Source: Desulfobacterales bacterium (GTDB taxonomy: Bacteria > Desulfobacterota > Desulfobacteria > Desulfobacterales > JAHEIW01). Taken from it: DNA of 43,663 bases. A model generated the notes under the pieces. The model made no database searches and had not been told where the DNA came from. It saw only the letters and a program-made list of their open reading frames with translations. The stretch is from NCBI GenBank assembly GCA_030066985.1, contig JASJAN010000029.1:1-43663 (forward strand), read 5' to 3'. Positions 1 through 43,663 of the stretch are shown piece after piece (within the stretch, counting starts at the first letter, position 1; every line of letters starts with the position of its first letter). The position numbers were made by a program, and so were the translations under genes.

Positions 1-94
1 TACGGCCCAGCGGGTTGTTAATTCTATCAAAGGTTTTTTGGGATAGCCGCCACAATTTTTTATTAACCGCGACTAAAATACCCTTTTGTCTTTT

Positions 95-434
95 GACAGG
101 ATTAACAGGATTTTCAGGATTATATTTTTCTTTCTCACTTTCCGGATGGAAGTGAGAATACTCAATCCGCCTGCGGCGGAAATCTACCCATTTATCTCCG
201 GGCCAGTAGTATAATTTTCCTAAACATTATCACTTTCACACCGCGTTTTTATATTTCAAAATAGATGAAGCTATTGGATTACTGAAATTACTATGTTTCA
301 TTACTACACAGCTTGTTTTACTTTAGCTGTATGTTGTGATTCCTTTTTTATTCGCCGCAGGCGATTGGGGTTTGGTCGCTCTCATCCGGAGAGCGACCAA
401 AAGGAAAAATCCAATTTATCCTGTAAATCCTGTC
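95..434. repeat. Structured inverted-repeat element, copy A
   Basis: A 340-bp element bounded by an array of the 9-mer GACAGGATT at the left (95-121) and its inverse at the right (418-434). Inside the left end is a hairpin of about 12 bp (starting TTTCTCAC, loop CGGAT) and a small hairpin with arms CCGCC and GGCGG around TGC (167-179). At the right are a small hairpin TCGCC/GGCGA around GCA (352-364) and a perfect 13-bp stem (371-383 with 389-401) with loop ATCCG. The core shows no convincing gene and is nearly identical to copy B. The rest of 1-557 holds no gene that I can support. The element looks like a non-autonomous mobile or structured repeat; its function is unknown. Confidence 0.85.
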
Positions 435-557
435 TAAAAAAATCCTAACATCTACACTCTGTTTGCCTCTGGTATATTGTTACTTTGTTTATGCTCAGTC
501 CACAGTCCTCAGCACTCAGTCCTTTTTTCCCTGACACCTGAACACCGAAACCTAGTC

Positions 558-2450
558 TTATTGTTTGAGCATCTGAGATAGCGTGCTGCTGAGGTTGGCA
601 AGCTCCACCGGCTTGGTGAGAAAGGTTGACACCGCATTTTTTACACGGTCGCCGAATTCATTCAGACTCGTGACTTCATATCCGGTAACAAAGGCGATCC
701 GGGCATCCGGATTCAGATCCAGAATCTTTTCGGCACAGCTGCCCCCATCCATTTCCGGCATATTGATATCCAGCAGGACGATATCCGGTTTGTTTGCGCT
801 GTACTGTCTAATGGCTTCCTGGCCGCTGATGGCAATTGCCGATTGATATCCCAGGCTGTCGAGCAAATTCTGCATGGCCCTTAAAATTTCTTCTTCGTCA
901 TCGACCACCAGAATGGTCTCACCGTTGCCGTAGGCAATTTCTTGCGTCCGATACGGCATGTCCGCAATTTCAGCACCGGCGTCCACCAGAGGAAATGTCA
1001 TCACAATGCGTGTGCCCTTTTTGGGTTTGGAATCAATATGAATCAGGCCGTCATGGCTTTTGATGATACCGTATGTGGTTGACAGCCCCAGACCTGTTCC
1101 CTTGCCGATGGGTTTCGTCGTAAAAAAGGGATCAAAGCATTGCTCGACAGTTTTGCGGTTCATCCCCTGCCCGTTGTCGGATACGATCAATTCAGCGTGC
1201 TTGCCTATCTGCCGGGCCTGGAGGAGCAACTGCCCTCCGGCAGGCATAGCATCGCGAGCGTTGTTGCAAAGATTCATCAACGCCTGGCTCAGACCGGAAT
1301 AATCGCCGCGTATCGGTAGGGAATCGGGTAAATCAATTTGAATATCAATTTTCTTTTCAAATGATTTTTTGATGAGCTCATAGGTTTCCTCGGTCACCTT
1401 GACCAAATCCACCGTGCTGAATTCTTTGGCCATTTGTTTGCGTGAAAATTGCAGCAAACCGTCGACCAGACCGGCGCCGCGCCTGACAGATTGGCTGATG
1501 CGCTCGGTGATCTCAGTGATATCCTTATTTTCCTTGTTGTTCATCTGAATCACCTGCGTGTTGACCAATACCTCGGTTAGGGTGTTTCTGAAATTGTGGG
1601 CCACGCCGGCAGCGATGGTGCCGATGGCCTCCATTTTCTGAACATGCTGCAGACGCATTTCCAGCTGTTTGCGCTCGGTCACATCGGTGATCAGCAGAAT
1701 GGTGGTCAGGGGCTCCCCCTTTACAGGTATGCATGAGATGGCCACCAGACGACCGCCCAGTTCAATCGGATTTTTGGCACCGATTTCAATTCGTTTTTCG
1801 TCTCCGGACTTTAAAACGGCAGCCAGTTTATCCCGAATGCTGCTATCAAATAAATCCGGTGGGTAGGAAGCCAGCAGATCCCCTTTATCCAACCCGAACA
1901 TCTCGACCGCACTGGCATTGGCGTACACCACCTTGCCCGAAAACACCTCCAGGATACCTTCGGACATGCTCTCCAGAATGGTTTCCAGGTGGTGGTTGCG
2001 AGACAGCAGCTCTTTGGTCAGCTGCCGGGCATAGACGTTTTCAAGACCCTTGATGGGTTTGGATTCATCATCCTGGCTTGGCGTTTCCGAGGCTTCGATG
2101 GCGGCCAGCACATGCTTGCCCATTTTGTCAAAAGGCCCTTTGGCGATGTAAGCATCAGCGCCGATTTCGGTGTGGTCAAAATCGAGCTCGGCTACCGCAG
2201 CCGACAAAATCACCAGATAGCAGTCTTTCAGGTGGGGCATTTTTCGGACAATATGGCACAACTTGTCCCCATCGATCTTGGGCATGATCAGGTCAAAGAA
2301 CATGATATCCGGATAAAAGGACGTCAGCAGGTTCAAGGCGGCAAACCCGTCCTGGGCCGTCGCCACTTCGTGACCTTCTTTTTCCAGCAAATCACTTGCA
2401 AATTTTAACAGCACCCGATCATCATCAACCAGCAAAATCTTCTTCTTCAT
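558..2450 (-). CDS. Hybrid sensor histidine kinase, REC-PAS-HisKA-HATPase-REC
   Basis: A 630-residue cytoplasmic two-component protein with no membrane segment. Order: receiver domain (1-120, phospho-acceptor D53 in FFDLIMP), PAS domain (about 150-260), HisKA helix with H285, HATPase domain (N box around N396, DNGQGM at 425-430, GKGTGLGL at 449-456), and a C-terminal receiver (about 511-630, D561 in LLDINMP). It starts at an ATG. The HisKA motif reads H-N-F-R-N where this family usually has H-D-F-N-N, so the acidic residue after the histidine is Asn; this may weaken autokinase activity. The N-terminal receiver suggests input from another kinase or a phosphorelay. The gene is flanked by two nearly identical structured repeats. 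Target and signal are unknown. Confidence 0.93.
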   Translation of the reverse strand: MKKKILLVDDDRVLLKFASDLLEKEGHEVATAQDGFAALNLLTSFYPDIMFFDLIMPKIDGDKLCHIVRKMPHLKDCYLVILSAAVAELDFDHTEIGADAYIAKGPFDKMGKHVLAAIEASETPSQDDESKPIKGLENVYARQLTKELLSRNHHLETILESMSEGILEVFSGKVVYANASAVEMFGLDKGDLLASYPPDLFDSSIRDKLAAVLKSGDEKRIEIGAKNPIELGGRLVAISCIPVKGEPLTTILLITDVTERKQLEMRLQHVQKMEAIGTIAAGVAHNFRNTLTEVLVNTQVIQMNNKENKDITEITERISQSVRRGAGLVDGLLQFSRKQMAKEFSTVDLVKVTEETYELIKKSFEKKIDIQIDLPDSLPIRGDYSGLSQALMNLCNNARDAMPAGGQLLLQARQIGKHAELIVSDNGQGMNRKTVEQCFDPFFTTKPIGKGTGLGLSTTYGIIKSHDGLIHIDSKPKKGTRIVMTFPLVDAGAEIADMPYRTQEIAYGNGETILVVDDEEEILRAMQNLLDSLGYQSAIAISGQEAIRQYSANKPDIVLLDINMPEMDGGSCAEKILDLNPDARIAFVTGYEVTSLNEFGDRVKNAVSTFLTKPVELANLSSTLSQMLKQ

Positions 2451-2497
2451 AAGCTCAAAACCTTATTGTCTTTGACAAGAACAAATGTTTGTTTTTA

Positions 2498-2840
2498 GAC
2501 AGGATCAACAGGATTTTCAGGATTATATTTTTCTTTCTCACTTCCCGGATGGAAGTGAGAAAACTCAATCCGCCTCCGGCGGAAATCTACCCATTTATCT
2601 CCAGGCCAGTAGTATGATTTTCCTGAACATTATCCCTTTCACACCGCGTTTTTATATTTCAAAATGGATGAAGTTATTGGATTACCGTAATTACTATGTT
2701 TCATTACTACACAGCTTGTTTTATCTTAGCTGTATGTTGTGATTCCTTTTTTATTCGCCGTAGGCGATTGAGTATTTTCAGTTTCTTCTGGAAACTGAAA
2801 ATAAAAAAAATCAAATCTTGTTAATCCTGTTAATCCTGTC
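2498..2840. repeat. Structured inverted-repeat element, copy B
   Basis: A 343-bp element, nearly identical in its core to copy A and in the same orientation. The left array begins GACAGGATC and the right array ends AATCCTGTC. Left hairpin: 12 bp perfect, arms TTTCTCACTTCC and GGAAGTGAGAAA, loop CGGAT. Right small hairpin: TCGCC/GGCGA around GTA (2755-2767). The right large hairpin (2773-2785 with 2791-2803) is a perfect 13-bp stem with loop TTCTG, but its arms (TATTTTCAGTTTC and complement) differ strongly from the equivalent stem of copy A. Together, copies A and B bracket the 558-2450 kinase gene as direct repeats. This accounts for nearly all of the 2451-2884 spacer. Confidence 0.85.
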
Positions 2841-2884
2841 AAAAGAACATCATTTCGTCGTTACTTTGAGCAGTTTGCAGCGCG

Positions 2885-5506
2885 CTAGCCGCTTCGAGCT
2901 ATCTCCCGCGCCAGCTGCTGCAGCTTTTGCGCGACCCGCTCCAGCTGGTCGGCCAGGCTGTTGACGATCTGATCGGCATCGTCCAGTGTCTCCTCACGAC
3001 CCATTTTTTCAAGGGTGTAAGCTGTATCGGCGGCAGCTTCGGCCTGGAAATTACGCAGCATTCCCTTTAGGGAATGTGCGGTGCGGGTCAGGGTTTTGGC
3101 GTCACTGTTCTTGAGAGTATCGCGCAACGTATCGAGCATTTGCGGATAGTCGTTCATGAAGATGTCAACCAGCTCTCCAAAAAGGCTATGATCGTTTTCA
3201 AATGACTTCAGCAACCCATCGAGCTCGGGGCTGCCTGATTTTTGCCCATCGCCGGCCGGGTCAGATTCTTCTTCAGGTGCAGGCGGCACCAGGGCTTCAA
3301 TGGCTTTAAAAAGCTTGTTGGCCGAAATGGGTTTGGACACATAGCTATCCATACCGGCTTCAAGGCAGCGCTCGCGGTCTCCCTCGGTTGCGTATGCTGT
3401 CATAGCGATAATCGGTATGTGACTGCCGGTCTCAGCTTCAATTTTGCGTATTTCCCTCGTGGCCTCAAAACCGTCCATTTCAGGCATCTGGACATCCATC
3501 AGGATAACATCAAACATATCCGGGTCAAATGCGTCCACGGCCTGACGCCCGTTTTCAACCAGAATCGGCTGGAAATTGTTTTTCTCAAGCAGCCGCAAGA
3601 TAAAGGTTTGGTTAAAAGGGGTGTCTTCAGCCACCAGAATTTTTAGGTTCTGCATGAGCGCTCTGATTTTGGATACAGGCGCTTTTGGCGGCTGCGGCTG
3701 CGCTGCCGGTTTCAGATTCAGGGCAACCTGCAACAAATTCAGCATCTCCGGCGGATTGAGCGGTTTTGTGGCACTGGCTTTAATGCCAAGTTCCCCGAAC
3801 TCCGCTTTGCGCTTAAGGTGCGGAAAGGTTAGCATCATGGCCACCCGCAGATCCTCCATATGACGGTTTTTTATCCAGCGTGCCAGGCTGAAGCCATCTG
3901 AGCCGGGCATATCCGAATCAAGAATCACCAGATCAAAGGGCTCCTCGGCAGCGCTGCTTTCCGAAATGATCTGGCGAGCCTCCTCAGCATTGGTGGCAAA
4001 TTGTGCTGTCAGCTGCCAGCTTTCGAGCATCTCTTTGATCAACCGCCTGGCGGCCGCATTGTCATCGACGACAAGGATGCTCGCCCGGTTGAGCCCGTCG
4101 ACCGTCGGCCCTACCGTTGCCAGCGGCTGCTCGGGCAGCCGGCTTAAGGCGGCGGCAAATTCAAAACGGCTCCCTTGTCGGGGCTCACTGGCCACAGTTA
4201 GCTCACCGCCCATTAATTTGACCAGCTGGGACGATACCGCCAGACCCAGTCCGGTTCCGCCATATTGATTGGTTGTTTTGGCGTCCACCTGTTTAAATGC
4301 GCTGAAGATGTCCTTGTGCTTCTCTTTGGGAATACCGATGCCGGTGTCTTCGACCGAAAAATTCAGAACCGCTTTTTTATCGGTGTGCTGCGCGGAGCCT
4401 ACATTGACAAAGATCTCTCCCTCCTCTGTGAATTTTACGGCATTTTCAATCAGGTTGAGCAGGATCTGGCGCAAACGGTCCGGGTCTCCCACAAGGCGAT
4501 CGGGAACATCCGCTGCCACGCGATATGCCAGTTCAAGCCCTTTTGTCTGCGTGCGCATACCCATCATACTGAGCGTATCTTTCATAAAATCCCGCAGTTC
4601 AAAGGGTGCATTTTCCAATTCGAATTTGTCGGCTTCGATTTTGGAAAAATCAAGCAGATTGTTGATCAGCGATAAGAGCGCATAAGCAGAAGAAATAACC
4701 ACATCAAGATCTTCGCGCTGGTCCGAGCGCAGGTCTGTTTCCAGCATCAGCTCAATGAGACCGATGATCGAATTGAGCGGCGTTCGAATTTCGTGGCTCA
4801 TATTCGCCAAAAAACGGCTTTTTTCGCGATTGGCCGCTTCGGCTGCCATTTTGGCCTGTTTAAGGGCCTCCGCCTCTCTGCGCTCAGTAACATCGCGCAA
4901 AAAGCCGCCAAATCCGGTCAGTTCCCCCTTGGCATCGGTTATGGCAACGATGGAAGTCTCCGCAAAGCGGCGTGAATCGTCCCGTCTGATGAAAATGAGA
5001 TCCAATGCTTTAACCGCATCCCTTGTGCGATAAACCTGATTAATGCCATTGAGCAGTTTCTGGGAACTGTCTTCATCCAGATAGGCGCTATGACTCATAT
5101 CCGTCATTTCGACCCGGGAATATCCAAGCAGGTCGCACATGGCGTCATTAAAAAAGGTGAGGTTGCCGGCGATATCAAGCTCGTAGTACCCGTCCGGGGT
5201 GGTTTCAACGATCCGCCGGTAGCGTTCCTCGCTGTCGCGCAGCGCCTGCTCGGTTAATTTGCGCCGATTGACCGTATACTGAGCGTGGGCGCCAAAAATA
5301 ATAAACAGACATAAAATCGTTAATCGGCTCCATATTTCACCGATCCCCGGCCCGACCAGCCGCTGGAAAAAATTAACGTCATATTCGGTGAAAAGGTATA
5401 GAACCGAATCGAAAATAGTGTAGAACAGCGCCAGTCCAAATCCGATCAACACCATTTGATCCCAGATGTGGACCCTTATTTTCCGTTTGATTTCGATGGC
5501 GGTCAT
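2885..5506 (-). CDS. Membrane hybrid histidine kinase, PAS-HisKA-HATPase-REC-REC-Hpt
   Basis: An 873-residue BarA-like phosphorelay kinase. Two membrane segments (about 17-40 and 60-76) bracket a short loop, followed by a helix into a PAS domain (about 92-210), HisKA with H238 in SHEIRTPLN, HATPase (N box around N355, GTGLGL near 417-422), a first receiver (about 475-600, D530), a second receiver (about 620-740, D671 in LMDVQMPEMDG) and a C-terminal Hpt domain with H811 in TAHSLKG. All phosphotransfer residues are present, so an internal His-Asp-His relay is likely. No partner regulator is adjacent. The N-terminal membrane module is clearly related to that of the kinase at 26748-28541. The input signal is unknown. 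Confidence 0.94.
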   Translation of the reverse strand: MTAIEIKRKIRVHIWDQMVLIGFGLALFYTIFDSVLYLFTEYDVNFFQRLVGPGIGEIWSRLTILCLFIIFGAHAQYTVNRRKLTEQALRDSEERYRRIVETTPDGYYELDIAGNLTFFNDAMCDLLGYSRVEMTDMSHSAYLDEDSSQKLLNGINQVYRTRDAVKALDLIFIRRDDSRRFAETSIVAITDAKGELTGFGGFLRDVTERREAEALKQAKMAAEAANREKSRFLANMSHEIRTPLNSIIGLIELMLETDLRSDQREDLDVVISSAYALLSLINNLLDFSKIEADKFELENAPFELRDFMKDTLSMMGMRTQTKGLELAYRVAADVPDRLVGDPDRLRQILLNLIENAVKFTEEGEIFVNVGSAQHTDKKAVLNFSVEDTGIGIPKEKHKDIFSAFKQVDAKTTNQYGGTGLGLAVSSQLVKLMGGELTVASEPRQGSRFEFAAALSRLPEQPLATVGPTVDGLNRASILVVDDNAAARRLIKEMLESWQLTAQFATNAEEARQIISESSAAEEPFDLVILDSDMPGSDGFSLARWIKNRHMEDLRVAMMLTFPHLKRKAEFGELGIKASATKPLNPPEMLNLLQVALNLKPAAQPQPPKAPVSKIRALMQNLKILVAEDTPFNQTFILRLLEKNNFQPILVENGRQAVDAFDPDMFDVILMDVQMPEMDGFEATREIRKIEAETGSHIPIIAMTAYATEGDRERCLEAGMDSYVSKPISANKLFKAIEALVPPAPEEESDPAGDGQKSGSPELDGLLKSFENDHSLFGELVDIFMNDYPQMLDTLRDTLKNSDAKTLTRTAHSLKGMLRNFQAEAAADTAYTLEKMGREETLDDADQIVNSLADQLERVAQKLQQLAREIARSG

Positions 5507-6016
5507 CTGGCAATTCCCCTTATCGATACCTTATTATTCGGGTTTGGTTGATATCGTTTTCTATTGAAGAGTTGATATATATTCTATAGCGTTTTGAAAA
5601 TCCAGCCATTGTGCATAAGGTTAACTAGAAATATTTATCAGGGAACAAAGAGATTTTCAAGTGCTCATGGGTTCAAAGGTTCAGGGTTCTGGGTTCTGCG
5701 TTTGGGAGTTGTCAGGCAACCTTTATAGGTTGACTCTTGTTCTCTGTTCACAAAGATTCTATATCTTTTTCATGGTTTTTAACCTCTGAACCTTGGAACC
5801 CTGAACCTTGGAACCTGGCGGCATACACCGGTAGATAGATAAATTTGGTAAAAGGTCAAATATAATATTATTACATATAGTTAGGCTATAAGGGAGCCAA
5901 TTGAAATTGACAACCCAGACCAGATTTGATATCAATTATATATAATGATTCAGTATACTTAAAATTGTAACCAACTTTTTTTGCAACCCAAAACCGCTGA
6001 ATAAAAAGGCTGAAAT
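5507..6016. other. Intergenic region with GGTTC-type inverted array and LuxR upstream region
   Basis: A 510-bp gap between divergent genes. It contains an inverted pair of short-repeat arrays: left 5669-5700 (units such as GGTTCAAAGG and GGGTTCT) and right 5781-5816 (units such as CCTTGGAACC), about 80 bp apart. From about 5840 the DNA becomes very AT-rich and probably holds promoters of the downstream regulator. A perfect TATAAT lies at 5941-5946 but has no good -35 at the right distance, and a TTGACA at 5907-5912 is paired only with a poor -10 (TATCAA). I cannot assign a promoter with confidence. Confidence 0.6.
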
Positions 6017-6670
6017 TTGGCTAAGTCAACACCACCGACACAGGTCCATATTGTGGGGCCGCTGATGTTTCAAAACAAACTGATGGCCTGGTACCTGGAA
6101 GAAAAAACCGGCCTGGCATGTAGCTGCCTCAAAGAATTGGACATGGCGTCATTATCCGATCGAAATGGGCAGCAGATCGATCTGGTACTATTGGATTGTC
6201 TGGGCAGTGATTATAGCAATTTGTGGTCGACCATTCGTCCCTTGTTCGATGCCGATATGAAAAGGATTTATGTCGCCATTTTTAATATGGGCGCCGGACA
6301 GCCGTTTGGAAACGATCTGGTCAAACGAGGTGTTCGCGGTGTTTTTTACGATGATGATCCGCTTCCGAATCTCGCCAAGGGGGTCCCGGCCATCCTTGAA
6401 GGGGAGCTGTGGTTTTCCCGCAAAGACCTGATGAAATGCATTCTCGACTCGGATTCAGACAGCAAGTTGGCAATGGAGCTCAAAGCACAGCTCACTGCAA
6501 GGGAGCGCGAAATTCTCCTGTTGATCGCTTCCGGAATCAACAACAGTCAGATTGCTGAGAATCTGAACATCAGCCGCAATACCGTTAAAACGCATCTGTA
6601 CAACATCTACAATAAAATAAATGTCCCCAATCGTCTTCAGGCCGCATTGTGGGCCGCCAAACATCTATAA
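6017..6670 (+). CDS. CsgD-like LuxR-family transcriptional regulator
   Basis: A 217-residue regulator. The C-terminal HTH_LuxR domain (about 158-217) has LTAREREI, the helix-turn-helix around NNSQIAENLNISRNTVKTH and a conserved ending. The N-terminal 150 residues resemble the degenerate receiver of CsgD/VpsT-type regulators, including a GVFY-like segment (108-111) and a ...GELWFS stretch before the linker, as in CsgD. The DLVLLDC segment (55-61) has an Asp near the usual phospho-site. Start: the TTG at 6017 has AAGG seven bases upstream; the next ATG is at 6065 and would remove conserved-looking sequence. CsgD/VpsT relatives control biofilm matrix and some bind c-di-GMP; that role here is inferred from resemblance. 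Confidence 0.85.
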   Translation: MAKSTPPTQVHIVGPLMFQNKLMAWYLEEKTGLACSCLKELDMASLSDRNGQQIDLVLLDCLGSDYSNLWSTIRPLFDADMKRIYVAIFNMGAGQPFGNDLVKRGVRGVFYDDDPLPNLAKGVPAILEGELWFSRKDLMKCILDSDSDSKLAMELKAQLTAREREILLLIASGINNSQIAENLNISRNTVKTHLYNIYNKINVPNRLQAALWAAKHL

Positions 6671-6681
6671 AGGATACCGCG

Positions 6682-7202
6682 TTACTGGTTATTTGTTAAT
6701 AGTTATTGGCCTTGACGCATTGATGTTCACACCCGCTACAAAAACATCAAATAAAGAATGGTAGTAGAAGCTGTCCCCAAAACAGGTGATCACAGTCCCC
6801 GCGTGAATGGGGGATTTCATATATGATTTTTTAAAATTGTTTGTGCACAATATAAAATCTTCTTAGACAGGATTTACAGGATTATCAGGATCCTTTTGGC
6901 CGTTCTCCGGAAGAGAACGGCCAAATCCAATCGCCTGCGACGAGGGTTTCGTGCTTTCATTTAAATGAGCTGGCAATTTATATCATAGGCGCCAGTCCTT
7001 GAGTTAAATTGTATCACCAAAGGTATTTACTCCGCTGAAAGCGGATTGAGTTTAGTCGCTCTCGTCCGGAGAGCGACTAAGAAAAAAATCCTCAATATCC
7101 TGTAGATCCTGTCAAAAATAAATCATAAACGATGGTATTCGAGCATTTCGAATGGGTTCAACTATTCACCAATTAACGAATAACGATTAACAAATAACAC
7201 CA
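6682..7202. repeat. Outer inverted array (TTATTTGTTA class) enclosing copy C
   Basis: Arms at 6682-6710 (units around GGTTATTTGTTAATAG) and 7168-7202 (units around CGATTAACAAATAACACC) are imperfect inverse copies and enclose structured element C, so two repeat classes are nested. The 6671-7458 spacer has no supportable gene. A ten-base palindrome TTGTGCACAA occurs at 6841-6850. The biological role is unknown. Confidence 0.6.
6866..7113. repeat. Structured inverted-repeat element, copy C
   Basis: A 248-bp element with the left array beginning GACAGGATTTACAGGATT and the right array ending GATCCTGTC. Left large hairpin: 13 bp perfect (6895-6907 with 6913-6925, arm TTTGGCCGTTCTC), loop CGGAA. 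Right large hairpin: 12 bp perfect (7052-7063 with 7069-7080, arm TTAGTCGCTCTC), loop GTCCG. Small hairpins: an imperfect one around 6930-6943 and a perfect TCCGCT/AGCGGA around GAA at 7031-7045. The core is shorter than in A and B and resembles the reverse complement of copy D. Confidence 0.85.
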
Positions 7203-7224
7203 AGCGAGCGTATCCGCTCGCTTG
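7201..7224. terminator. Perfect 10-bp hairpin, possible terminator
   Basis: Arms CAAGCGAGCG (7201-7210) and CGCTCGCTTG (7215-7224) pair perfectly around TATC. There is no U-tract directly after the stem (a short TTTT follows ten bases later), so termination is only possible, not shown. It lies at the outer edge of the nested repeats. Confidence 0.35.
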
Positions 7225-7458
7225 AACTAGTACTTTTGTGGTACCTGGCGGTAACCCAATCTAATAAAAAGATAGTCCATTTGCCCGATTGACGTTAAGT
7301 TATAAAATTTGCATATTATTGTTGTCAAAATTTAATTTTAACGCTAAAAGGGGTTAAATCGAAGCCTCGTCCGACCAGATCAATTCCGATAGGCTTTTCG
7401 TTGAGGGCTTTGGTTTCCCTCCGGCGGTTTTCCCCTGAAAACGCAAAGGAATGTCATC

Positions 7459-7788
7459 GTGATTGAAAAAAGGAAGGTGCAGCGATTTGACTTAGAATTG
7501 GAAGCATTTGTTTCCATGCCCGGCGAAACTGGTCAGACAGACTTGGGAAACATGGTTACCAGAGATGTTTCAATGAGTGGCGTTTATCTGCTTACCGATG
7601 CGCCGCTGCCCATAGGCTCAAAAGTAAATGTGGATATGATTCTGACACTGGGGGGCAGAAAAAAGCAAAATGCGCAGCAGGCCTGGATTAAAGCTTCCGG
7701 GAAAGTTCTGCGAACCGATAATCAGGGGATGGCCGTCAGCTTTGATGACCAGTCCCGCATCCTGCCGCTTGCGAAAAAAGCGGATTAA
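7459..7788 (+). CDS. PilZ-domain c-di-GMP receptor protein
   Basis: A 109-residue stand-alone PilZ protein. The two c-di-GMP binding motifs are present: RxxxR (R5 to R9 in EKRKVQRFD) and [D/N]xSxxG (DVSMSG, about residues 36-41), followed by the typical beta-barrel with PLPIGSKVNVDM. The start is a GTG with AAAGGA eight bases upstream. It lies about 100 bp before a sigma54-dependent activator on the same strand and could be co-transcribed with it. In known systems such proteins change partner activity when c-di-GMP binds; the partner here is unknown. The upstream 130 bp contains a weak stem (AAGCCT/AGGCTT, near 7362 and 7391); I do not recognise a riboswitch. Confidence 0.9.
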   Translation: MIEKRKVQRFDLELEAFVSMPGETGQTDLGNMVTRDVSMSGVYLLTDAPLPIGSKVNVDMILTLGGRKKQNAQQAWIKASGKVLRTDNQGMAVSFDDQSRILPLAKKAD

Positions 7789-7890
7789 CTAAAATTGCTG
7801 ATGAGGCTCAGCTAATTGGGCTTATCAAATATTTGCAGTTGAAATTCAGTAGTCTCTGTGGTGTAAATTAATCGTAGATTTTGCATCTGG

Positions 7891-8937
7891 ATGCCTATGG
7901 AACCCAAGTTAATCGGAGTCAGTCAAAATATTCAGCGCATCAGAGCGCTTATCGATCAGATTGCCGATACGGGCCTGAACACCATCATCTATGGTGAAAC
8001 CGGCGTTGGCAAGGAATTGATTGTTCAAAGCCTATACCATAAGTCCAACCGCGTCGGTAAACCATTTGTAAAGGTCAATTGCGCCGCCCTGCCGGACACC
8101 CTGCTGGAAAGTGAAATGTTCGGCTATGAGCAGGGGGCATTTACCGGTGCCGATCGCCGCAAACGCGGCAAGTTCGAGCAGGCTCACGGCGGAGTCCTCT
8201 TTCTGGATGAAATCGGCGACATGTCCCTTCCGCTTCAATCCAAACTGCTGCACGTGCTTCAGGGCGGTGATTTTACGCCGCTGGGTTCTGAAAAGGCGAT
8301 GACCGCAGATACCTGGGTCATCGCAGCCACCAACCACGAGCTCGAGCATGATATGCAAAATGGCGAGTTCAGGGAAGATTTGTATTACCGTCTCAGCACC
8401 ATTAAAATTTATATTGAGCCGTTGCGCAATCGCTCAGAGGACATCCCGCATCTGATTGAACACTACATTGAAGAATACAGCCAGATGTTCGGTGATAAAA
8501 AGCTTCAAATCCCAAGCCAGAACATCATCTCAAAAATGGCCAGCTACCAATGGCCTGGCAACGTCAGAGAACTGCAAAACGTGCTCAAGCGGTTTATGAT
8601 CCTGGGAGAAGGTGAAGAAACCATCGACGACCTGCTCAACACGGCAGCCCCCCGGCAGCGTGGTGCCGACTTTCCGCCAGGCGAAGCCAAGCCCTCTATC
8701 CCGGTCGACCTCTGGGGGGCTGATGGTGATAAACCACCGAATCTGTCATCATTGTCTTTGAAGAAAGTCCGCAAAAAAGCGTTGGATCGGGTTGAAAAAG
8801 AAGTCATATCCTACGTGTTAGATAAAACGGGCTGGAATCGCAGCAAAGCCGCTAAAATCCTCAATATCAGCTACAAAACCCTGCTATATAAAATCAAAGA
8901 TCTCAGCATCGAACAGCCACCGGATGCATCTGATTAA
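7891..8937 (+). CDS. Sigma54-dependent transcriptional activator without receiver domain
   Basis: A 348-residue NtrC-family enhancer-binding protein that begins almost directly with the AAA+ domain. Walker A GETGVGKE (35-42), the sigma54-contacting GAFTGA loop (82-87), Walker B with FLDEIGD, the arginine-finger region FREDLYYRL and WPGNVREL are all present. A Fis-type helix-turn-helix (GWNRSKAAKILNISYKTLLYKIK) ends the protein. No receiver, GAF or PAS domain is attached, so activity must be controlled by level or by a partner; the PilZ protein encoded just upstream is a candidate. The start is an ATG with an in-frame stop shortly upstream and no clear ribosome-binding site. Target promoters are unknown; the sigma54 promoter at 22408 is one candidate. 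Confidence 0.93.
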   Translation: MPMEPKLIGVSQNIQRIRALIDQIADTGLNTIIYGETGVGKELIVQSLYHKSNRVGKPFVKVNCAALPDTLLESEMFGYEQGAFTGADRRKRGKFEQAHGGVLFLDEIGDMSLPLQSKLLHVLQGGDFTPLGSEKAMTADTWVIAATNHELEHDMQNGEFREDLYYRLSTIKIYIEPLRNRSEDIPHLIEHYIEEYSQMFGDKKLQIPSQNIISKMASYQWPGNVRELQNVLKRFMILGEGEETIDDLLNTAAPRQRGADFPPGEAKPSIPVDLWGADGDKPPNLSSLSLKKVRKKALDRVEKEVISYVLDKTGWNRSKAAKILNISYKTLLYKIKDLSIEQPPDASD

Positions 8938-9705
8938 TCCCTAAGGCTCAAGGTTCACCGTTCTGCGTTCACCCGCCTTCGCGAATGCTACGGCGCGGCG
9001 AGCAAGGTTCAAAGGTTGTGGCACTAGCTACTGGCGGCTGGCTTATGCAGTAGCGCTGGAATTCCAGGCGGGAGTGCGCCGTGTAAGTCTTAAGCCCAAT
9101 TGGATAAAAACCGAGGACGAGTACGATGAATAACTGGATCTTTCGTCCTCGTCGTCGTCCTCGTGCTCGTCCTCGAAAACGCAGACGACCTAATATTGCA
9201 CAAATCGCGACCTTGGAACCTCTGAACCCTGAACTCTGAACCTTAGAATTCCGAAGGAATTCTTTTTCACATCTTTGGGTAAACCAATACCCATTTCAGC
9301 CCACAAACAGAAGCAGGCTCAACACCTTACAGATTCGAGGTCCCGAAGAACGTGAATCTATCCTAATGAAGTTACAGCCAATTTAAACGCGGTTCGCAGC
9401 AACCGTAATTTTCCGGACAAAAACAAATATCATGGAATAAAACTTGCTATACATTTCATCTGAGGTTGAAAATTCTCAACACGACCTATCTGGCCTGGAT
9501 AAAATAGCCTGCATGCGAAAGTGCCAAACGGAATTCCGAAGGGCAAACACAGAGGAGCACAGACCCGGCAAACACATCTCAAGGTATCATTGGGGAGAGC
9601 CATTTTGTCAGATAACCCCATATGATCCGGCTGGACGGCTGTGCCGCATACTGAAAATTCCTTTTAGAATCTTTGAATGAGTGCGTGGATGACGAGAGAA
9701 TTAAA
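8938..9705. other. 768-bp spacer with several inverted repeat arrays
   Basis: No gene that I can support. GGTTC-class arrays lie at about 8942-8970 and 9000-9020, with an inverse partner at 9209-9246 (units such as CCTTGGAACC and CTGAACCCTG). Nested between them is a CGAGGACGAG-class pair: 9111-9128 and 9141-9175, the latter a run of CGTCCTCGT-like units. From 9250 to 9705 the sequence is unremarkable; a small hairpin GGGTA/TACCC occurs near 9275-9290. A short reading frame at 9444-9680 has no recognisable features. Confidence 0.6.
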
Positions 9706-9903
9706 ATGGAATCTCAAGCGGAAAAAACTATGAACGAGCAAAAGCAAAACCTCACATCAACCGACAATGGCGGAAGGCGTTCCGGGGGGGATCGTCGAAC
9801 TTACTCTTATACTATGCATTTCCCTGAAAGGCGCAAAGGAGACGATCGGCGTAAAAGTAAAGATCGCCGCAAAACGCCACGCTATAAACTCCCGACAGAT
9901 TAG
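9706..9903 (+). CDS. Small basic protein with repeated DRR motifs
   Basis: A 65-residue protein of unknown function. Its C-terminal half is a run of Arg-rich repeats: GGRRSGGDRR, PERRKGDDRR, KSKDRRKTPR. Short proteins with RRxGxDRR repeats recur in delta-proteobacterial genomes as far as I recall, but I know no function. The ATG at 9706 is preceded by GAGAG at a workable distance; an upstream TTG at 9673 would add 11 residues. Repeats of Arg-Asp dipeptides could bind nucleic acid or an acidic partner; this is speculation. The gene sits about 700 bp upstream of the pilus genes on the same strand. Confidence 0.6.
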   Translation: MESQAEKTMNEQKQNLTSTDNGGRRSGGDRRTYSYTMHFPERRKGDDRRKSKDRRKTPRYKLPTD

Positions 9904-9907
9904 AATT

Positions 9908-9924
9908 ATTTCAAATTTTGAAAT
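9908..9924. promoter_or_regulatory. 17-bp palindrome sharing its core with the pre-pilin palindrome
   Basis: Arms ATTTCAAA and TTTGAAAT flank one T, just after the stop codon of the small DRR protein. The 13-base core TTCAAATTTTGAA is identical to the core of the palindrome at 22281-22303, and both are followed within about 15 bases by an AATTGTAAA-like stretch. It may be a protein-binding site; no U-tract follows, so it is unlikely to be a terminator. Confidence 0.4.
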
Positions 9925-10239
9925 TTTGATGCTACATAATTTGTAAAATTCGCCTTCAATGCCATGCTTGTTTGGTTTAGTAGCCATCAATCGGAATCAG
10001 ATGACTCGGCGGGACCGGACAATTATTCAATGCATGGCGCCGGTATGATGGCATCAACAAGGAAAGCAGCCCGCGAGCATGTTTAATTAGCAGATAAAGT
10101 TTGCAAATTATTTGTTTTACTTATAAAGTCGCATAGATATGGGAACGGCCTTGAATCCCGAATTTAAGGCAACTTTCAAGGTCATATCAGATTCTGCAAA
10201 GCGCTTGAAAACCAATGGTTTTCGCTAAGGTGTTATTTC

Positions 10240-10268
10240 TTGACAAAAAGCTAATTTTATGAATTAAT
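10240..10268 (+). promoter_or_regulatory. Candidate sigma70 promoter for the pilus operon
   Basis: TTGACA at 10240-10245 is followed after 17 bases by ATTAAT (10263-10268, four of six matches to TATAAT) in AT-rich DNA. If used, it gives a leader of about 340 nt before the first pilus gene. No sigma54 motif with correct spacing was found in this spacer. Confidence 0.35.
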
Positions 10269-10617
10269 TAATGTAGTTACTTGTTACTCGTCATTATTTG
10301 ATGAGACCCAACTCAAATATGAAATTTTATCGGCACGACGAATTCGCGGGTAGTCGAGCTGATCAGCGGTAGTGATTGGATAAAGGCGCGGCTGCACCGC
10401 ATGGCAGTATTTTGCACCATGCGCATAAGCGGAATCATATGTGCCGTTTTTGTTGCCGATCATAGCGCAAGCGGCGCCGGTTGCCCGTTTTGGCAAATAG
10501 CAGGCAGGCCCTTCAGCGGCTGTGTTGCCAGGTGATGCCACAACGCAGCCCGCAACCCGTTGCAGTTTTATCAGGACAAAAGATTGACCCGCTTTGATTT
10601 TTCAGGGGAGAGCAGTT
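10269..10617 (+). other. Long possible leader of the pilus operon with hairpin potential
   Basis: This 349-bp stretch is GC-richer than the DNA just before it. It contains local hairpins: CGCATGG (10398-10404) with CCATGCG (10417-10423), and TTGCC (10481-10485) with GGCAA (10492-10496). I do not recognise a c-di-GMP riboswitch or any other known RNA. A short minus-strand reading frame crosses it but has no recognisable domain. The 9904-10239 part of the spacer holds only the palindrome noted separately. Confidence 0.3.
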
Positions 10618-12528
10618 TTGGCCAAAAAGAATGAGATTTCTTCAACAGAGAGACTTCTTGAGCTAATCCGCACCGACAGAGAAGTCGACATAGAGGGCGC
10701 CGCCAAACCGTCGCGAAAAAAAAGCAGCGGCGTCAAATCATCGGTTCTGAGCTCATTTTCAATCGGGAAAAACATCACCGTCGGTGTCGATATCGGATAT
10801 GATGACCTCAAGCTGGTTAAGCTGAAACGCATATCGGATCAAAACCACGAACTGCTCGAATATGCTCGAATACCCTTCGATCCTAAAATCCCCAGAGAGA
10901 ACCCGGATTTCTATCAGTTTTTGAGACCGACACTGTTGGACTTTTGCGGAGCGGACAAAAATGCCGACATGTGGTGCACCATTTCTTCTGCCCGGGTGGA
11001 AACCCGTCAGTTCCGAATACCGAAAGTCGCCTCCCGCCAGATTCCAAACGCCATCTATTGGACGTACCAGCGAGAATCGGCTTTTGATGAAGAAGAAAAA
11101 CTATTCGACTTTGAAATTTTGAGCGAAGTACTGGATGAACAACCTCCCCAAATGGATGTGCTCGCCTATACCGTGCCGCAAGTCGAAGTCGTCGCCCTGC
11201 GAGATATGTTTGCCAAAGCCGGATTTCCTTTATCCGGCATATCCATCGTTCCGTTTGCATTTCAGACCCTAATGCGCACGCGTCGCGTAGAGGCTTTAGG
11301 CGAGTATGTGGCCAGCCTCTATATCGGGCGCGACTGGTCGCGGATTGATATTTTCCGAGAGGGCAATTTGACGCTGTCACGCGGTATTAAGGCGGGTGTG
11401 CGCACCATGATGGAGTCTCTTCAGAAAGAAATTGAGGGCACTAGCAAAGGTCTTTCATTGGTCAAGTCGCCCGATGAGGAGGTCGGCCGGATTCGAGCCG
11501 TAAAGAAAAAGATGAAGCTCGATTTGAAATTAGCCCAGGAATATTTCTTCGGTCACTTTCAGACGCCGGGCACGGGTGATGCGAACAGACAGAGGCCTAT
11601 CATCGATGAAAACAAGGTGTTTCAAATGATCCAGCCGGCGCTGGAACGACTGGTGCGGCAGCTGGAGCGCACCATTCGCCATTACGCCTTGAACTTTGAA
11701 AACGCCAAAATCGGCAAAATATATATCTCCAGCGGGGCAACACCGCATCAACGGATTTTGAATTATATCGGCGAAGAGTTGGGCATGCCTACTGAAGTAT
11801 TGAACCCTTTTCAGAGCAGTTCAAACTTTCTGCCGCTGGTGCCGATTCCGGATTCGGTATCCGAACAAAGCTCCTTTGCGCCGGCGGTGGGCATGGGACT
11901 GGCGGATAATTCGCGGACACCGAATTTTTTATATACTTATAAGGACAAGCGCAAGGCCGAACGCAACCAGCTGATTAACCGCGGTGTGTTTGCGCTCTTT
12001 ACACTCCTGATGGTGGCCTGTGTCGGGTTCTCGTTCTGGCAGGAGCGGCTCATTCGCGAGAAAGAGGAACAAAAACTGAAAATGACCCAACACATAGAGC
12101 AATACAACCTGCGGGTTGATCAGAACTTGATCCTCAAACTGGTTGAGCAAATCCGTCAGAAAAACAAATCTGACCGGGCTATTGGTCAAAAATATTTAAA
12201 TCTTGCGGTGATTAGCGAAGTCGTTGACCTGACGCCGCCAAATGTTCGTTTACTGAGCATATCCACGCAATTGGGCCCTTTGCAGAAAAAAGCACCGCCG
12301 CAAGAGGGCAAAAAGAAAAAGGCCAGCCCTCCACCGCAATCTAAATTACTGATTCTGGAAGGCATCGTTCAAGGCGATCGCCTCACGCTGGAATCGACGC
12401 TGGCCGGTTATTTAATGGAGTTAAAAAATTCGCCGTTATTTGATCAGCCGGATATCAGCACCAAATCATTTGAGTTTTCAGGAAACAATGAGGTCTTGCG
12501 GTTTAAGGCCCAACTGAATCTGGTATAG
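10618..12528 (+). CDS. mshI: MshI-like pilus assembly protein, PilM-PilN fusion
   Basis: A 636-residue protein joining two pilus assembly proteins that are usually separate. Residues about 53-430 form an actin-like PilM ATPase domain (VGVDIGYDDLKLVKL at 55-69, KIYISSGA further on). A membrane segment (about 456-473) leads into a periplasmic PilN-like part with a coiled coil (474-520) and an alpha/beta end. PilM-PilN-PilO link the cytoplasmic motor to the secretin. Start: TTG at 10618, with AGGGGAG seven bases upstream; another TTG at 10594 lacks this. It is the first gene of a same-strand run with PilO-like, PilP/MshK-like and secretin genes, matching MSHA gene order. The Lys/Pro-rich stretch after the PilN coil is unusual. 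Confidence 0.88.
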   Translation: MAKKNEISSTERLLELIRTDREVDIEGAAKPSRKKSSGVKSSVLSSFSIGKNITVGVDIGYDDLKLVKLKRISDQNHELLEYARIPFDPKIPRENPDFYQFLRPTLLDFCGADKNADMWCTISSARVETRQFRIPKVASRQIPNAIYWTYQRESAFDEEEKLFDFEILSEVLDEQPPQMDVLAYTVPQVEVVALRDMFAKAGFPLSGISIVPFAFQTLMRTRRVEALGEYVASLYIGRDWSRIDIFREGNLTLSRGIKAGVRTMMESLQKEIEGTSKGLSLVKSPDEEVGRIRAVKKKMKLDLKLAQEYFFGHFQTPGTGDANRQRPIIDENKVFQMIQPALERLVRQLERTIRHYALNFENAKIGKIYISSGATPHQRILNYIGEELGMPTEVLNPFQSSSNFLPLVPIPDSVSEQSSFAPAVGMGLADNSRTPNFLYTYKDKRKAERNQLINRGVFALFTLLMVACVGFSFWQERLIREKEEQKLKMTQHIEQYNLRVDQNLILKLVEQIRQKNKSDRAIGQKYLNLAVISEVVDLTPPNVRLLSISTQLGPLQKKAPPQEGKKKKASPPPQSKLLILEGIVQGDRLTLESTLAGYLMELKNSPLFDQPDISTKSFEFSGNNEVLRFKAQLNLV

Positions 12529-12564
12529 ACAAACGACCGGCAAACCATACGAAAAAGAATTAAA

Positions 12565-13101
12565 ATGGCAGATCGAATGTTAAAAAAACCCTTGGCCCAA
12601 AGCCTGATGATACTCGCTGTATGCGTGGTGGGAATTCTGGCCTTTTTCCTGCTGATCATTCTGCCCTCGGAAAGAGCAGCCGGTGAATTGGACCAGGAAA
12701 TCAAGGAGTTAAATGCGCGTATTGAAGAGCAGCGCATTTTGACGCCGGTATTCCACAGCCTGCTGAAACGGTCTAAGGTGTTGCCGCCTTCGGATCTACC
12801 CGTTCCGGAACGAACAAAATTGACCCATGGCGATATCAATACCATCTCGAGCGTTTTTCAGGAAATTGCTGCCCGTCACAATTTAAAACTCGAAGACGTT
12901 AAAACCGATGTCAGTTCGATGGTGGAGGATGCCGGCTACCTGTCAATGCAGCTTCGACTCAACGGCAATTTCTATAAGTTCCGTGAGTTTTTAGTTGATT
13001 TGGGATCGATTCCATCTCTGGAGCACATCGAGGAAATCAGCATACGTCCTCAAAAGGCGTCGAGAGAGCTTGAAATAAAACTCTGGCTGGCGCAGGAATA
13101 A
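12565..13101 (+). CDS. mshJ: MshJ/PilO-like inner-membrane pilus assembly protein
   Basis: A 178-residue single-pass membrane protein: short basic N-terminus, membrane helix (about 12-34), coiled coil (about 36-55, ELDQEIKELNARIEEQ), then a small periplasmic alpha/beta domain with a ferredoxin-like pattern as in PilO. PilO partners PilN in the alignment subcomplex. It starts 36 bp after the PilM-PilN fusion at an ATG with only a weak ribosome-binding site, so it may be translated by coupling. Assignment rests on size, topology and position rather than strong sequence motifs. Confidence 0.75.
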   Translation: MADRMLKKPLAQSLMILAVCVVGILAFFLLIILPSERAAGELDQEIKELNARIEEQRILTPVFHSLLKRSKVLPPSDLPVPERTKLTHGDINTISSVFQEIAARHNLKLEDVKTDVSSMVEDAGYLSMQLRLNGNFYKFREFLVDLGSIPSLEHIEEISIRPQKASRELEIKLWLAQE

Positions 13102-13199
13102 TTTCATTTTTAATTGCGAATTGTGAATTAAAAGTTAAAAATCGTTGAAAGAATTATATTCTAATCTCGGTTTGTGAAAGGTAGGAAGCTTAACAGCAA

Positions 13200-13231
13200 C
13201 CTGACACCTGACACCCGAAACCTGAAACCTT
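13200..13231. repeat. CTGACACC-type short-repeat array before mshK-like gene
   Basis: Degenerate units (CCTGACAC, CTGACACC, CGAAACCTG, AAACCTT) end six bases before the next start codon and fill the place where a ribosome-binding site would be. Similar arrays precede other genes in this window. Confidence 0.6.
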
Positions 13232-13237
13232 AAGATT

Positions 13238-13756
13238 ATGAGCCAACGGGAAAAAATAATTGTCGGTTTGATGCTGCTGAGTGTGGTATACGGTATTTAT
13301 GCTCTTTTCTTCGAGGGCAAGGGTAATAATAAAGCCTCACAGCCGGGAGTGGTCAGCGCCGCTGTCCAGCTGGACAATTTAAATGCCTTTATTACCAAGG
13401 TTGCCGACGCATCCAAGGCAGGGATGTCAAAAGAAGATAAATATATCATTTCGCGGGCCGAAACCAAATGGAAGCAGGACCCGATGATAACGGCCGAGTT
13501 AACCGACAAGCCCAAGGAGGAGATAGACCGGCAGAAAAAGGTCATCCAGGAAACCGGCCCTCGACCCGATCTTACTTACACCGGCTTTATGCAGATGGGC
13601 GATAAAAAGTTTGCCATCATAAACGGTTTTGAATACGCCCCTGGTGATCAACTTATAGTGGGCGACTATAAGGTGGCCAGCATCACACCGACCAAAGTGG
13701 TCATTGTTTCGACAGACGGCAGCAAAAAAAGGTTTATTTATCCATTGGAAGAATAA
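13238..13756 (+). CDS. MshK/PilP-like periplasmic pilus assembly protein
   Basis: A 172-residue protein with an N-terminal membrane anchor (about 6-24), a polar linker, and a C-terminal domain (about 105-172: GDKKFAIINGFEYAPGDQLI, then VGDYKVASITPTKVVI) resembling the small beta domain of PilP and GspC that contacts the secretin. Position between the PilO-like gene and the secretin fits PilP or MshK. The ATG has no visible Shine-Dalgarno because a short-repeat array lies directly in front. It ends 18 bp before the secretin gene. Family membership is inferred from domain pattern and context. Confidence 0.7.
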   Translation: MSQREKIIVGLMLLSVVYGIYALFFEGKGNNKASQPGVVSAAVQLDNLNAFITKVADASKAGMSKEDKYIISRAETKWKQDPMITAELTDKPKEEIDRQKKVIQETGPRPDLTYTGFMQMGDKKFAIINGFEYAPGDQLIVGDYKVASITPTKVVIVSTDGSKKRFIYPLEE

Positions 13757-13774
13757 CCATTAGGGTGAAAACTT

Positions 13775-15301
13775 ATGAATTGCGTCAAACTAAACAACAG
13801 GCTAGGGTATATCATCGTCGCAGTGGGAATCTGTTTTTTGCTGATCGGCGGCTGTGCCAGCCCCAAACTGGAAAAGCAGGACCCATTTTTTGACGAATGG
13901 AAAACCAAGGCGGAAACTTCTAAGGGCTTTTCGCCGGGCAAACCCAAACCCATCGACGAGCAGCCGAACATCATCAAGCCTAAAGTAACACCCAAAGAAA
14001 TCAAAATTGATGATATCGCCGAAAAACCGCTGCCCACGCGCAAAATCAGCCTCAAGATGACCGACATCGATGTGTCGGTGGTATTGCGTGCACTGGCCCG
14101 TGCGTCGGATCAAAATATTATCGTCAGCGAGGCGGTATCCGGCAAGATCAACATCAATATCGCCCAGGCGCCCTGGGACCAGGTTTTTTTAGGCATTCTG
14201 CGCACACAGGGCCTCAGCTACGCCTGGGAGGGTGAGATTATTCGCATCATGACCGCCGATGATATGGAAGAGGATCTCAAACGCCAGGCCCGGCAGCGAG
14301 AATTGACACTGACCGAGCAACCGCTAACCCGCATCGTTCCCGTTCGATATGCCACCGCCGACAATTTGAAGGATAACCTGGAAAAATTTCTGACCGCCGA
14401 TAAGGACGGCAACCCCATCGGCTCCATTCTGGTCGACAGCCACACCAACTCTCTGATCATCCAGGCCATCCGCAGCGACATGAAAACCATTGTTGCGGTT
14501 GTTGACCAGCTGGACAAGCCGACACCCCAGGTACTGATCGAAGCTTATATCGTGGAAGCCAACAAGGATGTGGCCCGTGAACTGGGTATCCAGTGGGGCG
14601 GGCTGATACGAACCGGTAAAGGCACCGGCGTTGGGTTTGGCACCGGCCGCGACAGCGGCGTGCTGGGCGATACGGTGGGCTCGGCCGTAGACCCGACCTC
14701 AGACACGGTGGTGGATTTACCGGCCCAGGCGCTGGGCGGTTATGAACCTTTTTCGCTGGGGCTCATTTACCAGAACCTCGGCGATGTTCTTTTGGCCACC
14801 CAGCTGTCTGCCCTGCAGGACAAAGGCAAGCTCAACATTCTCTCCAGCCCATCGATTACCACCCTGGACAATCAGACCGCGTTTATAGAAAGCGGTGAGG
14901 ATATTCCCTTTCAAACCGTAGAAGACGGTGAGGTCAACGTTGAATTTAAAAAGGCGGTGCTGAGCTTGAAAGTCACGCCGCACGTGATCGATGACAATAC
15001 CCTTAAAATGTATGTCAATGTTCATAAAGATGAAGCCGATTTTTCCAGAACCGTCCTCGGCAATCCGACGATCATTACTAAAAATGCCGAGACCAACGTC
15101 ATTCAACTGGATGGCCAAACCATCGTCATCGGTGGTCTGAACAAAGAAACCACCAGTCGCTCGGACACCGGGGTTCCGTTCTTGGAAGACATCCCCGGAC
15201 TGGGCTACCTGTTTAAACGCAAAAGCACCGATGATCGGCTCGAGGATCTGTTGATTTTCATTACACCGCACATCCTGGAGGCGGCGCCACCGCGCAGTTA
15301 G
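13775..15301 (+). CDS. mshL: MshL-like secretin lipoprotein
   Basis: A 508-residue outer-membrane secretin. The signal peptide ends in a lipobox LIGGC with C27 as the lipidated residue. After a Pro/Lys-rich linker comes an STN/N0 domain (about 87-160, ISLKMTDIDVSVVLRALARASDQNIIVSEAVSG), an N1/N3-type secretin_N domain (about 190-250) and the secretin barrel (about 330-505) with ILSSPSITTLDNQTAFIESG, VIGGL and VPFLEDIPGLGYLFK. It forms the channel through which the pilus leaves the cell. It is shorter than PilQ and closer to MshL or PulD-like MSHA secretins. As a lipoprotein it may reach the outer membrane without a separate pilotin. Confidence 0.93.
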   Translation: MNCVKLNNRLGYIIVAVGICFLLIGGCASPKLEKQDPFFDEWKTKAETSKGFSPGKPKPIDEQPNIIKPKVTPKEIKIDDIAEKPLPTRKISLKMTDIDVSVVLRALARASDQNIIVSEAVSGKININIAQAPWDQVFLGILRTQGLSYAWEGEIIRIMTADDMEEDLKRQARQRELTLTEQPLTRIVPVRYATADNLKDNLEKFLTADKDGNPIGSILVDSHTNSLIIQAIRSDMKTIVAVVDQLDKPTPQVLIEAYIVEANKDVARELGIQWGGLIRTGKGTGVGFGTGRDSGVLGDTVGSAVDPTSDTVVDLPAQALGGYEPFSLGLIYQNLGDVLLATQLSALQDKGKLNILSSPSITTLDNQTAFIESGEDIPFQTVEDGEVNVEFKKAVLSLKVTPHVIDDNTLKMYVNVHKDEADFSRTVLGNPTIITKNAETNVIQLDGQTIVIGGLNKETTSRSDTGVPFLEDIPGLGYLFKRKSTDDRLEDLLIFITPHILEAAPPRS

Positions 15302-15660
15302 ACCATCGGGTAAGGACGCGGATCAGTATTGATCCAAACAGCAGGAGGAAAAGCAAAAACCAAAAATCGAGTGCCTGAATGAAATATGCCTCAGGGCCGC
15401 AGGCGAACATCTGACGTATTCAACAAATCTCCCCGCACCTTTTAGATGACATCAATCGTTTCCGGCACTCCTTTTCCCGACACCCTTTTGGCACCTGGGA
15501 TCGCAAAGGGCAATTTGGGCACCTTGGGACCATCCCCGGCATTATCTTAACTTTGTCATACGGTATTACGGTGCGATGGGTTGCGCAAAAGACCGTTTAG
15601 CAGCAAAACGTTCTTTGCAGGTACCAAAACCACAAGCCGGCGATTAGGCCATAGACCGCG
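15302..15660. other. Spacer between secretin and MshM-like gene
   Basis: No gene seen. Two GGCACC-T-GGGA-like stretches occur near 15490 and 15520, one of which resembles a sigma54 promoter but has one base too many between the GG and GC elements. No terminator with a U-tract is visible, so transcription may run through. Confidence 0.5.
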
Positions 15661-17442
15661 ATGGATTATTTTAATATTTTAAATTTAAAGCAGGAGCCGT
15701 TTTCAAACTCACCGGACCCTGATTTTTTCTTTCATTCCCGGGAGCACCAGGAGTGCCTGCAGAAGCTGGAATTGTCGTTGCTGCTGCGCCGCGGCTTAAA
15801 TGTCATTATCGGCGACGTGGGAACCGGTAAAACCACGTTGTGCCGCCAACTCATCCGGCGTTTTGCCCGCCGCGATGAGATTACCACCCACTTGATTTTA
15901 GACCCTCACTTTGCCGATGCCCAGGAGGTACTGACTACGGTCGGTAAGTTGCTGATGGGCAATGATGTGAAGCTGCCCAGCAACGAATGGCAAATCAAAG
16001 AGCAGATCAAACAGCACCTGTTTAAAAGCGGTGTCCAGCAAGATAAAACCACTGTGCTGATCATCGACGAGGGCCAGAAAATCCCGCCTTTTTGCCTCGA
16101 GATTCTGCGCGAATTCTTAAATTATGAAACCAACGAATACAAATTGCTGCAAATTATTATATTTGCTCAAAAAGAATTCGAGAACACGATTAAAAAATAT
16201 GCCAATTTCGCCGACCGCATCAATCTGTATCATTATCTGAAGCCTTTAAATTTCCGCGATACGCGGTTGATGATCAAGTTCCGTCTGGAAAAGTCAAAGG
16301 ATACCCATAAGAAGCTTGACTTTTTCAGCTACCCGGCCATGCTCAAAATCTATCGGACCAGCGGTGGGTATCCCCGCAAAATCATTAACTTATGCCATCA
16401 TTGCATTCTGGCCATGATCGTCCAGAATCGCAAACGGATTAGCGCCGGGCTGGTTCGCTCCTGCATCAAACGCGCCTTTCCGGGTGAGCCGCGCCGCTGG
16501 AAAGGGGCAGTTGCCACTGCTGCTCTGGCCGTCGCAGCGGCCCTGATCTTTTTTGCTTTCCTGATGCCGGAAAAAATAAAGGCGCTATGGCCCCAGGGGC
16601 TTATGCTCAGTCAGAAGCAAACATTGCAGCCGGTCATTGCGCCGCCTGAAGGTAATCCAAGTGCTGCTGCTGAAACAACCGCCCAGCAGAACAACCCATC
16701 GGCATCGGAACCTGCCGTCGATTCCAATCAAGATACCCTTGCGGCCCAAGAAACCAGCCCTACTGATTCTCAAATCACGGTAGCCGAACAGACAAGCGTC
16801 GCGGAAAACACGCAAACGTCAACTGCGCCTGCTGCAAGCGGCGAAATGCCTTCAATAGCGGCATTAAGCACGACGGTTCAGCAAGCTTCCAAACCAGCCA
16901 ATCCGATTGAAGGCCAAAAAACCTATGGGCCTATTTTGGGCAATATTACGCTGAAACGCTATGATACCCTGTCGTTTGTGATTCAGATGGTATACGGCAG
17001 CTTCAATTCAAAGTATTTTCGCTCTGTGATTCTGGCCAATCCGGCAATAGATGATCCTGATCTGGTGGATGTGGATCAGGCGATTGCCATGCCGGCCATT
17101 CCGGTTTCGGTGAGAACTGCAGACCAAAGCGCGTGGTGGGTCCTGCTCGATGAAAAAGACGATCTGGACAAAGCCTATCATTTTTTACGCGACTACCCGG
17201 CCACCGCACCCCCGGCGCGCATGATACCCTATTGGAACCCTCAGTCAGGTAACCGCTTTGCAATTGTTCTCAAAGCGTATTTTTACAGTGCGGATGCTGC
17301 GCTGGAAAAATTAAGCGGCCTGCCGGAAGAGTTGGCGCCGGGAGGCAAAGTGTTGTCGAGTTGGAATGACAATAGCGTTTTTTTTGCGAACCCGTTTGCA
17401 CGCTTTTCGCAGGATACAACGCTCCAGGCTCAGGAAGAGTAA
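15661..17442 (+). CDS. mshM: MshM/ExeA-like AAA ATPase with periplasmic LysM and SPOR-like regions
   Basis: A 593-residue membrane ATPase. Residues 1-275 are an ExeA-family AAA domain (Walker A GDVGTGKTT at 51-59, Walker B VLIIDEGQ at 132-139, the conserved FSNSPDPDFFF near the start). One membrane helix (about 282-303) is followed by a Gln/Ala/Thr-rich periplasmic linker to about 415, a LysM-like unit (about 425-475, LKRYDTLSFVIQMVYG then ILANPAIDDPDLV) and a SPOR-like C-terminus (about 520-575, FAIVLKAYFYSADAALEKL). ExeA/GspA proteins bind peptidoglycan and help place the secretin; the LysM and SPOR-like regions suggest the same here. MshM itself is usually only the ATPase part. The ATG has no obvious ribosome-binding site. 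Confidence 0.87.
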   Translation: MDYFNILNLKQEPFSNSPDPDFFFHSREHQECLQKLELSLLLRRGLNVIIGDVGTGKTTLCRQLIRRFARRDEITTHLILDPHFADAQEVLTTVGKLLMGNDVKLPSNEWQIKEQIKQHLFKSGVQQDKTTVLIIDEGQKIPPFCLEILREFLNYETNEYKLLQIIIFAQKEFENTIKKYANFADRINLYHYLKPLNFRDTRLMIKFRLEKSKDTHKKLDFFSYPAMLKIYRTSGGYPRKIINLCHHCILAMIVQNRKRISAGLVRSCIKRAFPGEPRRWKGAVATAALAVAAALIFFAFLMPEKIKALWPQGLMLSQKQTLQPVIAPPEGNPSAAAETTAQQNNPSASEPAVDSNQDTLAAQETSPTDSQITVAEQTSVAENTQTSTAPAASGEMPSIAALSTTVQQASKPANPIEGQKTYGPILGNITLKRYDTLSFVIQMVYGSFNSKYFRSVILANPAIDDPDLVDVDQAIAMPAIPVSVRTADQSAWWVLLDEKDDLDKAYHFLRDYPATAPPARMIPYWNPQSGNRFAIVLKAYFYSADAALEKLSGLPEELAPGGKVLSSWNDNSVFFANPFARFSQDTTLQAQEE

Positions 17443-17520
17443 GACCGGCCGGCCAAAGATGCCGACCGTCTGATAAGCTTGTGTGAGTATCCGACACGTT
17501 AACCATAAGAGAGATCTAAA

Positions 17521-19224
17521 GTGAAAGCACGTAAAAAATTAGGAGAAATTCTGGTTGAAGGCGGGTTGCTCACCCAGGAGCAGCTCGAAAAAGCACTACC
17601 ATATCAGAAAAAGAGCAAACTGAAACTGGGCCAATTTCTGGTGCGCGAGGGCATCGTCAGCGAATCCCAGATCGTGGATCTGGTATCCAGCCAGTTAAAA
17701 TTGGAAAAATACCGGCCGGATAAATTTACGGTGGACGTGGAGCTGGCTCAGCTGCTCTCAGCTGAAATTGCGCATCGCTGCCAGGCGGCACCGTTGAAAA
17801 AAAGCGGGCTGTTGCTCACCGTTGCCATGACCGATCCGCTGGACATCAATTCTCTGGATACGATCGAAGTCTATACCAACTGTGAAGTGGAAGCGGTTAT
17901 TTGCACCGAGCAGCACCTTAACCAGCTACTGACTACTGTCTACGGCACCTATTCCGGCATCGGCGATGTTCTCGAGGACATGGAGGAAATGGAAATTGAC
18001 AAGAGTGCCGAGAAAACCACCAGTCTTGATGATGTCGAGGTCAGCTCACTGCAGGGTATGGCCGAAGAAGCCCCGGTGGTCCGTCTGGTCAACTCCATTC
18101 TTTCACAGGGCGTTCGTGAAGGCTGCAGTGATATCCATATCAGCCCAGAGAAACAATATGTTCAGGTACGTTTCCGCGTGGACGGCAAGCTTCACGAGGT
18201 GCCCGCCCCTCCCAAGGGCATGTTTCTGCCGATCATCTCGCGTCTGAAAATTTTGGCCAACATGGACATTGCTGTTTCCAGAATTCCCCAGGATGGGCGC
18301 TTCACAGTAAAGATGAAAAACAAAGACATTAATATCCGTGCGTCCACCATTCCCTCCATTCACGGGGAAAACATGGTGCTGCGTCTGCTGGACACCAGCA
18401 ACAGCATCTATTCGTTGGAGCGGCTGGGCATGACAGAAAAAGATCGCGCCAATCTTGAAAAAATGATTGTCAAACCCCACGGCATGATATTGAGCACCGG
18501 GCCTACGGGAAGCGGAAAAAGTACCAGCCTGTATTCGATCTTGAAGAAAATCAACCAGCCGGAAGTTCACATTATCACCGTTGAAGACCCGGTTGAGTAC
18601 CGCATCGAAAAAATTAGACAGGTACAATTAAATCGCAAAGCCGGCATGTCGTTTGCCAGCGGGTTGCGGTCCATTCTACGCCAGGATCCGGATGTTATCA
18701 TGGTAGGTGAGATTCGTGACAGTGAAACCGCAACCCTGGCTGTGCAAGCGGCTCTAACCGGCCATATGGTGTTCAGCACGCTGCATACCAATGACGCTGC
18801 CGGCGCCATTACGCGCTTCATCGACATGGGCATCGAGCCGTTTCTGGTCTCTTCGACCATGACGGTATCTTTTGCCCAACGGCTGGTTCGAAAAGTATGC
18901 CCCAATTGCATGACCAACTATGAGCCCTCAAAAGAAATATTGAAATCCTGGGGGATTAACAACAAAGCCCACGCTAATTTTGTGCAGGGCAAAGGTTGTT
19001 TTAACTGCATGCACACCGGTTATAAGGGACGTACCGGTGTCTATGAGGTGATGACCATCAATGATGAGATCAAGGACCTGATTTTAAAACGGCAATCCTC
19101 GCATGCGATTCATCAGGCCGCCATAAATTCCGGTAGCTTTACGTCGTTGAAAGAAAACGCCGCTGAAAAAGCCCTCAAGGGCATTACCACACTGGAAGAG
19201 GCTGGGTCAGCGGTACTCCTTTAA
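17521..19224 (+). CDS. mshE: MshE-like pilus extension ATPase (PilB/GspE family)
   Basis: A 567-residue secretion ATPase that powers pilus assembly. The N-terminal MshEN domain (1-60) has the repeated pattern LGxxL-G-L-QL-AL-Q ending in LG, the known c-di-GMP binding fold; the residue before the first LG is Lys6 rather than the usual Arg. A second N-terminal subdomain leads to the GspE core with Walker A GPTGSGKS (327-334), Asp box, Walker B (IMVGEIRD) and His box (STLHTNDA). A zinc-binding CPNC and CFNC pair sits near the C-terminus, as in PilB and MshE. Start: GTG at 17521, 78 bp after the MshM-like gene. No PilT retraction ATPase is present in the window. Confidence 0.94.
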   Translation: MKARKKLGEILVEGGLLTQEQLEKALPYQKKSKLKLGQFLVREGIVSESQIVDLVSSQLKLEKYRPDKFTVDVELAQLLSAEIAHRCQAAPLKKSGLLLTVAMTDPLDINSLDTIEVYTNCEVEAVICTEQHLNQLLTTVYGTYSGIGDVLEDMEEMEIDKSAEKTTSLDDVEVSSLQGMAEEAPVVRLVNSILSQGVREGCSDIHISPEKQYVQVRFRVDGKLHEVPAPPKGMFLPIISRLKILANMDIAVSRIPQDGRFTVKMKNKDINIRASTIPSIHGENMVLRLLDTSNSIYSLERLGMTEKDRANLEKMIVKPHGMILSTGPTGSGKSTSLYSILKKINQPEVHIITVEDPVEYRIEKIRQVQLNRKAGMSFASGLRSILRQDPDVIMVGEIRDSETATLAVQAALTGHMVFSTLHTNDAAGAITRFIDMGIEPFLVSSTMTVSFAQRLVRKVCPNCMTNYEPSKEILKSWGINNKAHANFVQGKGCFNCMHTGYKGRTGVYEVMTINDEIKDLILKRQSSHAIHQAAINSGSFTSLKENAAEKALKGITTLEEAGSAVLL

Positions 19225-19535
19225 TCTAAATTGATCGTTTCAAATTATAAAATAGGACTATTTATAGGAAAGGAATTCTGCCTTATTTTTGTTTTTTTAA
19301 TTTGAAACCCTTCGGGCTTGCCGATCTCACCGCATCTACTGTGTTAGATGCCGTTCCGCATAGAAAACTATAGCGAAACGACATCTGCAGTGTAGCTGCG
19401 GCAACCTCGACAAGCGCTCAACTTAGATTTAATTTTGCGGGTTGCGCGTTTTCGCTGCCAGCAGCTACTAACCCAGTAACAAATGACCTTGGATAAGCAA
19501 CCTCTGAACCTTTGAACCTCTGAGCGAGGAACGAG
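19225..19535. other. Spacer between MshE-like and MshG-like genes
   Basis: 311 bp without a gene. A hairpin GCATCTA (19332-19338) with TAGATGC (19345-19351), loop CTGTGT, has no U-tract. A GAACC-type short-repeat array (about 19499-19525) lies just before the next gene. Otherwise nothing recognised. Confidence 0.5.
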
Positions 19536-20756
19536 ATGCCAACATATCAGTACGAGGCGATTACCGAAACCGGCGCCACCACCAGCGGTGAGATCGAAGC
19601 CGATTCTCCGGAAGCTGCAAACAGCCTGCTGGCAGCCCGGGGCTACATCCCCACCCAGGTAAAAACCGAGCAAGCGGCCATTAGTAGTTTTCAGATGTCG
19701 AAAATCAGGGAATTGTTGTCGCCGGTCAAGGCGCCTGAATTGATCCTTTTTACCAAACAGTTCAAAACCATGTTCAACGCCGGGGTGTCCATGATCAGCA
19801 TGCTCGAGATCCTGGAAGAACAGACCGAAAATCCCCGCCTGCGGGCTATCCTCGGTAGGATGCACCAGGATATCAAAGAAGGCGCCAGTCTTCATGAAGC
19901 TTTTAGCAATCACCCCAAGGTGTTTTCACCCTTGTACTGCAGCATGATCAAAGCCGGCGAGGCCAGTGGGGCGCTGCCGGATGTGCTCGACCGCTTGGTC
20001 TATATCATCGAACACGAGCATCAGGTCAAATCGGATATCAAATCCGCCTTTACATATCCGATAATCGTGGTGGTCTTTTTGTTCACGGCATTTTTGATCC
20101 TGATCACCCAGGTGATTCCCAAATTTGCCAAGATTTTTGAAAACGCCGGGCTGCAATTGCCCCTGCCGACCCAGATTTGCATTCTGCTTTACAAACTTTT
20201 ATTTAATTACTGGTATATCATTATCGGCGCTGCTGTCTTGATCGCGATGGGTTTGTATTATTATTTAAAAACAAAGCAGGGCAAATTCGCGCGGGATACG
20301 TTATTCATGAAGATTCCGCTGATCGGGCCTTTGTTTATCAAAAGTGCCGTGTCACGCTTTGCCAGTATTTTTTCAATCCTACAGGCCAGTGGTGTCGATG
20401 TGCTGGAATCGATGGACATGCTATCGGAAACCATTGGCAATGCCGCCATCGGCAATGAGCTAGAGAACATCAAAGATCGTCTGGCTGAGGGACGCGGCAT
20501 TGCAGGCCCTTTGAGCGAGACTAAGTACTTCACGCCCATGCTCATCAATATGGTGGCCATCGGCGAGGAATCTGGCAATCTGGAATCCATGATGCAGGAA
20601 GTCGCCAGCCATTATGATACCGAAGTGGAGTATTCAATGAAAAAAATGTCAGAGGCCATTGGCCCGCTGCTGACCATCGGGCTGGCGGCAGTGGTCGGTT
20701 TTTTCGCCTTGGCGATATTCCTGCCGATGTGGGATCTGACGTTGATTGCCAGATAG
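19536..20756 (+). CDS. mshG: MshG/PilC-like inner-membrane pilus platform protein
   Basis: A 406-residue GspF-family protein. It has the short N-terminal YQYEAITETGATTSGEIEAD segment typical of PilC/GspF, then two T2SSF domains (about 68-190 and 270-395), each followed by membrane helices (around 168-190, 220-240 and 375-395). The conserved ISMLEILEEQTENPRL and GEASGALPDVLDRL in the first domain and the matching GEESGNLESMM in the second are visible. It is the platform on which the MshE-like ATPase acts. The ATG is preceded by GAGGA. It lies in the expected MSHA position after mshE. Confidence 0.94.
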   Translation: MPTYQYEAITETGATTSGEIEADSPEAANSLLAARGYIPTQVKTEQAAISSFQMSKIRELLSPVKAPELILFTKQFKTMFNAGVSMISMLEILEEQTENPRLRAILGRMHQDIKEGASLHEAFSNHPKVFSPLYCSMIKAGEASGALPDVLDRLVYIIEHEHQVKSDIKSAFTYPIIVVVFLFTAFLILITQVIPKFAKIFENAGLQLPLPTQICILLYKLLFNYWYIIIGAAVLIAMGLYYYLKTKQGKFARDTLFMKIPLIGPLFIKSAVSRFASIFSILQASGVDVLESMDMLSETIGNAAIGNELENIKDRLAEGRGIAGPLSETKYFTPMLINMVAIGEESGNLESMMQEVASHYDTEVEYSMKKMSEAIGPLLTIGLAAVVGFFALAIFLPMWDLTLIAR

Positions 20757-20762
20757 TAAAGC

Positions 20763-20919
20763 GGGTTTCAGGTTTCAGTGTTCAGGTGTCAGGGCACTAA
20801 TGTTCATACAGGAGCCTGAAATCACTACTTGTTTTTGTTTAAAGCCAACGGGTAAAGAGGCTAGCAAAAGGCCATGGGGCCCGAGAGCCTGACACCTGAC
20901 ATCCGACACCTGACACCTA
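20763..20919. repeat. Inverted array of TTTCAGGTG-type units
   Basis: Left arm 20763-20795 (units such as GGTTTCAGTG and TTCAGGTGTC) and right arm 20887-20919 (units such as CTGACACC and CCGACACC) are imperfect inverse copies about 90 bp apart. The right arm ends seven bases before the start codon of the sigma54 activator gene. Confidence 0.65.
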
Positions 20920-20926
20920 AATTAAG

Positions 20927-22264
20927 ATGCGTCAATCACGATTTTATATCAGCCTCTACATCATCATTCCTTTTATTATCACCGGATTGACGGTCCTGGC
21001 GGCCATCATTTCCTTCCGGCTGACCAAATACAGCCTCACCCAGGGTTTGGAATCCGCCCAGCCGATTTTCTGGTTGATTCTCATACTGGGTGCTACCGCC
21101 TTTGCCACTGGATTTTTGCTCGTTCGATTTATATTGAAACCCGTTGAGCTTTTTGTGAGAAAAGCGCGCAAGCTGGCCTCGCTTTCCGGCGAGAAAACCA
21201 ACACCAAAAAGGACTGGTCGATTGATCATATCGATCAATTCGCCAGCGTGTTTGATCGGGTCACATCGGTTCTCAGCCGCATGGATGCGCGCCATTTTTT
21301 TCCGGATATTATCGGCGAGAGCCTGGCCATGCGGGGCTTGCTGGGCCTGATCAAAAAGGTCGCGCCCTCGGATTCGACGGTCTTGATCCTCGGCGAAAGC
21401 GGCACCGGCAAGGAGCTGGTGGCGACCAGTATCTTTGAAAACAGCGACCGCCAGGGCAAGCCCTTTATCAAGCTCAACTGCGCCGCGATTCCCGAGGAGC
21501 TTCTGGAAAGTGAATTGTTCGGCCACGAAAAGGGCGCCTTTACCGGCGCCACCAAGTTCAAGCCCGGTAAATTTGACATGGCGCACAAAGGCACCATTTT
21601 TCTGGACGAAATCGGTGATATGCCCTTAAACCTGCAGTCCAAAATTCTGCGCGTCATCCAGGAAAAGGAGTTTTACCGTGTGGGCGGCAGCAGCACCATC
21701 AAAGTGGATGTGCGCTTTGTCGCTTCCACCAATCAGAACCTGGAAAAAATGGTTCAGGAAGGCCAATTCAGAGAGGACCTCTTCTATCGCCTGAACGTCT
21801 TTACCCTGCACCTGCCACCGCTGCGCGAGCGTAAAGAAGACATCCCTCTGCTGGTTGATTATATTTTGCAGCATCTTTCCAAAAAGGTCGAGATCTCATC
21901 GGTGGCCCTGCAAATGATCATGGCCTATGCCTGGCCGGGCAATATCCGGGAGCTCAAAAACGTTGTCGAAAGCGCGGCCGTGATTGCCGAAGACGGATTT
22001 ATCGAGCCCGCCCAGCTGCCCGCAAAAGTCACCGGTGTTTTCAATAACAGCGAATCCAACAGCGTATCACTGCCCGCCGCCAACCTGCCGCTGGACGAGC
22101 GTCTCAGGGAAATCGAAAAAAGCATGATCATCGAAGCCCTACGCAAAACCGGTGGTGTCCAGGTCAGGGCCACCGAGCTGCTGGGAATCAACCAGCGCAG
22201 CCTGTGGCACCGCATCAAAAAACACGGTATCGATGTCAAAAGCATCAAAAACAACGAAATTTGA
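20927..22264 (+). CDS. Membrane-anchored sigma54-dependent activator of the pilus locus
   Basis: A 445-residue NtrC-family activator with two N-terminal membrane helices (about 8-30 and 48-70) and a HAMP-like linker (about 70-120) in place of a receiver domain. The AAA+ core follows: Walker A GESGTGKE (156-163), GAFTGA (203-208), Walker [21 protein letters not shown] and WPGNIREL. The C-terminal Fis-type helix-turn-helix reads [23 protein letters not shown]. The next genes are two pilins behind a sigma54 promoter 140 bp downstream, so it probably controls them, with the membrane part sensing an envelope signal or pilin level. No clear ribosome-binding site is visible; a repeat array lies directly before the ATG. 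Confidence 0.92.
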
Positions 22265-22280
22265 TGCTTTGCCCTGCCAA

Positions 22281-22303
22281 TATTCTTCAAATTTTGAAGA
22301 ATA
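22281..22303. promoter_or_regulatory. 23-bp palindrome, candidate activator binding site
   Basis: Perfect 11-bp arms TATTCTTCAAA and TTTGAAGAATA flank one T, 17 bp after the activator gene and about 105 bp upstream of the sigma54 promoter, a usual place for an enhancer-binding site. The core matches the palindrome at 9908-9924. There is no U-tract. Assignment as enhancer is inferred. Confidence 0.5.
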
Positions 22304-22407
22304 CTCACAAATTGTAAACTAGGGTCAAATCATCATTTATTGGTGTTATTTTTATAACTAATTGAAATTTATATATATAAGTTTAATTCAACGAATCTTC
22401 AAGATTA

Positions 22408-22424
22408 TTGGCATTATTTATGCA
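22408..22424 (+). promoter_or_regulatory. Sigma54 (-24/-12) promoter of the pilin genes
   Basis: TTGGCATTATTTATGCA has GG at 22410-22411 and GC at 22422-22423, exactly the 12-base spacing required, and fits TGGCAY-N5-TTGCA with one mismatch in each half. It lies in AT-rich DNA 120 bp before the first pilin and downstream of a sigma54 activator gene. The predicted start would be near 22435, giving a leader of about 110 nt with a possible stem (22446-22452 with 22482-22488). Confidence 0.8.
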
Positions 22425-22543
22425 GATATGTGGCCTGTCAGCACCCGCAGATCATCCGAAAAGGGGGAATTTTGCGGTTGAATCTGCGAGGTTATTACGC
22501 TATTGATTGCAATGGCATACCATGGAAGGAAGGAGTAGGGGTT

Positions 22544-22930
22544 ATGAAAAAGCAAACTATCTTAGACAATGAGCAGGGTTTCACGCTGGTAGAAATTATC
22601 GCGGTTTTGATCATACTGGGAATTCTGGCTGCTGTGGCCGTACCGCGCTATATCGACCTGGAAGCCAATGCGCAGGAAAGAGCCATTGACGCCGGCATAT
22701 CGGAACTAAACGGCAGAGAAAGTCTTACCTGGGCAGATGAAAAGATTAATTCCACCGGTTATGTTGATGATGCTACAACTTTTGGAAGAGTCGACACTAG
22801 TTTGGGAACTGAATACAGCTGGTCGGTAGGACCTGCCGCTACCGGTGGCACCCTGGATTTTAAAAATGCATCGGTAGCTTTGACCCGATCAGCATCAACG
22901 GTGAGTCAGCCAGCAGTGTGGAGCCGTTAA
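22544..22930 (+). CDS. Type IV prepilin, first of two
   Basis: A 128-residue class III (type IV-like) prepilin. Leader of 12 residues ending in Gly, then FTLVEIIAVLIILGILAAVAVPRY, with Glu5 of the mature protein present. The mature protein is about 116 residues and has no cysteine, so it lacks the C-terminal disulfide of classical MSHA and type IV pilins; it ends in PAVWSR. Start: the ATG at 22544 has AAGGAG eight bases upstream; upstream in-frame codons lie in the leader RNA. It is likely the major pilin because it follows the sigma54 promoter. It is paralogous to the next gene along its whole length (shared NGRE-LTW, DTSLG-Y-W and GGTL segments). Confidence 0.92.
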   Translation: MKKQTILDNEQGFTLVEIIAVLIILGILAAVAVPRYIDLEANAQERAIDAGISELNGRESLTWADEKINSTGYVDDATTFGRVDTSLGTEYSWSVGPAATGGTLDFKNASVALTRSASTVSQPAVWSR

Positions 22931-22971
22931 CAGCTTAGGAACCCTGTTTAATAAGTCTGCACACACCGAGA

Positions 22972-23352
22972 ATGGATACGCTTAGAGCGGACAGGGGATT
23001 CACCTTACTTGAAATTATCGCCACTTTGGTGATTTTGAGCATACTGGCGGCGGTGGCCATTCCTCGCTATATCAGCCTGGATGAAAGCGCCAAGCAAAAG
23101 GCCATCAATGCCGGCATCGCCGAGCTCAACGGACGCGAAATCCTGACCTGGTCGAATCTGAAAATCGGCAACAGTTATCAGGACGACGCCTCCTTATTTC
23201 CGCTGATGGATACCTCTCTGGGTATCGATTACACCTGGAGCGGCGTCGGCCCGGACGCCAGCGGGGGAACGCTGAGCTTTCAGCAAAGCGCCGGTGTATC
23301 TTTATCCCGGACGATATCCACCACCGTTCGGCCCGGGGTTTGGTCGCGCTAA
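22972..23352 (+). CDS. Type IV prepilin, second of two
   Basis: A 126-residue prepilin paralogous to the preceding one. Leader MDTLRADRG, then FTLLEIIATLVILSILAAVAIPRY with Glu5. The globular part shares LNGREILTW, MDTSLGIDYTW, GGTLSF and the ending GVWSR with its neighbour and also has no cysteine. The tandem arrangement suggests a recent duplication followed by divergence. It begins 41 bp after the first pilin, with a poor ribosome-binding site, so it is probably made at a lower level, and a strong terminator follows. Whether it is a minor pilin or an alternative major subunit cannot be told from sequence. Confidence 0.9.
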   Translation: MDTLRADRGFTLLEIIATLVILSILAAVAIPRYISLDESAKQKAINAGIAELNGREILTWSNLKIGNSYQDDASLFPLMDTSLGIDYTWSGVGPDASGGTLSFQQSAGVSLSRTISTTVRPGVWSR

Positions 23353-23393
23353 CTTTATGGCCGATTAAGCCTGAACAAATTAGCTTCAGCATG

Positions 23394-23428
23394 AAAAAGA
23401 GCAGCGCATCTACGCTGCTCTTTTTTTT
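23394..23428 (+). terminator. Intrinsic terminator after the pilin pair
   Basis: Perfect 9-bp stem AGAGCAGCG (23398-23406) with CGCTGCTCT (23413-23421), six-base loop CATCTA, followed by a run of eight T (23421-23428); an A-run precedes the stem. It marks the end of the pilus locus. Confidence 0.95.
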
Positions 23429-23531
23429 GTGGGGAGCAAGCGGCGATAAGCGGCAGAATCGGATGCCCGCTCGCGGGCGCTTTTGGGCTTGCCGGAATGG
23501 ATTCCTGTGTTATATTTGGAACAGATTTCTT

Positions 23532-23611
23532 CACGCAAAGACGCCAAGGCGTAAAGATCATTTGGTTTTTCCCCTTAATTCATTTCTTTGCGATCTTTGC
23601 GGCTTTGCGAG
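23532..23611. repeat. Inverted array of CGCAAAG-type 9-mers
   Basis: Left arm 23532-23559 (units CACGCAAAG, ACGCCAAGG, CGTAAAGAT) and right arm 23586-23611 (units TTTGCGATC and TTTGCGGC) are inverse copies with a 26-bp centre. The same class recurs at 37296-37373. Unlike the GACAGGATT elements there are no inner hairpins. With the terminator it fills most of the 23353-23684 gap. Confidence 0.75.
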
Positions 23612-23684
23612 AAAATAAACACCAACAAATCCATAGCCAACAGGAAACCAATACGGTATCCTGAATTATTGAAAGGGTCCTTTT

Positions 23685-24440
23685 ATGAAACTGGCAGTCA
23701 GCGGTAAGGGCGGTGTCGGAAAAACCACATTTGCGTCTTTGATGATTCGAACCCTCAACGCCGAAGGAAAACGCGTTCTGGCCATCGATGCCGACCCGGA
23801 CGCCAACCTGGCGGCCGGCGTAGGAATTGCCGATGCGGATAAAATCGTGCCCATCGCCGAAATGGAAGACCTCGTCTTTGAAAGAACCGGTGCCAAGCCC
23901 GGCAGCATCGGCGGATACTTCAAACTTAACCCCAAAGTGGATGATCTGCCCGATGAGATCTCGGTTAAGTTTGACGGCATCAAGCTGATGCGCCTGGGTG
24001 GCATTAAAAAAGGCGGCTCCGGCTGTATCTGCCCGGAAAGCTCGCTGCTCAGGGCCCTGGTCATGCACATTGTGCTGGCCCGCGACGAAGTGGTGGTCAT
24101 GGATATGGAAGCCGGCATCGAGCACCTGGGGCGGGCAACGGCCAAAGCGGTGGACAAACTGATTGTGGTCGTGGAGCCAGGCCGGCGTAGTATCGATACG
24201 GCCGAGCACATCCGCAAGCTGGCCGGCGAAATCGGGTTGAGCCACATAGCGGTGGTCGGCAACAAAGTGCGCGGTCCCCAGGATGAAGCTTTCTTGAAAA
24301 CTCACCTGGATGATTTTGAATTTTTGGGTTTTCTGCCCTATGACGAGGCGCTGATTGAAGCGGATCTCAACGGGGCCTCCCCTTTTGATGTGGACTCACC
24401 TTCTAAAGCCAAAGTCCAGACGATGATCTCAAAACTCTGA
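23685..24440 (+). CDS. CooC-like MinD-family nickel/metal-insertion ATPase
   Basis: A 251-residue P-loop ATPase of the CooC branch. Deviant Walker A KGGVGKTT (8-15), the following DADPDANL segment, and the CooC-type GSGCICPE motif with C114 and C116, which in CooC binds metal at the dimer interface, are present; VVVMDMEAGIEHLGR is also typical. CooC matures Ni-containing carbon monoxide dehydrogenase, but no CODH or acetyl-CoA synthase gene lies in this window, so the client must be elsewhere or different. The stop codon overlaps the start of the helicase gene (TGATG), indicating translational coupling. Confidence 0.88.
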   Translation: MKLAVSGKGGVGKTTFASLMIRTLNAEGKRVLAIDADPDANLAAGVGIADADKIVPIAEMEDLVFERTGAKPGSIGGYFKLNPKVDDLPDEISVKFDGIKLMRLGGIKKGGSGCICPESSLLRALVMHIVLARDEVVVMDMEAGIEHLGRATAKAVDKLIVVVEPGRRSIDTAEHIRKLAGEIGLSHIAVVGNKVRGPQDEAFLKTHLDDFEFLGFLPYDEALIEADLNGASPFDVDSPSKAKVQTMISKL

Positions 24441-26539
24441 TGGCAAAACGCAGCAAACGTTTCTTCCGGCCCAAGCGTTATCCCCGCAAGAAACCCAAAA
24501 CATTCCACCTCAAGCCGGGCGCCGATACCAGACTGCGTAAAGTTTTTGCAGAAATCGGCGTGCCGGACAGCCCGGCCTTCACACCCGATGCCTTTCAACT
24601 GGATGCACTGGCCGCCATCGCTCAAAATGATTGCCTGGTTTCCGCACCTACCGGTTCGGGAAAAACCTGGATTGCAGAAAAGGCCATCGCGAGTATTCAC
24701 GGCGAGGGCGGTAAATCCTGGTACGCCTGCCCGCTAAAAGCGCTGAGCAATGCCAAATACGCAGAATTCTGCACCATTTTCGGTCAACAGGAGGTGGGCA
24801 TTCTCACCGGCGACCGCAAAGAAAATCCCGATGCTGCCATCATCGTCGGGACTACAGAAATCCTGCGCAACCAATTGTACGATGCCATGCACCGGGGGCA
24901 ATTGTTGGCGGCTGATTTTGTGGTTTTGGACGAGGCCCATTTTTTAGGAGATACGGACCGCGGCGTGGTATGGGAAGAAATCATGATATATCTGCCGGAC
25001 CGCATCCCGCTGTTACTGCTGTCGGCCACCATCGGCAATGCCGATCAAATTGCCGGCTGGCTGAGTTCGATCCGCTCCACCCGCTGCACGGTGATCAGGG
25101 AAACCAAACGCCCGGTGCCGCTGGTCCCCCTTTTTCTGCACCCCTCCGGCACCCTGCTGCCTCTGACCGAACCGTCCAAGTCGTCTGGCAAAGAAAAGAT
25201 CACCAAAAAGGTCAATGAATATCTAAAAAAAAAGCGCTCGCGGCAACGCCGGCTGCCCGATCACCGCGTGCCGTTTGACGATGTCTTGCGAGTACTGCAA
25301 ACATATGACCTGCTGCCGGCCCTTTTTTTCCTCAAATCCCGAGCAGACTGCGACCGTGCCCTGGAGCTGTGCCGGGGCAAACGCATGGCCGGGCAGGAGC
25401 GCAAGGCCGTTATCCGGGAGCGTGTCAGCGCATTTGGCCGTCAGAGCCCGCATATGTTAAAGCACCGACAGCGTTGGTTTTTGGAAAACCTGGCACTGGG
25501 CTCCCATCATGCCGGTCAGCTGCCCACCTGGAAACTGATGCTTGAACGGCTGATGAGCGATGGACTGCTGGATGCAGTGTTTGCCACATCCACTGTCGCC
25601 GCCGGTGTCAATTTTCCGGCCCGTACGGTGGTTTTTCTAAATTCCGACCGCTTTAACGGCACCCAGTTCCTGCCGCTGGACGCCACTGAATTTCACCAGA
25701 TGACGGGTCGTGCCGGCCGCCGGGGCATGGACCATATCGGATTTGCCCTGCTGCTGCCGAATAAATATATGGATGTCCGCTGGCTGGCACAGTTATTTCA
25801 GCGCCCGCCGGAGGGTGTCAGTAGCCAGATCAGAATTAATTTTTCGATGGTGCTGAATTTACTGCTTTCGCATGATCCCGACCAGATCAGGGATCTACTC
25901 GAACGATCTTTTGCCGCTTATCTGATGGTCAAAGGCGGCCGCAAAAAATCCGGCCGCAAGCGCCGCCGTCTTTTGTGGGATGATTTTTCCAGCCACCTCA
26001 ATTTTCTAAAAAAAACCGGTTTTGTGGACAAAAACGGCACCTTGACAGATGACGGCAAATGGGCCAGTCAATTGCGGGTGGACCAACCCCTTTTGATCGC
26101 CGAGGGCTTTCGACAGGGCCTTTTGCCGCAAAAAGATGCGCACCTTCTGGCCGGTGTGATCGCAGCCTTTGTCAACGAACGTGAATTTGACAGCAAAATT
26201 CCCAAAAAGCAGGTGCCCAAACGGCTTTGGGGCGCCTTTGACCGCGTGGTCAAAGGGCTGCGGCCGTTTGCCTGGCAAATGCTTGAAAAGGGATTTGAAG
26301 CCCGTGTACTGCATTTAAGGCCCATGATGGCTATTTACGCCTGGGCCAACGCCGAGCCGTGGGAAAAAGTACGGACTGTGGCTGAAATGGAGGAAGGGGA
26401 TCTGGTGATGCTGATCCTGCGAACGGCGGATAACCTGCGGCACATTCGCAGACTCAAACGCGCTTTTCCGCAAGCCGCAGCAGCAGCCGATCAGGCCATC
26501 GAGCTCATTCTGAGGGAGCCGGTGATGTTCGAGTTGTAG
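24440..26539 (+). CDS. Ski2-like DEAD/DEAH-box helicase
   Basis: A 699-residue superfamily 2 helicase. After a very basic N-terminus (1-25) the helicase core has Walker A APTGSGKT (69-76), ACPLKAL (motif Ia), TTEILRNQL (motif Ib), VLDEAH (motif II), LSATIG (motif III), ATSTVAAGVNFPA (motif V) and QMTGRAGRRG (motif VI), as in Ski2/Mtr4 and related bacterial RNA helicases. A mainly helical C-terminal region follows. A Lys/Arg-rich insertion lies near 247-268. It starts by one-base overlap with the CooC-like gene. The functional link between the two is not known to me; RNA processing is the most likely role by family. Confidence 0.9.
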   Translation: MAKRSKRFFRPKRYPRKKPKTFHLKPGADTRLRKVFAEIGVPDSPAFTPDAFQLDALAAIAQNDCLVSAPTGSGKTWIAEKAIASIHGEGGKSWYACPLKALSNAKYAEFCTIFGQQEVGILTGDRKENPDAAIIVGTTEILRNQLYDAMHRGQLLAADFVVLDEAHFLGDTDRGVVWEEIMIYLPDRIPLLLLSATIGNADQIAGWLSSIRSTRCTVIRETKRPVPLVPLFLHPSGTLLPLTEPSKSSGKEKITKKVNEYLKKKRSRQRRLPDHRVPFDDVLRVLQTYDLLPALFFLKSRADCDRALELCRGKRMAGQERKAVIRERVSAFGRQSPHMLKHRQRWFLENLALGSHHAGQLPTWKLMLERLMSDGLLDAVFATSTVAAGVNFPARTVVFLNSDRFNGTQFLPLDATEFHQMTGRAGRRGMDHIGFALLLPNKYMDVRWLAQLFQRPPEGVSSQIRINFSMVLNLLLSHDPDQIRDLLERSFAAYLMVKGGRKKSGRKRRRLLWDDFSSHLNFLKKTGFVDKNGTLTDDGKWASQLRVDQPLLIAEGFRQGLLPQKDAHLLAGVIAAFVNEREFDSKIPKKQVPKRLWGAFDRVVKGLRPFAWQMLEKGFEARVLHLRPMMAIYAWANAEPWEKVRTVAEMEEGDLVMLILRTADNLRHIRRLKRAFPQAAAAADQAIELILREPVMFEL

Positions 26540-26749
26540 GTTCTGGGTTCTGCGTTCAGGGTTCCGAGGTTCAAGGTTGCGGGGTGGATGTTGCATGTCT
26601 AAAGATAGATACAACAATGTTATTTCTGACTCAGTCCTCAGTTTAGCGCGGCGGAGCTTGCAAAAGCGAAGACGGATCCTCATCGCTCAGTCCTTCTGCA
26701 ACCCTAAACCCATGAACCCTGAACCTTTGAACCTTGAACCTTGAACCCT
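26539..26749. repeat. GGTTC-class inverted array between convergent genes
   Basis: Left arm 26539-26582 (units GGTTCTGG, GTTCAGG, GAGGTTCAAG) and right arm 26699-26749 (CCATGAACC, CTGAACC, TTTGAACC, TTGAACC repeated) lie between the convergent helicase and histidine kinase genes. The right arm runs into the stop codon of the kinase gene. The arms could form a long stem and act as a bidirectional barrier, but this is a guess. Confidence 0.7.
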
Positions 26750-28541
26750 ATTTTTTAGCGATAATCCCCTGAATTTTCTCGGACAGCTGATTGATGTTAA
26801 ACGGTTTCTGGATAAACCCGTCACAGCCACGCTCCAAGATTTTAGCGGCCTGGCCGTTGATGCTGTAACCGCTGGACAACAGCACCTTGACATGGGGATC
26901 TATTTCTTTGAGGCGATCAAAGGTCTCGCCCCCGCTCATACCGGGCATAATCAGGTCCATGATGACCAGATCGATGTCAGCAGACTTCCGGTGATAAATA
27001 TCAATGGCATCCGGACCACTGGCGGCGGTCAGCACATCAAAACCCAGCTCTTGGAGCAGCTCCTGGCCCACGTCGATAATCATTTTCTCATCATCGATCA
27101 ACAGGATAGTGCCATTGCCGGTCACCACGGTAGGCGCAACCGTTTCGACCTCGGGTTGGACTTTTTTGACCGAGGCCGGCAAATATATGGTAAAAGAGGT
27201 GCCCTGACCGAGTTCACTGTAAACATTGATATAACCACCATGATTTTTGATGATGCCATAGACCGAGGCCAGACCCAGCCCTGTCCCGCGCCCCATTTCC
27301 TTGGTGGTAAAGAAGGGTTCAAAAATCCGGGTCTGGGTCTCTTTATCAATGCCGATGCCCGAGTCGGTTACCGTTATCTTGATGTAATCTCCGGCTTCAA
27401 CTTTATACGGCTGGCTATTGATAAAATCGGCACCGAGTACGATATTTTCGGTTTTTAAACTCAGCCGGCCGCCCTCGGGCATGGCCTGCCAGGCGTTGAC
27501 GTATAGATTTAACAGGGCCTGTTCAATTTGACCGCGATCCACTTCAACCGTCCACAGCTGCGCGCCCAAATCCGTTTGAATTTGGATTTCCTTTTTGGTG
27601 CGGCCGAACATACTGGCTGATTTGTCAATCACATCGTTGATTTCCGTGGTAATCGCATGATATTTGCCCCGGCGGGCAAAGCCCAGCAACTGACGGGTTA
27701 ACTCCGTGCCGTTTTCCACATAGGTCTCGATATTTTTAATTTTTTCGTAGCTCGGATGGCTGGATTCGGTCTTTATGGCCATCAATGAAGCATTTCCCTG
27801 AATTCCCATCAGAATGTTGTTGAAATCATGGGCAATCCCTCCGGCCAGCGTACCGATGGATTCCATCTTCTGGGCCTGCTGGACTTGGATTTCAAGTTTC
27901 TTTTTTTCAGCCTCGGCCACTTTTCGATCGGATACATCCCGCATGATGCCCCGAAAACCGCTAGGTGTATCACCGGTGTCTCGCAGCAAAGATACCGTCA
28001 ACTCGAGCGCAACTTGCCGACCATCTTTGCCCAGTGCATCATAGTCGCCTACCCGTATGTGCTCGCCTGTTTTTTTGACCTGCTCGTAGATATCATCCAT
28101 TTTGCGGCGGGTGGCTTCAGTGGTGAAGATGCTGATATTTTTGTCTTCCAGGTCCGAGCGCTCAAATCCTAAGATTTTACACAGCGGCTCGTTAAAAAAG
28201 GTCAGGTTGCCGTTCAGGTCAATTTCAAAATAGCCCTCTTCCAGGCCCTCGACGATCGACCGATACTTGGCCTCGCTTTCCATAAGTGCTTTGTCGGCCA
28301 GGCGACGCTTATTAAAGGTGTGCTGAAAGTGGGATGTGAATATGGCAAGCAAACATAATACCAGCAGACGGGTAAATACCTCAAACCGGTTGGGTCCCAG
28401 CAGATGCTGGATAAAGTTGGCCTCGGGCGCCATAAAAAAATACATAAAGGATTCGCATACCCAATACAGGGCGGCCAGTGCAATTCCGGTGACGACCATC
28501 GAATCCATAAAGGCATTTTGCTTTTCGGGTTTTCTCTTCAC
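26748..28541 (-). CDS. Membrane hybrid histidine kinase, PAS-HisKA-HATPase-REC
   Basis: A 597-residue kinase. Two membrane segments (about 14-36 and 56-73), PAS (about 90-208), HisKA with H238 in GGIAHDFNN, HATPase (N box around N349, DSGIGI at 393-398, GRGTGLGLASV near 417-426) and a C-terminal receiver (about 475-597, D529 in VIMDLIMPGMSG). The H-D-x-x-N motif is intact. The first about 95 residues align well with the kinase at 2885-5506 (shared NF-Q-L-GP, RL-LCL-IF-H-Q-T-N-R-L pattern), implying a common sensory module. Start: GTG at 28541 with an AGAAAG stretch upstream; ATG codons at residues 12 and 15 are alternatives. No cognate regulator is adjacent. Confidence 0.93.
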   Translation of the reverse strand: MKRKPEKQNAFMDSMVVTGIALAALYWVCESFMYFFMAPEANFIQHLLGPNRFEVFTRLLVLCLLAIFTSHFQHTFNKRRLADKALMESEAKYRSIVEGLEEGYFEIDLNGNLTFFNEPLCKILGFERSDLEDKNISIFTTEATRRKMDDIYEQVKKTGEHIRVGDYDALGKDGRQVALELTVSLLRDTGDTPSGFRGIMRDVSDRKVAEAEKKKLEIQVQQAQKMESIGTLAGGIAHDFNNILMGIQGNASLMAIKTESSHPSYEKIKNIETYVENGTELTRQLLGFARRGKYHAITTEINDVIDKSASMFGRTKKEIQIQTDLGAQLWTVEVDRGQIEQALLNLYVNAWQAMPEGGRLSLKTENIVLGADFINSQPYKVEAGDYIKITVTDSGIGIDKETQTRIFEPFFTTKEMGRGTGLGLASVYGIIKNHGGYINVYSELGQGTSFTIYLPASVKKVQPEVETVAPTVVTGNGTILLIDDEKMIIDVGQELLQELGFDVLTAASGPDAIDIYHRKSADIDLVIMDLIMPGMSGGETFDRLKEIDPHVKVLLSSGYSINGQAAKILERGCDGFIQKPFNINQLSEKIQGIIAKK

Positions 28542-29110
28542 GCAGTCTTTCTCATTTTGAAATTTCGGGGTTGAAGCGTTCTTGCTTTCGTACTCTGGCT
28601 ACTTGCTGCTAGCTGCTGGCAGCAGTAGAGCGCTACCTGCGCACAGATTCTTATCTGTCAATTTCGATCTGACTTCTGACATATGTCTTCTGTCTTCTGA
28701 ACCTTGTAACCCTTTAATTTTATAATGAATGTGTGCAACTGTCAAATAAAATACAGACCGATCGATGTATGTCCCCGAAAATGCACCACTTAACACCATC
28801 AAAGATCACAATCCGCCGATGCACCATAGCTTAGCGCAAATCCGGTGCCGTTTGCATCAATATGAATTGCATTTCCACTAAATATTCGATATTCTAGCGT
28901 TACGTTTTAACAAATATATCAATCCTTTTCCCCAGAGTGCCCCAGCCGCAAAAATGTAAAGATATCCAGTTTTTTTACCTGGCCTTACAACAAATCACCG
29001 ATTGAGCGGCTGTAAAGAGGTGTCATTGGGCTTAACATAAGGCAGACCTGAGATGCGCTGCCTCAGTTGCCATCGTGGGCACGTTTAAGACCTATCGTTT
29101 GGAGACCATT
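28542..29110. other. Divergent spacer of about 570 bp
   Basis: No gene supported. Near 28590-28630 there is a CTGGCTAC/GCTGCTGGC-type short-repeat array and at 28665-28705 a run of TCTGACTTCTG-like units, single-armed relatives of the arrays elsewhere. From 28800 to 29070 the sequence is plain and AT-rich in part, and must hold the promoter of the next gene; I see no clear -35/-10 pair. Confidence 0.5.
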
Positions 29111-30616
29111 ATGCGATCAATCAAACTGATTTTGGCCATTATCGCGATAGCCGTATGTTTAATAAATTCTGGAGCCCAGGCTCAGGATGAAGACTGGCAC
29201 ACAAAAGGCCGCAAGCTGCTCAGCCAGCACCGGTATGATGAGGCCATCGAGGCCTTTTCAACTGCCATCGATATCATACCGCGCGACTATCAGTCCTATA
29301 ATTTCCGGGGCGTCGCCTATGCCCTAAAAAAAGATTTTGACAAGGCCATGGCCGATTACAACAAAGCAATAGACATTCGTCCTCGGTATGCAGAAGCGTA
29401 TAACAATCGTGGATTCGCCCATACGCAGACCGGTAATTTGAAAGCCGCGCTAAACGACTATACCCGCGCGCTTGAAATCAATCCTTTCTTGGTCGATGCT
29501 TACAATAACAAAGCCTGGGTGCTGGCCACGGCCTCCGATCAGCGCATTCGGAACGGGGGAGAGGCCGTCCGCCTGGCCAAAAAGGCCGTTGAGCTTAAAG
29601 CGGATATCAATTCCATGGATGCCCTGGCTGCTGCCCATGCAGCCGTTGGTAATTTTGATACGGCTGTGGATGTCCAGAGAAAGGCCATTCAAAAACTGAT
29701 GCTGGAAAATAAAACTGCAGATGTGCACAAATACCTGCTGCATTTGAAAAGCTATCGGGCACAGCAGGCGCTGCTGATCGATTATTCAGCCAGGGCCAAA
29801 ATTACCGGTTCCCAAACGGCAAAGGCATCGCCCAAATCCAGCACTCCAAAAACGCCCGCATCAACGGACAAAGCACTGAAAACCGCATCCGCTAAAAATC
29901 CGCCAAAACCGAAAACCGCTCCAGCGAGCGGCAAAAAGCAGTCTAAACCGACTCAACCCGCGGTGTCTGCCAAATCAAAAAAAACCGTGGCTACAGCTAA
30001 GAAACCAACGCCAGCGGCCGCATCGCAGGACAAGATCGCCCCGACCAGAGCCGCCAAAGCAGCGCCGCCCGCTAAAGCTCAGAAAAAGCCTGTCGCCGCT
30101 AGAAAGCCTGAACCGGTAGTTGCGGCACCCGCCCGAAAAACAGCGGCCACGATAGTCAAACCCTTACCGTATACCATTCAAATCAGCTCATTTCGGGACC
30201 CGCAACAATCCATTCAGGTGGCCCGCAAGCTCAATACCAATGGTGACCCGGCTTTTACCAGTCCGGTGGATATTTCCGGAAAGGGAAGATGGTACCGTGT
30301 TTTTGTCGGCAACTATACAAGCCTGGCAGAAGCCCGCAGCGCGGCTGACGAGTTGAAACGCAGAAAATTTCGCTATGTGAATATCGCCAAAAAACCTTAT
30401 ACCGTTCAGATCGGCAAGCCAATCCCCCGGAATAAAGTCCGGCAAATTCAAACCGATCTAAAAGCCAAGGGCTACTTCAGCTACCAGCTGCCGTCAAAAA
30501 CCGACCCGAATCAAATTCGTATTTTAATCGGCGCCTTTGCAAACAAAAAGGCCGCCGCAGGCCTTGTGCGACAGCTTACAACAGACGGCTTCAATCCTGA
30601 AATTGCTATAAAATAA
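29111..30616 (+). CDS. Secreted TPR protein with two C-terminal SPOR-like domains
   Basis: A 501-residue exported protein. Signal peptide 1-24 (hydrophobic LILAIIAIAVCLI, cut after AQA). TPR repeats follow (about 30-165; ALEINPFLVDAYNNKAWVLA pattern), then a long Ala/Lys/Pro-rich linker (about 220-340), then two SPOR-type units (about 345-410, PYTIQISSFRDPQQSIQVA, and about 415-500, PYTVQIGKPIP). SPOR domains bind denuded septal peptidoglycan, so a role at the cell wall is likely. Start: the ATG at 29111 has GGAGA five bases upstream and gives a proper signal peptide; a GTG at 29075 would add 12 residues. It is followed after 16 bp by the TMTC-like gene, probably one operon. Confidence 0.85.
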   Translation: MRSIKLILAIIAIAVCLINSGAQAQDEDWHTKGRKLLSQHRYDEAIEAFSTAIDIIPRDYQSYNFRGVAYALKKDFDKAMADYNKAIDIRPRYAEAYNNRGFAHTQTGNLKAALNDYTRALEINPFLVDAYNNKAWVLATASDQRIRNGGEAVRLAKKAVELKADINSMDALAAAHAAVGNFDTAVDVQRKAIQKLMLENKTADVHKYLLHLKSYRAQQALLIDYSARAKITGSQTAKASPKSSTPKTPASTDKALKTASAKNPPKPKTAPASGKKQSKPTQPAVSAKSKKTVATAKKPTPAAASQDKIAPTRAAKAAPPAKAQKKPVAARKPEPVVAAPARKTAATIVKPLPYTIQISSFRDPQQSIQVARKLNTNGDPAFTSPVDISGKGRWYRVFVGNYTSLAEARSAADELKRRKFRYVNIAKKPYTVQIGKPIPRNKVRQIQTDLKAKGYFSYQLPSKTDPNQIRILIGAFANKKAAAGLVRQLTTDGFNPEIAIK

Positions 30617-30632
30617 ATGCGGTGTCCGAGCG

Positions 30633-32471
30633 ATGAATGCCAAAACAGATTTATCCGCGTTTCTCACCAAATACGAAAATCTGTGCCTGTTGTCCCTTGT
30701 ACTTGTGGTTGTCGTCATTTACGCCCATACCCTTGACGGTCCGTTTGTTTTTGATGATAGACCCAACATTGTTTCAAATCTTCATATCCGCATGTCCGAG
30801 TTCTCGTTTAAGAACCTGGCGGATGCGGCCTTTAAAAGTCCGGCTAACCAGCGGCCCCTTTCCAACATCAGCTTTGCGCTGAACTACTACCTGCACGGCT
30901 ACAACCGGACAGGCTTCCACCTGGTCAACATCCTTATTCATATCGGCAGCGGTATATTTCTATATATTTTTGTCAAGACCACCTTGGGTACCCCGAACAT
31001 AAGGTTAGACGCCGATCAGCGATTATGGATCGCGTTCTTCACCGCGGCCATCTGGATGGTTCACCCACTGCAAACCCAATCTATTAGCTATGTTGTACAG
31101 CGTATGAATAGTATGGCCGCCATGTTCTATGTCTTATCGATGTTGCTCTACGCCCGCTTTCGACTCTGCGAACGTCGGAAACAGAAATGGAGCTTGCTGG
31201 CAGGCTGTATTATAGCCGCATTACTGGCGCTGGCATCAAAGCAGATCGCCGCCACGCTTCCCTTTGTGATTTTGGCCTATGAGCTGTATTTTTTCCGACA
31301 GGCACGCTCCAAGATTTACATCGCATCATTGATAGGATGTTTTCTGCTGACAATCGTGACCGTCCTCATTTTGCTGGGTGGCGATCCAATCGATCGAATC
31401 TTGATGGGTTACGAACGTCGTGAGTTTACGCTTATCCAACGCCTGTTGACACAGCCACGGGTCGTCCTGTTTTATCTGAGCCTTTTGATTTGGCCGTCTC
31501 CGTCCCGGTTGAATCTGGATCATGATTTTGCACTCTCCCACTCACTGATGGATCCGATCAGCACCGTTTTGGCCATATTGGCTCTTGCAGTCATGATTCT
31601 GATAGCTGCCATAACGGCTAAAAAACAACCGCTGGTGTCATTTGGTATCGTCTGGTTTTTTACCAATTTGGTCATTGAGTCCTCAATTATTCCGCTTGAA
31701 ATCATTTTTGAACATCGCACCTATCTTCCGTCGATGATGTTGATCCTGACGATGGTTAGTGTTGCCTTTAAGGTCATCAGACTCAAATGGCTTTGTGTTG
31801 CTTTACTGAGCATCTTGACTGCTGCAGGATCGATTGGAACTTATACGCGTAACCAGGTTTGGACAAGTGCCGTTACCATTTGGCAGGATAGCGCATTAAA
31901 ATCACCGCAAAAGGCACGTCCCTATAACAACCTGGGTGTCGCTTTAGCCTCTGTCGGTCGGGTGAATGAAGCATATCAAATGTACCGGCGGTCGTTGCAA
32001 ATCAAGCCGGATTATGCAACAGCCCATTATAATTTGGGCTATACTTTGGCCAAGAACGACCATTTCAAAGAGGGCCTGGTTCACCTCAATGAATCTTTAC
32101 GCCTCGAACCGAACAACAAAGACACTCTCAATGATATAGGCGTTGTCATGGTCATGCAGGGACGTTTGAATGAAGCCGTTGATCACTTTAAAGAAGTGTT
32201 GCGACTTAACCCTACCTATTCTCGCGCCCATAACAATTTAGGAATTGCACTGGGAAGACAAAACAATCTTACCGAGGCCATTTATCATTATCAAGAAGCC
32301 TTAAGGCTATATCCCGATTATGCAGAAGCACACAACAATCTTGGATTAGCTTTGCAACGTCAGGGTAAATTTGAGGCTGCCCACCATCACTTTGATAAAG
32401 CCCGACGCATTGACCCTGGCAATTCTGCCGCCCACAAAAACTACAAAGACAATCAGAAAAATCTAAAATAA
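30633..32471 (+). CDS. Multi-pass membrane protein with C-terminal TPRs (TMTC-like)
   Basis: A 612-residue protein. Residues 1-400 form about ten membrane helices with a first periplasmic loop LDGPFVFDDRPNIVSN and RPLSNISFALNYYLHG-YNRTGFHLVNILIH, typical of the TMTC/GT-C type membrane proteins that transfer mannose-like sugars in eukaryotes and occur in many bacteria. Residues about 425-600 are five TPR repeats (such as YNNLGVALASVGRVNEAYQMYR). The acidic DD pair in the first loop is where GT-C enzymes keep a catalytic Asp. Activity as a glycosyltransferase is inferred; substrate unknown. It may work with the upstream TPR/SPOR protein. Confidence 0.8.
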   Translation: MNAKTDLSAFLTKYENLCLLSLVLVVVVIYAHTLDGPFVFDDRPNIVSNLHIRMSEFSFKNLADAAFKSPANQRPLSNISFALNYYLHGYNRTGFHLVNILIHIGSGIFLYIFVKTTLGTPNIRLDADQRLWIAFFTAAIWMVHPLQTQSISYVVQRMNSMAAMFYVLSMLLYARFRLCERRKQKWSLLAGCIIAALLALASKQIAATLPFVILAYELYFFRQARSKIYIASLIGCFLLTIVTVLILLGGDPIDRILMGYERREFTLIQRLLTQPRVVLFYLSLLIWPSPSRLNLDHDFALSHSLMDPISTVLAILALAVMILIAAITAKKQPLVSFGIVWFFTNLVIESSIIPLEIIFEHRTYLPSMMLILTMVSVAFKVIRLKWLCVALLSILTAAGSIGTYTRNQVWTSAVTIWQDSALKSPQKARPYNNLGVALASVGRVNEAYQMYRRSLQIKPDYATAHYNLGYTLAKNDHFKEGLVHLNESLRLEPNNKDTLNDIGVVMVMQGRLNEAVDHFKEVLRLNPTYSRAHNNLGIALGRQNNLTEAIYHYQEALRLYPDYAEAHNNLGLALQRQGKFEAAHHHFDKARRIDPGNSAAHKNYKDNQKNLK

Positions 32472-32558
32472 AATCAATCAGGGCAACCGGCGAATTCATT
32501 CAAATACGATACAAGCGCCCTACTCTTCCTATTTTCATCGACTGGTCCATAATATTTC

Positions 32559-32587
32559 TTGACATTCAACCCGCTTGGGTTTATTTT
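32559..32587 (+). promoter_or_regulatory. Sigma70-type promoter of the NifX/ORP-like cluster
   Basis: TTGACA (32559-32564), 17-base spacer, TATTTT (32582-32587). The palindromic operator begins three bases after the -10 box, so a bound protein would cover the transcription start. Confidence 0.6.
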
Positions 32588-32589
32588 TA

Positions 32590-32609
32590 TTATGAGCATA
32601 TGCCCATAA
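32590..32609. promoter_or_regulatory. 20-bp operator palindrome before the NifX-like gene
   Basis: TTATGAGCATATGCCCATAA is an inverted repeat with one mismatch (nine of ten positions pair), centred on CATATG. It lies between the -10 box and AAGGAGG (32611-32617), a typical repressor position. I recall similar GAGCATATGCTC palindromes before NifX-like genes in anaerobes, but cannot verify this here. No regulator gene adjacent. Confidence 0.65.
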
Positions 32610-32624
32610 CAAGGAGGTTGTGTC

Positions 32625-33134
32625 ATGAAAATTGCCATCAGCTCTTCAGGTAACAGTCTGGATTCTGCCCTTGATCCTCGATTCGGCCGCTGTGCCTATT
32701 TTCTGATCGTCGATCCGGCGAATATGGACGTTGAGATTTTTGACAACCAGAGCGCTGCCCAGGGGAGTGGCGCCGGTATCCAGGCCGCTCAACTTCTGGC
32801 CGGCCAAAACGTAGACGTCATCATTACCGGTCATGTAGGCCCCAATGCGGTCCAAACACTAACCACCGCCGGCATCGACATTTTTACAGAGCAACAGGGC
32901 ACCATCAAGGAGGTGATCGCACGCTTTAACAGCGGCAGTCTCAAGCCCACGAGCCAAGCCACGGTCGGCAGTCATTTTGGCATGGGAACAGTCAGCTCAG
33001 CAGGCGGTCGTATGGGTGCTGGAAAGGCATCAGGTGGCTACGGCGGCCGCGGAATGGGCCGTAGCGGCACCAGTGGAATGCGTCAGGGCACCGGCCGCGG
33101 ACAGGGGCGCGGCGGCGGGATGCGGCGCAATTAG
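32625..33134 (+). CDS. NifX/NifB-type (dinitrogenase cofactor family) protein with Gly/Arg-rich tail
   Basis: A 169-residue protein. Residues 1-110 are a Nitro_FeMo-Co domain (MKIAISSSGNSLDSALDPRFGRC, then FLIVD, ...NVDVIITGHVGPNA), as in NifX, NafY and the orange protein ORP, which bind metal-sulfur clusters. The last about 55 residues are a low-complexity tail rich in Gly, Arg, Ser and Met, absent from the short homologue at 34934. Perfect AAGGAGG seven bases before the ATG predicts strong expression. It heads a cluster with two ferredoxin-MinD ATPases, the same company as ORP in Desulfovibrio. No nitrogenase genes are nearby, so nitrogen fixation is not implied. Confidence 0.88.
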   Translation: MKIAISSSGNSLDSALDPRFGRCAYFLIVDPANMDVEIFDNQSAAQGSGAGIQAAQLLAGQNVDVIITGHVGPNAVQTLTTAGIDIFTEQQGTIKEVIARFNSGSLKPTSQATVGSHFGMGTVSSAGGRMGAGKASGGYGGRGMGRSGTSGMRQGTGRGQGRGGGMRRN

Positions 33135-33164
33135 AAGCGCATTCAAACAAAAGGATGAGGTCAC

Positions 33165-34025
33165 ATGATCGTCAGCATTGCCAGCGGAAAAGGCGGAACT
33201 GGTAAAACAACCGTGGCGACCAATTTGGCTCAATCGTTGGGTGCCCGCGTTCAATTGCTGGACTGTGATGTGGAAGAGCCCAATGCCCACCTGTTTATCA
33301 ATCCAACGTTTGATGAAACAGAAACGGTATATTTGCCGGTTCCAAAAATCGTCGACGATAGGTGCACCTATTGCGGCAAATGCGCTGAAATCTGTCAGTT
33401 TAACGCCATCGCGGTGGTCAATCAAACCGTATTGGTTTTTAGCGAACTTTGCCACAGCTGCGGCGGCTGCCAGCAGGTATGCCCGGAGGGTGCCATTCAA
33501 GCGGGCCGGCGAGAGCTCGGCGTGATCCAAAGAGGACGCAGCAACCGCATCGAATTTGTTCACGGCCGGTTGCGGGTGGGTGAAGCCATGTCTTCGCCTT
33601 TAATAAAAAAAGTGCGCGCCTATCAAAATTCTGAAAAACTGACCATTATTGACGCCCCGCCGGGGACTTCATGCCCGGTAATCGCAGCGATGAGAGAGAG
33701 TAATCTTGTGCTCCTGGTCACCGAGCCCACGCCTTTTGGTCTTTACGACTTAAAATTGGCGGTTGGCGCGGCTGAGATGCTCAGAATCCCTCTGGGATTG
33801 GTCATCAATCGAGCGGATCTGGGAGATGACAGGGTCAAAGAATATGCCCAAGCAATGAATTTGCCGATATTATTGGAAATCCCTTTTGATCGTGACATTG
33901 CCGAGGCCTATTCAAGAGGAAAGATGATCGTGGACATAATGCCGCAGTGGAAAAACCGCTTTTTAGAGCTCCACGACAAAATCAGGCATCTTTCCAATAA
34001 CCGAACACCAAACACGAAACATTAA
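33165..34025 (+). CDS. MinD/Mrp-family ATPase with inserted 2x[4Fe-4S] ferredoxin domain, first copy
   Basis: A 286-residue ATPase. Deviant Walker A KGGTGKTT (9-16), then after DCDVEEPN an inserted bacterial ferredoxin with two CxxCxxC sets (CTYCGKCAEIC and CHSCGGCQQVC, about residues 67-110), and the rest of the MinD fold with DAPPGTSCPV. Such proteins accompany ORP in Desulfovibrio and have been linked to Fe-S handling and cell division. It begins 30 bp after the NifX-like gene. The last about nine residues and the stop codon are formed by a short-repeat array, so the original C-terminus may have been altered by repeat insertion. Confidence 0.92.
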   Translation: MIVSIASGKGGTGKTTVATNLAQSLGARVQLLDCDVEEPNAHLFINPTFDETETVYLPVPKIVDDRCTYCGKCAEICQFNAIAVVNQTVLVFSELCHSCGGCQQVCPEGAIQAGRRELGVIQRGRSNRIEFVHGRLRVGEAMSSPLIKKVRAYQNSEKLTIIDAPPGTSCPVIAAMRESNLVLLVTEPTPFGLYDLKLAVGAAEMLRIPLGLVINRADLGDDRVKEYAQAMNLPILLEIPFDRDIAEAYSRGKMIVDIMPQWKNRFLELHDKIRHLSNNRTPNTKH

Positions 34026-34041
34026 ACACCAAATACCAAAC
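33999..34041. repeat. ACCAAACAC-type array at the junction of two ATPase genes
   Basis: Degenerate units (CGAACACC, AAACACGAA, TTAAACACC, AAATACC) supply the end and stop codon of the upstream gene and run to the base before the downstream ATG. No ribosome-binding site remains between them. A related array in inverse orientation lies at about 39710-39758. Confidence 0.7.
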
Positions 34042-34908
34042 ATGAAAGAACTCATTGTCATCAGCGGAAAAGGCGGCACCGGTAAAACCAGCTTTGTTGC
34101 TGGATTTGCATCATTGGCCGAAAACAAGGTTCTGTGTGATGCTGATGTGGATGCTGCAGACCTGCATTTGATTTTGAACCCGCTGGTTTCTGCCCGGGCG
34201 GATTTTAAATCGGGTCACACGGCGGCCATTGATAAAAACACTTGCGACCAATGCGGTCTGTGCAGGGATATTTGCCAGTTTGGTGCCATCGATGAAAATT
34301 TTAACATCAACCCCATTGATTGCGAGGGTTGCGGCGTGTGTGTCTATTTTTGCCCGCAAAAGGCAATTGATTTTCCGGAAAATACCTGTGGTGAATGGTA
34401 TGTTTCCGGGACGCGCTTTGGCCCCCTGGTGCATGCCCGCCTCGGAATTGCTGAGGAGAATTCCGGCAAATTGGTGACACTCGTGCGACAGGAATCCAAA
34501 AGACTGGCAGAAATGAAAGAGATTGGCCTAATTCTAACAGATGGCCCGCCCGGTGTGGGCTGTCCAGTCATCGCCTCGATCGGCGGTGCCAGCGCCGTGC
34601 TGATTGTGGCTGAACCGACCCTTTCAGGCATTCACGATATGCAGCGGGTCATCGAACTGGCAAATCATTTCAAAGTCCCGGGTATGGTGTGCGTGAATAA
34701 ATACGACCTTAATTTGGATCTGACTGGCGATATTGAAAATTTTGCTCGCGGGGAAGGCCTGGCCTGCCTGGGAAGGATACCGTTTGATCCAATATTTACC
34801 AAGGCCATGGTTCAAGGCCAATCCATTTTTGAATACCAAAAAAATTCAAACGCCGCCCAGGCTTTAACGATAATCTGGAACAGCTTATCAAAAATACTCA
34901 ACATCTAA
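34042..34908 (+). CDS. MinD/Mrp-family ATPase with inserted 2x[4Fe-4S] ferredoxin domain, second copy
   Basis: A 288-residue paralogue of the preceding ATPase. Walker A KGGTGKTS (9-16), DADVDAADLH, ferredoxin insert with CDQCGLCRDIC and CEGCGVCVYFC (about residues 68-107), and TDGPPGVGCPV. The two copies probably form a heteromer, as for the paired MinD-like genes of the Desulfovibrio ORP locus. The ATG has no Shine-Dalgarno because a repeat array lies directly in front; translation may depend on coupling to the upstream gene or on an unusual mechanism. It is followed by a short NifX-like gene. Confidence 0.92.
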   Translation: MKELIVISGKGGTGKTSFVAGFASLAENKVLCDADVDAADLHLILNPLVSARADFKSGHTAAIDKNTCDQCGLCRDICQFGAIDENFNINPIDCEGCGVCVYFCPQKAIDFPENTCGEWYVSGTRFGPLVHARLGIAEENSGKLVTLVRQESKRLAEMKEIGLILTDGPPGVGCPVIASIGGASAVLIVAEPTLSGIHDMQRVIELANHFKVPGMVCVNKYDLNLDLTGDIENFARGEGLACLGRIPFDPIFTKAMVQGQSIFEYQKNSNAAQALTIIWNSLSKILNI

Positions 34909-34933
34909 TAATTAAAGCAGGAGGATATTGACT

Positions 34934-35266
34934 ATGAAAATTGCCATACCATTGGCCAATGGAAAATTAACTGTCCATTTTGGGCATTGCCAGGAATTTG
35001 CACTTGTAGAGGTTGAAGGCGAACAAATCAGAAAACAGGAAACGCTTGTTCCTCCGCCGCACGAGCCCGGAGTGCTGCCGAATTGGCTGCACCAGCTGGG
35101 CGCCGACGTGATCATTGCCGGCGGCATGGGGCAACGCGCTGTTGGCCTTTTGGGCGACAAAGGTATCAAAGTGATTACCGGTGCACCTGAGCTGCCGCCG
35201 GAGAAACTCGTTCAAAGCTACCTGGACAACACGCTGATGACCGGTATTAATGCCTGTGACCATTAG
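34934..35266 (+). CDS. Short NifX-type (dinitrogenase cofactor family) protein
   Basis: A 110-residue single-domain Nitro_FeMo-Co protein (MKIAIPLANGKLTVHFGHCQEFALVEV; later VIIAGGMGQRAVGLL). It has the HFGHC motif typical of the family members found beside MinD-like ATPases. Start: ATG at 34934 with AGGAGG nine bases upstream; a TTG at 34928 is too close to it. It ends the ORP-like cluster and is followed by an intrinsic terminator. Probably a carrier or partner of a metal-sulfur cluster; the exact cluster is unknown. Confidence 0.9.
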   Translation: MKIAIPLANGKLTVHFGHCQEFALVEVEGEQIRKQETLVPPPHEPGVLPNWLHQLGADVIIAGGMGQRAVGLLGDKGIKVITGAPELPPEKLVQSYLDNTLMTGINACDH

Positions 35267-35278
35267 TGAAGAACAAAC

Positions 35279-35310
35279 AAAGGGTTGGCGACAGATCGCC
35301 AACCCTTTTT
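35279..35310. terminator. Bidirectional intrinsic terminator
   Basis: Perfect 11-bp stem AGGGTTGGCGA (35281-35291) with TCGCCAACCCT (35296-35306), loop CAGA, then TTTTT on the plus strand. In the other direction the stem is followed by TTTGTTTGTT, so it can also end the minus-strand tRNA-Leu transcript. Confidence 0.93.
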
Positions 35311-35318
35311 GGTTTTAA

Positions 35319-35406
35319 TGGTGCCGGGGGCGGGAATCGAACCCGCATGGACGTAAAGTCCGCTGGATTTTGAGTCCAGTGCGTCTACCAGTTTCACCAC
35401 CCCGGC
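35319..35406 (-). tRNA. tRNA-Leu (anticodon CAA)
   Basis: 88 nt including encoded CCA. Acceptor stem GCCGGGG/CCCCGGC, D arm with GGTAGACGCA, anticodon stem CTGGA/TCCAG with loop CTCAAAA, a long variable arm, and GGTTCGATTCC in the T arm; the long variable arm is typical of Leu. It reads TTG codons. Confidence 0.96.
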
Positions 35407-35501
35407 AATCGGAGCTTATATAGGCAACTTGAAGGTAGTTGTCAATACTTCGGTTTGGGATCTGCTTTACAGATTGGATTGAATCTTATTTTTATTTATC
35501 T

Positions 35502-35749
35502 GACAGGATTTACAGGATTTTGAGGATATATTTCTTAGTCGCCCTCCAGACGAGAGCGACTAAACTCAATCCGCTTTCAGCGGAAAAAAACCTTCGGCCA
35601 TGCAATTTAAGCTTAAAATGGGCTCCTTAGTATTAAAACACCATCTTTGATGGCAAAAGCTCGGTGAAACTCGCCGCAGGCGATAGGGTTTGGCCGTTCT
35701 CTTCCGGAGAACGGCCAAAAGAAATCCTGATAATCCTGTAAATCCTGTC
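35502..35749. repeat. Structured inverted-repeat element, copy D
   Basis: A 248-bp element, the same length as copy C and inverted relative to it. Left large hairpin: 12 positions, one mismatch (35535-35546 with 35552-35563), loop CAGAC. Left small hairpin: TCCGCT/AGCGGA around TTC (35570-35584). Right small hairpin: TCGCC/GGCGA around GCA (35671-35683). Right large hairpin: 13 bp perfect (35689-35701 with 35707-35719, arm TTTGGCCGTTCTC), loop TTCCG. Terminal arrays begin GACAGGATTTACAGGATT and end AATCCTGTC. It fills most of the gap between tRNA-Leu and the Sua5 gene. Confidence 0.85.
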
Positions 35750-35796
35750 TAAAAGCCTTCTACGAGTCGTGTGAGCATTTATTTTTTAGTTGACGC

Positions 35797-36441
35797 CTAC
35801 CTTTGAGAGAGGCAATACCGGATTTCTTCAGCAGAAACCTGCCCTTCGCGGAGGATTTGTGGTGGGTTCTGGGTGATGTCGATGACCGTGGATCCGACAC
35901 CGCCTTTGAGCATGCCGCCATCCAGAATCAGATCCACCTGCCCGGCGATGGGGTCGTCCAGATCTTCGACCCGGTGACATCCCGGACGTCCCGATATATT
36001 TGCACTGGTGCCGGTAAGCGCCGTGCTGCTCTGACTGGTTAGCGCATATGCCACCGGATGCCCGGGCAGACGCACTCCGATTTTACCGCTGCCGGCGGTT
36101 AATTGCTGCGACAGGCTTTTGCGGGCTTCAAAGACCAGGGTCAGCCGGCCGGGCCAAAATGCCTGCATCAGAACATCGGCGACCGGCGGAATGCTCGCCG
36201 CCAGCTCGTCAAGCCGCTGTTTGGAATCAATCAACGTCAGGATCGGATTGTCGGCCGGGCGCTGTTTGATAAGAGATACCCGCTTGACCGCGCTGGCATC
36301 AAAGGCGTTAGCGCCCAACCCGTAAAGGCAGCGGGTGGGAAACACCACCACCCCACCCTGCTGAATCACATCAGCCGCCTCTTCGATAATTGCAGGCTCG
36401 GGCTTTTCGGAATTGATCCTTCGAATGTTTGATGGATTCAT
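35797..36441 (-). CDS. L-threonylcarbamoyladenylate synthase family protein (Sua5/YciO/YrdC)
   Basis: A 214-residue YrdC-fold protein. It makes threonylcarbamoyl-AMP from threonine, bicarbonate and ATP for t6A37 in ANN-decoding tRNAs, if it is the TsaC-type member. Visible signature: VVVFPTRCLYGLGANAFD (about 31-48), KQRPADNPILTL (59-70) and LTGTSANISGRPG in the middle. The usual PT[E/D]T is PTRC here, so YciO-like function is also possible. Start: ATG at 36441, next to the edge of structured element E; a GTG at 36477 inside the element would add 12 residues of repeat-derived sequence. It lies upstream of the tRNA-Leu on the same strand. Confidence 0.88.
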   Translation of the reverse strand: MNPSNIRRINSEKPEPAIIEEAADVIQQGGVVVFPTRCLYGLGANAFDASAVKRVSLIKQRPADNPILTLIDSKQRLDELAASIPPVADVLMQAFWPGRLTLVFEARKSLSQQLTAGSGKIGVRLPGHPVAYALTSQSSTALTGTSANISGRPGCHRVEDLDDPIAGQVDLILDGGMLKGGVGSTVIDITQNPPQILREGQVSAEEIRYCLSQR

Positions 36442-36461
36442 AGAGTGGATTGATTTTTTTA

Positions 36462-36712
36462 TTAACCGCAGACCCACGCAGACGGACGCTGACCTTTTTG
36501 CCGGTCGACTCGCCCGGCAAAAAACACGTCAATCGCTGCGCGATAATTTTTTAATGTATCTTTTGAATTTAGGTGGTCACTTTAAAATATCGCGGTTATT
36601 TGCTCCCATATAATAAAACCTGTTTGCCCGCAGGGTATGCAGGTTTTCCTCCCGACAGGTCGTCGGGAGGAAAGAATACTGTCTGCGATTGCCTGCGTGA
36701 GTCTGCGGTTAA
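36462..36712. repeat. Structured inverted-repeat element, copy E (different terminal class)
   Basis: A 251-bp element with the same architecture as copies A-D but different ends: TTAACCGCAGAC (36462-36473) and GTCTGCGGTTAA (36701-36712), with ACGCAGACG-type units inside. Left large hairpin: 12 positions, one mismatch (36495-36506 with 36512-36523), loop GACTC. Left small hairpin: ATCGC/GCGAT around TGC (36532-36544). Right small hairpin: TGCCC/GGGTA around GCA (36625-36637, one G-T pair). Right large hairpin: 12 bp perfect (36645-36656 with 36662-36673), loop AGGTC. It fills the gap between the Sua5 and purE genes; no gene inside. Confidence 0.8.
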
Positions 36713-36744
36713 AATCGCTTCCCCAAATTCCTGTCTAAGAAATT

Positions 36745-37254
36745 CTACAAGGATTCTTCGAGTTTTTTGGCTTTTTGCTCGACTTTGATGGCCATGTCCT
36801 GCTTAAAAGCCTCGAACCGGGCAGCCAGATCGTCATCTGCCAGGGCAAGGATCTGTACAGCCAGTATGCCGGCATTTCTGGCGCCGGGTTTTCCGATGGC
36901 CATGGTCGCTACCGGGATACCGGGCGGCATTTGCACCGTGGCCAGTAGAGCATCCAGCCCCTGCAGGCAGGAAGAATCAATAGGGACACCGATGATCGGA
37001 AGGCTGGTGTGGGCGGCCATGGCGCCGGCCAGATGGGCGGCATGCCCAGCACCGGCAATGATCACTTTGATACCCCGCTCGCGGGCGGTCGTCGCCCAAT
37101 TGGCAGCCCGTTGCGGGCTGCGGTGGGCGGATGCCACCGTCATTTCAAATGCCACGCCGAATTCCTGCAAGATGTCCGAGGCTGCTTTCATCACTTCCAG
37201 GTCAGAATCGCTTCCCATGACAATGCCAACTTGTGGTTTAGTTTGCGCGCTCAA
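36745..37254 (-). CDS. purE: N5-carboxyaminoimidazole ribonucleotide mutase PurE
   Basis: A 169-residue class I PurE, the normal family length. It converts N5-CAIR to CAIR in purine synthesis. Visible motifs: VGIVMGSDSD (9-18), SAHRSP (42-47, with the catalytic His45), AGAGHAAHLAGAMA and the GKPGARNAG segment near the end. Start: TTG at 37254, preceded by AGGAGG at 37259-37264 (minus strand) with four bases between; a longer reading from 37323 runs through repeat-derived sequence and is unlikely. No purK is visible nearby; a PurD-like gene lies 3 kb away on the other strand. Confidence 0.95.
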   Translation of the reverse strand: MSAQTKPQVGIVMGSDSDLEVMKAASDILQEFGVAFEMTVASAHRSPQRAANWATTARERGIKVIIAGAGHAAHLAGAMAAHTSLPIIGVPIDSSCLQGLDALLATVQMPPGIPVATMAIGKPGARNAGILAVQILALADDDLAARFEAFKQDMAIKVEQKAKKLEESL

Positions 37255-37295
37255 TTTTCCTCCTTCTTTGAATTTAAAGATAGCATGAATTTTCT

Positions 37296-37373
37296 CTCGC
37301 AAAGGCGCAAAGGCGCTAAGCACTTATTGCATTTTTATTTTTTTTCTTTGCGATCTTCGCGTCTTTGCGTGAG
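37296..37373. repeat. Inverted array of CGCAAAG-type 9-mers, second copy
   Basis: Left arm 37296-37320 (CTCGCAAAG, GCGCAAAGG, CGCTAAG) and right arm 37346-37373 (CTTTGCGATC, TTCGCG, TCTTTGCGTGAG) with a T-rich centre. It occupies the junction between the ATP-grasp gene and purE, ending three bases from the stop codon of the former. Same class as 23532-23611. Confidence 0.75.
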
Positions 37374-37375
37374 TT

Positions 37376-38131
37376 TTAAACATCTATACTTTTCCCTGCT
37401 AATTTTTCCAGCACAGCCATTTTTTTCTGATCCAGCTCCGGCCTGCTGATCTGGGCCCCTCTGATACCGCCGTTTAATGCGATCTCCGACAGATAACAGG
37501 TGTCGTTTTCCAAAACCATCAGATCAAGGTGGGCATACGGAAAATTTCCGCGCTGCATGATCGTGCGGCAAAACGCTTTTTGATGTGCTTTTAACGCATA
37601 CACTGAACTGGTACCGCCCTGCGTTATGTTTACCCTGAAGTTGTGGGGATTATGGCGCGTATAGGCTTCAACATAATCTTCCACGATGATGATGCGAACA
37701 TCGGTAAATTGTTCCTGAAAGGGCTGCAGCACAAACGGATAGGACGATTGATCCAGGGCCATAAAACTGTACAGGGTTTCCATGGTTTCCCAGCGGCGGA
37801 TACCATGACCGCAGTGCATGCCGTCTTGCTTGGTGACCACCGCCCCGATATCCTGCCGATTATAGGCATTCAAGGCTTCGATTAAATCGCTGCGACGCGG
37901 AATCACCCGCGTGTGCGGCAGCATCCAATCTTTTAAAACAAACGCCTGGGCAACTTTTGAGCTATTTAAAATTTGCGCCAGAGCTGAAGGCAGACAGCGA
38001 ATACCGCGCTCAAGCATATCGATCAGCATCGTCTGCTTCAGATATTTCAGCGACAGAATGCCAATAAAAACATCGCCGCCGGACAGTTCATGGTAACGCG
38101 CCTTTAGTTCCCGGTTACTTTTGACTATCAT
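37376..38131 (-). CDS. RimK-like ATP-grasp protein of unknown substrate
   Basis: A 251-residue protein with an ATP-grasp pattern: an N-terminal region (1-75), a central VVTKQDGMHCGHGI segment (lysine and Gly-rich loop), PFVLQPFQEQFTDVRIIIVEDYVEAYTRH, and the C-terminal DLMVLENDTCYLSEIALNGGIRGAQ that corresponds to the metal-binding ExN region of RimK-type ligases. Start: ATG at 38131, four bases after the stop of ddl on the same strand, so the two genes are almost certainly co-transcribed. A role in peptide or cell-wall amino-acid ligation is possible by family and position, but the substrate is unknown. Confidence 0.8.
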   Translation of the reverse strand: MIVKSNRELKARYHELSGGDVFIGILSLKYLKQTMLIDMLERGIRCLPSALAQILNSSKVAQAFVLKDWMLPHTRVIPRRSDLIEALNAYNRQDIGAVVTKQDGMHCGHGIRRWETMETLYSFMALDQSSYPFVLQPFQEQFTDVRIIIVEDYVEAYTRHNPHNFRVNITQGGTSSVYALKAHQKAFCRTIMQRGNFPYAHLDLMVLENDTCYLSEIALNGGIRGAQISRPELDQKKMAVLEKLAGKSIDV

Positions 38132-38135
38132 AAGC

Positions 38136-39080
38136 TTACCGTCTGTTTTGATGATCTTCGATGCACAGCGTGATGAGTTCGTCGAGAAGCCCGCTGAAGC
38201 TGAATCCGGCAACCTGAGCTGCCTGGGGCAAGAGGCTGGTTGCGGTCATCCCCGGAATGGTGTTGGTCTCCAGAACGTAGATCTGATCTGCTTTTAATAT
38301 CATATCCGTGCGGCTGTAACCCTTGCAAAAAAGGGCGCGGTGGGCTGTTTTGGCATATTCCTGGGCGGTTGATGTAATTTGATCATCAACTCGCGCCGGG
38401 CAGATTTCCTGGGTAACGCCGGCCGTATATTTGGCCTCATAATCGAAAAATTCATGTTCATCATCTGGAATGATCTCAATCAACGGTAAGGCCTGCAGTT
38501 CTTGGTTGCCAATCACACCAGCGGTCAGCTCGATACCGTCAATGTAACTTTCGAGCAAAACGGTGCTGTCGTGGGTAAATGCTTTTTCCACTGCCGCAGA
38601 CATCGCATCTTGTGATTTTACAATGGTCATCCCCACACTGGAGCCCGCCTCGTTGGGTTTGACAACCAACGGCAGACCGAGCTGCTTTTCCCAGGCCGTC
38701 GGATCCATCGAACCGCCTTTTTGCAGCGCCAGATAGGGCGGCACCAGCAGACCGGCTTTTTCATACAGATATTTGGCAGCCAGCTTATTCATGGCAAGCG
38801 AGCTGCCCAGCACGCCCGACCCCTGATAGGGGATATTGAGCAATTCAAGCAGGCCCTGAACCGTACCATCCTCTCCATAAGGGCCATGCAAAATGATCAG
38901 CGCCGCATTGATTTGGGGCGCATCCTCAACCAGGCGCGCCAAATCGGTTTTCGGGTCATAGCGGATGATCTGATATTTGTCCTTATCCAAGGCCGCATAC
39001 ACCTGATCCCCGCTGTTCAAAGAGACTTCGCGTTCTGAAGACACCCCGCCTGATAGTAAGGCCAACGTCAATTTCCCCAT
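38136..39080 (-). CDS. ddl: D-alanine--D-alanine ligase
   Basis: A 314-residue ATP-grasp ligase that joins two D-alanines for peptidoglycan. Visible: LLSGGVSSEREVSL at the start (the EREVS motif), ILHGPYGEDGTVQGLLE (about 63-79), PLVVKPNEAGSSVGM (ATP lysine and Ser-rich loop, about 137-151) and VLETNTIPGMT near the C-terminus with metal-binding Glu and Asn and the IPGMT signature. Length matches DdlB. Unlike in many bacteria it is not within a mur-fts cluster; instead a RimK-like ATP-grasp gene follows. Start at an ATG. Confidence 0.95.
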   Translation of the reverse strand: MGKLTLALLSGGVSSEREVSLNSGDQVYAALDKDKYQIIRYDPKTDLARLVEDAPQINAALIILHGPYGEDGTVQGLLELLNIPYQGSGVLGSSLAMNKLAAKYLYEKAGLLVPPYLALQKGGSMDPTAWEKQLGLPLVVKPNEAGSSVGMTIVKSQDAMSAAVEKAFTHDSTVLLESYIDGIELTAGVIGNQELQALPLIEIIPDDEHEFFDYEAKYTAGVTQEICPARVDDQITSTAQEYAKTAHRALFCKGYSRTDMILKADQIYVLETNTIPGMTATSLLPQAAQVAGFSFSGLLDELITLCIEDHQNRR

Positions 39081-39096
39081 GGCTTCTACCCCTTCA

Positions 39097-39295
39097 TAAA
39101 AGGTTTCAGGTGTTCCGCCGTAGGCGGATTCAGATGTCAGTCTGCTGGATTCTGGCTAATAGACTCTGGCTGCTGGCTTCTGATCGCTAACGGCTGGCTG
39201 TCAGTTACTGATCACAGGCTCTTAGCCAGTAGCCAGCAGCGAGAAGCCAGAGGCAAAAATAGCTGGAACCTGACACCCGCATTAAACCTTAATAA
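39097..39295. repeat. Nested inverted arrays before ddl
   Basis: The outer arms contain GGTTTCAGGTG (39097 onward) and CCTGACACCC (near 39270). Between them is a second pair: TGCTGGATTCTGGCTAATAG-like units at 39142-39188 and inverse CCAGTAGCCAGCAGCGAG-like units at 39220-39255. A small hairpin TCCGCC/GGCGGA around GTA lies at about 39115-39130. No gene is seen. Confidence 0.6.
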
Positions 39296-39694
39296 TTACT
39301 TGCGTTTTTTGCGATGTGAATCGGATGATTCGAGCTTATCAATCAGTTTTTCCGAATATTTCTGAGGTTCTTCGAATTCGATGGAGGTGCCCCGCAGGGT
39401 ATTTAGCTTCATGATCAGAAAATTGAGCTTTTTAATCGCACGATATTTCTCGGTGGTATCCGTCATTGCGCCCAGGAGTTCTTCCGTTTGCCGAATCTCC
39501 TTCTTTAATTCGAGCTCGGGGGGGATGCAATCGGCATTTTTTAAAATCTTATAAGCCAGACGCAATTCTTCGGCCACGGTTTGATCGTTTAAAAGATCTA
39601 ATGGCTCACCACTGCCTTCCAGATTTTCGAATTCACCCTTCTTTTGTGCTTTGCGAATGCGCTCTTCGACAATTTTGGTAAATCCCGGTAACAT
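39296..39694 (-). CDS. DUF1992 (DnaJ homologue subfamily C member 28-like) protein
   Basis: A 132-residue protein with the DUF1992 signature at its N-terminus: IVEERIRKAQKKGEFENLEGSGEPL, followed by LRLAYKILKNADCIPPELELKKEI. Members occur as short bacterial proteins and as part of human DNAJC28; no biochemical function is established to my knowledge. The remainder is helical and ends in a basic tail RKKRK. ATG start. It is upstream of ddl on the same strand, separated by repeat arrays, so co-transcription is uncertain. Confidence 0.88.
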   Translation of the reverse strand: MLPGFTKIVEERIRKAQKKGEFENLEGSGEPLDLLNDQTVAEELRLAYKILKNADCIPPELELKKEIRQTEELLGAMTDTTEKYRAIKKLNFLIMKLNTLRGTSIEFEEPQKYSEKLIDKLESSDSHRKKRK

Positions 39695-40061
39695 ATTCGT
39701 TCCAGAGTGTTGTGTATTTGGTGGTTGGTGTTTCGTACCTGGTGTTTTATACCATTTTTATGAATTTTATCAAACAAAATTAAACCACCTATATGGCTCC
39801 AGGCCTCTTGCGGCTTGCTTCTCGCTTTTTGCTCTGACAAACAACGATTGTGTATTTATTTTAATCAATTATGATAGGTTTAAATGAGAGCAAGAACTCG
39901 ATTGCCATATGCTGGCAGCCAGTATCCGGTAATCAAAAGCCAGCTGCCAGAAACAAGTAGCCAGCAGCCAGAAAATAGATTTGACCCTGCCGCCTGCAAT
40001 TTGTTAATGAAAGCCTTGTGTGTTTCGCAGTTTGAAAAAAATGCCCTGAAAGGAACCGTTC
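39695..40061. other. Divergent spacer with short-repeat arrays
   Basis: 367 bp between divergent genes. 39710-39758 is an array of TTGGTGTTTCG-like units, inverse in class to 33999-34041. 39900-39975 holds AGCCAG-type units (CCAGCAGCCAG near the end), like those before ddl. The last 60 bp before 40062 contain AAAGGA nine bases before the ATG. No gene supported. Confidence 0.55.
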
Positions 40062-41567
40062 ATGAAAAAAATCGCCTTTGCCGGTACTGATGGCCGAACC
40101 CTGTTGAGCGCGTTGGTCGTATCCACTGCCACCAGCGAAATTTATGAAGAGTCCTATCAAGGCGTTGTCGTTCGAGGAACCCCCTCGATGCCAAAATTTG
40201 CAGAAACCATGAATTGGCCGATTGTGTTCATTCCAACAGAGGGAAATTCTTACGATGAATATGCAGCGGCCATCATTGAGGCCCTCAAGTCCGGTGCCAT
40301 CGACTATGTTGTTCCGATGCCAGAGGCGCTTTTATTTGACGGGCTGGTGGATGAGGTGGAGTCCGCCGGTTTTGGCGATCGCATCGTCGGCCTTAAAAAA
40401 GATGCCGCTTTCATCGAAGGGGATAAAATCAAATGCAAAGAGCTGTGCCAACAGGCCGGCATCCCGGTGGCGACTTCCTGGGAGGCCGTGGATGCCAAAG
40501 CGTACGACACCATCCTGCATACCTGTCTGGACTACATTCAGCAATATGGCGGGGCCGTCTTAAAATATCCATACAGTGCCGGAGGAAAAGGCGCCCGCAT
40601 CATTTTAAATTCCTGGGAAATCAGAGAAGTCTACGATACCTTAATTAAGGATTATAAGCGCGATTATAAGAAAATGTACGGCGCCAAAGGGCACTGGCCA
40701 CTGCTCATCGAAAGTCTGATGTCCGGGGTTGAGATTAGCTTTACGATTTTGGTGGACATAAACGGCAACTTCCAGATCCTGCCCACTGCGATGGATTACC
40801 CTGAACGTTTTGAGGGGCCGGCCAGCAAGACCAACCCCATCACCGGCGGAATGGGCGCCATCTCACCGCACCCGATGGAAACGCCCGAATTGATTCAAAT
40901 GGCCGGCGATCTGATCGCCCGACCCCTTGTTGACATTATGAAGGAAAATGAATACCTGCGCCCGTGTATCCTGTACCCGGGGTGTTTCGTCTCGCTGGAC
41001 AACAACAAACAACCCACCCATATCCGGGTTTCTGAAATCAACATTCGGCCCGGCGAACCCGAAGCCCAGCCGGTTGCCCGCCGCTTGAGAAATCTGGGCG
41101 TGCTCATCGAGGCCATGTTTGATGGCCGTCTTGATCAGGTCAGACCGGAAGTCAGGGAGGATCAACTGGCGATCTGTGCCGGTCTGGTAACCGGCCCCGG
41201 TGGGCCGGACGGTCAAAAGGGTTATCCGTGGTCCTGTACCAAAGGTGAGCCGGTTGAGATTGATTTTAATTATATTCGCAAAAAGAGCATCCAGATTATT
41301 CCGTCGGCAATGACCTGCAATGCGGATGACAATCAATTCAAGTCTGACGGTACCCGTGTCGCCTGGTTGAATGCCAATGTCAGAATCAAGCCCGATGAAA
41401 ACCGGGGTGAAGTGGCGGAACGGTTTCGCAACAAACTCCTTTCCGCCTTTGACAATGGCAAAATCCGCGTCATACCTAGAGAAGACCCTGATGGCAATCG
41501 ATTGGATTTGAGGCGGGACATTGGAACACATTATTTGGTGGCTGAGAAGATATTCCCGGAAAAATAA
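40062..41567 (+). CDS. PurD-like ATP-grasp protein (phosphoribosylamine--glycine ligase family)
   Basis: A 501-residue ATP-grasp protein of the PurD family. PurD joins phosphoribosylamine and glycine in purine synthesis. Visible: VPMPEALLFDGLVDEVE, VLKYPYSAGGKGARI (ATP lysine and Gly loop), GVEISFTILVDINGNFQIL, ASKTNPITGGMGAISPHP (the family's NTGGMGAYSP region) and INIRPGEPEAQPV (metal-binding EINxRxGEPE). It is about 70 residues longer than typical PurD and the N-terminal MKKIAFAGTDGRTL differs from the usual VLVVGSGGREHA, so it may be a divergent PurD or a related ligase. The presence of purE nearby supports a purine role. ATG start with AAAGGA upstream. Confidence 0.8.
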   Translation: MKKIAFAGTDGRTLLSALVVSTATSEIYEESYQGVVVRGTPSMPKFAETMNWPIVFIPTEGNSYDEYAAAIIEALKSGAIDYVVPMPEALLFDGLVDEVESAGFGDRIVGLKKDAAFIEGDKIKCKELCQQAGIPVATSWEAVDAKAYDTILHTCLDYIQQYGGAVLKYPYSAGGKGARIILNSWEIREVYDTLIKDYKRDYKKMYGAKGHWPLLIESLMSGVEISFTILVDINGNFQILPTAMDYPERFEGPASKTNPITGGMGAISPHPMETPELIQMAGDLIARPLVDIMKENEYLRPCILYPGCFVSLDNNKQPTHIRVSEINIRPGEPEAQPVARRLRNLGVLIEAMFDGRLDQVRPEVREDQLAICAGLVTGPGGPDGQKGYPWSCTKGEPVEIDFNYIRKKSIQIIPSAMTCNADDNQFKSDGTRVAWLNANVRIKPDENRGEVAERFRNKLLSAFDNGKIRVIPREDPDGNRLDLRRDIGTHYLVAEKIFPEK

Positions 41568-41600
41568 AAACCCTTCAGGATTTCGTTTATCCTAGAAGGG
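41566..41600 (-). terminator. Intrinsic terminator of the tRNA-Met transcript
   Basis: Read on the minus strand: CCCTTC, a one-base bulge, AGGAT, loop, ATCCT, GAAGGG, then TTTTT. The T-run (complement of AAAAA at 41566-41570) is on the minus-strand side. On the plus strand no T-run follows, but the hairpin comes just after the PurD-like stop. Confidence 0.85.
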
Positions 41601-41667
41601 CTTACAAGCTTTAAACGTTCTGCACAAAGTTTGATCGGGTTTTATCGGGCCGCCACCAGACGGTAAA

Positions 41668-41744
41668 TGGTGGCGATGCAGGGACTTGAACCCCGGACAC
41701 TGCGGATATGAGCCGCATGCTCTGACCACCTGAGCTACATCGCC
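41668..41744 (-). tRNA. tRNA-Met (anticodon CAT), elongator type
   Basis: 77 nt including encoded CCA. Acceptor GGCGATG/CATCGCC fully paired (initiator tRNAs have a mismatch at 1-72), D arm GTAGCTCAGGTGGTCAGAGC, anticodon stem TGCGG/CCGCA with loop CTCATAT, T arm with GGTTCAAGTCC. The CAT anticodon could also mark a lysidine-modified tRNA-Ile, but resemblance to elongator Met is better. Confidence 0.93.
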
Positions 41745-41833
41745 ACAACCACCCGCCAACGGTATACTTCACCGGATTTCCGGCGAAACCTCCTCTTAAC
41801 AACTCACCGGTGGCAAGTCAAGCTAAAAGGGTG

Positions 41834-43663
41834 TCAGGATGAGGATCCAGCCACCTCCACGGTATATTCATCCAGGTTAGGCGGCAATTGATTGAATACA
41901 ATTAAGAAAGGAATTGTCTTGCCGGTCTGGACTTTCACGTTAGAACGCTTGTCCCCAGATCGATTTTGCAGCCGTTTTTTAATGTCCGCCATACCCATGC
42001 GTTGAAGATCACCGTCGCTGATCGTATTGCCGGCATAAACAGTGGCTGAGTTGGCCAGGCTTTTACCTTTTTGAAAAATTTTACCGGTAACTTTGATATT
42101 GCTGCGGGGATGATCATATTCGTTGCGGACTTGGCCGGTGATCACTAAAATCCTGCCCACCCTATTATTGTCAACAAACTTATATGAGATCGTCCGGCTC
42201 ATGGGTGTAATCATCAGGTTGCCAGCCGTATCCTGGACTTTGGGCTTTGCCAAATCGCTTAGATAGGGAATTTTGATATCGCTGATATACGGAATATGGA
42301 CATCGCTGACGTATGGAATTTTAACACCCAGGGTGTTGGTCACGATGATGCCGACCAGGCACAGTAGAAAAATCAGCGCGACTGCCATTAAGGGCTTGCG
42401 GGCGCTTCGCTTTTTCGCGGGAGCCCCCATTAGCACATCCATATCGTCCATCGCATCGGTTTGCTCATAGATATCATGGGTTTCAGCAAATTCTTCGGTG
42501 GCAAACTCTTCGCTGGTGGCTCCCAGGTCGGCGCTGTCTGACAGATCATCCTGGATCTGGGTGGCGGCTGCCTGGGTTGCGCCAAATTGCAAAGTTTCTT
42601 CATCCGAGTCCAATAGATTGAAATCGAGATCTTCTTCGCCGGATGCTGCACCTTCCAGCTGCGCGTCGCCTTCTTGCACATCCGCATCCAGGTCTAAATT
42701 CAGCTCAAGTTCGGAGTCCACAGACTGGGTCGCCTCATCCATGACCGCTTCTAGATCGAGTTCGACGACTTCTTCAGCATCTGAAGCTGCATCGTCACCG
42801 CCCTCAAGCATTTGTTCGATATCTAAGAATTCGGCATCGTCACCCGCCCCAGGCTCAGCGCCGGCTGTCTCAGGCTCCAGATCCAAATCCAGTTCCAGCT
42901 CATCCGCATCTTCAGTAGAAGGCTTTTCATCGGATTCCAGCATTTGTTCAAGATCTGACATATCCAGTTCATCGGAGGCCTGGGCGGCTTCAGCTGGAGC
43001 TGCGTCGCCTGCATCTTCATCGACTTCAAATTCAAGTTCCAGATCATCCTCCGCAGCAGCTTCCGCCGGTTCGTCTGAATCCATAATTCCTTCAAGATCT
43101 GAAAAATCCAATTCATCATCGGCATCGAGACTTTCCTCAGCGGCCACCGCTGACGCCTCCTCAGGCAGTTCTTCATCCAGATCAATATCCAGGTCAAGAC
43201 TATCTAAGGCTTCAGCACTCTGATCTTCCTCGGCTGGTTCTTCAGTGGATTCAATAATACCTTCTAACTCTGATAAATCCAGTTCATCACTATCTGGTGC
43301 GCCAGCATCCAATTCGGCGGCCGGAGATGCCGTTTCCGGCTCCGGTTCTAAATCAAGATCCAGGTCTAAATCGTCCGCAGCTTCGGAGACGACATCTTCG
43401 ATCGGGGTATCGGTTTCGTCTTCGACCAGGTCGTCAAGATCCGCCATATCAAGCGCTTCACTGCCATCGTCAGCAGCAATAGCCTCGGTGGCGGCAGGTT
43501 CAGCTTCATCAGGTTCAAGTTCCAAATCCAGGTCTGGGTCGGCTTCCGCAGCTGCTTCGGACGTTAGACCCTCCAATTCAATATCATCATCGGTGGCGAC
43601 AGGTTCAGCTTCATCAGGTTCAAGTCCCAAATCCAGGTCCGGGTCGGCTTCCACTGCTGCTTC
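41834..43663 (-). CDS. Acidic-repeat membrane protein with C-terminal DUF3426 (5' end outside window)
   Basis: The open frame runs to the window edge, so the N-terminus is missing; at least 609 residues are seen. The first about 420 visible residues are Asp/Glu-rich repeats with patterns such as ELDLDLEPE, DELDMSDLEQML and DELDFSDLEGIM. A membrane helix follows (MAVALIFLLCLVGIIVTN), then three copies of IPY[VIL]SD in about 25 residues, then a DUF3426 domain (MSRTISYKFVDNNRVGRILVITGQVRNEYDHPRSNIKVTGK...), an extracytoplasmic beta domain. In family members an MJ0042 zinc ribbon often stands at the N-terminus; this could not be checked. Function unknown; scaffold or envelope role is a guess. Confidence 0.85.
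   Translation of the reverse strand, partial: EAAVEADPDLDLGLEPDEAEPVATDDDIELEGLTSEAAAEADPDLDLELEPDEAEPAATEAIAADDGSEALDMADLDDLVEDETDTPIEDVVSEAADDLDLDLDLEPEPETASPAAELDAGAPDSDELDLSELEGIIESTEEPAEEDQSAEALDSLDLDIDLDEELPEEASAVAAEESLDADDELDFSDLEGIMDSDEPAEAAAEDDLELEFEVDEDAGDAAPAEAAQASDELDMSDLEQMLESDEKPSTEDADELELDLDLEPETAGAEPGAGDDAEFLDIEQMLEGGDDAASDAEEVVELDLEAVMDEATQSVDSELELNLDLDADVQEGDAQLEGAASGEEDLDFNLLDSDEETLQFGATQAAATQIQDDLSDSADLGATSEEFATEEFAETHDIYEQTDAMDDMDVLMGAPAKKRSARKPLMAVALIFLLCLVGIIVTNTLGVKIPYVSDVHIPYISDIKIPYLSDLAKPKVQDTAGNLMITPMSRTISYKFVDNNRVGRILVITGQVRNEYDHPRSNIKVTGKIFQKGKSLANSATVYAGNTISDGDLQRMGMADIKKRLQNRSGDKRSNVKVQTGKTIPFLIVFNQLPPNLDEYTVEVAGSSS

Follow-up and report, generated by a model that had tools for sequence, protein, structure and literature searches.

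A short repeat is present in two copies, A and B, which flank a 630-amino-acid, sensor-kinase-like ORF as direct repeats near the start of a 43,663-nucleotide contig from a Desulfobacterales bacterium (the window, by which we mean the whole stretch of DNA that was analysed). These copies raise the question of how the large hairpin at one end of an element can come to differ in sequence between two otherwise similar copies while its base pairing is fully retained. The original prediction held that A and B are nearly identical except for the replacement of a single 13-bp stem. Their cores are indeed nearly alike over more than 200 bp, as evident by changes at only 13 of 209 positions between nucleotides 160-368 (A) and 2563-2771 (B), and the left hairpins carry single-base differences only. 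The right stems differ at 6 of 13 base pairs with every change compensated, as had been claimed, and both right hairpins are perfect 13-bp structures that keep a five-nucleotide loop. At the rate of change observed in the core, six or more changes among 13 stem pairs has a probability of 6.8e-05. However, the two right ends differ beyond the stem. The feet are unlike (GGGG in A, GAGT in B), as are the loop and the outer arm as far as the shared iterons. Therefore, the unit that differs is an end module rather than one stem (Table 1).

Table 1. Positions of the repeat copies and their parts within the window.
Feature	Position	Strand	Basis
Copy A, whole element, left to right iterons	95..434	+	sequence reading, copy search
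Left iterons of A, GACAGGATTAACAGGATTTTCAGGATT	95..121	+	
Left hairpin of A, alpha1 type TTTCTCACTTTC, loop CGGAT, stem slightly imperfect	131..159	+	
Second small hairpin at the left end of A, CCGCCTGCGGCGG	167..179	+	read directly
Right small hairpin of A, CGCCGCAGGCG, with foot ATTGGGG	353..370	+	
Right hairpin of A, beta3 type TTTGGTCGCTCTC, loop ATCCG, within the block most likely imported	371..401	+	
Right outer arm and iterons of A	402..434	+	
630-aa ORF resembling sensor kinases and response regulators, outside the element	558..2450	-	
Copy B, whole element	2498..2840	+	sequence reading, copy search
Left hairpin of B, alpha1 type TTTCTCACTTCC, loop CGGAT	2534..2562	+	
Right hairpin of B, beta1 type TATTTTCAGTTTC, loop TTCTG	2773..2803	+	
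Third copy in the window, alpha2 and beta2 stems, opposite orientation	6866..7113	-	
Fourth copy in the window, alpha2 and beta2 stems, adjoins tRNA-Leu	35502..35749	+	

Judged by their sequences, A and B are members of a REP/REPIN-like family of short elements that are dispersed and do not code for protein. No long ORF accounts for the elements in our reading of the ORFs, and each end module comprises 9-nucleotide iterons (ACAGGATTT), a hairpin of 12-13 bp with a five-nucleotide loop, a foot and a second small hairpin. Copy A is bounded by such iterons in inverted orientation (GACAGGATTAACAGGATT...ATCCTGTAAATCCTGTC). The loop mostly conforms to the consensus CRGAW (CGGAA, CGGAT, CAGAA or CAGAT in 96 of 141 loops), and the foot is AATC in 102 of 141 ends. 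A search of the same genome (81 contigs) with copy A yields 57 matches, and the iteron pattern occurs there at 49 sites with up to two mismatches, compared to none for a reversed control pattern. From 25 elements laid out in this genome, 39 ends of 24 were used to build an end model (R1), leaving out ends with loop insertions or unclear hairpins, and this model matches the genome 50 times. Among 58 genomes, including this one, the model is represented in 17 and the iteron pattern in 26; with a bare 18-mer, the matches listed come from many phyla, including archaea. A scan also located the iteron pattern in 17 stretches of viral contigs. A plasmid search with copy A gave no match, and a literature search with four iteron strings, in a collection holding few subscription journals and no bioRxiv preprints, returned nothing related. 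The 149 model matches form 52 inverted pairs, one of which was judged false (G000:C38:6446); the 43 pairs counted below come from the own genus, omitting the false pair and those of other genera. Stem statistics are based on 141 of the 149 matches after ends with stem gaps were dropped.

When two elements were folded as single-stranded DNA, the inverted iteron ends were predicted to pair with each other and to form a stem that carries two side hairpins (z -8.6 for each element). Terminal repeats of the AAV type have a comparable folding shape, and the likeness goes no further than that. Several simpler identities for the repeats were rejected. At the gathering score, an Rfam scan of the window returned two tRNAs and nothing else, and over nucleotides 60-460 it gave just two microRNA models far under their cut-offs; a known structured RNA was rejected for lack of a match. 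Intrinsic terminators were dismissed because no run of T nucleotides lies outward of the hairpins, as inspected by eye. A segmental duplication of the kinase gene together with the element was also rejected, since the ORFs next to the two copies are only 25% identical and the sequences immediately flanking A and B are dissimilar by eye.

Hairpin stems in this family recur as pairs, which we term alpha1/beta1 (TTTCTCACTTCC and TATTTTCAGTTTC), alpha2/beta2 (TTAGTCGCTCTC and TTTGGCCGTTCTC) and alpha3/beta3 (TGGATCACTTTC and TTTGGTCGCTCTC). The best match to the right end of A outside A itself is C63:3989, with 92.3% identity over 78 nucleotides, which agrees with the earlier preference for block exchange over point mutation since this match belongs to another family branch. 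The right end of B clusters with C4:201244 (its closest relative), C40, C1 and other beta1 ends. The outer arm of A travels with its hairpin, such that its inner part is of the beta3 lineage and its outermost iterons are family-wide. In G003:C206, a relative of the A/B core (72% identity to A) carries alpha1 and beta1 stems, and parsimony therefore identifies A as the changed copy. By this comparison, the beta1 right end of B is the state held in common with a sister-species relative, and A looks derived. Most likely, a beta3 end resembling C63:3989 took the place of the beta1 right end that A originally had, and another branch of the family supplied this end of A, whole hairpin included, as one block. 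We take the inner boundary of this block to be the stretch up to GATTG that is common to other copies; the exact runs that A shares with other copies in its genome include TTTTATTCGCCGCAGGCGATTG on the inside and ATCCTGTAAATCCTGTCTAAAAAAAT on the outside.

Alignment of copies from the own genome and its relatives, which had been proposed as a check, reveals that hairpin modules cross between different cores as blocks. In the genus, two left and two right stem types occur in each of their four possible combinations (alpha1/beta1, six; alpha1/beta3, one; alpha3/beta1, two; alpha3/beta3, one), counting exact or one-off prototypes and setting aside elements that are ambiguous or of other types. 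Four combinations are likewise found in G019, a genome from another bacterial family (listed contamination 9%), where a head-to-tail array joins the left stems GCCTGCCGGC and CCCGGGTTC with a right stem that is either ATTTGGCCGTTC or of a CCCGGC type. Units 0, 1, 2 and 6 of this array are L1R1, L1R2, L2R2 and L2R1, with the stems assigned by eye. Some copies, then, bear the whole hairpin block of another lineage, with or without the outer arm or the core. The block varies in length, from hairpin plus outer arm in A to hairpin, core and hairpin at one orthologous site, and apparently to a hairpin alone at another orthologous site.

Sites occupied in two species provide a view of these changes at fixed chromosomal positions. 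Among the 43 elements, six sites have both flanks matching between species, a set that leaves out three cross-genome pairs with one matching flank and the pair formed by window copy 35502-35749 and G002:C103:203. Nine of the twelve hairpins at the six sites have zero to two double changes each (3 of 108 pairs), compared to one-sided changes at 16 of the same 108 pairs. In the three remaining hairpins, double changes affect 5, 5 and 6 of the 12 pairs. The probability of at least five double changes among 12 pairs is 1.1e-05 at the slow rate and rises to 0.0016 if a rate of 0.08 is assumed, given that the slow and swapped classes were divided after inspection of the data and that the strong differences lie at two of the six sites.

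At the site shared by C81:4079 and G001:C15:82569, the left hairpin has five double changes and no one-sided change, and it sits between similar flanks: there are five substitutions and a gap in the ~37 nucleotides before it and two substitutions in the ~31 nucleotides after it, and the iterons preceding it and the CAATCCGCTTTCAGCGGAATAAAA following it are similar or identical. The left hairpin seems to have been swapped alone, or possibly together with the short outer arm. The right hairpins of this pair differ by five one-sided changes and have a decayed look. At the site orthologous to window copy 35502-35749, G002:C103 carries alpha1 and beta1-type stems and a different core. Both hairpins and the core are thus changed at this site, and the outer left arm stays alpha2-like, in that GGATTTTGAAAATA of G002 resembles the alpha2 arm GGATTTTGAGGATA of G000. 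These two sites, with their strongly unlike hairpins, support the view that a hairpin can be replaced while its element keeps its place in the chromosome, and the sister-species comparison suggests that swaps happen in place. No empty orthologous site was found in the relatives compared, and the elements would presumably have arrived by insertion. The best-scoring hits to the kinase ORF in the relatives searched are distant (~35-38% identity), and therefore the sites of A and B themselves are not comparable across species.

From these observations, it is probable that hairpin blocks are replaced by conversion-like copying between short patches that are common to the copies. Such copying would use another copy as its template, either through gene conversion or through template switching by a polymerase. 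The copied tract would start and end within common patches, with the iterons serving on the outside and the foot and small hairpin on the inside, and the trigger might perhaps be the stalling of replication at the hairpin. The longest identical run between A and other paired copies in its genome is 37 nucleotides, and four further chimeric or changed copies share runs of at most 26-37 nucleotides with copies in their own genomes. Runs of 37 nucleotides or fewer are short for classical RecA pairing, and for this reason template switching at a stalled fork would be as likely as gene conversion. The closest relative of the right end of A in these draft assemblies (~440 contigs for G002) is 92% rather than 100% identical; donor and recipient of a single event were not caught.

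Ends could instead be reshuffled in the course of transposition, such that an enzyme joins the left and right ends of different copies and the chimera is born at insertion. Chimeras do commonly differ by a whole end, and the head-to-tail copies with reassorted stems in G019 could recombine or mobilise together. However, we regard this explanation as unlikely, given that unlike hairpins are found between the same flanks at two sites, with one apparently single-hairpin change, and that our searches around the ends did not bring up a recognisable mobilising gene. Iterons are present at none of the three Y1_Tnp loci of the own genome and at none of 30 Y1 loci of relatives. Among 37 listed Y1 genes from 12 genomes, none is located within 1.5 kb of iterons and one is located within 3 kb (0.56 expected). 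Across 58 genomes, Y1 counts give a Spearman coefficient of 0.28 (p 0.03) with model matches and 0.09 with iterons. Genome G013 has 11 model matches and G016 has 93 iteron sites (with no model match), and neither has a Y1 match. RAYT proteins were rejected as mobilisers because no linkage was seen at the loci searched. Likewise, no transposase was recognised by eye among the 25 largest clusters of 524 ORFs near iterons, drawn from the 119 loci listed.

A more doubtful proposal is that the ends are interchangeable recombination cassettes, acted upon by a putative undescribed enzyme that would read hairpin shape and loop but not stem sequence. Similar ends occur together with toxin-antitoxin-like and GxxExxY nuclease genes in head-to-tail arrays (G019:C99), which raises the possibility of an integron-like system. 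In unit 2 of the G019 array, RelE-like and HigA-like ORFs (names read from their translations) follow a left end and a seemingly truncated right end and precede an intact right end, and unit 4 contains a GxxExxY gene without a right end. G028:C32 (L324) has five model matches in one orientation among small genes. This array of genes with ends resembles the one in G019:C99. Integron cassettes with attC sites also have folding ends and head-to-tail arrays, and toxin-antitoxin-like genes are present in one array here, but the units here are built with two inverted ends.

Gene distances were compared in 12 of the 26 iteron-bearing genomes, using the listed genes (59 of 92 IVP, 37 of 70 Y1 and 25 of 25 GxxExxY). 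Of 25 GxxExxY genes (PF13366), 4 lie no more than 500 bp from iterons versus 0.11 expected, with three of the four in one genome, and 7 lie no more than 3 kb away versus 0.48 expected; iterons are present in 5 of 30 GxxExxY loci. The corresponding values for IVP genes (PF05635) are 2 of 59 versus 0.35 expected within 500 bp, 6 of 59 versus 1.46 expected within 3 kb (P 0.004), and 1 of 30 loci. Across 58 genomes, with kinship ignored, IVP counts have Spearman coefficients of 0.56 with iterons and 0.63 with model matches. IVP proteins were not adopted as the mobiliser, although they were not rejected outright either. The GxxExxY genes, the G019 and G028:C32 arrays and the IVP association are regarded as leads. 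If true, the cassette proposal would describe a system resembling integrons in which iterons and hairpins make up the ends.

Stem sequences vary while pairing is kept, and compensated changes build up slowly. Among the 39 ends, 94.3% of 506 cells are paired and 120 cells are double-changed compared to 32.5 in shuffles, with only two one-sided standard changes, although these ends were chosen by their hairpins and the count is biased for that reason. In the 141 ends from several genomes, 1,626 of 1,692 cells are Watson-Crick pairs, 16 are G-T and 50 have other mismatches. Left and right stems of one element are within two differences in 0 of 43 genus pairs versus 5.7 under random pairing (P 0.002, which is generous because elements of one family are kin). 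A graded series of single compensated changes, named beforehand as evidence for slow covariation, does occur within stem families (TTTGGCCGTTCTC, TTTGTCCGTTCTC, TTTGTCTGTTCTC, TTTGGCCGTTATC), as do one-step clusters (e.g. TTGGCCGTTCTC, TTGTCCGTTCTC, TTGTCTGTTCTC, TTGGCCGTTATC), but it fails to account for A versus B. Their difference lies beyond graded drift, since the outer arm follows the hairpin.

Could slow covariation alone, with A and B far apart on a path of single compensated mutations, nevertheless be sufficient? The graded series, the one-step clusters and the strong covariation are all expected under such a process, as are the half-way, one-sided changes in the nine slow hairpins. 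Moreover, all 46 stems of paired elements join in a single network when linked by steps of no more than two differences, so very fast compensatory drift is formally possible. This explanation is nonetheless highly unlikely. Six of 13 stem pairs are changed between A and B against 13 of 209 core positions, and the foot and outer arm change along with the hairpin to match another lineage. Three hairpins at orthologous sites have five or six double changes each, compared to 3 among the 108 pairs of the nine others, and half-way states are a minority among the 1,692 cells noted above. Slow covariation and block exchange both operate on these elements.

There is a very slim chance that replacement in place is mimicked by separate insertions, in which each species received its own, different element at one common target site. 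The pair at 35502-35749 and G002:C103, whose hairpins and core are all unlike, is what such insertions would leave. However, an alpha2-like outer arm adjoins an alpha1 hairpin in the G002 copy, and the C81 and G001:C15 copies, unlike in their left hairpin, still have in common the sequence that follows it and the type of right end. That chimeric draft assemblies joined halves of different copies is barely credible, because the exact matches (up to 37 nucleotides for A, 26-37 nucleotides for four others) are short for a misjoin and mixed stem combinations recur in G000, G002, G003 and G019, even though several assemblies, such as that of G002, are fragmented and repeats do cause misjoins.

Among known systems, the closest resemblance is to REP/REPIN elements of the GTAG and CGTC superfamilies. 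Both groups consist of short, intergenic, inverted palindrome pairs with a spacer and compensated hairpins, and both are dispersed in many copies per genome with two inverted palindromes per unit. The elements described here differ by having ends made of 9-nucleotide iterons, a spacer that is mostly longer, and no Y1/RAYT linkage at the loci searched. A GTAG or CGTC tag is present within six nucleotides of the hairpin in 0 of 141 ends. Because neither this tag nor RAYT linkage was found, we do not file the elements as REP/REPIN. Nevertheless, the element works like a REP/REPIN type with unlike partners. REP heterodimers, whose partners have different stems, are described in passages of two reports (PMC3733652, PMC3116915), the first of which suggests in part of its text that they are possibly protected from clearance.

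The ends also resemble the substrates of RAYT/TnpA-REP proteins (REPtrons), which likewise present a hairpin with conserved loop bases beside conserved flanking bases. According to a section of one study, binding and cleavage of E. coli REP persisted when the loop or the upper stem was changed to its complement (PMC8266576). Correia repeat enclosed elements of Neisseria are short, with inverted ends, a core and alternative ends that may be symmetrical or not, as outlined in an excerpt of PMC2649163. Correia elements and other MITEs thus share inverted ends and a core with the elements studied here, which differ in sequence and architecture. The latter are MITE-like in being short, lacking an ORF and having terminal inverted repeats, but no target duplication was established and no parent transposon was found for them in the searches made here.

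It has long been asked whether gene conversion shapes the evolution of dispersed palindromic repeats, and a 1988 review in the reference list of PMC3733652 carries this question in its title. Sites that are occupied in sister species offer a natural test, in which most hairpins drift slowly and some look wholly replaced. The two modes of hairpin evolution can be separated in this way, and block exchange can inflate covariation counts. These elements also offer marked sites at which ectopic conversion over very short homologies could be measured.

The iteron motif GACAGGATTTACAGGATT occurs in at least 119 loci, which are distributed among many very distant phyla and also include Methanoperedens archaea. 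Among the matches listed, the motif frequently forms a short inverted pair and mostly lacks an adjoining long hairpin, with some exceptions (loci L185, L220 and L223). A second class of iterons, GTCTGTGTG, is accompanied by hairpins such as TTTCTCCCGAC at two sites, one of them in the window. The other, on contig C20 of the same genome, looks like a chimera that carries a left end of the ACAGGATTT type and a right end of the GTCTGTG type.

Hairpin loops exceed 20 nucleotides in 16 of the 149 matches to the end model; one match, on locus L071, appears to be false. Between the CRG and the GAW, these enlarged loops usually contain another palindrome that resembles a REP, such as GCCTGCCGCGCCATAGCT...AGCGACGGCGG.

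Locations of the features described (G, genome, with G000 the genome of the window; C, contig; L, locus)
Feature	Contig	Locus	Position
Enlarged-loop matches	G000:C60, C40, C63; G002:C89, C103, C436; G003:C75, C84, C127, C228, C274; G026:C277, C173; G028:C32	L062, L061, L069, L300, L295, L305, L284, L286, L287, L289, L283, L314, L313, L324	
Second-class iterons	G000:C20	L078	37275-37520
Second-class iterons	window		about 36450-36730
Head-to-tail array	G019:C99:6300-11500	L432	2056-5201
Five element ends	G028:C32:28500-33742	L324	
TCAGAGGTCAGAAGTC-type repeats		L324	around 3613 and 4040

The L432 array comprises nine head-to-tail units, the ninth incomplete, among which left and right stems are reassorted; unit 2 contains RelE- and HigA-like ORFs, and unit 4 contains one GxxExxY gene. 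At L324, five element ends in the same orientation are interspersed with small selfish-looking genes, including two GxxExxY genes, one IVP gene and, as judged by reading of the translations, HicB/HicA-like, RelE-like and PIN-like genes. Iterons in inverted orientation also flank a GxxExxY gene on either side at L415 (G038:C266) and L421 (G016:C297).

Repeats of the TCAGAGGTCAGAAGTC type reside near some IVP four-helix-bundle genes (L379, L389, L390, L396 and L324). Such repeats were found at 4 of 30 IVP loci, versus none of 30 for Y1, none of 30 for GxxExxY, 1 of 11 for kinase and 1 of 19 for the element in the genome of the window. In a set of 58 genomes of related bacteria, the number of IVP (PF05635) genes is correlated with that of iterons (Spearman 0.56, a statistic that ignores phylogeny), and IVP is present in all 17 genomes that carry the end model versus 28 of the remaining 41.
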